The notes beneath the pieces are model-generated. The model was not told the DNA's origin. It was given only the letters and a program-made list of their open reading frames with translations, and ran no database searches. The translations under genes and the position numbers were made by a program. DNA of 44,064 nucleotides from Planctomycetota bacterium (GTDB lineage Bacteria > Planctomycetota > SZUA-567 > H5-PLA8), in assembly GCA_026692735.1 (NCBI GenBank), contig JAPLOD010000705.1, positions 1-44,064 of the forward strand, given 5' to 3'. Below, piece by piece: positions 1-44,064 of the stretch (position 1 is its first letter; the number at the start of each line of letters is the position of its first letter).

Positions 1-2
1 GG

Positions 3-758
3 CCGCTGAAGAAGGCCTGGCATCCCGAGGCCGGCAAGGCGCCGTCGTTCATCCTCTGGAACGGCTCCTTCGGTTACGACGTGGCGTCGCCGTGCGTCGC
101 GCAGATGTACCGGAACCTGAAGGAGAGCGTCGCAGGGCTGTGCAAGCTGGAGGCCAGGCTCGGCGGCAAGCTCTACATCGGCTTCGAGCCCAAGCCGAAC
201 GAAGGCCACCCGGCCATGCTCATCCCGACCGTCGCCAGCGCCATCGCGTTCTGGAACAAGCTCGAGCAGGAGTTCGGCATCCCGAAGGCGAAGAAGGGCG
301 TCAACAAGGAGTTCGGGCATTCGGAGATGATCGGCCTCGACCACGTCTACGACACCGTCGAGGAGATTGACAACGGCATGATGGTCCACATGCACCTGAA
401 CAGCCAGGGCTACAACGACGGCATCATCCTCGGCGGCCCGGGCAAGTACGACATTGACCACGGCACGCGGGTGAACGGGATGAACATCGCCATCGCGCGG
501 CTCATCCAGGACGCGAAGTTCGGCCGCTGGAAGGGCCACGACATGCAGCCGCGGGCCTACGACAACAATGAGCAGGCTATTGACCGCGTCGTGCGCAGCG
601 TGCTGAGTTGGGAGGCGTGCGCCGTGGCGGCGAAAGACCTGGATGTGCAGGCGCTGGCCAAGGTCCTCGCGGCGCGCGAGACGGCGAAGGCCGAAGACAT
701 GATGCGCGGCGCGCTCGTGCAGGCGCAGCAGGCGTTCGACAAGATGTACAAAGCGTAA
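3..758 (+). CDS. Xylose-isomerase-like / sugar isomerase TIM-barrel protein, C-terminal part (5' end outside window)
   Basis: Frame 3 is open from the window start (PLKKAWHPEAGKAPSFILWNGSFGYDVASPCVAQMYRNL...). Motifs GFEPKPNEGHPAMLIPT, GLDHVYDTVEEIDNGMMVHMHLNSQGYND and GGPGKYDIDHG resemble xylose-isomerase-like sugar isomerases. Stop at 758. Confidence 0.8.
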   Translation, partial: PLKKAWHPEAGKAPSFILWNGSFGYDVASPCVAQMYRNLKESVAGLCKLEARLGGKLYIGFEPKPNEGHPAMLIPTVASAIAFWNKLEQEFGIPKAKKGVNKEFGHSEMIGLDHVYDTVEEIDNGMMVHMHLNSQGYNDGIILGGPGKYDIDHGTRVNGMNIAIARLIQDAKFGRWKGHDMQPRAYDNNEQAIDRVVRSVLSWEACAVAAKDLDVQALAKVLAARETAKAEDMMRGALVQAQQAFDKMYKA

Positions 759-763
759 CGGAC

Positions 764-859
764 GATTTTGGATTTTGGATTGCGGATTGCGAATTGGCGG
801 CAGGAAATGCTGATCCGCAATCCGCATCTTTGCCACTGACCACGGACAACTGACCACTG
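764..859. repeat. Heptamer tandem array A: GATTTTG GATTTTG GATTGCG GATTGCG AATTGGC, then inverted GATCCGC AATCCGC, then CTGACCA CGGACAA CTGACCA
   Basis: Direct reading of 764-798, 812-825 and 837-859; period 7. Lies between convergent genes. Confidence 0.85.
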
Positions 860-860
860 G

Positions 861-1109
861 CTATCTTTTCTTCTGAAACATCTCCCAGTACTTCAAGACT
901 TCCTCGCGGTTGAGATAGATGCGGCCGCCGATGCGGTGTTCGGGCACCGCGCCCAGCCTGCACCACTGCAACACCGTGTGCAGGCTGACGCCGAAATACG
1001 CCGCGGCGTCTTCCGCGGTCAGGTAGAGTCTCTTGCCGTCGGCGCCGCAACGGTTCAGGTCCCGGCGGCTGAAGCGCCAGCCGGGCTCATGAGGGCGTTT
1101 CCTTGACAT
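861..1109 (-). CDS. Small helix-turn-helix (MerR/excisionase-type) DNA-binding protein
   Basis: 82 aa; LTAEDAAAYFGVSLHTVLQWCRLGAVPEHRIGGRIYLNREEVLKYWE matches the excisionase-type HTH pattern. Confidence 0.75.
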   Translation of the reverse strand: MSRKRPHEPGWRFSRRDLNRCGADGKRLYLTAEDAAAYFGVSLHTVLQWCRLGAVPEHRIGGRIYLNREEVLKYWEMFQKKR

Positions 1110-1224
1110 GATGATTGTATTGTAACGATGGCGTCCGGCGCGTGTAGTGCCGTTTGTCCTTTGTCATCCCTCGTTGATCGTCTGCGATCGGGCCTTTGCC
1201 GTCGCGCGGGCCCGCGCCAGCCGC

Positions 1225-1920
1225 CTACTTCTTCCCGCCTTCGGCCTTGGGCTCGGCCGGTTTCCTGGGGCTGAGGCCGTCCAGCCGCGCCGCGTCTTCA
1301 GGCGCGAGCAGGTCGCGGGTCTGCTTGAGCAGCTCTTCCTCCTGATTCCTGAGCTTGGCGCGCTCTTCTCTCACCCACGCCTGCATCTTGGCCTTGGCCG
1401 CCTCGTATTCCTCGGCGGAGAGTTTCGGCAGCGACTCGGCCACCGCGGCCCGGCGTTCGACATACTCCTTGCGGAACTTCGCCTCCCGGTCGTTGGGCGT
1501 CACCCAGCGCTCGTGGCTGAATGCGAGCACTTTCCGGGCGGACTCGCGCTTGGCCTCGGGCAGCGCCGCGACGATCTTCGCTTCGTACTCGGCGCGCAGA
1601 GCCTTCGCCTCCTGTTCCCACTTGGCGGCGAGTTTCACGAGCGCCGCGTCGTAGGCGTCCTCGATCTTGCCGATCTCGGCGGCGGCTTCCGCTGGCGGCG
1701 CGTAGATGCTGACCAGGTTCGCGCTGATGCCGGCGCACTTGACCTCGCCCGCGCGGGGCAGCAGCCGCAGCCGCTCGATGGCGGCAAGCCACTCGGGATG
1801 CTCTTCGGACGACGGCGCGCGGCCCGGTTCGTCAGCTCTGCTCTTCTCCTTCGGTTCGCCGGCAAGGAGAGCGCAGCTTGTGAGCGCCACGGCCAGCAGC
1901 GCAGGGACTGCGACACGCAT
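1225..1920 (-). CDS. Hypothetical exported protein, alpha-helical and charged
   Basis: Starts MRVAVPALLAVALTSCALLAGEPKEK (signal/lipoprotein-like). AGGAGG precedes the ATG at 1920. The ORF-track start at 2028 is probably too long. Confidence 0.65.
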   Translation of the reverse strand: MRVAVPALLAVALTSCALLAGEPKEKSRADEPGRAPSSEEHPEWLAAIERLRLLPRAGEVKCAGISANLVSIYAPPAEAAAEIGKIEDAYDAALVKLAAKWEQEAKALRAEYEAKIVAALPEAKRESARKVLAFSHERWVTPNDREAKFRKEYVERRAAVAESLPKLSAEEYEAAKAKMQAWVREERAKLRNQEEELLKQTRDLLAPEDAARLDGLSPRKPAEPKAEGGKK

Positions 1921-2031
1921 TGTGGTACCTCCTGGGCTGAACTCCCCGCAGTCTACGGCCCCATTCGCTCCCGTAAAGGCGGCTTTCGTTTCAGACGCTC
2001 TGGTGCTACAATACGGCGTAAGAGTCATCCC

Positions 2032-5000
2032 ATGCCGGCCACTGTCCTAACAGGCAACCCCGTCTTCCTCTCGCTCGTCACTACGGAACCCGGTGGCGAA
2101 GGACATATCGTGCGCCTCCTCGCCGCCTGGGGAGACGAACGGCACACGCCCCGGAGCTTTGAGCGGCTGGTGCGCGCGCCCCGCCTGACGCTCTCGCAAT
2201 CGCGCCTCACGGGCGTGACCAACACCCAACTGGACAGCGCGCCCGAGCTCGACGTCGTCCTTGAGGACCTGCTCGAATTCAGCGCGGGCGCCGACGCCTG
2301 GATTGCAGCCCACGGCGCCGCCGCGCGGACCGCGTTGCGCGCGGCCGCTGCGAGCGCCGGCTTTCCCGGGCGGCTCGGGCCGCCGGTGATCGGCGTTGAC
2401 GAGCTGGCCGCGGTGGTCTTGCCCACCGTCGGGTGGCGCGGGCTGAAGGACATACAGGCGCAGTACGCCGGGACGGACGCAACGTCCGCCGAGGAGGACG
2501 AGCATGCCCCTGCGACGACGGTCCTGCAGGAACTCTGGACGCGTCTGGAAGCTGACCTCCTCAAACTGCCGCTGCCGCTACTGGCCGAGATGAACTGGCT
2601 GCTGTCCAAGAGCGACCACCCGCTCAAGAAGCTGCTCAAGAAGGCTGAAGGCGAAGCGGTGAAGATGCAGTTCGGCGAGAGCTTCAGCAGCGGCAAGCTT
2701 TCCCTTGACAAACTGTTCAAGGACTTCTCGCCGCTCATCGCCCGGTTGCAGCCGGAAGACGAGAATCGCACGGCGGCGCTGCCCGAGCCGCCGGAGACAC
2801 CGGTCACGGCGCAGGAAGTCGCCGCTCTGCTCGGACCGCACGGTCCGCTGGCCCAGGCGCTGGACGGCTACGAAGAGCGGCCGCAGCAGATCGCGATGGC
2901 CGAGCGGGCCGCCGAAGGGTTGACGGCGGGCAGGCATCTCTTCGTCGAAGCCGGGACGGGCGTCGGCAAGAGCCTGGCGTACTTGGTGCCGGCGGTCCTG
3001 TTCGCCACACGCGCCGGCCGCCCGCTGATGATCTCGACGCACACGAAGAACCTGCAGGCGCAGCTCTTCGACAAGGACCTGCCGTTCCTGCGCCGGTATC
3101 TGGGCGTTGAATTCGAGGCGGCGCTGCTGAAAGGCCGGCCGAACTACCTCTGCCTCCGCCGGCTCATGTACACGCTCCAGGAAGCCGCGCACGAGCTCGA
3201 CGACGAAGAACGCGGCAGCATGCTGCCGATCATGACCTGGGCCACGCAGACCGAGACCGGCGACGTGAGCGAACTCGCGGCGTTCGCGCCCGAAAAGGAT
3301 TACGAGCTCTGGGATCGCCTCTACACCGTTGGCGACGAATGCCTGAAACGCAACTGCCCGTTCTACAACCGGTGCTTCGTGTACAAAGCCCGCGCACTCG
3401 CGCGCTTGGCCGACGTCGTGGTCCTCAACCACGCGCTGGTCTTTGCGGAACTGAGCCTGGAGGCGGGCACGCTGCCCGCGTACCACGAGATTGTCTTCGA
3501 CGAAGCGCACAAGCTGGAGGACGTGGCCACCGATCACCTGGCCGCGGAAGTCACCCCGCGGCGGGTCTACAAGATACTGAACCGCCTCTTCCGGACCACT
3601 CCCGGCAGCGCGGCGGGAAAGGGCCTGCTGCCCACGCTCCTGGCCAACATCGAGCAGGCGCGCAGCGAGTTCCCGGGGCCGTTGGTGGATTCGATCCGCG
3701 AGCATATTTTGGGCGCCATGCAGGCCGTGCAGCCCGCGTACGAGGGCTCGGACTTCTTCTTCAGCGTCCTGCGGGAATGGACCGAAGCGCCCGCGCGCGG
3801 CGCCGACGAGGGAGTCGTGCCTGCGTTCGTGCCGCAGGAGCGCGGGCGCGGGGGCGTGACGCTGCAGCTCGACGCAGATGCGGCCGGGGGCGAGGAGGGC
3901 ATGGCGGGAGGATTCGGCAGACCGCCCCACGCTCGCAGGAAGCGCCGCGGGAGCGCGAACGACGACCGCAAGCGGTTCTCGGCGCTGACCCTGCGCGCGG
4001 ATGAAGTGGAGGCTTTCAAGCAGGGCAAGGAGGCGGCCATTGCACGCCTGGGGCTGCTGCGGCAGTCCCTGGAACGGCTCGAGGAGGACTTCAAGGAGGT
4101 CCGTAAACGCGCGGTGCCGCGGGCGCGGGAGCTGACGCAGGAGACCAACGCCCAGAACGCGTTCCTGAGCGAGCTCATCCACGACATCGAGTTCGTGACC
4201 AAAGGAGACGAACCCAACTACGTCTACTGGTGCGAACGCTTCGGGCGCCGCGCGCTGCGCGCCGTCGCCGCGCCGCTCGACGTCTCCGGCCTGCTCTACG
4301 ACCAGCTCTATTCCAGAAAGCGTTCCATCATCCTGACCTCGGCGACGCTCTCCGTCCGCGATCCGGACGCCGGAGAGGCATCCGGCCTGGCGCCGCTGCC
4401 GGGCTGGAAGACGCTGAAGAGCGGCACGCCGCTGCCGCTCGCGCCGCCGGCGGAGGCCCCGTCCGTCCCGGAAGGTGACGGCGGGGAGCAGCAGCCGCAC
4501 CCCAAGAGCTTCGAGTTCCTGAAGAACCGCCTCGGTCTGTCGCTGTGCGCGGCCGGCACACTCGACGAGCTGCTGCTGGGCAGCCCGTTCGACTACGCGC
4601 GGCAATGCCGGTTCTACGTGCCCACCTTCCTGCCCGAGCCCGGCGTGCGCGAGAAGGATTTCAACGCCGCCTTCACGGCGATGCTGGCCGAGCTTGTCAT
4701 CGCCACCGGCGGCCGAACCATGGCCTTGTACACGTCCTACGCGGCGCTGGAAGAGAGCACGCGGATGCTGCGCAAGGCGCTGGCGAGCGAAGGCATCGAG
4801 GTGCTGGCGCAAGGACAGGACGGCTCCCGCGAGGCGCTGCTGGCGCGGCTGCAGGCGGGGGGCCGGACCGTGCTGCTGGGCACAGCCAGTTTCTGGGAAG
4901 GGGTGGACGTGCGCGGCGCGGCGCTCTCGCTGCTCGTCATCGTGAAGCTGCCGTTCGCCGTCTTCACCGATCCGATAGTGCAGGGCCGCTGCGAGCTGCT

Positions 5001-5241
5001 GGAGGCCGCGGGCAAGGACTCGTTCCTGCACTTCAGCGTTCCGCAGGCGATTCTGCGGTTGCGCCAGGGGTTTGGGCGGCTTATTCGTTCCAAGACGGAC
5101 CGAGGAGTGGTGGTCCTGGCCGACAAGCGTGTGCTGACCAAACGCTACGGGCCGGCGTTCCTCCGCGCTCTCCCCGCGCGGCCGTGCACCATGACCAGTC
5201 AGGAGGCCCTGGTGCGGGCGGTGAGCGAGTTCCTGCGATGA
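2032..5241 (+). CDS. dinG: DinG-family (Rad3/XPD-like) ATP-dependent DNA helicase with an N-terminal DnaQ-like domain
   Basis: Walker A GTGVGKS, DEAH (VFDEAHKLEDVA), Fe-S cysteines (YLCLRR, DECLKRNCPFYNRC), LTSATLS, GTASFWEGVDV, QGFGRLIRSKTDRG. Start chosen at ATG 2032 (MPATVLTGNPVFLSL). Confidence 0.88.
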   Translation: MPATVLTGNPVFLSLVTTEPGGEGHIVRLLAAWGDERHTPRSFERLVRAPRLTLSQSRLTGVTNTQLDSAPELDVVLEDLLEFSAGADAWIAAHGAAARTALRAAAASAGFPGRLGPPVIGVDELAAVVLPTVGWRGLKDIQAQYAGTDATSAEEDEHAPATTVLQELWTRLEADLLKLPLPLLAEMNWLLSKSDHPLKKLLKKAEGEAVKMQFGESFSSGKLSLDKLFKDFSPLIARLQPEDENRTAALPEPPETPVTAQEVAALLGPHGPLAQALDGYEERPQQIAMAERAAEGLTAGRHLFVEAGTGVGKSLAYLVPAVLFATRAGRPLMISTHTKNLQAQLFDKDLPFLRRYLGVEFEAALLKGRPNYLCLRRLMYTLQEAAHELDDEERGSMLPIMTWATQTETGDVSELAAFAPEKDYELWDRLYTVGDECLKRNCPFYNRCFVYKARALARLADVVVLNHALVFAELSLEAGTLPAYHEIVFDEAHKLEDVATDHLAAEVTPRRVYKILNRLFRTTPGSAAGKGLLPTLLANIEQARSEFPGPLVDSIREHILGAMQAVQPAYEGSDFFFSVLREWTEAPARGADEGVVPAFVPQERGRGGVTLQLDADAAGGEEGMAGGFGRPPHARRKRRGSANDDRKRFSALTLRADEVEAFKQGKEAAIARLGLLRQSLERLEEDFKEVRKRAVPRARELTQETNAQNAFLSELIHDIEFVTKGDEPNYVYWCERFGRRALRAVAAPLDVSGLLYDQLYSRKRSIILTSATLSVRDPDAGEASGLAPLPGWKTLKSGTPLPLAPPAEAPSVPEGDGGEQQPHPKSFEFLKNRLGLSLCAAGTLDELLLGSPFDYARQCRFYVPTFLPEPGVREKDFNAAFTAMLAELVIATGGRTMALYTSYAALEESTRMLRKALASEGIEVLAQGQDGSREALLARLQAGGRTVLLGTASFWEGVDVRGAALSLLVIVKLPFAVFTDPIVQGRCELLEAAGKDSFLHFSVPQAILRLRQGFGRLIRSKTDRGVVVLADKRVLTKRYGPAFLRALPARPCTMTSQEALVRAVSEFLR

Positions 5242-5329
5242 TCCCAACCCAGGAACGGGGCAAGACAGTTGCCGTATCGGATGCCGTAGACTACATTGAA
5301 CGGAGGCCCGTACATTGGAGCGATAACGG

Positions 5330-6442
5330 GTGATTGACATCTCGGCATTGAAGGCGCTCAGCAGGGAGACGAAGGCGCTCATCCTCGTCAGCGAGTTTGA
5401 GGCGCGGCGGATGCCCTTGTTCCAACTGCGCGCCGTGCTCGATACGATCGTCCGCGACGACGAAGAGAAGAAGACGATCGTGGACATGGTGGAGAACGAC
5501 CTGCGGGCCACGGGGTATCCCCCCGAACAGATTGCCGCCTTCCTCAGCGACCTGCTCACCATCGCCCCGCCCAAGCCCATCACGCATGAGGGCGCCATCC
5601 TGACGACCCGCAAGCTGCGTTCGCCCTTCGCGCTGGGGTTTGAGGGTCCCCCTCCTCCCGATGTCCCAACGCAGCCGGCCGAGCAAGAGGCGCACAAGCT
5701 GCTGCGCGGCGCCACCTTGGGCCCCGGCTTCCTGCGGAGCGGGGCGCTGTCAGGGTCAGCGCCACCGGAACATGCGGCCGGCAGGCCGCACAGCGCCCAG
5801 GTGCCGCCCGCGCCCCATGCGCCGCCGGCGAAGCCGACGGCTCCACCCTTGACCGGAAGCGGGCCGCAACGGCGCAACTCGTTCGTCTTTGAGCCCGGCG
5901 CCAGACCGTCGGCGCCCCCGGGGGCCGTCCCCCCGCCAGCGCCGCCCCCACCACCCGCGCAGCTTCCCTCAGCGCCCGTCCCCGACATGCTCCTGCCCGC
6001 CGGCACCAAGTCACTGTTGCGCCACGAGATCTTGTTCGGCAAGCCCGCGCTTGGCGCCGGGCTGGCCGGCAAGCCGCTGATTCTCATCGCCGATGACGAC
6101 AAGCGCACGCGCATGGTCTTCCGGTTGCGCCTCGAGGACGCCGGCTTCGCGACGGTGGAATGCGGCAGCGGCGACGACGCCTGGGCGCGGATTCAGCAGG
6201 GCGGCCTGGCTCTGGCCGTGCTCGACATGAAAATGCCGGGCCTGCACGGCCTGGAAGTGCTCGCCAACATCGCCGACAAGCAGCTCGCCCTGCCCGTCGT
6301 CATCTGCTCGGCCTACGACCAATTGCAGGATGAATATGTCGTGAAGACCTACCCCAAACTGCGCTACCTCGTCAAGCCCATTGCGCCCGAGGTGCTGGTC
6401 AGCACCATCAGGGAACTGCTGGCGGCGCCCGCCAAGGCCTGA
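5330..6442 (+). CDS. Response regulator with C-terminal receiver domain after a Pro/Ala-rich linker
   Basis: PLILIADDDKRTRMVFRLRLEDAGFATVECGSGDDAW...LAVLDMKMPGLHGLEVL...VICSAY...YLVKPI is a classic REC domain with Asp and Lys. GTG start. Confidence 0.85.
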   Translation: MIDISALKALSRETKALILVSEFEARRMPLFQLRAVLDTIVRDDEEKKTIVDMVENDLRATGYPPEQIAAFLSDLLTIAPPKPITHEGAILTTRKLRSPFALGFEGPPPPDVPTQPAEQEAHKLLRGATLGPGFLRSGALSGSAPPEHAAGRPHSAQVPPAPHAPPAKPTAPPLTGSGPQRRNSFVFEPGARPSAPPGAVPPPAPPPPPAQLPSAPVPDMLLPAGTKSLLRHEILFGKPALGAGLAGKPLILIADDDKRTRMVFRLRLEDAGFATVECGSGDDAWARIQQGGLALAVLDMKMPGLHGLEVLANIADKQLALPVVICSAYDQLQDEYVVKTYPKLRYLVKPIAPEVLVSTIRELLAAPAKA

Positions 6443-6446
6443 GGGG

Positions 6447-7616
6447 CTACGTCGGGCGGAAGCTGGTGGAGAAGTCCATCGTCTGCCCCGAGGCGGTCTT
6501 CTTGAACTTCGAGCTCTTGATGCGCTCCTGCAGCTTGGCCAGGAACAGGTCCTCGTTGATCGGCAGCTCAACCCACGAATCCGTCCAGGCAGATAGGAGC
6601 ATGGCGTTGGAAATCTCCAGGCTGCGGATGCCCTCCTCGCCGGGAATGATCGGCTTCCCGCCTTTCAGGATCGCATTCACGAAGCCCCGCGTCACGGTAA
6701 CATGGTTGCCCCCGCTGCCCCCGGGCGGGACCTCGCACGTCCAGCATTCCGGCGTGGCAAAGGCCTGCGTGCTCTCGCGCGTGTACTGCGCGACTGAGAC
6801 GCGCGTGCGGCAGAACTTGAGGATGTTGCTGTTGTCGAAGGTCAGCTTGCCGCGGTCGCCGGACAGTTCAAAGCGGTAGGTGCCGGGCGCCTCGCCCGTC
6901 GTCGTCACGAACAGGCCCGTCGCGCCGTTGGCGTATTCGACGTACGCCGTCACGTCGTCCTCGACCTCGATGTTGTGGTGCTTGCCGAAACCGCAGAAGG
7001 CGCGCACGCGCTTGGGCAAACCCGACGTCCATTGCCAGATGTCCAGACTGTGCGGGCACTGGTTGATGAGCACGCCGCCGCCTTCGCCGCCCCACGTCGC
7101 GCGCCACGTGCCGGAGTCGTAGTAGCACTGCGAGCGGAACCAGTCGGTGCAGAAGAAGACGCTGCGCCGCAGCTCGCCCAGTTCGCCCGAACCGACGAGG
7201 TCGCGGATCTTCTGGTACGCGGGCGTGGTGCGCATCTGGAACATGATGCCGAAGACCTTGCCGCTCTTGGCCGCCGCCTCGTTCATCTCGCGGACCTGCT
7301 TGGTGTAGACGCCCGCGGGCTTCTCGGTCAGGACGTGCAGGCCGTTCTGAAAGGCCTTGATCGCCAGCGGCGGATGGAAGTAGTGCGGCGTGGCGATCAG
7401 CACCGCGTCCACGGCCTTGGCCGCGAAGAACGCGTCGGCGTTGTCGAAGACCTGGAACTTCTCGCCGAACTTCTCTTTCGCAACCTTGAGCCGCGCGGGG
7501 TCCACGTCGCAGGCGGCAACCAACTCGGCGTTGGGCACTTCGCTCTTGCCGAGGTAATCCCCGTGAGCGGCTCCCATGCCGCCGAACCCGATGATCCCGA
7601 ACCGAACCTTGTCCAT
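6447..7616 (-). CDS. Gfo/Idh/MocA family NAD(P)-dependent oxidoreductase
   Basis: MDKVRFGIIGFGGMGAAHGDYL (Rossmann), VDAVLIATPHYFHPPLAIKAFQNGLHVLTEKPAGV signature. Start at 7616. Confidence 0.9.
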   Translation of the reverse strand: MDKVRFGIIGFGGMGAAHGDYLGKSEVPNAELVAACDVDPARLKVAKEKFGEKFQVFDNADAFFAAKAVDAVLIATPHYFHPPLAIKAFQNGLHVLTEKPAGVYTKQVREMNEAAAKSGKVFGIMFQMRTTPAYQKIRDLVGSGELGELRRSVFFCTDWFRSQCYYDSGTWRATWGGEGGGVLINQCPHSLDIWQWTSGLPKRVRAFCGFGKHHNIEVEDDVTAYVEYANGATGLFVTTTGEAPGTYRFELSGDRGKLTFDNSNILKFCRTRVSVAQYTRESTQAFATPECWTCEVPPGGSGGNHVTVTRGFVNAILKGGKPIIPGEEGIRSLEISNAMLLSAWTDSWVELPINEDLFLAKLQERIKSSKFKKTASGQTMDFSTSFRPT

Positions 7617-7844
7617 GGGTGCGCTCCTTAAGCTTGCCGTGTCGCGTGACGTGTGGAGCGGTAAGGATAGCAGAAAGCCGGCGCGCTGCGAGCGAATCCG
7701 TGGCGTGCTCGGGCAGCCGGGCAACCGCTGCTGGCTGTTGGGCGCTCCCCGTTGACATCCCCCAGGACCGGCATACCATTGAACGTGGTAAGCTTCTGTA
7801 CCGCCGGCGGCAAAGGCAGTACGCGTCGAAAGAGGAGAAGCACA

Positions 7845-8066
7845 ATGCCTGCGACCTTTGAGCCTGGCCGGATGACCATCGCCGAGAAACTCCGAGCAAT
7901 GGAAGCGCTGTGGGAGGACTTGTGCCGGGACGCCGAAGCCAGCCTTGCGCCGCCGGCCTGGCATCGTCGGATCCTGGAAGCACGCGCGCACGCTGTCCGG
8001 CGAGGCAAGGACAAGCCGGTTGAGTGGGAGACCGCCAAGAAGAGAATCCGCAAGGCGGTGTCATGA
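7845..8066 (+). CDS. Putative addiction-module antitoxin (Unstab_antitox / TIGR02574-like), apparently orphan
   Basis: MPATFEPGRMTIAEKLRAMEALWEDLCRDAEASLAPPAWHRRILEARAHAVRRGKDKPVEWETAKKRIRKAVS; AGGAG upstream; ATGA overlap at its 3' end. Confidence 0.75.
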   Translation: MPATFEPGRMTIAEKLRAMEALWEDLCRDAEASLAPPAWHRRILEARAHAVRRGKDKPVEWETAKKRIRKAVS

Positions 8067-8120
8067 AGCTTTCGACATGAGATCGAAGACGCGGCCGCAG
8101 ATGGCGCGGGCGAGGGCTTC

Positions 8121-9125
8121 TCAGGCTCCGCATCCGACCGCCGCGCACAGCGCCTTCAGGTTCGCCTTGGGTGTGTTGACGGGGATCTCGCACCCCGCGC
8201 CGGCCATATAGGGGTTGCCTACCGTCTTGTAGATTCTCCGAACCGCGGCTTTGATCTTCGCGGGCGTGCTGTCCTGCACGTCCGCGACAGGGTTCAGGTT
8301 CCCCACCAGGGCCGTGCGCGCCGGCAGGATCTTTCGCGCCGCGGCGATATCCACCTGCCAGTCCAGGTCCACGATCTCGCAGCCGAGTTTCGCGATGCCA
8401 GGGAGGAGGTGGTTGATCCTGCCGCAGATGTGCAGCCGCACGATCCCGCCGCGCGCATGGATGCCGTCAACCAGGCGTTTCTCGCGCGGCCAGATCAGTT
8501 TCTCGTAAAGCTGCGGCGACACCTGGCTGGCGATGGCGTCGCCGATGCCGATGGTGTCCGCGCCGGCTTCGAGCTGCGCCGCGGCGAACGCGATGCCGGC
8601 CTCGACGCAGATGTCCATCAACGTGCAGCAGTAGCCGGGCTCGTCCATCAGGTCCATCAGGAAATTGCCGGGCGTGCGCAGCGTGGACATTTCCGCGGCC
8701 GGGCCTTCGACCCAGCCCAGTATCGAATACTTGTGGAAGGCGAACTTCCTGTACGCTTCAACGGCGCGCACTCGGTCCAGCATACGGGCTGACTTGTGAG
8801 GATCGGGCTTCTTCAGCAGGGCGAGGTCCTTCGCATCCTGCAGCGGCGCGTGCGGGCAGCGCGGCACGCCGTCTGTGACGTACTTGATCTTGGCCCCGAA
8901 GCCCTGCGTCTCGCGGAACGGATCGGAGATCGTGCTCACCTGGTCGAAGCCGAAGTGCTCGGCGCACTCCCGGTTGGACTTCACCAGCACGCGGTAATCC
9001 GATGCGAACGCGCCGTAGTTCGACCCGATGAACTTCGCGGCATACGCCATCAGGATCGGCAGGCGCGGCAGGACGTCCACCTTCTGGCCCTTCAGCACGC
9101 CCATGTAGCGTTCAAAGCTGTTCAT
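8121..9125 (-). CDS. Uroporphyrinogen decarboxylase (URO-D)-like / corrinoid methyltransferase-like protein
   Basis: 334 aa from MNSFERYMGVLKGQKVDVLPRLPILMAYAAKFIG; EAGADTIGIGDAIASQVSPQLYEKLIWPREKRLVDGIHARGGIVRLHICG...LVGNLNPV. Confidence 0.85.
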   Translation of the reverse strand: MNSFERYMGVLKGQKVDVLPRLPILMAYAAKFIGSNYGAFASDYRVLVKSNRECAEHFGFDQVSTISDPFRETQGFGAKIKYVTDGVPRCPHAPLQDAKDLALLKKPDPHKSARMLDRVRAVEAYRKFAFHKYSILGWVEGPAAEMSTLRTPGNFLMDLMDEPGYCCTLMDICVEAGIAFAAAQLEAGADTIGIGDAIASQVSPQLYEKLIWPREKRLVDGIHARGGIVRLHICGRINHLLPGIAKLGCEIVDLDWQVDIAAARKILPARTALVGNLNPVADVQDSTPAKIKAAVRRIYKTVGNPYMAGAGCEIPVNTPKANLKALCAAVGCGA

Positions 9126-9201
9126 GGCACGCTCCCTGGTTGGGTTCGATGTGCGGCGTAGTCTAGCGTGCCGGGCGACGCGTGACGAGTGCCGAGCGCG
9201 C

Positions 9202-9240
9202 CGATTGCGGATTGCGGATTTCGGAATGCGGATTACAGAT
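9202..9240. repeat. Heptamer array B: CGATTGC GGATTGC GGATTTC GGAATGC GGATTAC
   Basis: Direct reading, 5 units of period 7, between divergent genes. Confidence 0.9.
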
Positions 9241-9297
9241 GAGGCGGCTTCGACGAATGGAAGCAACGCGTTCGTCCGACCCGCGGAGGGAGGAACC

Positions 9298-10608
9298 ATG
9301 AGAGCCCATGCGTCTGTAGTGTGTGCCGCGGTGCTGGTCTGTGCTGCGTTAGCTCGGGCCGGCGAAGAGGGCGGACCCGCAACGGAGGGTGCCAAGATGA
9401 CACACTGGAACGTCCGCGATTTCGGAGCGAAAGGCGATGGCGCGACGGACGACACGGCGGCGTTCCAGGGCGCCTTGGACGCCGCTCGCAAAGGGGGCGG
9501 CGGCATCGTGTTCGCGCCCGCGGGGAAGTACCTCTTCAAGGGCAACCTGAAGGTGCCAAGCGCTGTCACGCTCGAAGGCACGTTCCGTTCCGTGCCCGCT
9601 CACAACGGCATCCGCGACAAGGGCCTGCCCAAGCCCGGCGACGATGGCACGACGCTGCTTGTGACGGCCGGCAGAGGCCAGGAGACTGGCGAGCCGTTCC
9701 TGAGCCTGACGACGAACAGCACCGTCAAGGGCCTCGTCATCTACTATCCGGATCAGGACCCGAAGGCCACGCCGGTGGCCTATCCGTGGGCGATCGCCAT
9801 GCGCGGGAAGAACCCGGCGGTGCTGGATGTCGAGTTGCTCAACCCGTACCAGGGCATTGATGCGACGGAGAACGAGCGCCACAACATCCGCAACGTCCAC
9901 GGCCAGCCGCTGCGGCGCGGGATCGTCGTGGACCAGGTCTACGACATCGGACGCATCGAAGACGTGCACTTCAACCCGTGGTGGTCGTGCTCCGAAGCCG
10001 TCGTGAAGTTCATGGTCACCGAAGGCGAGGCGTTCATCCTCGGCAAGACGGACTGGGAGTACATGGTCAACTGCTTCAGCATCATCTACAAGACGGGCTT
10101 CCGCTTCACGCAGTTCAAGCATGGGCCGGGCAACGTGGACCTGACGCAGTGCGGCCACGACATCGCGCCCTGCGTCGTGCGCGTGGAACATTCCCAGCCG
10201 CACGCCGGCATCGCGTTCAACAACTGCCAGATGATGGGCACCGTGGAAGTCCTGCCGACCAACGAGGGGCCGGTGAAGTTCAGCAACTGCGGCTTCTGGG
10301 GCGTCTCTCCCGGCGATTTCCAGAACCCGGGCACGACGTCCACGGCCATCCTCGCTGGCTCGGGTCACGTGACCTTCAACGGCTGCCATTTCACGTGGTG
10401 GGACAAGAAGAATGAGAACGCGCCGTGCATCCGCGCCAGATGCGAAGGGCTGACGGTCATGGCCTGTGACTTCATGGACCCCAAGCCGCAACTGGAGATT
10501 GATGCCGCCGTCAAAGCCTGCATCATCGTCGGCAACCGTTTCCGCCACGGCGCGAAGATCGCGAACAAGGCCGAAGGGGCGCAGATCGGGTTGAACGTGG
10601 AAAAGTGA
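9298..10608 (+). CDS. Secreted right-handed beta-helix (pectate-lyase-3-like) protein
   Basis: Signal peptide MRAHASVVCAAVLVCAALARAGEE, then WNVRDFGAKGDGATDDTAAFQGALDAARKGGGGIVFAPAGKYLFKGNL, the typical N-terminus of this family. Confidence 0.85.
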   Translation: MRAHASVVCAAVLVCAALARAGEEGGPATEGAKMTHWNVRDFGAKGDGATDDTAAFQGALDAARKGGGGIVFAPAGKYLFKGNLKVPSAVTLEGTFRSVPAHNGIRDKGLPKPGDDGTTLLVTAGRGQETGEPFLSLTTNSTVKGLVIYYPDQDPKATPVAYPWAIAMRGKNPAVLDVELLNPYQGIDATENERHNIRNVHGQPLRRGIVVDQVYDIGRIEDVHFNPWWSCSEAVVKFMVTEGEAFILGKTDWEYMVNCFSIIYKTGFRFTQFKHGPGNVDLTQCGHDIAPCVVRVEHSQPHAGIAFNNCQMMGTVEVLPTNEGPVKFSNCGFWGVSPGDFQNPGTTSTAILAGSGHVTFNGCHFTWWDKKNENAPCIRARCEGLTVMACDFMDPKPQLEIDAAVKACIIVGNRFRHGAKIANKAEGAQIGLNVEK

Positions 10609-10740
10609 GGCAAGGCGGCATCGCGTCTCGGTCTCTCGAGATGGCTGTGGCTTGTCTGGGATTTGGCGGTTGGCGCGCGGGATTTGCCCGCTAAGGTAGA
10701 GCCGTTCTTCTCGGCCAGGAATGGCATCAAGGGGGAACTC

Positions 10741-11505
10741 ATGAACTACTGTCGCATCATCCCGTGTCTGGACGTCAAGCACGGCCGCCTGGTCAAGGGC
10801 GTGAACTTCGTCAATATCAAGGACGTCGGCGACCCGGCGGAGAACGGCGCGGCCTACAGCGCCGCCGGCGCGGATGAACTGGTCTTCCTGGACATCACAG
10901 CGACCATCGAGGGGCGCACGACGATGATTGAGGCGGTCAAGCGCACCGTCCAGCGCATCAACATCCCGCTCACCGTCGGCGGCGGCATCGGCAGCATCGC
11001 CGACATGCAGGCCCTCTTCGACGTGGGTGTCTCGAAAGTCTCGGTGAACACGGCGGCGGTGAAGCGTCCGGAACTGGTGAAGGAAGCCGCCGCGAAGTTC
11101 GGGAGCGGGAAGATCACCGTCGCGATTGACACGCGCAAGAACGCCAAGATGCCGTCGGGCTTCGAAGTCGTCGTCCGCGGCGGGACCGCAGGCGCGGGGA
11201 TTGACGCCGTGGAGTGGGCCAGGAAGGTCGAGGTGCTTGGCGCCGGCGCAATTCTGCCGACGAGCATGGACACCGACGGCACGCTGTCCGGCTACGATAT
11301 CCCGATGACGCGCGCCATCGCGGACGCCGTGAAGGTGCCCGTGATCGCGTCGGGCGGCGCGGGCACGCTGGAGCATCTCTATGCGGCGGTGACGGAAGGC
11401 CACGCGGACGCGGTGCTGGTGGCGTCAATCGCGCACTTCGGCACGTTCACCATCCGGCAGATGAAAGAGTACCTGCAGGGCAAGGGCATCCCCGTGCGGC
11501 TGTAG
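10741..11505 (+). CDS. hisF: Imidazole glycerol phosphate synthase subunit HisF
   Basis: IIPCLDVKHGRLVKGVNF, DPAENGAAYSAAGADELVFLDITA, PLTVGGGIGSIADM, EVVVRGGT, SMDTDGTLSGYD, PVIASGGAG. AGGGGGAACTC before the ATG. Confidence 0.95.
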   Translation: MNYCRIIPCLDVKHGRLVKGVNFVNIKDVGDPAENGAAYSAAGADELVFLDITATIEGRTTMIEAVKRTVQRINIPLTVGGGIGSIADMQALFDVGVSKVSVNTAAVKRPELVKEAAAKFGSGKITVAIDTRKNAKMPSGFEVVVRGGTAGAGIDAVEWARKVEVLGAGAILPTSMDTDGTLSGYDIPMTRAIADAVKVPVIASGGAGTLEHLYAAVTEGHADAVLVASIAHFGTFTIRQMKEYLQGKGIPVRL

Positions 11506-11517
11506 GCTGGCGCAGCG

Positions 11518-12345
11518 TCACAGTCCCACGCCGACATTGAGCGCGAACGGGACGGTCACCTTCTTCATGTCCGTCCAGTAGGTGATCACGATCCGGGCCG
11601 CGTCGGCCTTCGCCTTCAAGTTGTACTCCCAGGTGATCGTGACATTGTTCATGAAGCCCATACGCGACGTGGACCCGCGCCGGCCTTCTATCTTCTTGCC
11701 GGCGGCGTCTTGGAACTGGATGTCCGCGACGCTGCTGAGGTCCTGTTTGGCTTCCAGCGTGATGCAAAACGCCGCCTCGTCGCCACCCCATTCAGGCTTG
11801 CCAACCTTCGTGATAGTGAACGGGATCGGGCCGGCCGCGACCTTCGTGTCAGCCTTGAGCGCCACGTTCTCCGCAGCGAAGTCCTTCTTCTGGGTAGCGA
11901 TCTGGAAGACGAGTTCGCCTGCCACGGCCAGCTTGGTGGCTCCCTGCGCCGGCACGCCGGGCGCGCGCACGTCGGTCGTGCACTGCTTGCCGTCCTCGCT
12001 GAAGTTGGGCATCATCTCAAAACCCGCCTTGTCGGACATGAAGCGGCCCTTGCCGTCGGACTTCGTGAGGTCCTTGCCCTTGTCGTCCGCGAACGACGTC
12101 ACCTTGCTTGCGTCCCTGTCGAAGGATACCAGGCCGCCTTGAGGCACCGTCACGAGGAGCGCCAGCGTGGTGCCGGAAAACCAGTTGAAGGCGCGCAGCT
12201 TGTCATTGCCGCCCGGAGATGGCTTGACGATGCGCAGGCCCTGAGCCTCGACCGTCGCTCCCGCCGGGCCGCTCTCGCCCGCCGCGATCCCCCATGTGTT
12301 CAGACCGGCCAGCGCCAGTAACGTTGCGAAGAGCTGTGCCCGCAT
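11518..12345 (-). CDS. Hypothetical secreted protein
   Basis: 275 aa, signal-peptide-like MRAQLFATLLALAGLNTWGIAAG; AGGGAGGGTGAGC upstream. No family recognised. Confidence 0.65.
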   Translation of the reverse strand: MRAQLFATLLALAGLNTWGIAAGESGPAGATVEAQGLRIVKPSPGGNDKLRAFNWFSGTTLALLVTVPQGGLVSFDRDASKVTSFADDKGKDLTKSDGKGRFMSDKAGFEMMPNFSEDGKQCTTDVRAPGVPAQGATKLAVAGELVFQIATQKKDFAAENVALKADTKVAAGPIPFTITKVGKPEWGGDEAAFCITLEAKQDLSSVADIQFQDAAGKKIEGRRGSTSRMGFMNNVTITWEYNLKAKADAARIVITYWTDMKKVTVPFALNVGVGL

Positions 12346-12422
12346 GTGCTCACCCTCCCTTGCCGACGACCGAGTCTCAGAACGATGAGTTCAGGCTGAA
12401 GGTTACAGACTGCAGGCCCGTT

Positions 12423-12457
12423 GCCAAGAGCCGATAGCCAAGAGCCAAGAGCCGCCA
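12423..12457. repeat. Heptamer array C: GCCAAGA GCCGATA GCCAAGA GCCAAGA GCCGCCA
   Basis: Direct reading, 5 units of period 7, between divergent genes. Confidence 0.9.
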
Positions 12458-12532
12458 CTCCGCACTTCCAAACACCCGCGACTCAGTGTACACAGTTCTG
12501 CGGATCGTCCCGTTCAACCAAGGAGGCCCGCC

Positions 12533-13357
12533 ATGCGCATTATTGATCCGCACGTCCACATGTACAGCCGCACCACCGATGACTACGAGACGATGATTCT
12601 GCACGGCATCGAATGCGTGGTGGAGCCCTCCTTCTGGATCGGCAACGACCGCAAGTACGCCGGCACGTTCTTCGACTACTTCAACCACATGAGCGAATGG
12701 GAACCCAACAACCGCGCGCCCAAGCGTGGGATGAAGCATTTCTGCATGATCTCGGTCAACCCCAAGGAAGCCGAGCAACTGGAGATGGCGCGGGAGGTCA
12801 TCGCCGGGATGATGCCGTTCCTCGACCGCCCGACAGTGGTCGGCATCGGCGAGGTCGGCTTCAACAACATCACGAAGAACGAGGAGACCATCCTGCGCGA
12901 GCAACTGCAGATCGCCAAGGACCGCGCTCTGCCCGTGATCGTGCACACGCCGCACAACAACAAGCTTGAAGGCACGCTCCGCATCATCGCCATCTGCAAG
13001 GAAATGGGGATGAAGCCCGAGCTGATTGACATTGACCACAATACCGAAGAGACCATCCAGCACGCCCTCGACGGCGGCTTCTACGCCGGCATCACCATGT
13101 ACCCGCGGACCAAGTGCACGCCGCAGCGCGCCCGCGACATGGTGGAACGCTTCGGCATTGAACGGGTGCTGCTCAATAGCTCCGCCGACTGGGAGACCTC
13201 CGATCCGCTGGCCATGCCCAAGGCCGCGCACCTGATGCTGCAGACCGGCTTCTCGCGCAGGCAGGTCCGCCGCGTGGTGTGGGAGACGCCCTATGAGTTC
13301 CTCTCGCAGTCGCCGAAGTTCAAGGCCGTGATGGAACCAATCTACAAGGACGTGTGA
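12533..13357 (+). CDS. TatD-like metal-dependent hydrolase
   Basis: MRIIDPHVHMYSRT, VVGIGEVGFN, REQLQIAKDRALPVIVHTPH, DIDHNTEETI, RVLLNSSADW. AAGGAGG upstream. Confidence 0.88.
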   Translation: MRIIDPHVHMYSRTTDDYETMILHGIECVVEPSFWIGNDRKYAGTFFDYFNHMSEWEPNNRAPKRGMKHFCMISVNPKEAEQLEMAREVIAGMMPFLDRPTVVGIGEVGFNNITKNEETILREQLQIAKDRALPVIVHTPHNNKLEGTLRIIAICKEMGMKPELIDIDHNTEETIQHALDGGFYAGITMYPRTKCTPQRARDMVERFGIERVLLNSSADWETSDPLAMPKAAHLMLQTGFSRRQVRRVVWETPYEFLSQSPKFKAVMEPIYKDV

Positions 13358-13376
13358 TCGCCGGAAAGGAGACCCG

Positions 13377-14474
13377 ATTCCCGCAGAACTGCTCTTCGCC
13401 CGCTACCAACCCGTAGACCTCGAACCGAAGAACTCCATCGGCGCCAAATGGACTCGGATGCTCGACAAGCTGCCCCTGAAGTCCATCGTCGAGAAGAAAC
13501 GCACGGCCATCAAGCTGCACCTCGGCGGCGGCACCGGCTTCACCACCGTGCATCCCTTCTTCGTGCGCAAGCTGGTCGAGAAGGTGAAGGCCGCGGGCGC
13601 GCGGGGAGTCTTCGTCACCGACACGCCCTGGGCCGTCTTCAGCGCTCACGAGCGCGGCTACAGTTCCGAGACGATCGGCTGCCCGCTGGTCGCGGCGACA
13701 GGTTCCGCGGACAAGTACTTCTACACGAAGCCGATCAAGCCGCCCTTCAAGGCGCTCAAGGAAGTCGAGCTTGCCGGCGAGATCGTGGATGCGGAGGCGC
13801 TGCTTGACGTCTCGCACGTCAAGGGGCACGGCGCCTGCGGCTTCGGCGGCGCGTCGAAGAACCTTTCCATGGGCTGCGTCAGCGGGCGCACGCGCGGCGT
13901 GATTCACTCATTGGAGGGCGGCCTGGACTGGAACCGCCGCAAGTGCACGCACTGCGGCAAGTGCGTGCGCAACTGCCCCAACAAGGCGATGTCGTTCAAC
14001 CAGAAGCGCGAGCTCAACATCTTCTTCCACAACTGCAAGCTCTGCCAGCACTGTTCGCTCATCTGCCCGCACAAGGCCATCCGCATCCTCGGCGGCGCGT
14101 ACCGCGACTTCCAGCACGGCATGGCGCTGGCGACGGCGAAGGTCCTGGAAGGCTTTGAGAAGAAGCACCGGCTCTTCATCAACTTCCTGACGAACATCAC
14201 GGTTTACTGCGACTGCTGGGGGATGAGCGGCCCGGCGATCGTGCCGGATATCGGCATTCTCGCGGGGCAGGACATCTGCGCCATTGAGCAGGCTTCGCTG
14301 GACATGATCCGGACCGAAGACCTCATCCCCGGCACGCTGCCCAAGGGCTGGAAGCTGCGCGGCCACGGCCACCTCTTCGCGCGCATCCACAGCAAGGACC
14401 CGCTCGTGGTGTTGGAGTTCCTCGAGAAGCTCAAGCAGGGCTCGCGGAAGTACAAGGTGACAGAGGTCATGTGA
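13377..14474 (+). CDS. DUF362-family protein with two 4Fe-4S ferredoxin motifs (start uncertain: ATT 13377 or ATG 13458)
   Basis: CTHCGKCVRNCP and CKLCQHCSLICPHKAI; KLHLGGGTGFTTVHPFFVRKLVEKVKAAGARGVFVTDT; HVKGHGACGFGGASKNLSMG is typical of DUF362. Confidence 0.85.
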   Translation: MPAELLFARYQPVDLEPKNSIGAKWTRMLDKLPLKSIVEKKRTAIKLHLGGGTGFTTVHPFFVRKLVEKVKAAGARGVFVTDTPWAVFSAHERGYSSETIGCPLVAATGSADKYFYTKPIKPPFKALKEVELAGEIVDAEALLDVSHVKGHGACGFGGASKNLSMGCVSGRTRGVIHSLEGGLDWNRRKCTHCGKCVRNCPNKAMSFNQKRELNIFFHNCKLCQHCSLICPHKAIRILGGAYRDFQHGMALATAKVLEGFEKKHRLFINFLTNITVYCDCWGMSGPAIVPDIGILAGQDICAIEQASLDMIRTEDLIPGTLPKGWKLRGHGHLFARIHSKDPLVVLEFLEKLKQGSRKYKVTEVM

Positions 14475-14973
14475 TTCGCGGCGCAGTCTTGCGCGCCGTC
14501 GACCTCGCGAGCGTCGCCTCGACGATCACCCCGGCGGCGACCACGACCGCCGTTCCGCACACGAGCGTCGTAAGCATCGAGCAGGACCAGTCGCGCGGCC
14601 ACAGCCATGGCATGGCGGGCAGGCCCAGCAGCATGACAAGGGATGCCATGATCCCCGCGGCAGGCAGTCTTCGCCGCAGCCCCCACTCGCGCCTCACGCA
14701 GCGTTCCGACAGAACGGCGATGTCGAAGAGGATCGCGCACCAGTAGACGGCGTTGCGCGCCAAGTCATGGCCGTTCCATCTGATGGGCGCGTCGGTGAAA
14801 CGCCGGTCTGGAAGGACCAGCCACATCAGCGGCCAGCCGTACTCGTCGTAGTAGTCGGTGAGTTCCCGCAGGTTCAGCCCCAGCAGCACGCCCGCCGCCA
14901 GCATGACGGCAATGGCCGTCACCAATGAGTACTGAAGTGGCCGATGGGTCCGCAGTTCCTCCATACCAGACAA
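14467..14973 (-). CDS. Hypothetical membrane protein (paralogous to the N-terminal part of the protein at 28939-29910)
   Basis: 168 aa with several hydrophobic segments; RPLQYSLVTAIAVMLAAGVLLGLNL...YGWPL. Confidence 0.6.
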   Translation of the reverse strand: MSGMEELRTHRPLQYSLVTAIAVMLAAGVLLGLNLRELTDYYDEYGWPLMWLVLPDRRFTDAPIRWNGHDLARNAVYWCAILFDIAVLSERCVRREWGLRRRLPAAGIMASLVMLLGLPAMPWLWPRDWSCSMLTTLVCGTAVVVAAGVIVEATLARSTARKTAPRIT

Positions 14974-15009
14974 TACGGTGCGGCAAGCCTTACGGTTCTG
15001 TCTTCACGC

Positions 15010-15783
15010 TCACTCGCTGGGCGTCCAGATCTTGTTATCGGGGTTGAACTCGGTCATCTTCTCGACGATCGCATGCGTCTCCGCGCCCAGGTCCGCCTCG
15101 AAGATAGTACCGTTGTTGTTGACCATGAAACACTTCTTCCCCGTCTTGCCGTATTCCGCGGGATAGGCGATCAGCGCATAGCCGAGCGTCATGTGGCCGT
15201 TCGCGATATAGTCTCTGGCGCCGCCGGTTGCCGCCGCGCCCTGCTTGGTCAGAATCTTGAAGCAATAGCCGGCCTTGGGCGTCGCTTTGCCGGGATTGCC
15301 TTCCGCGTTGGCGAAGGACTTGTCAATGAGCGCAAGGTCATTGGCACCCGCCTTCTGCTCCAACAGACTGTTGTCTCCTTTGAGGGCCTGCGAATATTCC
15401 AGGACGCCGTCGCCGTCGTAGTCGGTGCGGTGGTAGATCTCCTGTGCTTCGGCGTATGCCTTGCACGAGGCCGCCGCGGCCGATTCGTTGGCTGCCATTC
15501 GTGGCTTCGCCATGGCCGGGTTCTGGAGCAACTTGGCCTGGAACTGCTGGTCAATGCCCTGCAGCGCCGCAATGACCTCGGGGCTCTTGTCCGCACGCAT
15601 GCCGCCCAGGCCAACCAGCATGTCAACGAAGAGCGGCGTCAGTTCGGTGACCGCCGCCGCGCGAGCTTTGGCGTCCTCGGCCTTGAGTTCGGCCAGTTTC
15701 TTGCGTACGTCGGCATCCTCCAGCGTCCAGCCGGAAACGGCCAGTGTCAGCGACGCAACCATGATCCACGCGGACAGCTTCAT
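15010..15783 (-). CDS. DUF2950-like secreted protein
   Basis: AGYCFKILTKQGAAATGGARDYIANGHMTLGYALIAYPAEYGKTGKKCFMVNNNGTIFEADLG resembles the DUF2950 core. Signal peptide; GGAGG before ATG 15783. Confidence 0.75.
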   Translation of the reverse strand: MKLSAWIMVASLTLAVSGWTLEDADVRKKLAELKAEDAKARAAAVTELTPLFVDMLVGLGGMRADKSPEVIAALQGIDQQFQAKLLQNPAMAKPRMAANESAAAASCKAYAEAQEIYHRTDYDGDGVLEYSQALKGDNSLLEQKAGANDLALIDKSFANAEGNPGKATPKAGYCFKILTKQGAAATGGARDYIANGHMTLGYALIAYPAEYGKTGKKCFMVNNNGTIFEADLGAETHAIVEKMTEFNPDNKIWTPSE

Positions 15784-15888
15784 CGTTCTGCCTCCGGGAA
15801 AGGGGAAATGCTCCAAAAGGACGCCTGCCACGGTATCGCGCACAACGCGGCTGTAAAGAACCGGATGGAAACGCCGGGCTCCGGGCGC

Positions 15889-16209
15889 TCAGTGGCGGCC
15901 ATGCCTCTTGAACCCGATCCGGCCCCGCGGCGGCTTGGGCGGAGCCATCAGTTGCCGGATGGCATCAAAGACCACTTTGAACTGAGAGTCGTATCTCTGT
16001 TCCATCTCGTCGAGTTTGCGGGCGAGGTCCTGGTGCGTTGCCAGGATATGCCTCAAGCGGATGAATGCACGTACCACCTGCACACTGGCTTGCACGGCGG
16101 CAGGGCTATTGAGCACACTGGCAAGCATCACGGCACCGTGCTCGGTAAACGCGTGTGGGCGATAACGGACGTTGCGTTTGTATGCGGTCACAAATTGTGA
16201 CCGCATCAT
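15889..16209 (-). pseudogene. 3' fragment of an ORF6N-domain (phage/mobile-element-type) gene
   Basis: RSQFVTAYKRNVRYRPHAFTEHGAVMLASVLNSPAAVQASVQVVRAFIRLRHILATHQDLARKLDEMEQRYDSQFKVVFDAIRQLM corresponds to the C-terminal half of ORF6N proteins. The N-terminal half is missing and an in-frame TAA lies just upstream. Confidence 0.65.
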
Positions 16210-16252
16210 CCGTTACCTGCCGCTGCCCCGCGTGACATCATAGCCAGCGCTC

Positions 16253-17263
16253 TCAGGCTCCAGCTTTCTTTCTTCCCAGGAAGTAGAACGCCGCCGCAGC
16301 CATGTGCGCCTTCCTGGAGCGGCATGCAATGTAATCGAGGAACTTGACCGGCCACAGGACCCAGCCGGCCACGCAGCGGACACAGTTGAAGAGGTAGAAG
16401 TTCGAGAAGACCGAGGCTTTGAGCGTCGGCACGATGGCGACAAACGCGCTGCACGGCCCGCCGCACACGCCGGCATCAAGTTCGTCAAAGCCGCGCAGAG
16501 CATGGCGCAGGCCGTCGAGCGTCCAGCGCCAGCGGTCGAGCGGGTCGGGATGGGTCGGGAAGAGGAAGGGCACGGTGACGTAGACATGCCCGCCGGGCTT
16601 GACCACGCGCGCGATCTCGTCCAGACATGTGTGCGCATCGGCCACATGTTCGAGCACGCTGGTGCAGATGACGCCATCCACGGAAGCGTCAGCGAAGGGC
16701 AGGCGGTGCATGTCGGCGAGGAGGAGTGTGCTCTTGGCTCTTGGCTGTTGGCTGTTGGCTCTTGGCTCTTGGTTTCCGGCGCCTGTGTGCTCAATTTTGC
16801 ATTTTTCATTTTGTATGTTGAATTGTGGAAGCACGAGATCCACGTTGACGACATGTTCGCCCCACGCGGTGTCTTTGGAGCCAAGGTTGAGCACCAGGCC
16901 GCCGGCCATCGCTTCCTTCACGCGCGCGGTGCGGCGGCGGGCGCCCGGATCGCAGATGGGATTGGGCGGCAGCAAGGCGCGGAAGAAACGGCTCCCCCGC
17001 ACGGCCTGGTGAGCGTCGTGGAAAGCGGCGAGACTCGCCTGGATCTCCGTCGCGCGGCTGGGCGGCCAGAGCCTGGGGACGCCGTTCTGGATAGGGAACG
17101 TGGCCGCACAGGCCGCGCAGCGCAGGGAGGTGGCAGCTTCCGCCCCGCAATCCGGCGGAATGCGAGACAAAGGCCTTCGGCAATCAGGACAGACGAGGAG
17201 ACTTTCGATTATGGCCCGACGGCCCGCTGGCTCAGCCTGTGCCTCTTGGGTTCCACCCGCCAC
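16253..17263 (-). CDS. Class I SAM-dependent methyltransferase with N-terminal zinc-ribbon (Trm112-like) segment
   Basis: CPDCRRPL...CAACAATFPIQNGVPRL; GLVLNLGSKDT; NVDL; DMHRLPFADASVDGVICTSVLEHV; EIARVVKPGGHVYVTVPF. Confidence 0.85.
   Translation of the reverse strand: MAGGTQEAQAEPAGRRAIIESLLVCPDCRRPLSRIPPDCGAEAATSLRCAACAATFPIQNGVPRLWPPSRATEIQASLAAFHDAHQAVRGSRFFRALLPPNPICDPGARRRTARVKEAMAGGLVLNLGSKDTAWGEHVVNVDLVLPQFNIQNEKCKIEHTGAGNQEPRANSQQPRAKSTLLLADMHRLPFADASVDGVICTSVLEHVADAHTCLDEIARVVKPGGHVYVTVPFLFPTHPDPLDRWRWTLDGLRHALRGFDELDAGVCGGPCSAFVAIVPTLKASVFSNFYLFNCVRCVAGWVLWPVKFLDYIACRSRKAHMAAAAFYFLGRKKAGA
16734..16826. repeat. Heptamer arrays D inside the methyltransferase gene: TTGGCTC TTGGCTG TTGGCTG TTGGCTC TTGGCTC TTGGTTT, then CAATTTT GCATTTT TCATTTT GTATGTT GAATTGT
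   Basis: Direct reading; 6 units at 16734-16775 and about 5 degenerate units at 16792-16826. Confidence 0.9.
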
Positions 17264-17306
17264 TCGTCACCCGCCACTCGTTGTGGGGCAGGCGCCTCGC
17301 CTGCCC
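17256..17306. repeat. Heptamer array E (CCCGCCA CTCGTCA CCCGCCA CTCGTTG) followed by an 8-bp-stem hairpin GGGCAGGC-GCCTC-GCCTGCCC
   Basis: Direct reading at 17256-17283 and 17286-17306. Confidence 0.85.
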
Positions 17307-17355
17307 GCAGCAGGGACGGCTGCACCGCAAGCGCACCCGCCACCCGCGCCGCGCG

Positions 17356-18732
17356 TCAGAACTTCTCTTCGTTCGCCGTCCTGTTGCCGTTCACGCGCAC
17401 GACGGTAGTGCGGTTCACGCGCCGCTTGTCAGGGGAAACGGGCGGCGTCTCCAGCGAGCCGCGCTGCGGATGAAGGACGAAGGGAACATCCTGCTCGACC
17501 AGCCTGAACGTTCCCGTGGACGGCTGGCCTTCTTCCTGCTTCCAGTCGCCGCTGAAGCGCAAGTGCCACTTGCCCTGCACGAAGGCTCTGACCGTGATCT
17601 CGGACACATTGACGTCACGCTTGTGGCTGGCGGTCAGGGAGGGGCTGGCCACGCCCAGATCGCTGGTGAGGCCGGCGTGCACGAGCGAACCAGAGGTCAG
17701 CGTGAAGTCCTTAAGGGTGGTCGTCTCCCAGCGCAGGTCGGGGCTGAACTGCACTTCCGCCCGGCCACGCAACGCCACGTCCTGCAGCTCCCACGGCGTG
17801 CGCGTGCCGAAGAGGCTGTACAGCGCCTGCCAGAGCGGGCCGAAGTCGCCCGCGCCGCTGACCGGCGCCGGCTCGCCCCCGTAAACGAGCGTCCCGCCCT
17901 CGTCGAGGCAGACGGGATCGAGGTGCAGCTTGCGGCCGTCGGTGAAGCGTCCCTTCGCGTACATGTGGCCGGAAATGTCGCGCATGCCCGGCGGCAGCCA
18001 TTCGGGCCAGGGGAAGTGCCTGGCGTCGCTCTCCACCTGAAACTCGATCTTCGCCCGCTGGCCTGCTTCGTCCGGCGGCGGCAGGCTGGTGGCATCCAGG
18101 TAATCGGTGACGCGCGAGGCGAAACGCCAGAGCGGCTGGCGCGCGCCGGTCCTGGCGCCGTCGCGCTCCGCCAGCGGCGCCGGCGCCGCCAGGCGCGGTT
18201 CGAGCAGCAACTGGTACGTGCGGCTCTTGTCCGCATTGTGTTCGACATGCGTCTCGAAACTGAGCTCCTTGCCGAGGAACCCGCGCAGCAGGATCCGCTG
18301 CGGGCGGTTCTCGGCATCGGTTTCGACGGAGCCTTTGAGGGATTCCACCGGCGGAAAGACCTGCTGCTGCCGCGTGCCCGTGAACGCGCTGCCGGGCCCT
18401 TCGTCGCAGGCGAAGTTCAGCCGGCCATCGGACATGTGGAACGCCACGCGCCCGCTCGCGCCGCTCTTGATGGTGTCCACCTGCATCCAGCGCGGCCAGA
18501 GGTTCTCGCCGGCGCCCAGCAGTTTGTCGAGCCAGACGGGGAGCGCCTGCTCGGCGGCTCCGCCGGCCTTGGGCAGCCGGAACTCCAGGTTCCTGTAACC
18601 GACCTCGCCGTCACAGACGAACTTGCGCAAAGCGGTCGCCGGCTGCACCGCCAGCCGCAGCGCCGTGACCGTGCCTTCCGCGCCCAGGTCGCCGCTGAAC
18701 AAGGCCCGCACCAGAAGGCCGACGGGGTCCAA
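17356..18732 (-). CDS. C-terminal part of AsmA-like envelope protein, in frame with 18820-19443 but separated by a TAG
   Basis: 458 aa open frame. The reading frame continues upstream (DGRWVFTGDEIQINTRAIKAGNPFAAADQLDPVGLLVRALFSGDLGAEG) to the TAG at 18820-18822. Confidence 0.65.
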   Translation of the reverse strand: MDPVGLLVRALFSGDLGAEGTVTALRLAVQPATALRKFVCDGEVGYRNLEFRLPKAGGAAEQALPVWLDKLLGAGENLWPRWMQVDTIKSGASGRVAFHMSDGRLNFACDEGPGSAFTGTRQQQVFPPVESLKGSVETDAENRPQRILLRGFLGKELSFETHVEHNADKSRTYQLLLEPRLAAPAPLAERDGARTGARQPLWRFASRVTDYLDATSLPPPDEAGQRAKIEFQVESDARHFPWPEWLPPGMRDISGHMYAKGRFTDGRKLHLDPVCLDEGGTLVYGGEPAPVSGAGDFGPLWQALYSLFGTRTPWELQDVALRGRAEVQFSPDLRWETTTLKDFTLTSGSLVHAGLTSDLGVASPSLTASHKRDVNVSEITVRAFVQGKWHLRFSGDWKQEEGQPSTGTFRLVEQDVPFVLHPQRGSLETPPVSPDKRRVNRTTVVRVNGNRTANEEKF

Positions 18733-18819
18733 CTGGTCGGCCGCGGCGAAGGGATTGCCTGCCTTAATGGCGCGCGTGTTGATCTGGATCTCGTCGCCGG
18801 TGAAGACCCAGCGGCCGTC

Positions 18820-19443
18820 CTAGAGGGTCTCGAGTTGGAAGTTGAACGGGCGGCCGTCGAGTTCGCGGAGGCTGAACGTGCCGCGCGGCGGCTCATTGCC
18901 GCTGCCGCGCCGCAGTTCGCCGCTGCAACCGCTGAGCTTGAGCGGCCCGACGACGCCGATCTTGATATCGAGGTTGCAGTCCACGAAGCGGATAGGCGGG
19001 ATCTGGTCGTAGCGCAGCGACTGCAGCTTGCCAGTCTGCAGGAAGCCTTCGCTGACGGCGATGGCCGTGTCCGGCATGCCCCTGATCGTGATGCTCTGCA
19101 CCGCCGGCGGCCACGGCAGCAGGTCCATCTTGACGGTCATCTCCCTGGCCAGCAGCCCGGAGAAACTGGCGATGGGGTTCTTCTTCGGCCAGGAGAAGGA
19201 ATTGTGCCGCAGGTTGGTGACCACCATTTCGCCGGTCTTCCAGCGGAAGCTGATGGTGTCGAACTGCGCGCGCCCGGTCTGCAGGTGGGCGAGTTCGCGC
19301 CGAAGGAGTTCTTCGCCGCCGCCGGACTGGATGTAGCCGGCGAAGGCGGCGAGGACGCTGGCGATCCCCGCCAGGAACATCGCCAGGCCCTGCCAGGCGT
19401 GAACATAGTAGCGAATGGTCATCCGCCAATCCTGCAGTGTCAC
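18820..19443 (-). CDS. N-terminal part of AsmA-like envelope protein (TM anchor), ends at an in-frame TAG
   Basis: MTIRYYVHAWQGLAMFLAGIASVLAAFAGYIQSGGGEELL... then AsmA-like beta-rich sequence; ends FNFQLETL*. Confidence 0.65.
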   Translation of the reverse strand: MTLQDWRMTIRYYVHAWQGLAMFLAGIASVLAAFAGYIQSGGGEELLRRELAHLQTGRAQFDTISFRWKTGEMVVTNLRHNSFSWPKKNPIASFSGLLAREMTVKMDLLPWPPAVQSITIRGMPDTAIAVSEGFLQTGKLQSLRYDQIPPIRFVDCNLDIKIGVVGPLKLSGCSGELRRGSGNEPPRGTFSLRELDGRPFNFQLETL

Positions 19444-19473
19444 AGGTTTCTGGTTCCGCCGCCGGACCTGACC

Positions 19474-19565
19474 GGAAACTCGAAACCGAAAACCAATCCG
19501 CCGGGCATTGTGCCTTTTGCCGGGGCAGATGCAAGGGCAGCCTCATTGCGGATTGCGGATTGGGG
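19474..19565. repeat. Heptamer arrays F: GGAAACT CGAAACC GAAAACC, then ATTGCGG ATTGCGG ATTGGGG
   Basis: Direct reading at 19474-19494 and 19545-19565. Confidence 0.8.
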
Positions 19566-19582
19566 CATTGCCGAGCGAAAGA

Positions 19583-19660
19583 ACCACGAAGCACACGAAG
19601 AACACAAAGGGGATTATTCATCATGGCTTTTATCTTCGCGTCCTTCGTGATCTTCGTGGT
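19583..19660. repeat. Inverted repeat of period-9 direct repeats: (A)CCACGAAG CACACGAAG AACACAAAG ... CTTCGCGTC CTTCGTGAT CTTCGTGGT
   Basis: Left arm about 19583-19610, right arm about 19634-19660. ACCACGAAG and CTTCGTGGT are exact complements. Confidence 0.85.
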
Positions 19661-19685
19661 AAAGGGATCGGACGGAGGAACCTAT

Positions 19686-20141
19686 TCAGTAATCCTTGAC
19701 GCGGCCGGCGAGTTCCTTGGGAGGTTCGACCATGACACAGCCGTTGGCCGGGACGACTTCGATATAGCCCTTCAGAGCGGCGCCGTCTTCAACGCGGAGC
19801 ACGCGGGCTTTCAGCTTGCCCACCAACTGCGCGCCCGCGGCGATACGGGCCGTGTCATAGACGAGCGTGTCGCCCTTCAGGGAGCCCTTCAGAGTCAGGT
19901 TGGAGACCACCACGCGCTTCTGCACGACCAGCGCGCCCTTCTTCTCGATAGTCAGCGCGCCGCAGGTTTCCAGGGACACCGTCGCGGAATACTGTGTGAT
20001 CTTCTGGTCGGTGACTCTGATGGTGACATTGCAGTGGCGGCACACCACCGACTGCGCCGCCGGGCTTACCTCCTGGGCGGCGCTGCAATTCGGGCAGCGG
20101 ATGAGCCGCGGCCCGCTCTCTTTGCGGCCGAACAAAGCCAT
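19686..20141 (-). CDS. Bactofilin-like protein with N-terminal zinc-ribbon
   Basis: CPNCSAAQEVSPAAQSVVCRHC zinc-ribbon-like motif, then repetitive beta-helix KGSLKGDTLVYDTARIAAGAQLVGKLKARVLRVEDGAALKGYIEV. Confidence 0.75.
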   Translation of the reverse strand: MALFGRKESGPRLIRCPNCSAAQEVSPAAQSVVCRHCNVTIRVTDQKITQYSATVSLETCGALTIEKKGALVVQKRVVVSNLTLKGSLKGDTLVYDTARIAAGAQLVGKLKARVLRVEDGAALKGYIEVVPANGCVMVEPPKELAGRVKDY

Positions 20142-20150
20142 AGCACGTTC

Positions 20151-20243
20151 CTGGTTTCTGGTCTCTGGTTTCTGGTTCAGTACCGGCCCACCGGCACAAC
20201 GCCGCCCGCAGAACCAGAAACTGAAAACCAGAAACCAGAAACC
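20151..20243. repeat. Heptamer inverted pair G: CTGGTTT CTGGTCT CTGGTTT CTGGTTC ... ACCAGAA ACTGAAA ACCAGAA ACCAGAA
   Basis: Left arm 20151-20178, right arm 20213-20240; occupies almost all of the space between the two bactofilin genes. Confidence 0.95.
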
Positions 20244-20249
20244 ATCAGT

Positions 20250-20711
20250 TTAGTGCCTGCCGTTGCCGGCCAGGACCGGGATGGCCATGCGGGAGGCGAC
20301 CGCGGCCGGCAGGCCTTCCCTGGCGTGCGGCGTGACGCCCTTGATGGCATCCGGCCCGACGTTGACCTTGCCCACGAAGGTCGCGCCTTCGATGACGACG
20401 AGCTTGATGGCGGTCAGGTCGCCGCTGACGTTGCCGGTGGCTTCCAGCGTCACGCGGTCGGTGGCGGTGATGTTGCCCTTGACCCGGCCTTCAACCAGCA
20501 CCGCGCCGCCGTTGACCTCGGCGTTAAGCTGTCCGCTCTTGCCGACGTGGACCTTGCCCTTGGTGGTGACGGCGCCATCAATCTGGCCGTCCACGCGCAG
20601 TCCTTTCTCCACGGTGATCTCACCCTTGATCACCACATCATTGCCGATAACCGTTGCACATTCGGCCCCGACCACATGGTCCACCATGATAGAGCCTCCC
20701 GCTGCCTTCAT
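20250..20711 (-). CDS. Bactofilin (polymer-forming cytoskeletal protein)
   Basis: VIGNDVVIKGEITVEKGLRVDGQIDGAVTTKGKVHVGKSGQLNAEVNGGAVLVEGRVKGNITATDRVTLEATGNVSGDLTAIKLVVIEGATFVGKV. Confidence 0.9.
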   Translation of the reverse strand: MKAAGGSIMVDHVVGAECATVIGNDVVIKGEITVEKGLRVDGQIDGAVTTKGKVHVGKSGQLNAEVNGGAVLVEGRVKGNITATDRVTLEATGNVSGDLTAIKLVVIEGATFVGKVNVGPDAIKGVTPHAREGLPAAVASRMAIPVLAGNGRH

Positions 20712-20902
20712 GCAGCTTGTCCTCCCCCACTGAATTGTTGACGTTGTGGTCCAAGACAGCCTGGACCGACGGCTAGTGGATTATCGGCAATGCGGGGCAG
20801 CGCCTTGAGGGAAATTGCGGGCGTTTTTCAGGACAGGAAAGACGGGCGGCGCGCGGAGGCACGGACGGGCGAACAGCCGCCCGTCCGTGGCACCCGAGGC
20901 CC

Positions 20903-21706
20903 TCACACCAGGAACTGGCCGATGTACTTCTTCGTCAACAGGAGCAGCTTCTCGCGCATGACGCCGCGGGACCAGACCGGGCCGTGGGGTTCGATGGAGA
21001 GCCAGCCGTCGTAGTTGTGCTCATACAGGAACGCCATCACCTTGCCCCATTCGATGTCGCCCATCCCGGCTGCCGGCTGCGAGACGAGGTGGCCGTCCTT
21101 ATAGAGGTGCTCCTTGATGTGCACGTAGCCGATCTTGTGGCCGTAGCGCTGGACGACGGCAAGGTAATCGTCGCCGTGATGGCGCCAGTTGGCCGGATCG
21201 AACTTGATCTTCAGGTCGGGCACGTGTTCCCAGACGCGCTCGTAGGCTTCGAGACTGTCGAGGAAGCTCGCGCCGTGGACCGCGTAGAACGCGGGCTTGA
21301 GTCCGGCCTTCCGGATGCGCTTGAGAATCGGCGTGAAGACTTTGACGAACTCGGTCACCTTCCGTCCGATGGGTTCGCCGGGGATGTCGCCGGCGCCGGT
21401 GACGAGGACCTCGGCGCGGAGCGTCTTGGCGAAACCAATGGCGCGGTCGAGCATGGCATGGGCTTCCTTGCGCTCCTTGGCATCGGGCGAGAGATGGTTC
21501 CAGCCCCAGATGCCGAACATGCAGGCGCGGACGCCGTGCTTCTTGTGGATGGCGGCCATCTGGTTCACTGTGTCGGCGGTCAGGTCCCTGAAGCCGCCCC
21601 AGTAGTTGTACTCAAGGCCTTCAAAGCCGTGTTCTTTGGCGAAGCGCGAGTCGTTCTCGACGCTGGGCAGATCGTTGTCACCAATGAAGGCGAGTTTCAT
21701 GGGCAT
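20903..21706 (-). CDS. Sugar phosphate isomerase/epimerase (xylose-isomerase-like TIM barrel)
   Basis: MKLAFIGDNDLPSVENDSRFAKEHGFEGLEYN, IKFDPANWRHHGDDYLAVVQRYGHKIGYVHIKEHL, NYDGWLSIEPHGP. Confidence 0.85.
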   Translation of the reverse strand: MPMKLAFIGDNDLPSVENDSRFAKEHGFEGLEYNYWGGFRDLTADTVNQMAAIHKKHGVRACMFGIWGWNHLSPDAKERKEAHAMLDRAIGFAKTLRAEVLVTGAGDIPGEPIGRKVTEFVKVFTPILKRIRKAGLKPAFYAVHGASFLDSLEAYERVWEHVPDLKIKFDPANWRHHGDDYLAVVQRYGHKIGYVHIKEHLYKDGHLVSQPAAGMGDIEWGKVMAFLYEHNYDGWLSIEPHGPVWSRGVMREKLLLLTKKYIGQFLV

Positions 21707-21793
21707 GGCGTTCTCCTTTTTGAGTGTGGCTATAGACTATAGCCGCTGCCGCGCGGGGCGCCAGTGACGCGCGAACTTCTCGCGCGCTGGAGG

Positions 21794-24343
21794 TTATCTC
21801 GGCCCGGCCAGGTTCTTTAGCGTTGCCGTCCCGCCGGGGCCGGAAATCTTGCCGCCCACGGCGGCCGTCTGGAACGTGATGGTCGTCGCGCCGACGGTGA
21901 CGGTGATCTCGCTGCCGGTCTTCACCGTCGCGCGCGGGACGGAAGCGACGGAGGCATCCGTGGCGGTGAGGACGTGCAGGAAGAAGTCCACGTCGGAGGG
22001 CGCGGAGGGCGAGACTTCGATGCGGCATTCGGGCACAGGGCCGCTCGCGTTGCCGGCCGGCGGAAAGCTCTGGCCGCCGTACGCGTAGAGTTCCGCGCCC
22101 GAGCAGAGCTTGACCTGCGGCTTCTCGGGCAGAAGAGTCTGGATGAAGAGCCGCCCCTTGCCGTTGGTGACGGTCAGCTCCGGCGCCGTGCCTGTGGGCG
22201 GCTTCATGGCCTGCAAGAGCCAGGTCTTCTTGAGGTTCGGGTTCTTGCTCTTCACGCGGTCGAAGATGACAAAGGTGCCCGGCCGCAGGAAGACAATCTG
22301 GCGCGTGAAGGCGTCGAGTTTCTGGGGCGCATAGGCGCGCGTGCAATCGCCCGCGGCGTACATCCACGCGCCCGCGTCCTCATAGGCCAGCATCTCGCCG
22401 ATGTCGAGCAGCTTGCGGTTCTTCTGCCACGCGGCCACGTCCGCCACGCCGCCGTTGTGGCCGACGGGCGTGTTCAGCCACGGGTACGCCTGGCCGCCGT
22501 CGTTGGCGGCCTTGGGACACGCGCGGATGCCGTCGGGGAACTTCTCCGCCGGATCGTAGACCAGCATGGTGTTGTGGGCGATCGAACGGATGTAGTAGTT
22601 GCAGCAGTGGTTCGAGTTGAACGAGTCGTACACGCCGCCGTCGCCCGCGAGCTGTTCATGCCGGTAGATGAGGAAGTGGCCCACGTCGAGGTGCTGGTGC
22701 GCGGTGAACCGCGGACCGCACTTGAAGAAGAAGTACGTCGCGTCCGCGTCCCAGGAACTGCGCGCGTGCACGTAGCCCGGCCCGGGACTGAAGTGCGACA
22801 GCTTGAATTCTTTCAGGTTGCCCTTGGGCACGGTCGGGTCGTTCCAGAGGAAGTTCATGTAGGCGTACTGCGGTATCGAATTCGTCGGCACGAGATGGTT
22901 GTACGCGCTGGCCGCCTGGTGCGCCGGGTCGTTGCGGTAGTAATCCACCAGGATGCGCCGCGCAGCGAGGATCTTCTCGGAGAACCCGCCGTAGGTCCCG
23001 TAGCCGCCGTCGCCCATCGGGATGGGGCAGTTGACTTCATGAGGCTGCCCGCCGGGGAACATCTCGAACATGCTGGCGATCGCGCGATGGCTGAAGAACT
23101 TCGGCGCCAGAGCGTAGTAGTCCACGCCTTCGCACGCGCGGGCAACTTCACAGAAGACCAGCCATTCGTAGAGCCAGTAATGGACGTAGTGGCCTTCGGC
23201 CCAGCCGCCGCCGTCGCCGGCCATTTCGAGAGCGGGCACGGCGCGGGCACGGACATCGTCCTCGAGCTTCTTCAGGATATCGGCGGCGCGCGGGTTCTCA
23301 TACATCGTCGCGTAGCAGGCCAGGCCGATGCCCCAGTTCTTGTAGCCGTAGAAGCCGTTGTGGAAGACGTGCGTCTCCGAATCAACGTTCGAGTCCACGG
23401 TCTTGTTCATGTACTCATGGAACTTCGCGCGCTGCTCCGGCGTCCAGGCTTCATAGCACAGGTCGTACACGAGCGCGCACAGAGCCAGGTCGCCACCGAA
23501 CGGCACGTGGCCCGTCTTGATGGGGCCGTTGACGTAGTTCATCGCCAGAGCCACAGCCTTGGTGGCGAGCGCCGCGTCGTTCTTGACTGCCGACACCAGC
23601 GCCAGCGACGGCATCTTCAGAGAGTCGTCGAGCTCGCTGTTCGCCATCTCCTCCACCTTCTTGAACGCCGCCGCGCGCGCCGTCGCCAGGCCCTGCAGGT
23701 ACGCTTTGCTGCCAAACAAGCGCGGGTGTTCTTTGGGCACGGGGTGCCGCGCGCCGGCGGCCGGGGCCACGACCGTCTCCGGCTTCGCGGCCGTTTGCGT
23801 CTTGGAATCGGGCGGCGGCGTGGCCGGCGCGGCGGCTGGACGCGGTTTGGGCTTCTCGCCCAGATCCAGCTTCTTGCGCCAGGAGTCGTATTCGGCTTGC
23901 GCGGAGATGTCGCGCTGGTTGGCCTTCTCGATGAATGCGGCGGCGGCTTCCGGCGCTCCATCTGCGGCCAGCAGCGCTGCGGCGAGGCCGGCGGCCTTGC
24001 CGTCAGGAGCGGCACCGGTCTCGCTCAAGACCCGCAAGGCGCCGGCAAGCTGGCGGTTGTCAATGCTCTTCCATTTCAGGTCCAGGACCATGCCGCCACT
24101 GTCCGCCCGGAGCGTCTCTTTGGCCGCGTCCGCGCCGCGGAACGTGACCCTCTCAACGTTCTTCCCCGTGGGCCACGGCACGTCCTTCAGCGGACTCCTG
24201 GCGAGTCCCTGCGCGAGATGCTCGAAGCACGCGTTGCGCAGTTCGGTCAGCGCGGCGTCAGGCGCAGCAGCTCCGGCACGTCCTGGCGCGAGCGACAGGC
24301 AGAGGACCGATACGGCAACGAGAAGGCGGACGGGCCGGCGCAT
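21794..24343 (-). CDS. Heparinase II/III-like secreted protein
   Basis: 849 aa; signal peptide; EHPRLFGSKAYLQGL, GDGGWAEGHYVHYWLYEW, HARSSWDADATYFFFKCGPRFTAHQHLDVGHFLIYRHEQLAGDGG, RQIVFLRPGTFVIFDRV. Confidence 0.85.
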   Translation of the reverse strand: MRRPVRLLVAVSVLCLSLAPGRAGAAAPDAALTELRNACFEHLAQGLARSPLKDVPWPTGKNVERVTFRGADAAKETLRADSGGMVLDLKWKSIDNRQLAGALRVLSETGAAPDGKAAGLAAALLAADGAPEAAAAFIEKANQRDISAQAEYDSWRKKLDLGEKPKPRPAAAPATPPPDSKTQTAAKPETVVAPAAGARHPVPKEHPRLFGSKAYLQGLATARAAAFKKVEEMANSELDDSLKMPSLALVSAVKNDAALATKAVALAMNYVNGPIKTGHVPFGGDLALCALVYDLCYEAWTPEQRAKFHEYMNKTVDSNVDSETHVFHNGFYGYKNWGIGLACYATMYENPRAADILKKLEDDVRARAVPALEMAGDGGGWAEGHYVHYWLYEWLVFCEVARACEGVDYYALAPKFFSHRAIASMFEMFPGGQPHEVNCPIPMGDGGYGTYGGFSEKILAARRILVDYYRNDPAHQAASAYNHLVPTNSIPQYAYMNFLWNDPTVPKGNLKEFKLSHFSPGPGYVHARSSWDADATYFFFKCGPRFTAHQHLDVGHFLIYRHEQLAGDGGVYDSFNSNHCCNYYIRSIAHNTMLVYDPAEKFPDGIRACPKAANDGGQAYPWLNTPVGHNGGVADVAAWQKNRKLLDIGEMLAYEDAGAWMYAAGDCTRAYAPQKLDAFTRQIVFLRPGTFVIFDRVKSKNPNLKKTWLLQAMKPPTGTAPELTVTNGKGRLFIQTLLPEKPQVKLCSGAELYAYGGQSFPPAGNASGPVPECRIEVSPSAPSDVDFFLHVLTATDASVASVPRATVKTGSEITVTVGATTITFQTAAVGGKISGPGGTATLKNLAGPR

Positions 24344-24391
24344 GGGGAGGAATCGTACTGCTCATACGGGGGAGACACAAGGGGCCGGCGT

Positions 24392-24742
24392 TCAGGATGC
24401 GGCGGTCAGTTTTGCCAGGCTCTTCTGGTTGAGGAGGTCCATGCCGCCAAGGGTGACGGTGCATGGGAAGACGGTTTCCACGAGCGGGACGGCGGCCAGA
24501 TCCAGGCGCCGCGTATCCACGAACATCTCGCGCGCGCACTCCTCCAGTCCCCAGCGCTCCAGCGCGGCGATGACGATGTTGGGAAGCGGGATGCTTTTTT
24601 CGATGACGGGCTTGCTGACCAGAATCGCGGCACTGAGCTTGAAGGGCTTGCCGTCAGAGCTGACGCAATGCAGCAGCAACCGGAAGCCGGTGGTGAGGCC
24701 CTTGGGGGTCTGGTCGTCAAGCTTCTGGATGGTGAGTGTCAT
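24392..24742 (-). CDS. Hypothetical protein
   Basis: 116 aa from MTLTIQKLDDQTPKGLTTGFRLLLHCV; GGAGGG upstream. No family recognised. Confidence 0.5.
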   Translation of the reverse strand: MTLTIQKLDDQTPKGLTTGFRLLLHCVSSDGKPFKLSAAILVSKPVIEKSIPLPNIVIAALERWGLEECAREMFVDTRRLDLAAVPLVETVFPCTVTLGGMDLLNQKSLAKLTAAS

Positions 24743-24876
24743 CGCGGGAGCCCTCCTCACTCATAATCAACGCGGCGCAGGGGGGAATGTCAAGCGGCTC
24801 TGGGGGACGAACGCGGCGTCGGGACGGGGCAGTTGTTCGCCTGAACTGCGCTCCGGAAAGGCAATTGCTGTGGTCT

Positions 24877-24906
24877 GTCACCGAATTTTGTGTCACCGGA
24901 TTTTGG
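24877..24906. repeat. 15-bp tandem direct repeat GTCACCGAATTTTGT / GTCACCGGATTTTGG overlapping the stop of the HEPN-like gene
   Basis: Direct reading; 13/15 identical. Confidence 0.8.
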
Positions 24907-25354
24907 GCGGGGATGAGACACCGTGAACTGTCTGAAGATCCCGCTGCACGACTGTTGCCAAGTTCAGTACCCCATACTTCTGGAGTTCATCTCGGAGGTC
25001 CGTTGCGTTTCCATACTCGTCTTCTGCCTTGACTTGGGAAATGGCTGAAGCAAGGTGGTAATCGGCCTTTACTCGCGCCAATCTGAGGTTCTCCAACGCT
25101 TCCCCCAGTTCCTGTATTTTGGCGTCGCTTGAGCCCTTCAGGACCATCGGCAGCTTCTCATGAACGAGGTGATCTTTCTTCCGAGCCAACGAGACACTCT
25201 GAAGTAGTATGAGCGGCATCGTCTTCAGGAATTCCTCGCCTATCATCCAGTAGACCGCGTAGTACGATCGGCTGATAGACGACCGCCAGTCTGCTTCTCG
25301 TATGCCATTCCGCCAAAGGTCTTCCGCAGTATGCAGAAACTCGAGCGGCTGCAT
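24893..25354 (-). CDS. HEPN-like domain protein
   Basis: 153 aa; WRSSISRSYYAVYWMIGEEFL resembles the HEPN helix-1 pattern; ENLRLARVKADYHLASAIS contains R-x5-H. Confidence 0.6.
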   Translation of the reverse strand: MQPLEFLHTAEDLWRNGIREADWRSSISRSYYAVYWMIGEEFLKTMPLILLQSVSLARKKDHLVHEKLPMVLKGSSDAKIQELGEALENLRLARVKADYHLASAISQVKAEDEYGNATDLRDELQKYGVLNLATVVQRDLQTVHGVSSPPKIR

Positions 25355-25366
25355 GGGCCACGAGCC

Positions 25367-26095
25367 TCAGAGATCGCGCAACACTCCGACCAACGGGTAG
25401 ATTCTTGAACCTGATGACCGAAGCGGGGCAAAGAAGTCCTGTGTGGCGCGCCTGAACGCCTGGCGGTCCATGCCACATCTGACGGTGAACACGATTCTCT
25501 CGCCGCCCTCGCCCTCGTCCTCGGGACTGGTGATAAGCTCGACTGTGACCATCTCGGGGTTGTTGAAAGCCTTGACGAGTTGATCCTTGACCTGCGTGAA
25601 TTCATCCTCCAGCCCTTGGCGTTTCACGAAATCTTCCGCCTCGGAAGCGACATCAAATGTCGTCTGCGGGCTGGTTGAGAGCCACGACCCAAGAAGTCGG
25701 AGGGCCGCATCCAGATCAGCCTGTGGTGCCTGAAATGCCTCGGTGACCCAAAAACGCACCGCCAAAGATGGTTCCGCCTGGATTTCCCGACTGGCCCACG
25801 TTAGCGGCCAACTCGCCGGAATGTGAACTTGCTGCTCAGCCCAGCTTGCCTTGATCGGTTCGTTAACATTCCTCCTTGCCGCCAGGCGGGCCTCTGGGGC
25901 GCCCTGCTCGATCAGCACTTCGGTTGAACTCGCGGTGGTTCTGCTGCCCAAATGCGAAGGGATATCGGTTGGCGATGGAATCTTCTGAAAGCCAGCGTAT
26001 GCCCAATACTGCACGTCCGCCTGTTCTTTCGGCGTCCGCGGGGGCCGCGCGCGGGTAATATCCGAATGTCTTGGCAGCGCCACAGTATCTAACAT
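25367..26095 (-). CDS. Hypothetical protein, middle gene of three-gene cassette
   Basis: 242 aa ORF, 3 nt after the upstream gene stop and 12 nt before the HEPN-like gene. Confidence 0.65.
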   Translation of the reverse strand: MLDTVALPRHSDITRARPPRTPKEQADVQYWAYAGFQKIPSPTDIPSHLGSRTTASSTEVLIEQGAPEARLAARRNVNEPIKASWAEQQVHIPASWPLTWASREIQAEPSLAVRFWVTEAFQAPQADLDAALRLLGSWLSTSPQTTFDVASEAEDFVKRQGLEDEFTQVKDQLVKAFNNPEMVTVELITSPEDEGEGGERIVFTVRCGMDRQAFRRATQDFFAPLRSSGSRIYPLVGVLRDL

Positions 26096-26098
26096 GGA

Positions 26099-26752
26099 TC
26101 AGGTTCCTAAGCCCAGAACGGCGTTGATGCGCTCGCGGACTACCTGATAGTTATCGGCAAAACGGGAAAGGATCTCGACGGCTCTCTCCAGCTTCTTATC
26201 CGTGGGCAGGTCATAATTGCAGTTGGCGTTCACCAGCACGCCAGAACGTTCTTTCTGGTCCCCGCGCTTGACTGTACCGGCATCAACACGAAGGCGGAGA
26301 GCCCCGCCGACGAGGTCAAATAAGAACCTCAAGCCAATCGCCTTTGGGGCAAATCTTCCCTGCCACGAGTCATCCGGTTTCAGGAAGCGCTCTAGAAGCC
26401 GTCGTTCCGCCGATTCCGACGGAACGAACGCAGTGAAGTTGATGCCGACGGCCGTGTACCTCACGTGGGGTAACTCTGTGATGTATTTTGCGGCAATCTG
26501 GGGCGCTGGAGATTTTTCCGGTTGATCCCCTGGCTTGTTGTCTATCACCTGAAGTCTGCCGATCTCGACGGACATAATGAAGTCCTGACCGTTGTATTTC
26601 ACAACCGCGACGGGCGGTGTGCAGATGACTTCCGACGCCTTCCACTCCTTCGGAACGATGCTGCGGCTCTCAAGGAAGGCCGGATGCAGGATTGTCGGGT
26701 TGTGCCCTTCAGCGGCTACCACCGCAGAGGCGTTCAGGAATTCCAGTCCCAT
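26099..26752 (-). CDS. Hypothetical protein, first gene of three-gene cassette
   Basis: 217 aa; non-repetitive, protein-like sequence (NPTILHPAFLESRSIVPKEW...TPPVAVVKYNGQDFIMSVEIGRLQVID). Confidence 0.65.
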   Translation of the reverse strand: MGLEFLNASAVVAAEGHNPTILHPAFLESRSIVPKEWKASEVICTPPVAVVKYNGQDFIMSVEIGRLQVIDNKPGDQPEKSPAPQIAAKYITELPHVRYTAVGINFTAFVPSESAERRLLERFLKPDDSWQGRFAPKAIGLRFLFDLVGGALRLRVDAGTVKRGDQKERSGVLVNANCNYDLPTDKKLERAVEILSRFADNYQVVRERINAVLGLGT

Positions 26753-26926
26753 GATGACAGTCTACTATAGAAGGCGGCCGAAGTCATTCAAGGCGCATTC
26801 TTGCTGCTGGTTTTCGGTTGCGGGGTGGGGCGGTGTGTGGTAGGGTTGTGTTTGGGTCGTTTCGACACATATACAGCTCGGCTCGTCTCGACGAGACGAC
26901 GGGCGAAACCGGGCCGGCCCATCGCG

Positions 26927-26961
26927 GGTTTCAGGTTACAAGTTTCATGTTACAGGTTAAC
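26927..26961. repeat. Heptamer array J: GGTTTCA GGTTACA AGTTTCA TGTTACA GGTTAAC
   Basis: Direct reading, 5 units of period 7. Confidence 0.9.
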
Positions 26962-27000
26962 GGCACGGGATGCTTGTGAGCCCGCGCTCGTTACGGTGAG

Positions 27001-27015
27001 CAGGCAGGATGCCTG
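27001..27015. repeat. Hairpin CAGGC-AGGAT-GCCTG followed by CGCTAC
   Basis: Direct reading; same loop as at 33406. Confidence 0.8.
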
Positions 27016-27321
27016 CGCTACAGCCGGCTCTGAGCCGCGACCGTGAGGGAGCGGTTCCCGGACCGCTTGCTAACGCGCGCGGCTCGAAACAGCGCCGGCG
27101 GTACAAACATAGCATGGGCTGCCAGGCCATGAGGGGACTCGCGCGTGTGACACGAGTTCCTGACGACGTGCTACGGCGTATTTCGCGGGGGCGCTGCAGG
27201 GGAAGTGTTGCCATGCCACGAACAGCGAGAAGGCGGGTGGGGAATGCACGAAGCACATGATGTGCAGTCCTGGACAGCAAAAACGAACCGCCAAGACGCC
27301 AAGAACGCCAAGAAAAGAAAT

Positions 27322-27349
27322 GGTTACAGGTTTCAAGTTACAGGTTTCA
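27322..27349. repeat. Heptamer array K: GGTTACA GGTTTCA AGTTACA GGTTTCA
   Basis: Direct reading, 4 units of period 7. Confidence 0.9.
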
Positions 27350-27429
27350 GCGCCACGCGAGGAACAGCACGATGTGCGTTTCTGGACACAGGGGGCGAAG
27401 GGGAACACGGAAGAGCGGCGGGGATGACG

Positions 27430-27494
27430 CGGGCGAGACGCCCGCGCTACAGCCGGCAAGATGCCGGTGGTACAATGCCAGCGAGACGCCGGCG
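27430..27494. repeat. Three hairpins: GCGGGC-GAGAC-GCCCGC, GCCGGC-AAGAT-GCCGGT, GCCAGC-GAGAC-GCCGGC
   Basis: Direct reading at 27430-27446, 27453-27469 and 27478-27494. Confidence 0.85.
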
Positions 27495-27586
27495 GCACAG
27501 CGAGTGCGGTATCGCACTTGAAATCCGGCCTGTCGTGCCGCATGGTTTCCACCTTCGGCATTCAGGGGATAAGGAGCAGACGAGCC

Positions 27587-28873
27587 ATGCCTAAGACGAG
27601 CACTAAACCAGCCAAGGCGAAGATTGCGTGCGCGACTGCACTGCGGGACAAGCCCGCAGTGGCACAGGCCGGCAAAGGCGAAAAGGTGATCCTGCTCTAT
27701 TCCGGCGGGCTGGACACCAGCGTCATCGTGCGCTGGCTCGCGGACAAGGGCTACCAGGTCATCTGCGTGACGATTGACGTGGGCCAGCAGGAAAGCCTGG
27801 ACCTCGAAAAGAAGGCCCTGGGCAGCGGAGCCGCCAAGTTCTTTGTGCGCGACATCACGGAAGAATTCGTCCGCGACGGCGTCTTCCAGTGCATCCGCGC
27901 CGAAGCGAAGTACGAGGGGCGCTACCTGCTGGGCACGTCCATCGCCCGCCCGTTCATGATCAAGGCCATCGTGGACGTGGCCAAGGCCGAAGGCGCCACG
28001 TATATCGCTCACGGCGCGACCGGCAAAGGCAACGACCAGTGCCGCTTCGAACTGGCCGCATACGCGCTGCTGCCCGGCGTGAAGCTGATCGTCCCGTGGC
28101 GTGACGCCGAATTCCGCGCTCTGATCCCCGGCCGCAAGGAGGCCATTGACTACGCCGCCAAGCACGGCATCCCCGTCGCGGCGAGCGTCTCCAAGCCGTG
28201 GTCCACCGACCCGAATCTGGCGCACCGCAGCCATGAGGCCGGCGAGCTCGAAGACCCCTGGTACAAGCCGCGCGATGAAATGTTCCAGCTTGTAACCCCG
28301 CCGCAGAAAGCTCCGGACAAGACGGAGGCACTCGAGGTCGAGTTCGAGCGCGGCTATCCCGTGGGCGTCAACGGCAAGCGGCTCAAGCCGGCGAAACTGC
28401 TCGAGACGCTCAACGTCATCGCCGGCCGCAACGGCGTGGGCGTGTGCGACATGGTCGAGAACCGCTTCGTGGGCATGAAGAGCCGCGGCGTGTATGAGTC
28501 GCCCGGCGCGACGGTACTCTACGAATGCCACCGCGACCTGGAAGGGCTGACGCTGGACCGCGAAGTGATGCGCATCCGCGACAGCCTGATCCCGAAGTAC
28601 GCGGAACTGGTGTACTACGGCTACTGGTTCCATCCGGCCAAGGAATGCCTCGACGTCTTCATCAACGAGACGCAGAAGAACGTGACCGGCGTGGTGCGCT
28701 GCGAACTCTATAAGGGCTCTATCCGCATCACCGGCCGCAAGTCGCCGTTCAGCCTGTACGATGCGAACATCGCCACGATGGAAGCGGGCGGGTCGTATAA
28801 CCAGGACGACGCGTCAGGATTCCTGCGCATCGTCGGGCTGCCGACACGCGTGATGGCGAACCTGAAGAAGTGA
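27587..28873 (+). CDS. argG: Argininosuccinate synthase
   Basis: KVILLYSGGLDTSVIVRWLADKGYQVICVTIDVGQQ, YEGRYLLGTSIARP, IAHGATGKGNDQCRFE, ENRFVGMKSRGVYESPGATVL. AAGGAG upstream of ATG 27587. Confidence 0.95.
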   Translation: MPKTSTKPAKAKIACATALRDKPAVAQAGKGEKVILLYSGGLDTSVIVRWLADKGYQVICVTIDVGQQESLDLEKKALGSGAAKFFVRDITEEFVRDGVFQCIRAEAKYEGRYLLGTSIARPFMIKAIVDVAKAEGATYIAHGATGKGNDQCRFELAAYALLPGVKLIVPWRDAEFRALIPGRKEAIDYAAKHGIPVAASVSKPWSTDPNLAHRSHEAGELEDPWYKPRDEMFQLVTPPQKAPDKTEALEVEFERGYPVGVNGKRLKPAKLLETLNVIAGRNGVGVCDMVENRFVGMKSRGVYESPGATVLYECHRDLEGLTLDREVMRIRDSLIPKYAELVYYGYWFHPAKECLDVFINETQKNVTGVVRCELYKGSIRITGRKSPFSLYDANIATMEAGGSYNQDDASGFLRIVGLPTRVMANLKK

Positions 28874-28911
28874 CGAGTGGCGAGTGACGGGTGGCGAGTG
28901 GCGAGTGACGA
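28870..28911. repeat. Heptamer array H: GTGACGA GTGGCGA GTGACGG GTGGCGA GTGGCGA GTGACGA
   Basis: 6 units, beginning across the argG stop codon. Confidence 0.95.
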
Positions 28912-28938
28912 ACGCATCCATCCGAGCGGCTGTCTCGC

Positions 28939-29910
28939 TTAACGCCCTGGCACGCGGAAGGACTCTATCTCTTCCACGACGAGTTCGACTGCGCCGGTGT
29001 TCGGGTTCCGCCAGGTCCGGCAGATGTAGCTGTGGCCTTCGGGGCCGCGCAGTTCCTTTGTCCCGTCGGGCCGAACATGAACGCATTCCGGCGGCGGAAC
29101 CATGTACGGCCACTGGCCAGGCGACAGCGGCTCGCAGAGGTACTTGTAGAGTCTCTGTCCAGTGCTGACGTGCAGCGAGCTCTCCGGCGGATAGCAGCCA
29201 TAGTCAGCATTGTACCGCGCCAGCGCGGCTTCGATACAACTGAGGGCAGTGTGACGCGGAAACTGCCGACTGCTCCGCATGCCGGCAAGGCCGCGGCACA
29301 CAACGAGCGCGAACAGAAAGAGTAGCAGCAGCCCCAGACCGAGGGCTTTGATGGTTTCCCTTCGCAACCGCCGCAGGACCTCGCACACGAAGGTCACCGC
29401 AAGGGCCACCACGAAGGTCAGCGCTATCCAACTCAGCATTCTGGCCACCAAGGGCGGGCCAAGGTTCTCAAGGAAGTACCAATGCAGCGGTTCGGCGCGG
29501 TTCCAAGACAGGCAGGCAAGAACACACACGACTTCAGCCATACGAGTTGCCAGCCCGAGGCGCCACTTGCCGCCGCGAAGCCGGTGCTCGCACGCCGCGC
29601 CAACGGCGACCAGCAACAGGACCGCGACGAACACATCCAGCGCCAGCCAGGACCAGTCGTCCTGCGTGGCCTTGAGGTAGTAACGGTCAGCCGCCTGATC
29701 GAGATACGTGAAGTCGTAGCTGAACACATGGAACGGCCAGCCGTAGAGGCGGTGCTCATGCAAACCGATGTTCAGCCAGAGCAGCGCGGCCGCGACGAAC
29801 ACCAGCACGAGCGCCGTGGACAGATGGAACTGCAGCCACGGGCGGTTGGCCGTCGGCGCGGGAACTGGCGATGATGGTTCCAGCGGTATTGGTGCGTCGC
29901 CGTCGCCCAT
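28939..29910 (-). CDS. Hypothetical multi-TM membrane protein
   Basis: 323 aa; RPWLQFHLSTALVLVFVAAALLWLNIGLHEHRLYGWPF and further hydrophobic segments; C-terminal region vaguely pseudopilin-like. Confidence 0.6.
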   Translation of the reverse strand: MGDGDAPIPLEPSSPVPAPTANRPWLQFHLSTALVLVFVAAALLWLNIGLHEHRLYGWPFHVFSYDFTYLDQAADRYYLKATQDDWSWLALDVFVAVLLLVAVGAACEHRLRGGKWRLGLATRMAEVVCVLACLSWNRAEPLHWYFLENLGPPLVARMLSWIALTFVVALAVTFVCEVLRRLRRETIKALGLGLLLLFLFALVVCRGLAGMRSSRQFPRHTALSCIEAALARYNADYGCYPPESSLHVSTGQRLYKYLCEPLSPGQWPYMVPPPECVHVRPDGTKELRGPEGHSYICRTWRNPNTGAVELVVEEIESFRVPGR

Positions 29911-29993
29911 AGTTATCGCCCGTGCGGTACGGACGGGAGGCTATCACTTCGGAAAGGATGCGCAAAGCCATCACGCACTCGATCGCCACGCAG

Positions 29994-30287
29994 CTATATC
30001 CGCTCCTTCCAATAGTCCGGGTGTTGGTGCAGATGCATTATCGCCAGAACACGGACCGCCTCAGGATAGACTCGGTAAATGATGCCGTATGGAAAGTGCC
30101 TCAACTGGCGCCGCCGGTACTTACCTTCAAGTGCCGGCCATGCTTCAGGATGCTGCCGGATGTCGGCGATGGCCCGGTCGAAATCCTCCAGGAAGCGTTG
30201 ACCAAGACCCTCACGTCGCTGCTCGAAATAGACCGCCGCCGTGATAGCCTCCGGCTGAGCGTCCGGATGGTAGATTACCTCACGCAT
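29994..30287 (-). CDS. RelE/ParE-family toxin
   Basis: MREVIYHPDAQPEAITAAVYFEQRREGLGQRFLEDFDRAIADIRQHPEAWPALEGKYRRRQLRHFPYGIIYRVYPEAVRVLAIMHLHQHPDYWKERI, a canonical ParE pattern. Confidence 0.92.
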   Translation of the reverse strand: MREVIYHPDAQPEAITAAVYFEQRREGLGQRFLEDFDRAIADIRQHPEAWPALEGKYRRRQLRHFPYGIIYRVYPEAVRVLAIMHLHQHPDYWKERI

Positions 30288-30508
30288 CGCAGCGCCGCTC
30301 GAGCCGCCTTCATAACCTCTGTGTGCGTCTTACAGGCCACGCGGCCTTTGGAAATCTCATCGTCGCGTCTCTTGGCCAATTCAACCCAAGCCTTCTCGTT
30401 GGCGTCGGCTGAGCCTTCGTCCAAACTGTCCAGAAGCAAGTCCGCAAGCAGCGCCCGCGAGCGCACCGGGAGCTTAAGAGCCATGATGCTGATTTCCTTT
30501 ACGCTCAT
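30275..30508 (-). CDS. Addiction-module antitoxin (Unstab_antitox-like), partner of the ParE toxin
   Basis: MSVKEISIMALKLPVRSRALLADLLLDSLDEGSADANEKAWVELAKRRDDEISKGRV; GAAGGAGGAACACGATCAC before the ATG; overlaps the toxin start. Confidence 0.85.
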   Translation of the reverse strand: MSVKEISIMALKLPVRSRALLADLLLDSLDEGSADANEKAWVELAKRRDDEISKGRVACKTHTEVMKAARAALRCVR

Positions 30509-30706
30509 GTGATCGTGTTCCTCCTTCGATCGGTGCATACCCCTTCGCCACCATGCATCCATTGTACCCCTGCCTTGCCCTTCTGCTCCGGCCTTTTCGC
30601 CCGATTCCCCTCAAGCCTCGGGAATCGTGGTCACTCTAAAGGAAAAGGGCATTGCGCCGTGTGCGCTTGCCGTGCCAAAGCCAGCGCCGCGCGCAGAGAC
30701 GCCGAG

Positions 30707-32101
30707 CTACTCCTTCTCTTTGGCGGGCTTCTTGTCGTCGAGCGCACCTTCGTTGTCATAGGGCTGCGTCGTGAGAGCGGCTTTGTCGCCGAACTGTTTC
30801 TGCATCTTCGCCATCAGGTTCAGCATCTCTTTGACTTTGGCTTCGTGGTCCGGCTTGCCGGCCAGGTCGCTCAACTCGTCCGGATCGTTCTGCAGATCGA
30901 AGAGCTGCGAGCGGTTGATGTTGGTGTAGCGGATCAGCTTCCAGCGCTTGTCGCGCACGGAACGCTGCGGCCCGTAACTGTTGAACATGTAGTCGCGGAC
31001 TTTTTCGGTCTTGCCCCGGATGACCGGCAGCAGGCTCTTGCCGTCGAGATTGCCGGGGGGCTCAATGCCGCAGTACTCGCAGACAGTGGGGAAGATGTCG
31101 TAGAGGTACGCGAAGGCGTCGGTCTGGCCCTTGGGGATGCCCGGGCCGCAGACGATCAACGGCACGTGCATGCCGCCGTTCTCGAAGAGATTCTGCTTGC
31201 CCATCAGGCCGTGGTCGCCCAGTGAGAGGCCGTTGTCCGAGGCGAAGACGAGCAGCGTGTTGTCGGACTGGCCGGATTCCTTGAGCGCGTCCAGCACGCG
31301 CCCGATCTGTTCATCGGTATACGTGATGGACGCATAGTAGCGCGCCAGCCGGGCCTGAACGCTCTCGGGCGTGCGCGGCCAGGGGATGGTGAATTCGTCC
31401 CTGACGCTGGTGCCGCCGTGATCGAAGGGCGGCGCGGCGAGGAAACGCGGGGACAGTTGGATGTCCTGCGGCTTGTACATGTCGTAGAAGCGCTGCGGCG
31501 CGGGCTGCGGGTCGTGAGGCGTGGCATAGGCCAGGTAGAGGAAAAAAGGCTTCTTGCCCGCGTTGTCGCGGATGAACTCAATGCCATTGTCGGTGTGTTC
31601 CTTCGTGCAGCCGACGGAACGCTTCAGCATGATGTTCTTGTCGAACTGCTTGGTGATGTGGTTAGGGACGTTGCTGTTCTTGCCGCTGCGCAGCGTGACG
31701 TAACCGTTCTCCTTCATGACCAACGGGAAAGTGTTCTTGGGGCCCTTCTTGTCGTCGTCCTTGGCATCCTTGCCGCCTTTGGCGCCTTTGGGCTCGGGCA
31801 TGCGGCTCAAACACAGGCCCGACAGGATCATCGTCCGGCTGGGCAGGCAGACGGCAGCGGTGTTGGCGCCCATGCAGTAGGTGTTGTGAAAGACAAAGCC
31901 CCGCTCGACCAGCTTGTCAATGTTCGGGGTCCTGACCTGCTTGTTGCCGAGAGCGGCGATGGAGTCGGGCCGCTGATCGTCGGTCAGGAGGAAGACGACG
32001 TTGGGCCGCTTGCGGCCGGCTTCCTCCGCCCGGGCCGCGCACGTTTGCACGAGCGCCAGCAACAGCGCCAGAAGAAACAGTGGAGTCGAGTGAGTCAACA
32101 C
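30707..32101 (-). CDS. Secreted sulfatase (formylglycine-type)
   Basis: RPNVVFLLTDDQRPDSI, CLPSR (Cys-type sulfatase motif) in AAVCLPSRTMILSGL, FLYLAYATPHDPQPAP, VFASDNGLSLGDHGLMGKQNLFENG. GTG start with AGGAGA upstream. Confidence 0.92.
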   Translation of the reverse strand: MLTHSTPLFLLALLLALVQTCAARAEEAGRKRPNVVFLLTDDQRPDSIAALGNKQVRTPNIDKLVERGFVFHNTYCMGANTAAVCLPSRTMILSGLCLSRMPEPKGAKGGKDAKDDDKKGPKNTFPLVMKENGYVTLRSGKNSNVPNHITKQFDKNIMLKRSVGCTKEHTDNGIEFIRDNAGKKPFFLYLAYATPHDPQPAPQRFYDMYKPQDIQLSPRFLAAPPFDHGGTSVRDEFTIPWPRTPESVQARLARYYASITYTDEQIGRVLDALKESGQSDNTLLVFASDNGLSLGDHGLMGKQNLFENGGMHVPLIVCGPGIPKGQTDAFAYLYDIFPTVCEYCGIEPPGNLDGKSLLPVIRGKTEKVRDYMFNSYGPQRSVRDKRWKLIRYTNINRSQLFDLQNDPDELSDLAGKPDHEAKVKEMLNLMAKMQKQFGDKAALTTQPYDNEGALDDKKPAKEKE

Positions 32102-32127
32102 GTGTGGGTTCTCCTGCGTGAGCGACC

Positions 32128-33378
32128 TTACCCAGCGCGATGCACGGCTTCGATCATGGCGACGATGTTCTTCACGGGCGTCCTGGCCTGGACGTTGTGG
32201 ACCGCGTTGAAGATGAAGCCGCCGTGTTTCGAGAAGATCCGGCAGCGTTCCAGAACCTGCTTGCGTACCTGGTCCGGCGTGCCGAACGGCAGGACGCGCT
32301 GCGTGTCCACGCCGCCGCCCCAGAAGACCAGGTCTTTGCCGTACTTGCGCTTCAACGTCGCCGCGTCCATGCCGGCCGCGGAACACTGCACGGGGTTCAG
32401 AATGTCGAAGCCGGCGTCAATCAGGCCGGGGATGATCGTTCCAACCGCGCCGCACGAATGCTTGAACGTCTTCCACGTCGTGTGCTTGTGAATCCAGCCG
32501 GTGATCTGCTTGTAGTAAGGAAGGTAGAGTTCCCTGAACGTCTGCACGGAGCAGAAGGTGGAATTCTGCGTGCCGAAGTCCGTGCCGCAGACGAACACGG
32601 CGTCGAGACTGTTGCCGACAGCAGCGTGGATGCGCGCCAGGTTCGCGAGGCCGTATTCGCACTGTTTGGCAAAGACCTTGTGGATGTAGTCCCGGCGCGC
32701 CGCAGTGGAGATATACCACTCGGCGATGTCGCGAATGCCTTTGGGGTGTTTCAGGAACGGGGCGGGGACAAGCGCAATGTCGCCGAACGCCAAGCCGCCG
32801 ATCGTGGCGATGACGCCCCGCCCTTTCGATGCCGCGACGTTCACGCCCTTGGCGAACTGCGCGAGGTCTTCATCGGAGATCGGGCCGAACTCTTCAAGAT
32901 TGTCTTCCGGGTTGAGCTTGCTCTCGTCCAAGGGTGGTTGGCGGATGATGGTGTCGAAAAAGAAGCCGTCCTTCGGCATGCGGCCGCTGGGCGGAGCGCT
33001 GGTGTCGCCCTGCGGGTAGATCAGCGTGTCGCCGCTGGCATCAACCGTGGTCCTGAAGTCGCGCGGGACGAACACTTCCAGGCCGTCGTACATCCGCCAC
33101 GTCTTCCAGCCTTCGTTGGTGAAGCCGAAGAGTGTCTTCCAGGGGAAGACGGCTTCCACGTCAATGCCCATCGCCGCCTTGAGATCATCGTCAACCCAGC
33201 CGAGCATCTGGTAGGGCTCGTGGACCATCACCGGCCGCTTCTCGAGGCCGTAGTAAGCGCGCAGCGCCGCGACACAGCTCACGTGCATGCCCGATGTCGC
33301 TGTGCCGCCGAAATCCACGGGGATCCGCGGCGTGGACTTGTGGTTCAACGCGGCCGCAACCGTTGCTCGACTCGTCAT
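32128..33378 (-). CDS. Uroporphyrinogen decarboxylase (URO-D)-like protein
   Basis: 416 aa; RATVAAALNHKSTPRIPVDFGGTATSGMHV, LDAVFVCGTDFGTQNSTFCSVQTFRELYLPYYKQITGWIHKHTTWKTFKHSCGAV. GGAGG before ATG 33378. Confidence 0.85.
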   Translation of the reverse strand: MTSRATVAAALNHKSTPRIPVDFGGTATSGMHVSCVAALRAYYGLEKRPVMVHEPYQMLGWVDDDLKAAMGIDVEAVFPWKTLFGFTNEGWKTWRMYDGLEVFVPRDFRTTVDASGDTLIYPQGDTSAPPSGRMPKDGFFFDTIIRQPPLDESKLNPEDNLEEFGPISDEDLAQFAKGVNVAASKGRGVIATIGGLAFGDIALVPAPFLKHPKGIRDIAEWYISTAARRDYIHKVFAKQCEYGLANLARIHAAVGNSLDAVFVCGTDFGTQNSTFCSVQTFRELYLPYYKQITGWIHKHTTWKTFKHSCGAVGTIIPGLIDAGFDILNPVQCSAAGMDAATLKRKYGKDLVFWGGGVDTQRVLPFGTPDQVRKQVLERCRIFSKHGGFIFNAVHNVQARTPVKNIVAMIEAVHRAG

Positions 33379-33398
33379 AGGTGTTCCTCCGCCGATCA

Positions 33399-33446
33399 CA
33401 TGGGCAGGATGCCCATGCTACTACGGACATGGGCGAGACGCCCATG
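33399..33446. repeat. Two tandem hairpins: CATGGGC-AGGAT-GCCCATG and CATGGGC-GAGAC-GCCCATG, each followed by CTAC
   Basis: Direct reading at 33399-33417 and 33428-33446. Confidence 0.9.
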
Positions 33447-33455
33447 CTACGGGTC

Positions 33456-34481
33456 TCAGACCAGGCGCTGGCGGCGCTTGCCCAAGGTGTCAATCAGCAC
33501 CGCGATGAGCAGCGTGGCGCCGATCACCAGTTGCGTCCAGTACACGTTCACGCCCAGCAGCGTCAGCGACCCGACGATGATGGCCATCAGGAGCGAGCCG
33601 AGGAACGAGCCCAGCACCGTGCCTTCGCCCCCTTGCAGGCTCGCCCCGCCGATGATCACAGCCGAGATCACACGCAGCTCCAGGCCCGTGCCGCTGGTGA
33701 CGCTCGCCGACCCGAAGCGCGCGGTCATCACCACGCCGGCCAGAGCGGCCAGGAACCCCGTGAGCGCGTAGTTGAAAATCTTCAGGCGGTCCACCGCGAT
33801 GCCCGACAGGATCGCCGCCTTCTCGTTCCCGCCGAGGTAGTAATTCTGCCGGAAGAAGCGGCTCTTGCGCAGCAGCAGATCCCCGATGACGACCAGCACG
33901 GCCGCGATCAGGATGGGGTACTGGATGCCGATCATCTGGCCCTGGTAGACGAAGAGCGGGATGTGCCACTGGCCGATGACAGTGAAGGACTCGGGCAGCC
34001 CCGAGATGTTCTTCCCTCCCGTGACCACCAGCAGCGCGCCCCGCACCACGCTCATCATCCCCAGCGTGGTGATGAACGGGTTGATCCCGATCTTGGCGAT
34101 GATCACGCCGTTGATCAGGCCGATCAGGACGCCGAGCGCCAGTCCCGCGGCGACCGCCACGGGCACCGGCGCGCCCGCAACCAGGCACATCGCCGTCACG
34201 GCGCCGGTGAACGCGACGGTGGAGCCGACGGAGAGGTCGAAGCCGCCGGAGACCAGGAGGATCGTCATGCCGATGGCCACGATGGATTCGACCGACAGCC
34301 CCAGCAACATGGCCAGAACGTTCCCGGGCGTCCGGAAATCCTTCGAGGCGCACGACATGGCGGCGGCCGCCACGAGGATCACGACGACGATCATGAATTC
34401 CCGGAACTGGGTCAGCCGCCAGGCCCAGCACATGCCGTCCGGCTGGGCACGCCCTTCGTTTTTTCGCTCTGGTTCGTTCAT
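33456..34481 (-). CDS. ABC transporter permease, ribose/monosaccharide (RbsC-like) type
   Basis: VESIVAIGMTILLVSGGFDLSVGSTVAFTG, INGVIIAKIGINPFITTLGMMSVVRG, YYLGGNEKAAILSGI, VISAVIIGGASLQGGEGTVLGSFLG. Confidence 0.92.
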   Translation of the reverse strand: MNEPERKNEGRAQPDGMCWAWRLTQFREFMIVVVILVAAAAMSCASKDFRTPGNVLAMLLGLSVESIVAIGMTILLVSGGFDLSVGSTVAFTGAVTAMCLVAGAPVPVAVAAGLALGVLIGLINGVIIAKIGINPFITTLGMMSVVRGALLVVTGGKNISGLPESFTVIGQWHIPLFVYQGQMIGIQYPILIAAVLVVIGDLLLRKSRFFRQNYYLGGNEKAAILSGIAVDRLKIFNYALTGFLAALAGVVMTARFGSASVTSGTGLELRVISAVIIGGASLQGGEGTVLGSFLGSLLMAIIVGSLTLLGVNVYWTQLVIGATLLIAVLIDTLGKRRQRLV

Positions 34482-34511
34482 ATCAATTCCATTCGGTGCC
34501 GGCGGCACGGT

Positions 34512-34533
34512 GGGCAAGCTGGAAAGCTTGCCC
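34512..34533. repeat. Perfect 9-bp hairpin GGGCAAGCT-GGAA-AGCTTGCCC between ABC ATPase and permease genes
   Basis: Direct reading; reaches the ATPase stop codon (34533-34535). Confidence 0.85.
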
Positions 34534-36110
34534 TACAGAACCACACCGGTTGCCGCAGCGATGATCTTCTCTTCCGTGGCCTGCTCGTTAACGAATTCCG
34601 CCACGAGCCGGCCGTTGCGCATCACCAGAATCCGGTCGCTCAGCCCCAGGATCTCCTGCAGATCGGACGAAATCATGATGATGCCCACGCCCGTCGCCGC
34701 CAGTTCGCGCAGCAGGCGGTAGATCTCGCTGCGCGCGCCCACGTCCACGCCGCGCGTGGGCTCGTCCACGATCAGCACGTGCGGCTCAATCCCGACCCAC
34801 ATGGCCAGCAGCACCTTCTGCTGATTGCCGCCGGAGAGCGTCGCGGCCTGCTGCCGAATGCCGGTGCAGACGATGTTGAACTTCCCGCGGCTGGCGTCCG
34901 CGAAGGCGCTCAACGCAGCCTCGTCAATCAGGCCCGCCTGCCCGGCGAAGCGCGGCAGACTCGGCGCGGCGCAGTTGTCGCGGATGGTCATGCGCAGGAA
35001 CAGGCCCTGGAGCTTGCGGTCTTCGGTCTGGTAGCCGATGCGGTGGCGGATCGCTTCCCGCGGGCTGCGGACGCGCACGCGTTCGCCCCGCAGGTAGAGC
35101 GCGCCCCTGTCGAGTGGCTCAACGCCGAAGATGGCGCGCCCCAGTTCGGTGCGCCCTGCGCCCACGAGCCCCGCCAGACCCAGAATCTCGCCTTCACGCA
35201 GCGCGAAGCTCACACCGGCGAAGTCCTCGCCGCGGCCGGCGTTTTCGGCGCGGAAACACACCTCGCCGACGGGCGACTCGCGGCGCCCATAGACGTTCTG
35301 CAGTTCGCGCCCCACCATTTTGCGGACGAGCACATCCTCGGTGACGGCGCTCACGTCGCAGGTGTCAACGTACTGCCCGTCGCGCATCACGGTGACGCGG
35401 TCGGCAATCTGAAAAATCTCCTGCAGATGGTGCGAGATGTAGATGAATGCCGTGCCTCCCTGCTTCAGGCGCCGGATGTTCTCAAAGAGCAACCGTGTCT
35501 CGATCGCGGTGAGCGACGAGGTCGGCTCGTCGAGGATGACCACGGCGGGCCGCAGGGAGAGCGCCTTGAGAATCTCAACCACCTGCTGCTGCGCGACGGA
35601 GAGGTTCTTGAGGAGCGCGGTGGGCCGGACATCGAGCTCGAACAGTTGCAGGAGTTGCTCCGTGTCCGCGTACAGGCGCCGCCAGTCAATCAGGTCCGCC
35701 GTGCTCACGGGCTGACGGTTGGCAAAGATGTTCTCGGCCACGGTCAGATTGGGGACGAGGCTCAGTTCCTGGAAGACCACGCCGATGCCATGCCGAGCCG
35801 CCTGGTGCGGGTTGGCGAACCTCACCGCACGGCCGTCGAGCAGCATGGCGCCTTCGTCCGGCTGGAAGACGCCGGCGACGATGTTCATGAGCGTGCTCTT
35901 GCCCGCGCCGTTTTCGCCGACCAGCGCGTGGACTTCACCGCGCCGCAGCTCGAAGCGCGCTTTGTCGAGCGCGCGGACGCCGGGGAAGGTCTTGACCACG
36001 TCACGAAGCTCAAGGACCACGCCACCCGTCTGCGGATCGCGGATTGCGGATTGCGGATTGGCTTCAATCACCCGTCGCACCTCGCCGGTCGCAGCGCTCT
36101 CTCCGCTCAC
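34533..36110 (-). CDS. ABC transporter ATP-binding protein, sugar type with two ATPase domains (RbsA-like)
   Basis: GENGAGKSTLMNIVAG, LSVAQQQVVEILKALSLRPAVVILDEPTSSL, TLSGGNQQKVLLAMWVGIEPHVLIVDEPTRGVDVGA. GTG start overlaps the upstream stop (GTGA). Confidence 0.93.
   Translation of the reverse strand: MSGESAATGEVRRVIEANPQSAIRDPQTGGVVLELRDVVKTFPGVRALDKARFELRRGEVHALVGENGAGKSTLMNIVAGVFQPDEGAMLLDGRAVRFANPHQAARHGIGVVFQELSLVPNLTVAENIFANRQPVSTADLIDWRRLYADTEQLLQLFELDVRPTALLKNLSVAQQQVVEILKALSLRPAVVILDEPTSSLTAIETRLLFENIRRLKQGGTAFIYISHHLQEIFQIADRVTVMRDGQYVDTCDVSAVTEDVLVRKMVGRELQNVYGRRESPVGEVCFRAENAGRGEDFAGVSFALREGEILGLAGLVGAGRTELGRAIFGVEPLDRGALYLRGERVRVRSPREAIRHRIGYQTEDRKLQGLFLRMTIRDNCAAPSLPRFAGQAGLIDEAALSAFADASRGKFNIVCTGIRQQAATLSGGNQQKVLLAMWVGIEPHVLIVDEPTRGVDVGARSEIYRLLRELAATGVGIIMISSDLQEILGLSDRILVMRNGRLVAEFVNEQATEEKIIAAATGVVL
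36031..36058. repeat. Heptamer array I inside the ABC ATPase N-terminus: TGCGGAT CGCGGAT TGCGGAT TGCGGAT
   Basis: Direct reading; encodes ANPQSAIRDPQ on the minus strand. Confidence 0.9.
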
Positions 36111-37111
36111 TTCCGCAGGAAGTACTGGTAGTTGCTTTCGTCAACAATGATCACGCCGGTGTCCACGACCGTAGGAACGCCGGCCACTCCCGCTTTGGCG
36201 TTGTTGCTGGTGATGGGCACCGGGTTGTTCTTCAGGTTGTAGAGAATCTGGGTCGCATAGAGCGGCATCAGCGCCGTCTGCTGGGCGACGGAGGCGGAGA
36301 TCACACCCTCCTTGATCAAGTACAGGACCTCGTTGCCGCGGTCCATGGCCACGATCTTCACCTTGCCCACTTTCCTGGCCTCGCGCACCGCGGTAGCCGC
36401 GCCCGTGCCGCCGGCTGCCTCAACGCACGCGATGCCGGCCAGATCGGGGAACTTCTGCAGCAGGCTGGCTGCCGCCTGGGCCGCGATGGTGGGATCGGAT
36501 TGGGTGTCGGCAGTCTGCTCGAGCTTGATGTCAGGGCATTCCGACAACGCCTTCTTGTACCCGGCGATGCGCTCCTCGAGGTTGGACTGCCCCGGCTTGG
36601 TCATCAGCGCGACGCTGCCTTTGGCGCCGATCAAGGCCGCCAGCTTCCTGCCGCCCTGGTAGCCGGCCTGGAAGTTGCCCGTGCCGACAAAGGCAACGCG
36701 CTTGGAGCCTGGCAGGTCGGCGTCAACAGTGACGACGGGTATGCCGGCATCCGCCGCCTTGTTCACGATGGCGTTGAGGGAGGGCTCAAAGCCGACCACG
36801 ACGATCCCGCACGGTTTCCTGGCAATGACCTGCTCGAACATCGTCACCATCGCGCCCATGTCGTAGTCAGGCGGACCGACGTACTCCGTCTTGACGCCGA
36901 GCGCTTCGCCCGCCAGCTTCATGCCGAGCTGGTGGTCGTAGAAGTAGTCCAGCGCGCCTAGCGCGGAGACTTCGACATAAAGCTGCTGCGAGGTGTCCTT
37001 GCCGGTCGGCTTGGGCTGCGCGGCCTCCTGACCACACCCGGCGGCAAACAGCAGGCCGAGAACCAAGGCCAGGGAGCGATGAGCCAACGGCCGACAGCGT
37101 GTCGTCTTCAT
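36107..37111 (-). CDS. Sugar ABC transporter substrate-binding lipoprotein (RbsB-like)
   Basis: LVLGLLFAAGCGQEAAQ lipobox; CGIVVVGFEPSLNAIVNKAADAGIPVVTVDADLPGSKRVAFVGTGNFQAG. AAGGAGA before the ATG. Confidence 0.92.
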   Translation of the reverse strand: MKTTRCRPLAHRSLALVLGLLFAAGCGQEAAQPKPTGKDTSQQLYVEVSALGALDYFYDHQLGMKLAGEALGVKTEYVGPPDYDMGAMVTMFEQVIARKPCGIVVVGFEPSLNAIVNKAADAGIPVVTVDADLPGSKRVAFVGTGNFQAGYQGGRKLAALIGAKGSVALMTKPGQSNLEERIAGYKKALSECPDIKLEQTADTQSDPTIAAQAAASLLQKFPDLAGIACVEAAGGTGAATAVREARKVGKVKIVAMDRGNEVLYLIKEGVISASVAQQTALMPLYATQILYNLKNNPVPITSNNAKAGVAGVPTVVDTGVIIVDESNYQYFLRK

Positions 37112-37338
37112 CCGCGTTCTCCTTGTGACTCGAGCGTCCGAGGCGTATCTGTATACAGCCGTTCGCGCCGCGAGGCAAACGCCACACGGCGCGATGGCCG
37201 CGGCTCGGCAGCAGGTAAAGCGAGGTATCGTCTGTGTGAAGGGCGATGCGCGCCACTCGTCTATTAGGATAAGCTTAAGCGCATTCACGGAAAATCGGCG
37301 CCCCGCATTGAAGCGCGTGCGCGCACAGCTAGAGTAGC

Positions 37339-40300
37339 GTGAGCATGCAACAGTTCGTGCTGACAGGCTCCCAGGGATCGTTCACAGTGCCGTCCGGCGA
37401 GAGCCGGATCGGCAGTGACGCGGCGTGTCAGATATGCCTCCACGGCGAGGGGCTTCTGCCCATCCACGCGTACCTGAGCACCGACGGCGAGAAACTGCTG
37501 ATCCGCCCGGCGAGCGCCGCCGGCTCGTCCTCCGAGTCCGTGGCCGGCTTCGTGGCCGTGAACGGGGAGCCGCTGACGGGGCCGGCGACGCTGGTGGCCG
37601 GCGTTGAGGTGTCCATCGGCAGCGTGAAACTGCGGCTGGCGGCCAGCCGCGTGCGGACGGCGCTGTGGAACCGCCGCTGGTTCCGGCGGCTGGCCTGGAG
37701 CATGGGCGTGCTGGCACTGCTCGTGGCGGTCGCCTACGCGGTGCTGATGTGGGTCATTCTGGATGAGCGGTGGCTGAAAGAATGGCTGGCCAAGGGCGTG
37801 ACCGAGCACCTGCTGCGCGACGAGACGGAGATCGGCTCGATCCGCGTCAAACCGTTCGAAGGCAGCATCACCATCGAGAACATCAAGATCAAGGATCGGG
37901 ACAATTTCTCGGGCAGCCAGCGGCCTTTCGTTGCCGTCCCCAAGGCGGCCATCAATCTCGAGGTCTGGCCGTGGCTGCGAAGCTGGGGCCGCGAGTACAG
38001 GAACCTCCGGATCGTCGTGTCCAACCCCGAGATCAACATCGAACGCTCCAAGACGGACGGCGCGCTGAACATCCGGGATATCGTCAAGAAATACTCGCAG
38101 GGGCAGCCGAGCCTTGACCTGGGGCTGGTGCAACTGGACGCGCGCCTGGAGGTGAAGGGCGCCAAAATCGTCCTCCACGACTACTACACGAATCTCGACA
38201 GCAGCCTGGAGGACATCAACATCGAGCTCCGCCAGCCCGGTGCGGGGCAGCCGCTCGAGATCAAGACCTGCGAAATGCGGATCGCCACCGCCGCGCCCGC
38301 GCCCCAGGGCGCTCTGAAGCTGACCGGCGAGGTCAACCTGCTGGACGCCTCGGCCGTGATTGACAGCGCCACAATCAGCTCCAAGGGCCTGCACGCAGAA
38401 CTGACCGACTTCGACCTGGCGCGCTTCTTCGAGCACCTGGGGTATGCGTGGGCGCCGCATGGCATGGACATCAAAGTGGTCCTGGGCAAACCGATCAGCG
38501 GCAAGGCGGATGCGGTGGTCAAAGACATCCACACCGTGTGGCTGGGCGGGGCGGTCCGGAGCGCGAGCCTGCTGTCCATCAGGGAAGAGGGCCGGCCGCC
38601 GATGGGCAACATACCCATGGGGCTGACGTTCGACCTGAATTTCAGCGACAGCGCACGCGGGTTCCTGCCGGACAAGATGAACATCGGCCTGCTCTGCGGC
38701 GCCGACCTCAACAACCCGTACCTGGTCTTCGGCGCGGCGGGCAGGCTGAACCCCGGCGGCACCAGCGAATATACCGTCAACCTCGAGTGCAGCCTGCAGG
38801 ACCTGCTGGGCACCGATATCGGCCGGCGCCTGGGACTGGACGGGCGCCTCGGCGGGCGCCTGCAGGGCACAGCTAAACTCCGCGGCCTGAGCGACGGCGC
38901 CTGGAAGATTGACGCCAAAATGGAGAGCGGCGACGCCTATGCCATGGTCGCGCATCCGACCGACCCGTCCAAGCCGCCCGTGCGCCAGCCGCTGCCTCTG
39001 GACTTCCAGTACCACGCCAGCGCGCAGCCAAGCGCGAGCGGCGGGATCTCGGAGCTGGAGGTGACCGGCTTCAAGATCAGCGCGCCGTCCTTCGAGGCCT
39101 GCAGCGAGGTGCCGGGCCAGATCAAGGGCCTGGACCGCAAAGGCGCGCTCGATGCGCACGCGAAGTTCACGCTGAAAGTGAAAGGCCGCGAGTTCTGGCG
39201 GGATTTCAAGCCGATCCTGGTGCTGTTCGGTTTCACGCAGCCGATCGAGGAGGTGCTTGATCTCGAAGTGACGCTCGTCGGCCGCAACGATCGCGTCGAG
39301 ATGGCCGCCAAAGGCAAAGCGGCCAGGCAGTGGCATGCCGATCCCGCACCGGTCAGACTGCAGACATATGTGGAGTACAACAGAAAGGCGGCCACGGCGC
39401 GAACGCCGGCCTACGCGCCGCCATACCTGTCGCTGATGCTGGAAGTCAACGCCGAGGAAGCCAAGCCGCTGCGGGTGCGCGTTGACGCGCAGTGCCAGCG
39501 TAGCGACCGCGCCGAGATCGTGGCGCTCGAAACCTACGCGCCGAACGACAAGGACCGCCAGACGCCGCTGCCGGGCCTGACGATCCAGTCGGACATCGTC
39601 GCGCTGCGCGAGCGCTTTCAACCGTACATCGAAGGGTACCTGGCCAGCCATGATAAGTTCTACAAGACGGAGGCCAACGGGTGGCTGAAGCGCTACCGCG
39701 ACACGACGGTGACCGGCGAACTCGAAGAGGCCGGCCGCCTGGTTATCGAGCGCATGCTCGACCCGAAAAGCCTCGTGGCGGACCAGGTGCGGTTCGACCT
39801 GAACATCGCGGCCAAGAGCCTGGACACCAGGATGCCGCATCCTCCCTCGCTCACGGGCGCTGCGCCGCCGGAGAAAGCGGCGGCGGAGCCGTGGAACTGG
39901 AAAGAGGATGTCGTGCATCTCGGGCTGCGCGGCGCGTATGCCCAGCGCTTGAGCGACAACAAGGAGGAGCCGGATACCGAGAAACTGGGCATCGAGTACC
40001 TCGACGTCAGAGGCTCCATCGGCGCGTTCCGCCTCACACTGAACGACCTGGACCTGTTCAAACTGTCCCATCTCCGCGGCCTGGCCAACCAGACCTGGAC
40101 CGACTGCCTGGCGGAGCTGACCGTCGCGGGACAGCTCGACCCGCCGGCCTGCCAGTTGGCCCGCTCGCTGCACGTGCTGCAGCCTGACAACCCGCTCTCC
40201 GGCACGCTGGCGCTGCAGATCGGCTTCAACCGCCAGAAGGACGCGCTGAACCTGCAGCGATTCGAGTTCCGGCAGACCGAGCAGAAACAGAACCTGCTCG

Positions 40301-42957
40301 CGAATCTCGACATGACGGGGGCCCTGGTGCGGGTGCGCGAGCTGTCGTCCCGGCTGTTCCCCGCCGGCGACGACACGCCCTTCAGCGAGCAGGTGGCGAC
40401 GTTCCTGCAGGACGCCGGCCCGGCCGCGCTGCTGGACCACCTGGGCGACGAACTGACGATCAACGCCGCGCAGCTTGAGACCGGGCCGTTCCTGGTGTGG
40501 CTGTGCAAAGACTACAAGAGCGGCGCGCGCAAGCCGCCGCCGCTCCTCGCCGGACTCCTGGCGAACGACTGGCTGCCGGAAGGGACCTGGAAGGCGACCG
40601 GCGTGAAGCTGGCACGCAAGGGCGAGCCGCGGGAACGCAAGTGGAGCCTGGTGGGCGGACTGCGGACCGATTTCACGTGCTACGGCCCGCCGCGTGAGCC
40701 GGGCGCGCCGCGAACCGGCGTGTTCTCGCTGAGCCACGACTGGGCGCTGCAGGTGGGGCTGTCCGTGGACCAGAACAGCAACTTCGGCCTGCAGGGGAAC
40801 GTGCTCCTGGACAAGGCGTTCATCGCGGCGTCGTTCCCGAACCTGAGGTACGAGTACAAGAAGCCCGCCGCGGAGCCGTGCGAGGTCGCCCTGGCCGACT
40901 GCTGGTACTCACACGGCCGCAAGCCGCTGGCACACATCGGCAAGCTGACGGTCTCGGGCAAGCCCGTGGGCCTCGAGCTCAAGGAGCTCGACGTGGACTA
41001 CACCCGCGGGCCGGCGGGCAGCTTCCAGCTTGGGGAAGCGATCATCGCGGGCGGCCCGCTGCCGTGCGTGGTGAGCATCACCAAGCTCGAGCCCGACGCA
41101 GACATGCTCAACGCCCGCGTCAGCGCGCCCACCGCGGACATGGCGTACCTGAGCAGCCTGCTGAATCTGCCGCCGGCGCTGAGCGCCACGGGAACACTGC
41201 GGGACCTCAACGTCTCCTACAAGGGCAGCATTGCCGGTTTGCGGGCGCAACTGGAGAGCGACACTGCCGCGCTGGCCCAGCGTCTGAAACTGGAGCCCAC
41301 CGATCCGCGCCTGAACGGCCTCAACCCGCAGACAGATGCGCTCGTTGTGGATGCCAGCGCCCAGGACGTGCGGCTCAAAGCGTCCGCGCAAGCCGACACC
41401 GGCGCGGAACTGCGCCTGAGCGGCAAGCTGCGCCTGACCGCGCGGGACCTGACCGGCAAGCAGGACCAGGAGCGCAGGAACTTCAGCGTGGAACTGGCGC
41501 ACCAGACGCCGCAGGGCACGCTCAAACAGACGTTCACCACCCCTGCCCTGCAGATCGCCTCCGCGGACGCGCGCCTGAACCTGGCGCGTGCCTTCCGCGC
41601 GCCGGGCGTGCCGCTGAGCATCCAGGGCGACGTGGAGTTCAGCAGCGGCCTCAATCCTGCGACCTGGCTGGCGGGCCTCGAGGTCCTTGCCGCGGCTCGC
41701 AGCGCCACGCTGGCGCCCGCTCCCGCCCCCGCTGATGAGTACCGGCTTGCCGCGCTGGAGAAACTGGAGGTGAGCGGCTCGGCAAAGGTGCCGCAGTGCC
41801 TGGTCAACGGCGAGAAGCTCCCGGCCATGGATGCCCGGCAGCTCACGTTCAAGAACCTGAAGTGCAGCGTGCCGCAGCTCACGACGGAGCTGTACGGCGG
41901 GAAGCTCGCGCTGCCCGATTCGGACTTCGATCTGACGAAAGCCGTAGCCACGCGGACGGGCGAGATGGCCAGCCTGAAGGGCGTGGCGTTCCGGCTGCGG
42001 CCGGAGCTGACCGACGCGGACCTGGCGCAGATGCTGGGGGATGTCGCGCCCGGAACCCTCGGCTACAGCGTCAGCGGGCGCGTGAGCGCGCGGGGCAACC
42101 TGGACGGAACGGACTTCAGCGGCATGGACCGCCACACGTGGGACGGGGCCATCAAGTTCAAGGTGACGGGCCTGACCGTGAAGCCGCCGCGCCGGACGGA
42201 AGCAGCGCCCGCCGCCGTGCCGCCGTGGACGCTGCCGTTCGCGGGCTTGGGCCAGCAACTGCTCGGAGCCTTCCTGACGACGGCCAATACCGCCTCGGCC
42301 TGCGTGCTTGACCTCGTGAAGGACCTCCCGGTCGTTGAGGCGCTCAAACCCCTCAACGGCTGGGCGCTGGCGCTGCAGACGTACCTGGCGCGGGCGTTCG
42401 GCGTGGAAGTGGAGCAGTTGGAGTTTGAGCCGGTCACGCCGACGGTGATGGTCACCAAGGGCTTCGCGATCGTAGACCGCTGCCAGCTCATCGGCCGCGG
42501 CAAGTGCGAGGGCCTGGACCTGGAGATTGCCAGCCTGAAGGTGAACCTGGCCGAGAAAACGTTCGCCGATGAAGTGCGCATCTACCCCGTGGCGCTGCCT
42601 AAGTCGGCCAGAGCCGCTCTGAACCTGGACAAGTGGCCGGCGGCCGTGCAGCAGGACTACTTGCGCGACATGCGCGATGGGAAGATCGCCCTGCGCGTGC
42701 AAGGGCCGGTGGCGGCTCCGACGATCAGATTCCCGTGGGCCACGGTGCGCTCATACGGGCGGCGGGCGCTCTTCGGGGAGGCCAGCATCAGCGACCTGGA
42801 CGGGCTGGAGAAAGCGCGCCAGCATCTGCTCACCACTTGGGGCCGGACGCCGCAGGAGCTGGCCGCCGCCGCGGCCACGGGCGACCGCATGGGCGCGGGG
42901 CTGCCCAGCACCGCTCAGGCAACCAAGGACCGTGAGACGGTCCTCGACCATGAGTGA
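37339..42957 (+). CDS. Very large FHA-like - transmembrane - AsmA/TamB-like envelope protein (about 1872 aa; GTG 37339 or ATG 37345)
   Basis: FHA-like N-terminus FTVPSGESRIGSDAACQICLHGEGLLPIHAYLSTDGEKLLIRPA...VAVNGEPLTGPATLVAGVEVSIGSVKLRL, then RRLAWSMGVLALLVAVAYAVLMWVIL (TM), then AsmA-type VTEHLLRDETEIGSIRVKPFEGSITIENIKIKD...RNLRIVVSNPEINIERSKTDGALNIRDI. Confidence 0.8.
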   Translation: MSMQQFVLTGSQGSFTVPSGESRIGSDAACQICLHGEGLLPIHAYLSTDGEKLLIRPASAAGSSSESVAGFVAVNGEPLTGPATLVAGVEVSIGSVKLRLAASRVRTALWNRRWFRRLAWSMGVLALLVAVAYAVLMWVILDERWLKEWLAKGVTEHLLRDETEIGSIRVKPFEGSITIENIKIKDRDNFSGSQRPFVAVPKAAINLEVWPWLRSWGREYRNLRIVVSNPEINIERSKTDGALNIRDIVKKYSQGQPSLDLGLVQLDARLEVKGAKIVLHDYYTNLDSSLEDINIELRQPGAGQPLEIKTCEMRIATAAPAPQGALKLTGEVNLLDASAVIDSATISSKGLHAELTDFDLARFFEHLGYAWAPHGMDIKVVLGKPISGKADAVVKDIHTVWLGGAVRSASLLSIREEGRPPMGNIPMGLTFDLNFSDSARGFLPDKMNIGLLCGADLNNPYLVFGAAGRLNPGGTSEYTVNLECSLQDLLGTDIGRRLGLDGRLGGRLQGTAKLRGLSDGAWKIDAKMESGDAYAMVAHPTDPSKPPVRQPLPLDFQYHASAQPSASGGISELEVTGFKISAPSFEACSEVPGQIKGLDRKGALDAHAKFTLKVKGREFWRDFKPILVLFGFTQPIEEVLDLEVTLVGRNDRVEMAAKGKAARQWHADPAPVRLQTYVEYNRKAATARTPAYAPPYLSLMLEVNAEEAKPLRVRVDAQCQRSDRAEIVALETYAPNDKDRQTPLPGLTIQSDIVALRERFQPYIEGYLASHDKFYKTEANGWLKRYRDTTVTGELEEAGRLVIERMLDPKSLVADQVRFDLNIAAKSLDTRMPHPPSLTGAAPPEKAAAEPWNWKEDVVHLGLRGAYAQRLSDNKEEPDTEKLGIEYLDVRGSIGAFRLTLNDLDLFKLSHLRGLANQTWTDCLAELTVAGQLDPPACQLARSLHVLQPDNPLSGTLALQIGFNRQKDALNLQRFEFRQTEQKQNLLANLDMTGALVRVRELSSRLFPAGDDTPFSEQVATFLQDAGPAALLDHLGDELTINAAQLETGPFLVWLCKDYKSGARKPPPLLAGLLANDWLPEGTWKATGVKLARKGEPRERKWSLVGGLRTDFTCYGPPREPGAPRTGVFSLSHDWALQVGLSVDQNSNFGLQGNVLLDKAFIAASFPNLRYEYKKPAAEPCEVALADCWYSHGRKPLAHIGKLTVSGKPVGLELKELDVDYTRGPAGSFQLGEAIIAGGPLPCVVSITKLEPDADMLNARVSAPTADMAYLSSLLNLPPALSATGTLRDLNVSYKGSIAGLRAQLESDTAALAQRLKLEPTDPRLNGLNPQTDALVVDASAQDVRLKASAQADTGAELRLSGKLRLTARDLTGKQDQERRNFSVELAHQTPQGTLKQTFTTPALQIASADARLNLARAFRAPGVPLSIQGDVEFSSGLNPATWLAGLEVLAAARSATLAPAPAPADEYRLAALEKLEVSGSAKVPQCLVNGEKLPAMDARQLTFKNLKCSVPQLTTELYGGKLALPDSDFDLTKAVATRTGEMASLKGVAFRLRPELTDADLAQMLGDVAPGTLGYSVSGRVSARGNLDGTDFSGMDRHTWDGAIKFKVTGLTVKPPRRTEAAPAAVPPWTLPFAGLGQQLLGAFLTTANTASACVLDLVKDLPVVEALKPLNGWALALQTYLARAFGVEVEQLEFEPVTPTVMVTKGFAIVDRCQLIGRGKCEGLDLEIASLKVNLAEKTFADEVRIYPVALPKSARAALNLDKWPAAVQQDYLRDMRDGKIALRVQGPVAAPTIRFPWATVRSYGRRALFGEASISDLDGLEKARQHLLTTWGRTPQELAAAAATGDRMGAGLPSTAQATKDRETVLDHE

Positions 42958-44064
42958 TGGGGGACGGGTTTCGGGTATCGGGTGTCGGGTATCGGGTTCC
43001 GGGTTCCGGGTCCCGGCTTCGGGATTTGAGCCTTGGGCTTTGGGATTTGGGGCTTGGGATCTGGGATTTGGGACTTGGGATTTCCCATTTCCTCGCTGGT
43101 CTGTGGGTGCTGTGGCTCATCTGTGGTTCCGCTACGGCCGCCGCGGAGACGGAGGGGCCAAGCCCGACGTTCAACGCGCCTGCGGTGAAGGTCAACACGC
43201 AGGTCGTCAGCATCCGCGAAGTCGAGACGGTGTTCTCGGACAGCCACGTGCTGATCCAGGACAGACTCGGACGAGGCGAACTCAAGCCGGCCGGCCTGGG
43301 CCCCGCCATCCGCGCGGCGTGGAAAGACGCGCTCGAAACCGCCACGCAGGACAAGATCATGGACCAGCGCGCCGACAAGCGGCGTAAGGACATCATCAAG
43401 TACTACCTCGCACGCGCCGGAGGCGACTACGGCGGCGACCGGGCGCTGGAGTTCTTCAAACGCGAGGAGGCCGACTGCGTCCGGCGCCTGCGGAGGGAAC
43501 TGATCGCGGCGGCCGGCGGCGAGGCCGAACTGCGCGCGGCGCTGAAACGGCGCGGGCAAACCATGCAGGAGTGGGAAGCCGGGCTGACGCGTGAACTGTT
43601 CCGGCGCGACGTCCTGGCGCTCGAACTGGGCCCCATCGTCCCTTCGCCCGCCGCGACGCGGGCGTTCTACGACAAACACCCGGAGCTGTTCAAGCAGCCC
43701 GATGCCTGGCGGCTGCGGCGGATACGCATCGCCAAGGACAGGTTCAAGACGCCCGAGGTCGCGCTGGCCGCGGCGAAGATGGTGCGCGAGAAAGCGTCGG
43801 GCGGCGCGGACTTCGCGGAACTGGCGGCGAAAGTGAGCGACGACCCGGAGTTTGCGTCGCAAGGCGGGGTGCTGACGCGCGACGGCAAGAGCGACCTGCC
43901 GACGGGGAACTTCCCCCGTGAGGAACGGATCGCGGAGAACCTTAAGGACGGCGGCGTCGCCGACCCCGTGGATGCCGGCGACTGGTACGTGATCGTGCAG
44001 CGCGTCGCGTATCAGCCTATGTGCATGCGGAGCTTTGAGCAGGCGGGCGAGCGCGCCGAAGCTC
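42957..44064 (+). CDS. SurA/PpiC-like periplasmic peptidyl-prolyl isomerase/chaperone, truncated by window end; absent from the ORF track because it has no stop in the window
   Basis: Frame 3 is open from ATG 42957 (TGATG overlap with the preceding stop) to 44064. ISHFLAGLWVLWLICGSATAAAE signal-like; KVNTQVVSIREVETVFSDSHVLIQD; PSPAATRAFYDKHPELFKQPDAWRLRRIRIAKDRFKT...ASGGADFAELAAKVSDDPEFASQGGVLTRDGKSDLP is PpiC-like. Confidence 0.82.
   Translation, partial: MGDGFRVSGVGYRVPGSGSRLRDLSLGLWDLGLGIWDLGLGISHFLAGLWVLWLICGSATAAAETEGPSPTFNAPAVKVNTQVVSIREVETVFSDSHVLIQDRLGRGELKPAGLGPAIRAAWKDALETATQDKIMDQRADKRRKDIIKYYLARAGGDYGGDRALEFFKREEADCVRRLRRELIAAAGGEAELRAALKRRGQTMQEWEAGLTRELFRRDVLALELGPIVPSPAATRAFYDKHPELFKQPDAWRLRRIRIAKDRFKTPEVALAAAKMVREKASGGADFAELAAKVSDDPEFASQGGVLTRDGKSDLPTGNFPREERIAENLKDGGVADPVDAGDWYVIVQRVAYQPMCMRSFEQAGERAEA
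42966..43091. repeat. Heptamer array L, 18 units: GGGTTTC GGGTATC GGGTGTC GGGTATC GGGTTCC GGGTTCC GGGTCCC GGCTTCG GGATTTG AGCCTTG GGCTTTG GGATTTG GGGCTTG GGATCTG GGATTTG GGACTTG GGATTTC CCATTTC
   Basis: Direct unit-by-unit reading; 126 nt, a multiple of both 7 and 3. Confidence 0.97.

Follow-up and report, generated by a model that had tools for sequence, protein, structure and literature searches.

Bacterial heptamer repeats are usually treated as intergenic. Among the described families, quadruplex-forming GGGNATC heptamer repeats are known in Xanthomonas and Nostoc (Rehm et al. 2015, PMC4692102), and the TAACTGA heptamer repeats of Beggiatoaceae mostly end just upstream of a start codon and were proposed to be untranslated regulatory sites (MacGregor 2015, PMC4679880). 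Literature searches found no paper dedicated to heptamers in planctomycetes. Here we describe a heptamer array at the junction of an AsmA-like gene and a SurA/PpiC-type PPIase gene of an uncultured planctomycete, where the array probably encodes the N-terminus of the PPIase. The window, the 44,064-nt stretch of DNA that was analysed, is contig 705 of a single 9.13-Mb MAG (1014 contigs, 86% complete). Its features are collected in Table 1.

Table 1. Coordinates of the features discussed, as positions within the window
Feature	Position	Strand	Basis
AsmA/DUF748-like gene, C-terminally shortened	37339..42957	+	Pfam DUF748 E 1e-15; tail alignment with relatives
Stop-start overlap: GTG 42954 (4-nt, GTGA) and ATG 42957 (1-nt, TGATG)	42954..42959	+	Sequence; same double junction in G004
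Array part 1: CGGGTNY x8	42965..43020	+	Includes GGGTATC units; perfect G-quadruplex motif
Array part 2: GGGATTT-like x9-10	43021..43090	+	Second quadruplex motif; in-frame TTG 43026, 43047, 43068
Whole lag-7 periodic tract	42950..43092	+	Lag-7 segment score 57.8
Putative signal-peptide hydrophobic core and cleavage region (FLAGLWVLWLICGSATAAAE)	43089..43148	+	Sequence; signal-peptide screen; predicted helix 41-57, low confidence
SurA/PpiC-like PPIase, mature part, cut by contig end	43149..44064	+	Pfam Rotamase_2; SurA profile match
Array apparently encoding NPQSAIRDPQ, ABC ATPase N-terminus	36032..36060	-	GTG start 36071, strong SD (-10.1)
96-nt in-frame heptamer tract in methyltransferase gene (17263..16253)	16730..16825	-	Lag-7 identity 0.69

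The array at the AsmA-PpiC junction

The array spans 42965-43090 and consists of 18 units (126 nt). Its lag-7 identity is 0.76, compared with 0.26-0.46 at lags 5, 6 and 8, and its lag-7 score of 57.8 exceeds every value from 2000 dinucleotide shuffles (mean 5.0, maximum 14.7). The units are heterogeneous, with at most two identical neighbours. Two of them match the exact GGGNATC consensus (both GGGTATC), and genome-wide the GGGTTCA/C forms dominate. The tandem 7-nt GGG units, with at least four G-tracts, include two quadruplex motifs with 4-nt loops within 42959-43079; RNA folding with and without quadruplexes (-90.4 versus -86.9 kcal/mol) is not decisive.

The AsmA-like ORF encodes 1872 aa and ends in TGA 42955-42957, which overlaps ATG 42957-42959. 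The frame from this ATG reads MGDGFRVSGVGYRVPGSGSRLRDLSLGLWDLGLGIWDLGLGISHFLAGLWVLWLICGSATAAAE into the PPIase, and GTG 42954 shares that frame one codon earlier. Both the overlap and the passage of an open PPIase frame through all 18 heptamers had been claimed in an earlier note on this DNA, and sequence and translation bear them out. The periodic tract begins at 42950 (ATGAGTG ATGGGGG ACGGGTT...), so the AsmA stop and both overlapping starts sit in array-like sequence; the density of AGTGAYG heptamers is 6.8-fold higher near arrays (within 40 nt) than away from them (19 and 168 hits). Nevertheless, the open frame is weak evidence of translation, because 49 of the 78 frames (63%) of G-rich arrays of at least 60 nt in this genome are open by composition.

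The downstream protein contains a PpiC-type PPIase domain, with a Rotamase_2 match of 41.8 bits (cut-off 27; E 2e-10) and a profile match to SurA structures (E 6e-9). Its hydrophobic core, FLAGLWVLWLICG, opens at the last codon of the array, TTC 43089. In the AlphaFold model, residues 1-40 have no confident structure (pLDDT 30-38), residues 41-57 form a helix predicted at low confidence, and the confidently modelled core starts at about residue 75.

The same gene pair in relatives

We compared the junction with six genomes of the same family (loci L032-L037, 45-53% identity), an alignment to orthologs of the kind the earlier note had proposed as a check. All six keep the AsmA-PpiC pair, array-free, and in each the PpiC-like gene starts 0-73 nt from the AsmA stop and continues into an ordinary signal peptide. 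The start is at the stop in G004, 1-2 nt past it in G001, G005 and G003, 26 nt past it in G002 and 73 nt past it in G006, where the ATG was chosen by the analyst. The nearest relative, G004, reads CCATGATG and has the same double ATGA/TGATG junction.

The window AsmA aligns with its relatives up to DRMGAGLPSTAQATKDRETVLDHE, ending where the array begins. Their AsmA tails extend a further ~45-130 residues, in which a (S/T)PxxxLxKLL-like motif recurs and the end is rich in proline; all of this is missing in the window. Compared with the relatives, the window PpiC also lacks a start codon and n-region of its own. These alignments indicate that the array has replaced the AsmA C-terminal tail along with the original start and n-region of PpiC. 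The earlier suggestion of an insertion between the start codon and the signal peptide is thus at odds with the six relatives, which point to replacement of the junction and not to simple insertion. Likewise, the arithmetic behind its remark that 126 nt keeps the frame is true, but the argument from a multiple of three is uninformative for an array that replaced flanking sequence instead of inserting cleanly.

Candidate start codons of the PpiC-like gene

Five in-frame start codons precede the hydrophobic core: GTG 42954, ATG 42957, TTG 43026, TTG 43047 and TTG 43068. The only one 3' of the array, GTG 43107, lies inside the core and leaves a signal peptide cut to the stub MLWLICGSATAAAE. Export of the protein would therefore require translation of at least the distal part of the array. 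An array that serves wholly as an untranslated spacer, with initiation downstream of 43091, was the outcome named by the earlier note as the one that would overturn its reading, and this now looks unlikely. Its choice between translation from the ATG and a restart within the array still stands.

Most likely, the PpiC-like gene starts at the stop-overlapping GTG 42954/ATG 42957 by termination-reinitiation. In tested native gene pairs, reinitiation drops steeply within ~20-40 nt (PMC10666635), and a stop-start overlap suits such a mechanism. Among 320 tandem gene pairs, 4-nt overlaps are common (50/320) and 1-nt overlaps rare (1/320), which makes GTG 42954 a candidate for the true start. At GTG 42954 and ATG 42957 a Shine-Dalgarno (SD) site is absent: the values there, -3.0 and -2.7 kcal/mol, compare with a median of -6.2 for gene starts and -2.6 for random sites. 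The n-region predicted for full translation of the array, 44 residues with net charge 0, is also unusual against 108 SD-supported genes (median 6, 95th percentile 34, 82% positive), as judged by a home-made signal-peptide screen and not by SignalP.

Heptamer arrays across the genome

In a 1.13-Mb sample of this genome we counted 138 lag-7 arrays and 0-7 arrays at each of the other lags from 4 to 15, except 14, a multiple of 7. Only 13% of array bases fall in predicted CDS, though 85% of the sample is coding by gene calls from a simple codon model written for this analysis. Arrays in tandem gene pairs have their G-rich strand on the sense strand in 42 cases and on the antisense strand in 9 (p = 3e-6); in 21 of the 42 sense cases, no more than 20 nt separate the upstream stop from the start of the array. 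Sense-strand placement near stops is the rule in this genome, and the junction array, which begins at the stop, follows it. The longest array in the sample by far is a continuous run of ~490 nt of GGTATCC/GGTATCT heptamers (L076, 1072-1565, G000:C446), which adjoins the AGTGACG and GCCAAGA families.

The GGGTTC form is lineage-specific, with 109 matches in this genome, 42 in G006 and none in the other five family members. The 42 pattern matches of G006 belong to a separate expansion in that genome, whose unit is GGGTTCT. Since the unit differs in G006 and the five other members have none, the expansions look independent.

Other genes that may read through arrays

In a screen of 1.38 Mb, the frame at the gene start is open in 38 gene-array pairs, and 10 of these have no good start past the array. 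Not all 10 are convincing: L076, L095 and L157 were left uncounted because the genes are weak or start at or after the array. Nonetheless, at least five further genes in this sample appear to start ahead of an array, three of them with strong Shine-Dalgarno sites. The BamB-like gene of L075 (9193-9226) has a GTG with GGAGGAG upstream (SD -9.3), followed by the array, read as KPKPDTRNPIP, and then VCLAAVLLCAAARA. The outer-membrane efflux protein of L107 (about 437-478) has an ATG (SD -9.2) and the array-derived LALRSSFVRRLLP ahead of its core. In the ABC ATPase of the window, the array-encoded residues precede VVLELRDVVKTFPGV and form part of an N-terminal extension that is missing in orthologs; an alternative GTG at +51 has a weaker SD. 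In L069 (6756-6841) an ATG is followed by NPPPNSQVPNPNSQIANPPIPNPQSAIRNRR and then by a membrane segment common to orthologs L177-L179, which have array-free tails of a similar kind, in whose place the L069 array stands. The signal peptide of L089 (3799-3832) is predicted to be MKHSGFRMQNWVVSLFILNFAFCIPLSAA, with a core that is itself heptameric. The arrays at L075, L107, L069 and L089 belong to genes for exported or membrane proteins and seem to be translated there as an n-region, a cytosolic tail or the core of a signal peptide.

An array may also be read within a domain. The tract in the class-I methyltransferase gene (Table 1) comprises two adjacent arrays, exactly 32 codons, between VNVDLVLP and LLLADMHRLPF, where the shorter order-level homologs L225/L224 read VNTDIRLLEGVHVVADVHMLPF; this placement was made by eye, and automatic alignment positioned the gap differently. 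A structure model from three sequences (pLDDT 34) is too poor for checking it. Because the methyltransferase domain keeps one frame before and after the tract, any functional product of the gene has to include the translated array.

A further candidate, mnmG/GidA in L091 (G000:C704, about 8060-8270, minus strand), was dropped as an N-terminal case. The gene apparently passes from one frame to another exactly where a heptamer array lies, which suggests that it is broken or that the assembly is wrong there.

Interpretation of the junction

The best explanation, and one that we consider probable, is that the array supplies both the AsmA stop and the PpiC start and that it is translated in full, in frame, by reinitiation. 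The junction would have been taken over by a G-rich heptamer array, dispersed in the genome and specific to the lineage, of the type usually found just 3' of stops on the sense strand. This array would have displaced the 3' end of the AsmA-like gene together with the start and n-region that the downstream PpiC-like gene originally had. Array-like sequence would now provide the stop TGA and the overlapping GTG 42954/ATG 42957, and ribosomes terminating on AsmA would reinitiate at the overlap and read the array in frame. Its product would be a weakly constrained N-terminal segment of ~44 residues ahead of the signal-peptide core, to be removed by cleavage on export. Full translation is favoured because the relatives, without any array, start PpiC at or near the AsmA stop, because the nearest of them has the same double overlap, and because sense arrays near stops are the rule of this genome. 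It is also favoured by the AsmA tail breaking off exactly at the start of the array, by GTG 43107, which would ruin the signal peptide, being the sole start 3' of the array, by the genes that start before an array with a strong SD (the GTG of L075, the ATG of L107 and the GTG of the ABC ATPase), by the array that replaces the orthologs' tail in L069, and by the 96-nt array in frame inside the methyltransferase. Against it stand the missing SD at 42954/42957, the 44-residue uncharged n-region and the high share of array frames that are open by composition.

The main rival start would be TTG 43068 (or another in-array TTG), with the proximal array as an untranslated leader. Initiation at TTG 43068 would yield the signal peptide MGLGISHFLAGLWVLWLICGSATAAAE, with an n-region of normal length, and a weak SD-like G-rich sequence (-4.7 kcal/mol) lies upstream. 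However, TTG is a weak start codon, an in-frame ATG is available upstream at the stop codon, and reinitiation ~110 nt past the AsmA stop is unexpected given its distance dependence (PMC10666635). The n-region also counts against this start in being uncharged, as it is from the upstream starts too; the hydrophobic core is present in both cases. Overall we regard initiation within the array as rather unlikely.

The lost AsmA tail, the n-region without positive charge and the absent SD might instead reflect a damaged junction, either a decaying gene whose PpiC product is poorly expressed or exported, or a short-read misassembly over repeats, and the apparent mnmG split at an array could be counted on the same side. 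Yet the conserved parts of both ORFs are intact, the hydrophobic core and an A-rich cleavage region are still present, and the array units are diverged enough for assembly, which together make damage improbable. The position of the array directly after a start codon and a unit length not divisible by three also recall contingency loci, where a length change of one or two 7-nt units in either direction would shift PpiC out of frame and turn it off; SSRs have been reported, in work cited by PMC4692102, to be over-represented near N-termini. But the units are heterogeneous and not near-identical (lag-7 identity and identical neighbours as above), which speaks against slippage; a housekeeping-type chaperone would be an odd target, and arrays are spread across all kinds of loci. 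We therefore consider a phase-variation switch highly improbable.

In this genome, heptamer repeats have apparently been co-opted as protein N-termini and as one domain insert, with relatives array-free at the AsmA-PpiC junction. More broadly, it is possible, though we hold this only tentatively, that heptamer arrays keep supplying this planctomycete lineage with material for new coding sequence. They would be captured time and again as n-regions, as cytosolic tails, as a domain insert and, in L089, as a whole signal peptide, since these positions tolerate almost any sequence and stop codons rarely close the arrays. The junction offers a tractable case of repeat-derived coding sequence and of weak constraint on signal-peptide n-regions, and should caution those who annotate start codons in planctomycete genomes rich in repeats.

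Comparison with known systems

The junction protein resembles the SurA/PpiC/PrsA parvulin-type PPIases in its PpiC-type domain, its match to the E. coli SurA profile and the signal peptide of its relatives, but differs in an N-terminal segment that is array-encoded; its C-terminus lies beyond the contig end. Like phase-variable contingency loci, it has a repeat directly after the start codon with a unit that is not a multiple of three, but the units are diverged, the protein is not a surface antigen, and the single MAG of the genus that was covered gives no hint of variation. The arrays share with the Beggiatoaceae TAACTGA repeats (PMC4679880) the form of dispersed heptamer direct repeats beside gene starts, a few overlapping ORFs, although the unit differs. 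The closest parallel is with the GGGNATC repeats (PMC4692102), which are also 7-nt, G-rich, dispersed and mostly non-coding, have at least four G-tracts, and lie on the sense strand between co-directional genes, near or overlapping stop codons; GGGTATC itself occurs here. The present genome has more unit families (GGGTTCA/C, GGGATTT, GGATTGC, GTGACGA). The array type and position are already known, and what appears to be new is the repeated in-frame use as an N-terminal segment, as at this junction, where the array spans two genes and lies in frame as the N-terminus of the next protein.
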